Of a stretch of 7,316 bases of DNA, positions 1 through 7,316 are shown in pieces. The stretch is taken from positions 1 to 7,316 of the forward strand of contig JAAYHP010000357.1 in the NCBI GenBank assembly GCA_012735355.1. The letters run 5' to 3'. Made by a program: the position numbers and the translations under genes. The DNA is from Lysinibacillus sp. (GTDB lineage: Bacteria; Bacillota; Bacilli; Bacillales_A; Planococcaceae). Each line of letters opens with the position of its first letter. The stretch's first letter is position 1. A model generated the notes under the pieces. That model searched no databases, was not told where the DNA came from, and saw only the letters and a program-made list of their open reading frames with translations.

Positions 1-1093
1 CAGTTTCTGTCATCCACCATGTATCGTGAATGCGGTGACCTAACTCACTCATACCCCAACGAATAACTTCTGGGTTTAAAGGTTCACCAACGGATAACAC
101 ATGTCGTAATGTAGATAAATCGAATTGTTTTAACACTTCTGAACCTGCACCCATTAACATTCTGAATGCTGTAGGTGCACTATACCAAACAGTTACCCCA
201 TATTCTTCGATTGCGCCGTACCAGCTTTCTGGGCTAAAACGGCCACCAATGATTACGTTTGTTACCCCATTTAACCAAGGTCCGAAAATACCGTAAGCTG
301 TACCAGTTACCCAACCAGGGTCTGCAGTACACCAATAAACATCATCTTCGTGTAAATCTAACACCCACTGAGCTGTTTGATATTGTTGGATCATTGCATT
401 ATGAACGTGCAAAACTCCTTTAGGTGCACCTGTTGAACCAGATGTATAATGGAGTAACATTCCATCTTCTCTATCTACCCAAACGATATCAAAATGGCTT
501 GAAGCCTCTTTTAATCGTTTGTTAAAGTCTATAATCTTGTCAGTTTCTTCAATATTCTCTCCAACTAGAAATACTCTTTCTAATAGCGGTAATTTTTCTA
601 ACGGTACCCGCTTTAACAATTCCGGTGTTGTGACAATTGCTTTGGCTCCACTATCGGATAGGCGGTCATATACCGCACCTTCCATAAATGCCTCAAATAG
701 TGGACCTACAATTACTCCCATTTTCAATGCGCCGAGAAGTGAGAAATAAAGCTCTGGTGATCTTGGCATAAATACGAATAAACGATCACCCTTCTCTAGG
801 CTTGAGTATTGCTTAAACACGTTTGCTGCTTTGTTTGTCATGCGTTTCATATCATTGAACGAGTAAGCTTCTTTACGCACCCCATCACTAAAGTAAAGAG
901 CTACTTTGTTCTTCAGATTTGTCTCCGCATGACGATCAATCGCTTCATAAGCTGCATTTAGTTTCCCCGTTGTATACCAACTAAATGCTTTCTCCGTTTC
1001 TTTCCAGTCGAAATTAGCATATGTTTCATCATAATTTTTTAAATGATGTTCCCCGTGAACAACTGCTAACTTCTCAGAAATTTTCATCCCCAT
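1..1093 (-). CDS. acsA: Acetyl-CoA synthetase (acetate-CoA ligase, AMP-forming), 5' part only
   Basis: Activates acetate with ATP and CoA to acetyl-CoA through an acetyl-AMP intermediate, in the cytoplasm. The 364 codons present are open throughout and resemble B. subtilis AcsA (about 572 aa) along their length. The N-terminal stretch with KLNAAYEAIDRHAE is at residues 44-57, the P-loop YTSGSTGAPKG at 216-226, WCTADPGWVTG at 254-264, and the adenylate-binding motif WWMTET at 359-364, right at the window edge. The C-terminal lid domain, with the catalytic lysine that AcuA acetylates, lies outside the window. The start is the ATG at 1093-1091. AAGAAAGGGG (complement of 1101-1110) sits 7 nt upstream of it, better spacing than for the in-frame ATG two codons on. 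It diverges from acuABC, whose products control its activity. The family assignment is secure; substrate preference for acetate rests on similarity and context. Confidence 0.96.
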   Translation of the reverse strand, partial: MGMKISEKLAVVHGEHHLKNYDETYANFDWKETEKAFSWYTTGKLNAAYEAIDRHAETNLKNKVALYFSDGVRKEAYSFNDMKRMTNKAANVFKQYSSLEKGDRLFVFMPRSPELYFSLLGALKMGVIVGPLFEAFMEGAVYDRLSDSGAKAIVTTPELLKRVPLEKLPLLERVFLVGENIEETDKIIDFNKRLKEASSHFDIVWVDREDGMLLHYTSGSTGAPKGVLHVHNAMIQQYQTAQWVLDLHEDDVYWCTADPGWVTGTAYGIFGPWLNGVTNVIIGGRFSPESWYGAIEEYGVTVWYSAPTAFRMLMGAGSEVLKQFDLSTLRHVLSVGEPLNPEVIRWGMSELGHRIHDTWWMTET

Positions 1094-1140
1094 TAAATTA
1101 CCCCTTTCTTGCTTTAATATTTTTTATTTTACAACGAATC

Positions 1141-1146
1141 ATTATA
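1141..1146 (-). promoter_or_regulatory. Probable -10 box of the acsA promoter
   Basis: Read on the minus strand this is a perfect TATAAT, predicting a transcription start near 1134 and a leader of about 40 nt that contains the acsA ribosome site. No good -35 hexamer lies 16-18 nt upstream (the sequence there is AATGTT-like), so the promoter looks weak or dependent on an activator. The call rests on the hexamer and its position only. Confidence 0.5.
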
Positions 1147-1180
1147 ATTAGCAAAATATTTTTAACATTTTAATAATTTA

Positions 1181-1220
1181 TGTTTTTTTCGCAAAATTCA
1201 GCTTTTTTTCGCAGATTTTA
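1181..1220. repeat. Two direct repeats with 20-bp period in the acsA-acuA control region
   Basis: TTTTTTTCGCA occurs at 1183-1193 and again at 1203-1213, exactly 20 bp apart. Aligned as 20-bp units (1181-1200 and 1201-1220), 15 of 20 positions agree. Twenty base pairs is about two helical turns, so both copies would face the same side of the DNA. The right copy overlaps where the acuA -35 box should be, and the left copy lies near -50. This is the geometry of an activator or repressor site. The regulator is unknown, and neither copy fits the CcpA cre consensus on either strand. Confidence 0.5.
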
Positions 1221-1223
1221 TCA

Positions 1224-1229
1224 TATAAT
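1224..1229 (+). promoter_or_regulatory. Probable -10 box of the acuABC promoter
   Basis: A perfect TATAAT, with a predicted start near 1236 and a leader of about 25 nt carrying the acuA ribosome site. No TTGACA-like hexamer lies 16-18 nt upstream; that position is T-rich and overlaps the right copy of the direct repeat. A bound activator may therefore be needed. Confidence 0.55.
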
Positions 1230-1245
1230 AGTTTTAACACATATT

Positions 1246-1253
1246 GGAGGTGA
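1246..1253 (+). promoter_or_regulatory. Ribosome binding site that sets the acuA start
   Basis: GGAGGTGA ends 8 nt before the ATG at 1262. The upstream in-frame TTG at 1244 abuts this Shine-Dalgarno sequence and has none of its own, so it is not the start. Confidence 0.85.
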
Positions 1254-1261
1254 ACTGCGAA

Positions 1262-1894
1262 ATGCATCATATTAAAAACTATTATTGTACAGAGCTAGAA
1301 ACAAAACATGGTACAGTCTTTGTGGAAGGACCTGTCCCACCTCAATCTCTAAAAGAATATGATTTTCATGAAGATTTAGTAGCTTTTCGTCCTCCGGAAC
1401 AACAAAAGGAAGCATTAATTGAAATTGCTGGATTAGAAGAAGGAAGAATTATTATTGCCCGTAACGGAAATATGATTATTGGATATGTTACTTATCTTTA
1501 TCCCGATCCATTAGAAAGATGGTCGGAAGATAAGATTGAGAACATGCTAGAATTAGGTGCAATAGAAGTGATTCCTTCTTATCGTGGTACAGGGGTGGGG
1601 AAAAAAATGTTGGAAGTCTCTTTTATGGCAGATGAAATGGAAGATTACTTAGTTATCACAACTGAATATTATTGGCATTGGGATTTAAAAGGAACTGGGT
1701 TAAATGTATGGGATTATAGAAAGATGATGGAAAACCTAATGAAATCGGTCGGTTTCCAATATAGTGCAACAGATGATCCAGAAATTACTTCACATCCTGC
1801 GAATTGTCTAATGATTCGTATAGGGAAGCGAGTCGGCCAAGAAACGATGGAACGATTTGACAGATTGCGATTTAGAAATCGATATATGTATTAA
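1262..1894 (+). CDS. acuA: Acetoin utilization protein AcuA, GNAT-family protein acetyltransferase
   Basis: In B. subtilis AcuA transfers acetyl from acetyl-CoA to the catalytic lysine of acetyl-CoA synthetase and inactivates it, giving feedback control of acetate activation. The protein here is 210 aa, the same length as B. subtilis AcuA, and closely similar throughout. Examples are DFHEDLVAFRPPE near residues 34-46, GYVTYLYPDPLERWSE at 74-89 and TTEYYWHWDLKGT at 133-145. The GNAT acetyl-CoA-binding motif A is R108-G-T-G-V-G113, following the strand LGAIEVIPSY, and the C-terminus IGKRV...ERFDRLRFRNRYMY is also conserved. The protein is soluble, with no signal or membrane segment. It is the first gene of the acuABC operon and diverges from its presumed target acsA. 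acuB starts 15 nt after its stop. Function is inferred from the family; nothing is missing from the motif. Confidence 0.95.
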   Translation: MHHIKNYYCTELETKHGTVFVEGPVPPQSLKEYDFHEDLVAFRPPEQQKEALIEIAGLEEGRIIIARNGNMIIGYVTYLYPDPLERWSEDKIENMLELGAIEVIPSYRGTGVGKKMLEVSFMADEMEDYLVITTEYYWHWDLKGTGLNVWDYRKMMENLMKSVGFQYSATDDPEITSHPANCLMIRIGKRVGQETMERFDRLRFRNRYMY

Positions 1895-1909
1895 ACAAGG
1901 GGGATCATT

Positions 1910-2557
1910 ATGATTGTAGAGCAAATTATGAAAACAGAAGTATATACACTTTCACCGAAAGCCTCATTGAACGATGCATTACAACTAATGAATGAAAAAG
2001 ATATTCGTCACATTCCCATTGTCGATGATGATGAAAAGGTGATAGGAATCATCACTTCCCATGATGTAAAAAACGCCTTACCTTCTTGTCTGAATGATGA
2101 AACAAGCTGTTCTATATACGATACGCCGGTGGAAAATTTCATGGTGACAGATTTAATATTTGGCCATCCCCTCGACTTTGTTGAAGATGTTGCCATTACT
2201 TTTTATGAATCAAAAATTAGCTGTTTACCGATTGTATCTGGTGGCAAACTTGTTGGTATCGTCACGACATCGGATTTACTATATACCTACATAGAACTGA
2301 CGGGAGCCCACCAGCCATCATCTAAAATCGATATACGTTTACAAGATAGAGTTGGTTCTTTAGCTGAAGTGTTAGCTGTCTTCAAAGAACATCATGCCAA
2401 TGTTTTAAGCGTATTAGTTTTTCCTGATGCTGAGAAGAAAAATAGCCGTATTATTACTATTCGTGTTCAAATGATGAATCCGCTACCAATTATAAAAGAT
2501 TTGAGAAAAGAAGGCTTCGAAGTTTTATGGCCAAACTTACCAGGGGTGAACGTATGA
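1910..2557 (+). CDS. acuB: Acetoin utilization protein AcuB, CBS-CBS-ACT domain protein
   Basis: A 215-aa cytoplasmic protein of regulatory build, about the length of B. subtilis AcuB. CBS domain 1 is at residues 1-58 (MIVEQIMKTEV..., IRHIPIVDDDEKVIGIITSHDV). CBS domain 2 is at about 74-130 (VENFMVTDL, ISCLPIVSGGKLVGIVTTSDLL). A C-terminal ACT-like domain spans about 138-208 and starts IDIRLQDRVGSLAEVLAVF. CBS pairs usually bind adenine nucleotides and ACT domains small ligands, so a sensor role towards AcuA, AcuC or AcsA is plausible, but the molecular function is not established in the family. AAGGGGGA at 1897-1904 lies 5 nt before the ATG. The last four bases, ATGA at 2554-2557, overlap the acuC start, which suggests translational coupling. 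Confidence 0.93.
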   Translation: MIVEQIMKTEVYTLSPKASLNDALQLMNEKDIRHIPIVDDDEKVIGIITSHDVKNALPSCLNDETSCSIYDTPVENFMVTDLIFGHPLDFVEDVAITFYESKISCLPIVSGGKLVGIVTTSDLLYTYIELTGAHQPSSKIDIRLQDRVGSLAEVLAVFKEHHANVLSVLVFPDAEKKNSRIITIRVQMMNPLPIIKDLRKEGFEVLWPNLPGVNV

Positions 2558-3720
2558 AAAATGCAGTGTTTGTGTACTCACCTGAGCAATTAACATATAA
2601 ATTTTCGGACAATCATCCATTTAACCATAAAAGATTAACATTAACGATGGATTTATTGAAAAACATTGATGCATTATCCGATGAAGACATTATCCCAGCT
2701 AGAATTGCAACGGATGAAGAAATCGAACTTGCCCATGATCCAAAATATATTGAAATTGTAAAAAAAGCTGGACAAGGTCTTATTACTGAAGAACAAGCTG
2801 AGCCTTATGGAATCGGAACAGAGGATACACCCATTTTCAAAAATATGCATGAAGCTAGCGCCCTCTTAGTTGGTGGCACGTTACAAGCCGTCGATTATGT
2901 CATGCAAGGTAAAAGTAGGCATGCTTTAAACTTAGGTGGTGGACTTCATCATGGATTCCGCGGAAGAGCAAGTGGATTTTGTATATATAACGATAGCTCT
3001 GTTGCTATTCGCTACATGCAAGAAAAATATAATGCTAGAGTTCTCTACGTAGATACAGATGCCCACCACGGTGACGGTGTACAATGGACTTTTTATGATG
3101 ATCCAAGCGTTTGCACCTTCTCCATCCATGAAACGGGAAGATACTTATTCCCTGGTACTGGGAGTATTAGCGAAAGAGGAAATGGACAAGGGTATGGTAC
3201 ATCCTTTAATTTTCCTTTAGAAGCTTTTACAGAAGATGATAGTTTTTTAACAGTATATGAAAAAGGCTTACGGGAAGTAATTGAATTCTTTAAACCCGAT
3301 GTAATTTTCACACAAAACGGTGCAGCCGCCCACTATTTTGATCCATTAACTCATTTAAACGGCTCGATTAGAATTTATCGTGAAATACCTAAACTTGCTC
3401 ATGAATTAGCCCACGAATATTGTGATGGACGATGGATTGCAGTAGGTGGTGGAGGTTATGATATTTGGCGGGTTGTACCAAGGGCATGGGCATTGATTTG
3501 GCTTGAAATGAATGATCTTCCGCTTCCTACAGGTCCGCTACCCGAAAATTGGTTAAATAAATGGCAAGAGGAAGCACCTGTACCGTTAATCCCAACGTGG
3601 GAAGATCCGAATCCATTATTTGAGCCAATACCAAGAAAGGCGGAAATCGAAGAGAAAAATGCCCAAATGTTGACAAAAGCTCTACATATTATTCGCACAG
3701 AAAAGAAGTCTATTATTTAA
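2554..3720 (+). CDS. acuC: AcuC, class I HDAC-family protein deacetylase; third zinc ligand replaced by Ala
   Basis: AcuC removes the acetyl group that AcuA places on acetyl-CoA synthetase. The 388-aa product is a full-length arginase/deacetylase-fold protein, similar to B. subtilis AcuC (about 387 aa) end to end. Visible catalytic residues are the His pair H132-H133 in GGGLHHGFRGRASGF, zinc ligands D169 and H171 in DTDAHHGDG, relay residues D167 and D174, and the transition-state tyrosine Y302 in GGGGYDIWR. The motif that gives the third zinc ligand, normally NGADAHYYDPL, here reads NGAAAHYFDPL. Residue 258 is Ala, codon GCC at 3325-3327, one base from GAC. By family knowledge this should impair or abolish metal binding, unless it is a sequencing error. 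The start at 2554 is chosen over the in-frame ATG at 2527 because GGGGTGA (2543-2549) precedes it, it overlaps the acuB stop as ATGA, and the family begins there. Confidence 0.93.
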   Translation: MKNAVFVYSPEQLTYKFSDNHPFNHKRLTLTMDLLKNIDALSDEDIIPARIATDEEIELAHDPKYIEIVKKAGQGLITEEQAEPYGIGTEDTPIFKNMHEASALLVGGTLQAVDYVMQGKSRHALNLGGGLHHGFRGRASGFCIYNDSSVAIRYMQEKYNARVLYVDTDAHHGDGVQWTFYDDPSVCTFSIHETGRYLFPGTGSISERGNGQGYGTSFNFPLEAFTEDDSFLTVYEKGLREVIEFFKPDVIFTQNGAAAHYFDPLTHLNGSIRIYREIPKLAHELAHEYCDGRWIAVGGGGYDIWRVVPRAWALIWLEMNDLPLPTGPLPENWLNKWQEEAPVPLIPTWEDPNPLFEPIPRKAEIEEKNAQMLTKALHIIRTEKKSII

Positions 3721-3725
3721 AATTT

Positions 3726-3752
3726 AGAGCTGTCCAGTTGAAGGACAGCTCT
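3726..3752. terminator. Shared intrinsic terminator between convergent acuC and ccpA
   Basis: A perfect 10-bp stem, AGAGCTGTCC (3726-3735) with GGACAGCTCT (3743-3752), closes a 7-nt loop. Rightward it is followed by a T-rich run (GTTTAAATGTTTTCTTTT), leftward by AAATTTTAAAT. It begins 5 nt after the acuC stop and 2 nt from the ccpA stop, so it can end transcripts from both sides. The rightward tail is the better of the two. Confidence 0.85.
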
Positions 3753-3754
3753 GT

Positions 3755-4774
3755 TTAAATGTTTTCTTTTATATTTTCTTTCACTGAATCTCGTTTTTCA
3801 ATTCGATGCGGTAATACAACATTTTGATCTTCCACATTTTCTTTATTCAAATATTTCGTCAAAAGTCTCATTGCTACCGCACCAATATCGTATAACGGCA
3901 ATACTACACTTGTTAATTGAGGCCGATCCATACGGGCTAATTTTGAATTTTCATAGCTGATAACTTCTATTTCATCTGGAACTTTCACGCCATGGTCTTG
4001 AGCTGCATGGATGATTCCGATGGCTAACTCGTCACTCCCAGCGAAGTAAGCTGTAGGTGGATGTTCAATATTAGAAAGTTCTTCCCATACAGCCATTCCT
4101 CCATCGTACGTGCTATCTTCAGCAACGATGAGTTGTTCATCTATTTCAAGTCCATGATCTTGCAATGCTTTTTTGTAGGCTTCTAGCTTATACTTTGAAT
4201 TAATTGTATAGTTTAGCGGACCGCTTGCAAAAGCGATGCGTTTATGGCCATTATTTATTAACATTTCCACTGCTTCATAAGTTGCTTGGAAATAATCAAT
4301 ATTGACTGAAGGTAATTTTTCCGATTCATCAACTGAACCTGCAAGAACAATTGGGACAGGAGAATGTTCCATTGACTGAAGTAATTTCGGTGTCACGGCA
4401 TCGCTCATAACGACGATACCATCTACTTGTTTTCCTAGCATAGTATCAAGTAGTGATAATTCTTTCTCTTCATTTTGGTCAGAGTTGGCTAAAATAATAT
4501 TGTAACGATACATCGTTGCAATATCTTCAATTCCCCGAGCAGCTTCCGCGTAAATAATATTGGAAATATCCGGTATAATGACACCTACTGTTGTAGTTTT
4601 CTTACTAGCAAGCCCTCTTGCTACAGCATTTGGACGATATTCAAGTCGTTCAATTACTTCTAGTACTTTTTTGCGCGTTGAAGGCTTTACATTTTGGTTG
4701 CCATTTACTACACGAGAAACGGTTGCCATCGAAACATTTGCTTCACGGGCCACATCATAAATCGTAACAGTCAA
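3755..4774 (-). CDS. ccpA: Catabolite control protein A (LacI/GalR-family regulator)
   Basis: Global regulator of carbon catabolite control; with HPr-Ser46-P it binds cre sites to repress or activate genes, in B. subtilis including acsA and acuABC. The product has 339 aa (about 334 in B. subtilis). The helix-turn-helix [20 protein letters not shown] is at residues 4-23, followed by the hinge region with [14 protein letters not shown] and a periplasmic-binding-like core. The CcpA-specific HPr-contact helix [13 protein letters not shown] is at 295-307. Start is the TTG at 4774-4772, because AAAGGAGGT (complement of 4781-4789) lies 7 nt before it and the family begins there; the in-frame ATG at 4810 precedes the ribosome site. 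The effector-cleft segment, typically GFDNTRL in relatives, reads SYENSKL at 273-279. It has its own promoter and is not joined to aroA. The identity is secure. Confidence 0.95.
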
Positions 4775-4780
4775 AGGTGT

Positions 4781-4789
4781 ACCTCCTTT
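4781..4789 (-). promoter_or_regulatory. Ribosome binding site that decides the TTG start of ccpA
   Basis: On the minus strand this reads AAAGGAGGT, close to the ideal anti-16S complement, with GGAGG 7 nt before the TTG at 4774. It lies inside any longer reading from the ATG at 4810, which argues against that start. Confidence 0.85.
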
Positions 4790-4808
4790 TTTATTTATTA
4801 TTGTCTTC

Positions 4809-4838
4809 ATGATACGATATTTTACTTTCTTTTTTCAA
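4809..4838 (-). promoter_or_regulatory. Probable sigma-A promoter of ccpA
   Basis: On the minus strand TTGAAA (4838-4833) and TATCAT (4814-4809) are separated by 18 bp. The predicted start is near 4803, giving a short leader of about 28 nt that just includes the ribosome site. The aroA terminator lies upstream, so ccpA needs a promoter in this gap and this is the best hexamer pair there. Confidence 0.5.
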
Positions 4839-4928
4839 TAACAAGAGAAGTACGAAAATATAATTCATATACATGAAACATTATTACGTTCACAATTTTG
4901 TTATGAAAAAAGGGATTGTCCAAAAGTA

Positions 4929-4967
4929 AAAAATTATCACCCAACAATGAATTGGGTGATAATTTTT
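4929..4967 (-). terminator. Intrinsic terminator of aroA
   Basis: A 16-bp perfect stem (4929-4944 with 4952-4967) closes a 7-nt loop. The core is ATCACCCAA / TTGGGTGAT, flanked by A/T pairs, so leftward transcripts end in a U-run (ATAATTTTTT). It starts 40 nt after the aroA stop codon. The A-rich left arm and T-rich right arm make it usable in both directions, but only aroA points into it. Confidence 0.88.
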
Positions 4968-5007
4968 AGCCTTATTGGTTTTCGTTTCGAACAAGCCCGT
5001 CTTTTCA

Positions 5008-6093
5008 TTATGCATTATATTCATATTGTTTCATGAATTTTTGGATTTCATTGTAGAATTCATCGAATTGTTGTAAGTCCATTTGTTGTTGTGAGTCAGA
5101 TAATGCTACAGATGGATCTGGATGCACTTCCGCCATTACACCGTCTGCACCGATAGCAATTGCTGCTTTCGCACATGGTAATAATAAATCTCTACGTCCT
5201 GTTGAGTGAGTAACGTCAACGAATACAGGTAAATGAGTTTCTTGTTTTAAGATTGGAACAGCTGAAATATCTAACGTGTTACGAGTTGCCTTTTCATACG
5301 TGCGAATTCCACGTTCGCAAAGCATAATGTTTTCATAACCTTTAGACATAATGTATTCTGCTGCATGAACAAATTCATCAATTGTAGCAGCTAAGCCACG
5401 TTTTAATAAAACTGGTTTATTCGTTTGACCAACAGCTTTTAATAATTCAAAGTTTTGCATGTTGCGGGCACCGATTTGAATAACATCAACGTAATCTAAA
5501 GCTTCCTCAATATGAGCTGGTGTGACAATTTCAGTTACTACAGCTAAACCGTATTCTTGTGAAATTTGCTTTAAAATTTTTAACCCTTCTAATCCGAGAC
5601 CTTGGAAATCATATGGGGATGTACGTGGTTTATAAGCACCACCACGGATAAATTTTAAACCTTTTGCTTTAATAGATGCAGCTACTTGTGCTGTTTGTTC
5701 ATAAGATTCTACAGAACATGGACCAAAAATAAATGTTGGTTCACCTGTACCTATTTGTTCTCCATTAATTTCAATAATTGTGTCTTCCGGCTTTTTCTTA
5801 CGTGAAACTAACAATTCTTTTTTCGTATCTGCTTCTAATTGTTTTAAAGCAGTTTTAAAGATTTGTTTAAAAATATAATCAACCGTCATTTGATTTAACG
5901 GGCCTTTATTATGCTCTTTTAAAAGGTTTAACATGTGGCGTTCACGCAATGGATCATATCGTGTAACCCCTTGTTTTTCTTTAATTTTTCCGATTTCATT
6001 CACGATCTCTGCTCGTTCGTTAATTAATCGAAGAATTTCAAGGTTTAGTTCATCGATTTGTTGACGAAGCGCTTCTAATTTTTGCTCACTCAT
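5008..6093 (-). CDS. aroA: Bifunctional chorismate mutase / 3-deoxy-7-phosphoheptulonate (DAHP) synthase
   Basis: Catalyses condensation of phosphoenolpyruvate and erythrose 4-phosphate to DAHP, the first shikimate-pathway step, with an N-terminal chorismate mutase domain that gives feedback sensing in this subclass. (aroA is the B. subtilis name; elsewhere it is called aroG or aroF.) The 361-aa product matches the B. subtilis enzyme (about 358 aa) throughout. The AroQ-type mutase helices are residues 1-90, with R10, R27, K38, D47, R50 and E51 at the expected places. The type I-beta DAHP synthase barrel is at about 105-345, with GPCSVES at 124-130, [11 protein letters not shown] at 155-165 and metal ligands C126, H296, E322 and D333. 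The start is the ATG at 6093-6091, with GGAGGAGG-type sequence (complement of 6104-6113) about 12 nt upstream and the family start MSEQKLE. The in-frame ATG at 6156 lies in the leader and is rejected. Confidence 0.96.
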
Positions 6094-6128
6094 TCCCTTA
6101 TTTCTCCTCCTCCACTTGTATACAACAC

Positions 6129-6158
6129 TTTCAGAACCCTGAAATGTATGATACATTT
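6129..6158 (-). promoter_or_regulatory. Two overlapping palindromes in the aroA leader
   Basis: Palindrome A is a perfect 8+1+8 inverted repeat, AAATGTAT-G-ATACATTT at 6142-6158. Palindrome B is TTTCAG-AACC-CTGAAA at 6129-6144, with perfect 6-bp arms. They share the AAA at 6142-6144, so as RNA hairpins or bound operators they would compete. Measured from the predicted aroA start near 6167 they span about +9 to +38, a classic place for a repressor roadblock. No matching regulator family is recognised. No T-box or other known leader RNA is seen. Confidence 0.45.
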
Positions 6159-6173
6159 TAAGATAATATCCAT

Positions 6174-6202
6174 ATTATAATCAAGCACATTCAGAATGTC
6201 AC
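6174..6202 (-). promoter_or_regulatory. Sigma-A promoter of aroA
   Basis: On the minus strand GTGACA (6202-6197), 17 bp, then TATAAT (6179-6174). The -35 box matches five of six consensus bases and the -10 box is perfect. The predicted start near 6167 gives a leader of about 74 nt holding the two palindromes and the ribosome site. Confidence 0.7.
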
Positions 6203-6212
6203 GTCTTTTTAA

Positions 6213-6241
6213 TTTAACACTTCAACTCATTAAAGTATTTT
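6213..6241 (+). promoter_or_regulatory. Tentative promoter of the ftsA-like gene
   Basis: TTTAAC (6213-6218), 17 bp, then TATTTT (6236-6241) is the only spaced hexamer pair that leaves room for a leader with a ribosome site. Both boxes are poor; the TAATAT at 6246 lies too close to the ribosome site to be used. This is a weak call. Confidence 0.25.
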
Positions 6242-6271
6242 AGAATAATATATAGAAAGGAAGCGGTTACA

Positions 6272-7316
6272 TTGAGTTCCAAACTTTTCGCTTTAGATAT
6301 CGGAACCCGATCCGTAGTAGGAATTATTTTAGAAGAACAGGATGACCATTTTCATGTTGTAGACATGGTTGAAAAAGAACATAAAGAACGTGCGATGGTT
6401 GATGGTCAAATACATAATGTTTTATACGTGGCAGAACTGATTACTGACATAAAAAAAGAACTGGAACAAAAACATGGACCTTTAACAAAAGTAAACGTTG
6501 CAGCTGCGGGGCGAGCATTAAAAACAGAACAAGCAAATGTAACAATCGACATTAAAAACCGTCCGATTTTTACTCAAGAGGACATTAATCGCTTCGAACT
6601 GCAAGCCGTTCAACAAGCGCAAGCTCAACTTTTACAAAAAAATGATAATGATGATACAAATCACTATTATTGTGTAGGATATTCGGTACTTTATTACAAA
6701 CTTGATGGTGAGGAAATCGGAAGTCTTCTTGATCAACAAGGGAATGAAGCTACTGTGGAGGTGATAGCTACTTTTCTTCCACGGGTAGTTATCGAATCTT
6801 TACTCGCTGCGTTAAAGCGAGCCGAATTAAAAATGGAAGCATTGACTCTTGAACCGATTGCAGCCATCAACGTATTAATTCCTCCAACGATGCGACGGCT
6901 GAATGTGGCATTAGTGGATATCGGTGCCGGTACATCAGATATTGCAATTACCGATAACAGTACCATCGTTGCCTATGGGATGGTACCAACAGCGGGAGAT
7001 GAAATTACCGAATCGTTAAGCGATCAATATTTACTAGATTTCCCGGTCGCTGAATCGGTAAAACGTAAACTTTCTACAGATGATACAATTACAATTCAAG
7101 ATATTTTAGGTTTCGAACAAGAAATTCCGAAAGAAGAAGTCATACAAAAAATTGAACCAGCAATTAAACAATTAGCTAATGCGATTGGAAATGAAATTTT
7201 GCGCCTAAATAATCAACTGGCACCAAAGGCAGTGATGCTTATAGGTGGAGGTAGTTTAACTCCTAATTTACCAGAGGAGCTTTGCAAAATTTTAGACTTA
7301 CCTCAAAATCGCGTAG
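6272..7316 (+). CDS. FtsA-like actin-fold ATPase, C-terminus beyond the window
   Basis: An actin/Hsp70-superfamily ATPase of the FtsA/PilM type; FtsA proteins anchor FtsZ rings to the membrane, but this is probably a paralogue and its own role is unknown. The 348 visible codons show the phosphate-1 loop ALDIGTRSVVG (7-17), an FtsA-like MVDGQIHNV (42-50), a probable 1C/SHS2 subdomain (about 72-170), EPIAAINVL (194-202), the phosphate-2 loop LVDIGAGTSDIAI (214-226) and the adenosine motif IGGGS (324-328). The start is TTG at 6272, with AAAGGAAG (6256-6263) 8 nt upstream, and LFALDIGT follows as expected for the fold. By residue 348 the adenosine motif has just passed, so the actin core is nearly complete; the tail, including any membrane helix, is unseen. 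It diverges from aroA across 178 bp. Alternative reading: a PilM-type pilus assembly protein, less likely because the FtsA motifs fit better. Confidence 0.85.
   Translation, partial: MSSKLFALDIGTRSVVGIILEEQDDHFHVVDMVEKEHKERAMVDGQIHNVLYVAELITDIKKELEQKHGPLTKVNVAAAGRALKTEQANVTIDIKNRPIFTQEDINRFELQAVQQAQAQLLQKNDNDDTNHYYCVGYSVLYYKLDGEEIGSLLDQQGNEATVEVIATFLPRVVIESLLAALKRAELKMEALTLEPIAAINVLIPPTMRRLNVALVDIGAGTSDIAITDNSTIVAYGMVPTAGDEITESLSDQYLLDFPVAESVKRKLSTDDTITIQDILGFEQEIPKEEVIQKIEPAIKQLANAIGNEILRLNNQLAPKAVMLIGGGSLTPNLPEELCKILDLPQNRV

Follow-up and report, generated by a model that had tools for sequence, protein, structure and literature searches.

Alanine at the third zinc-ligand position of AcuC in a fragmented draft genome is probably a consensus error

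The locus described here raises the question whether an AcuC deacetylase with alanine at the position of its third zinc ligand is a natural form of the enzyme or carries a wrong letter in the deposited sequence. In the ordinary system, following the sections of PMC13121692 and PMC13039410 that describe it, AcuA acetylates AcsA and so switches AcsA off, AcuC takes the acetyl group off AcsA with a zinc ion bound by two Asp and one His, and AcuB inhibits AcuC depending on adenine nucleotides. The two papers, both from 2026, seem to differ in their sections on Ap4A, with enhanced AcuB inhibition of AcuC in one account and a conformation unable to bind AcuC in the other. AcuC of Bacillus subtilis and Geobacillus is class I HDAC-like and falls in the bacterial sub-cluster 2c of PMC11532494.

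The window, i.e. the whole stretch of DNA that was analysed, is the entire contig C238 of 7316 bases in assembly G000, a genome of 2.79 million bases in 641 contigs. At one end, on the minus strand, positions 1..1093 hold the N-terminal 364 codons of acsA, truncated by the contig end, with an open frame aligned to 73 relatives and a name given from its position and the published operon order. It is followed on the plus strand by acuA (1262..1894), a GNAT acetyltransferase gene with a PF00583 match of 31.2 bits against a cut-off of 20.7, which was aligned with 110 relatives and whose name also rests on operon order, and by acuB (1910..2557), with PF00571 and PF01842, the 3' end of which overlaps the start of acuC. 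At residue 80 of AcuB (2147..2149, plus strand) the window has Thr, either an error or a natural change, and Lys is found in 39 of 39 aligned relatives. The acuC gene (2554..3720, plus strand) has 388 codons and a stop with the frame open throughout, and encodes an HDAC-fold deacetylase with a match to PF00850 (Histone deacetylase domain) of 296.3 bits against a cut-off of 27.9, and of 297.1 bits in another search. NCBIfam assigned no family to AcuA or AcuC; Pfam gave families for both. The minus strand also carries ccpA and a chorismate mutase/DAHP synthase gene, and codon 253 of the latter (5335..5337, minus strand) encodes Tyr, possibly through another error, as opposed to Asn in 54 of 54 aligned relatives. 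By gene order only, acuABC adjoining the reverse-strand acsA is the operon arrangement of AcuC systems.

The encoded AcuC resembles that of Bacillus subtilis and Geobacillus in the acsA (reverse)-acuA-acuB-acuC order and in having the PF00850 HDAC domain with tandem His, Asp-x-His and Tyr, but differs from them, in this one assembly, by Ala258 instead of Asp as the third zinc ligand. The same motifs are present in HDLP of Aquifex aeolicus (PDB 1c3p and 1c3r), matched with 190 bits over residues 13–324, whereas the third ligand position of HDLP is Asp. Counting from the ATG at 2554, the letters at 3325..3327 on the plus strand are GCC, that is Ala258 within NGAAAHYFDPL, just as the first-pass annotation had read them. 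Its assignment of this codon, probably a consensus error, to the third zinc ligand is likewise correct, since Ala258 aligns with the ligand Asp of HDLP (LGTDP stretch) and of HDAC6 (GFDA stretch), and its counterpart in Geobacillus AcuC is D259, which the residue list of PMC13039410 names as zinc-coordinating together with D170 and H172 on the basis of a predicted model. Shifted by one, D169, H171, H132, H133 and Y302 of the window fit the same list. The residues described earlier as intact (H132, H133, D167, D169, H171, D174 and Y302) and also D263 are present and are invariant in 229 relatives, among them the zinc ligands Asp169 and His171, the tandem His at 132–133 and the catalytic Tyr302; position 258 is Ala as deposited, in an assembly that also has in-frame stops in essential genes. 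The alignments to HDLP and HDAC6 and D259 of the PMC13039410 list rule out D263 as the true ligand, in agreement with the earlier view that it is a separate residue.

Within NGAAAHYFDPL, the four nearest relatives agree with the window at every position but 258. This argues against the idea that the metal site is completed by a water or by some other residue, so that AcuC would be active with Ala258; some bacterial deacylases are functional with a different ligand, namely His to Asn in cluster 3 in the examples presented by PMC11532494, but that exchange sits at another ligand, and we give such a variant hardly any credence. The Asp codon in the four closest relatives, among the loci from genus genomes, is GAT, two steps from GCC, and this counts against an error in the sequence. 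The single A-to-C step proposed in the first-pass annotation requires GAC as the original codon of the species, and the GAT of these four relatives speaks against it.

Asp is found at position 258 in all 321 aligned relatives, made up of 212 proteins (taken from the best 120 of 7362 and the best 120 of 156 matches) and 109 loci (29 from genus genomes and 80 of 145 from a wider locus set), which are partly from the same genomes and are all close relatives. A first set of relatives, overlapping with these, has Asp in 229 of 229. The departure is therefore real in the deposited text and not the drift of a loose site. None of the 321 varies at any of the six catalytic positions, 258 included, indicating that natural change at these positions is rarer than one in 321. 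Among 25 genus genomes, the DNA pattern for NGAAAHY is confined to the one that contains the window and is absent from the 24 others. Fixation of Ala258 among related AcuC proteins, which the first-pass annotation had considered, is thus not borne out, and with Ala at 258 in none of the 321 relatives a ligand loss common to the lineage is ruled out for the genomes examined. By AcuC, the closest named relatives among the matches listed are Ureibacillus thermosphaericus and Ureibacillus sp. FSL K6-2830, both at 90%.

Over the rest of the protein, no other residue departs from those conserved at a level of at least 95% in the 229 relatives. Together with the open frame this rules out old gene decay, in line with the lack of decay noted from the sequence, and a single changed position fits one stray error and not an old pseudo-enzyme. 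An intact second copy of AcuC was not found either; there is one PF00850 match and one DNA match in the assembly, which is given as 90.6% complete. The dN of the window's AcuC against its four nearest relatives is 0.06–0.09 and that among those relatives 0.04–0.06, but dS is likewise higher for the window than among them, and is saturated or without an estimate (row L007, misaligned at 27% identity, was left out), so that with both values raised the dN/dS comparison says little.

These values bear on the proposal that a catalytically dead AcuC has been selected and kept as a partner of AcuB, AcsA or acetyl-lysine, which we regard as very improbable. The gene is strongly conserved apart from codon 258, by dN and by the 95% positions, but the same conservation is expected of an ordinary enzyme with a wrong letter. 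Furthermore, the change is common to no relative examined, and the other catalytic residues counted are all kept, although a selected non-enzyme would not need them. A known case of this kind, the pseudo-deacetylase domain of human HDAC10, is also an HDAC-family domain and is described as catalytically inactive in the passage of PMC11532494 concerned; compared by that description, the AcuC of the window is unlike it in departing at one catalytic residue. Equally improbable is the fuller version, in which this Ureibacillus relative would keep a zinc-free, dead AcuC that binds AcuB and acetylated AcsA while a sirtuin reactivates acetyl-CoA synthetase.

As rpoB and gyrA are essential genes, they were selected for a check of the assembly, before any stops had been seen. 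In G000, rpoB has one in-frame stop on contig C130 (L229, 4716) and gyrA has two on contig C161 (L230, 404 and 1568). A class-V aminotransferase-like gene has one interior stop on contig C100 (L228, 2581), and a parC match has one at the start of contig C327 (L231, about 9). There are no in-frame stops in the rpoB and gyrA rows listed for the 24 other genus genomes, where for G002, G005 and G021 gyrA is represented only by matches below the family cut-off. When rpoB was compared codon by codon in 25 genomes and gyrA in 21, the relatives compared had sense codons for different residues at the stop sites, and an altered genetic code is therefore ruled out as the source of the stops.

Segments had to span 80 columns or more with an identity of 65% or higher, and a stop counted as interior if 20 or more columns separated it from either end of its segment, which makes the parC stop an edge case. 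In the parts compared, over non-redundant loci, G000 has four interior stops in 14,159 codons, and G009, a finished relative, has none in 13,664; edge stops in the same count number one and six, respectively. This count replaced an earlier one with overlapping reference loci (4 in 16,014 versus 0 in 21,355) and left the weighing of the explanations unchanged. The six stops that the G009 control showed before the edge rule were read as frames extended upstream of the true starts or as an antisense frame. One TGA in an ABC-transporter match on contig C10 of G000, among the matches listed, was excluded because the gene is possibly a true pseudogene. Errors of the frame type were rejected, as no gene is split over two pieces on the G000 contigs, one of the tests requiring pieces of at least 80 columns. 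G000 and G009 also have a stretch (L240 on contig C109 of G000, and L215 at 10352–11831) with proteins 99.6–100% identical where other genes there show 85–95%, possibly a recently shared mobile element.

In the genes of the window 5.3% of all single substitutions lead to a stop and 73% to a missense change. Four to five stops per 14,159 codons imply 1.5–1.9 missense errors per gene of 388 codons, and 0.63–0.79 in the 163 strongly conserved columns of AcuC, where one is seen; the expected number falls to 0.20 without the rpoB, gyrA and parC segments (1 stop in 11,216 codons). Given this predicted missense load, and the absence of variation at the catalytic positions in the 321 relatives, an error is a likelier source of Ala258 than natural change. 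We infer that base errors gave rise to the stops of rpoB and gyrA, that codon 258 was altered in the same way, and that the organism itself has Asp there. Stops within genes thought to be essential, in the same draft, make Ala258 a likely sequence error and not a new kind of enzyme. Judged from sequence comparison, the codon is thus probably a consensus error in a fragmented draft, and the AcuC of the organism would be an ordinary zinc-dependent deacetylase acting on acetyl-CoA synthetase.

Some observations run against an error. The stops are unevenly distributed, with three of the four interior ones in rpoB and gyrA, and there are none in seven class I tRNA-synthetase matches of G000. Nor is there a large excess of unique missense changes in rpoB and gyrA of G000, which have 4 and 6, respectively, with one relative reaching 12 and 8. 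The open frames of the window have no interior stop, and only 4 of 739 columns conserved at 97% have an odd residue (AcuB 19, AcuB 80, AcuC 258 and DAHP synthase 253). When 90 sequences, the window among them, are ranked from the lowest such rate upwards, the window comes 52nd, so odd residues are not generally in excess in it; in L033, a close relative, they number 3 of 737.

The main rival is that the sequenced strain has really lost the third zinc ligand through a recent point mutation. AcuC is then predicted to be a poor zinc binder with little or no activity, and the Sir2 protein of this genome would likely take over the deacetylation of AcsA, so that the loss is tolerated. That a sirtuin may be present had been guessed in the first-pass annotation, and a Sir2 gene with an open frame of 239 codons was indeed found on contig C543 of G000. 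The second HDAC-like gene that it had envisaged was not found in G000, which has the one PF00850 match. A distant second HDAC-like gene (31–34% identity) is present in 4 of the 24 other genus genomes, namely G006, G007, G010 and G023, and two genomes given as complete, G020 and G024, have no AcuC match. SrtN of B. subtilis can also deacetylate AcsA according to the relevant part of PMC13121692, but the same part reports that B. subtilis needs both SrtN and AcuC at low acetate, and the mutation would be one seen in a single genome, with in-frame stops in rpoB and gyrA, and in none of the 321 relatives. We consider it unlikely, although it keeps an appreciable share of our belief because the window is not error-ridden, the tRNA-synthetase genes are free of stops, there is no missense excess, and the relatives carry GAT.

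Of the alternatives set out in the first-pass annotation, a base error or recent mutation is thus supported by the stops in rpoB and gyrA, by the change being unshared and by the lack of any other altered 95% position, while a selected pseudo-deacetylase, seen in one genome, has no positive support. The presence of a sirtuin and the B. subtilis parallel do not show selection for a dead AcuC; such selection is unsupported, there being one residue in one draft. A literature search at the level of listings gave no report of a natural loss of the Asp at position 258 in AcuC. Before a single catalytic mismatch in a draft of this kind is taken for a new enzyme state, it should be set against the stop codons found in genes such as rpoB and gyrA. 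A genuine and fixed Ala258 would offer a natural test for a role of AcuC beyond catalysis in the AcuA-AcuB-AcuC switch.
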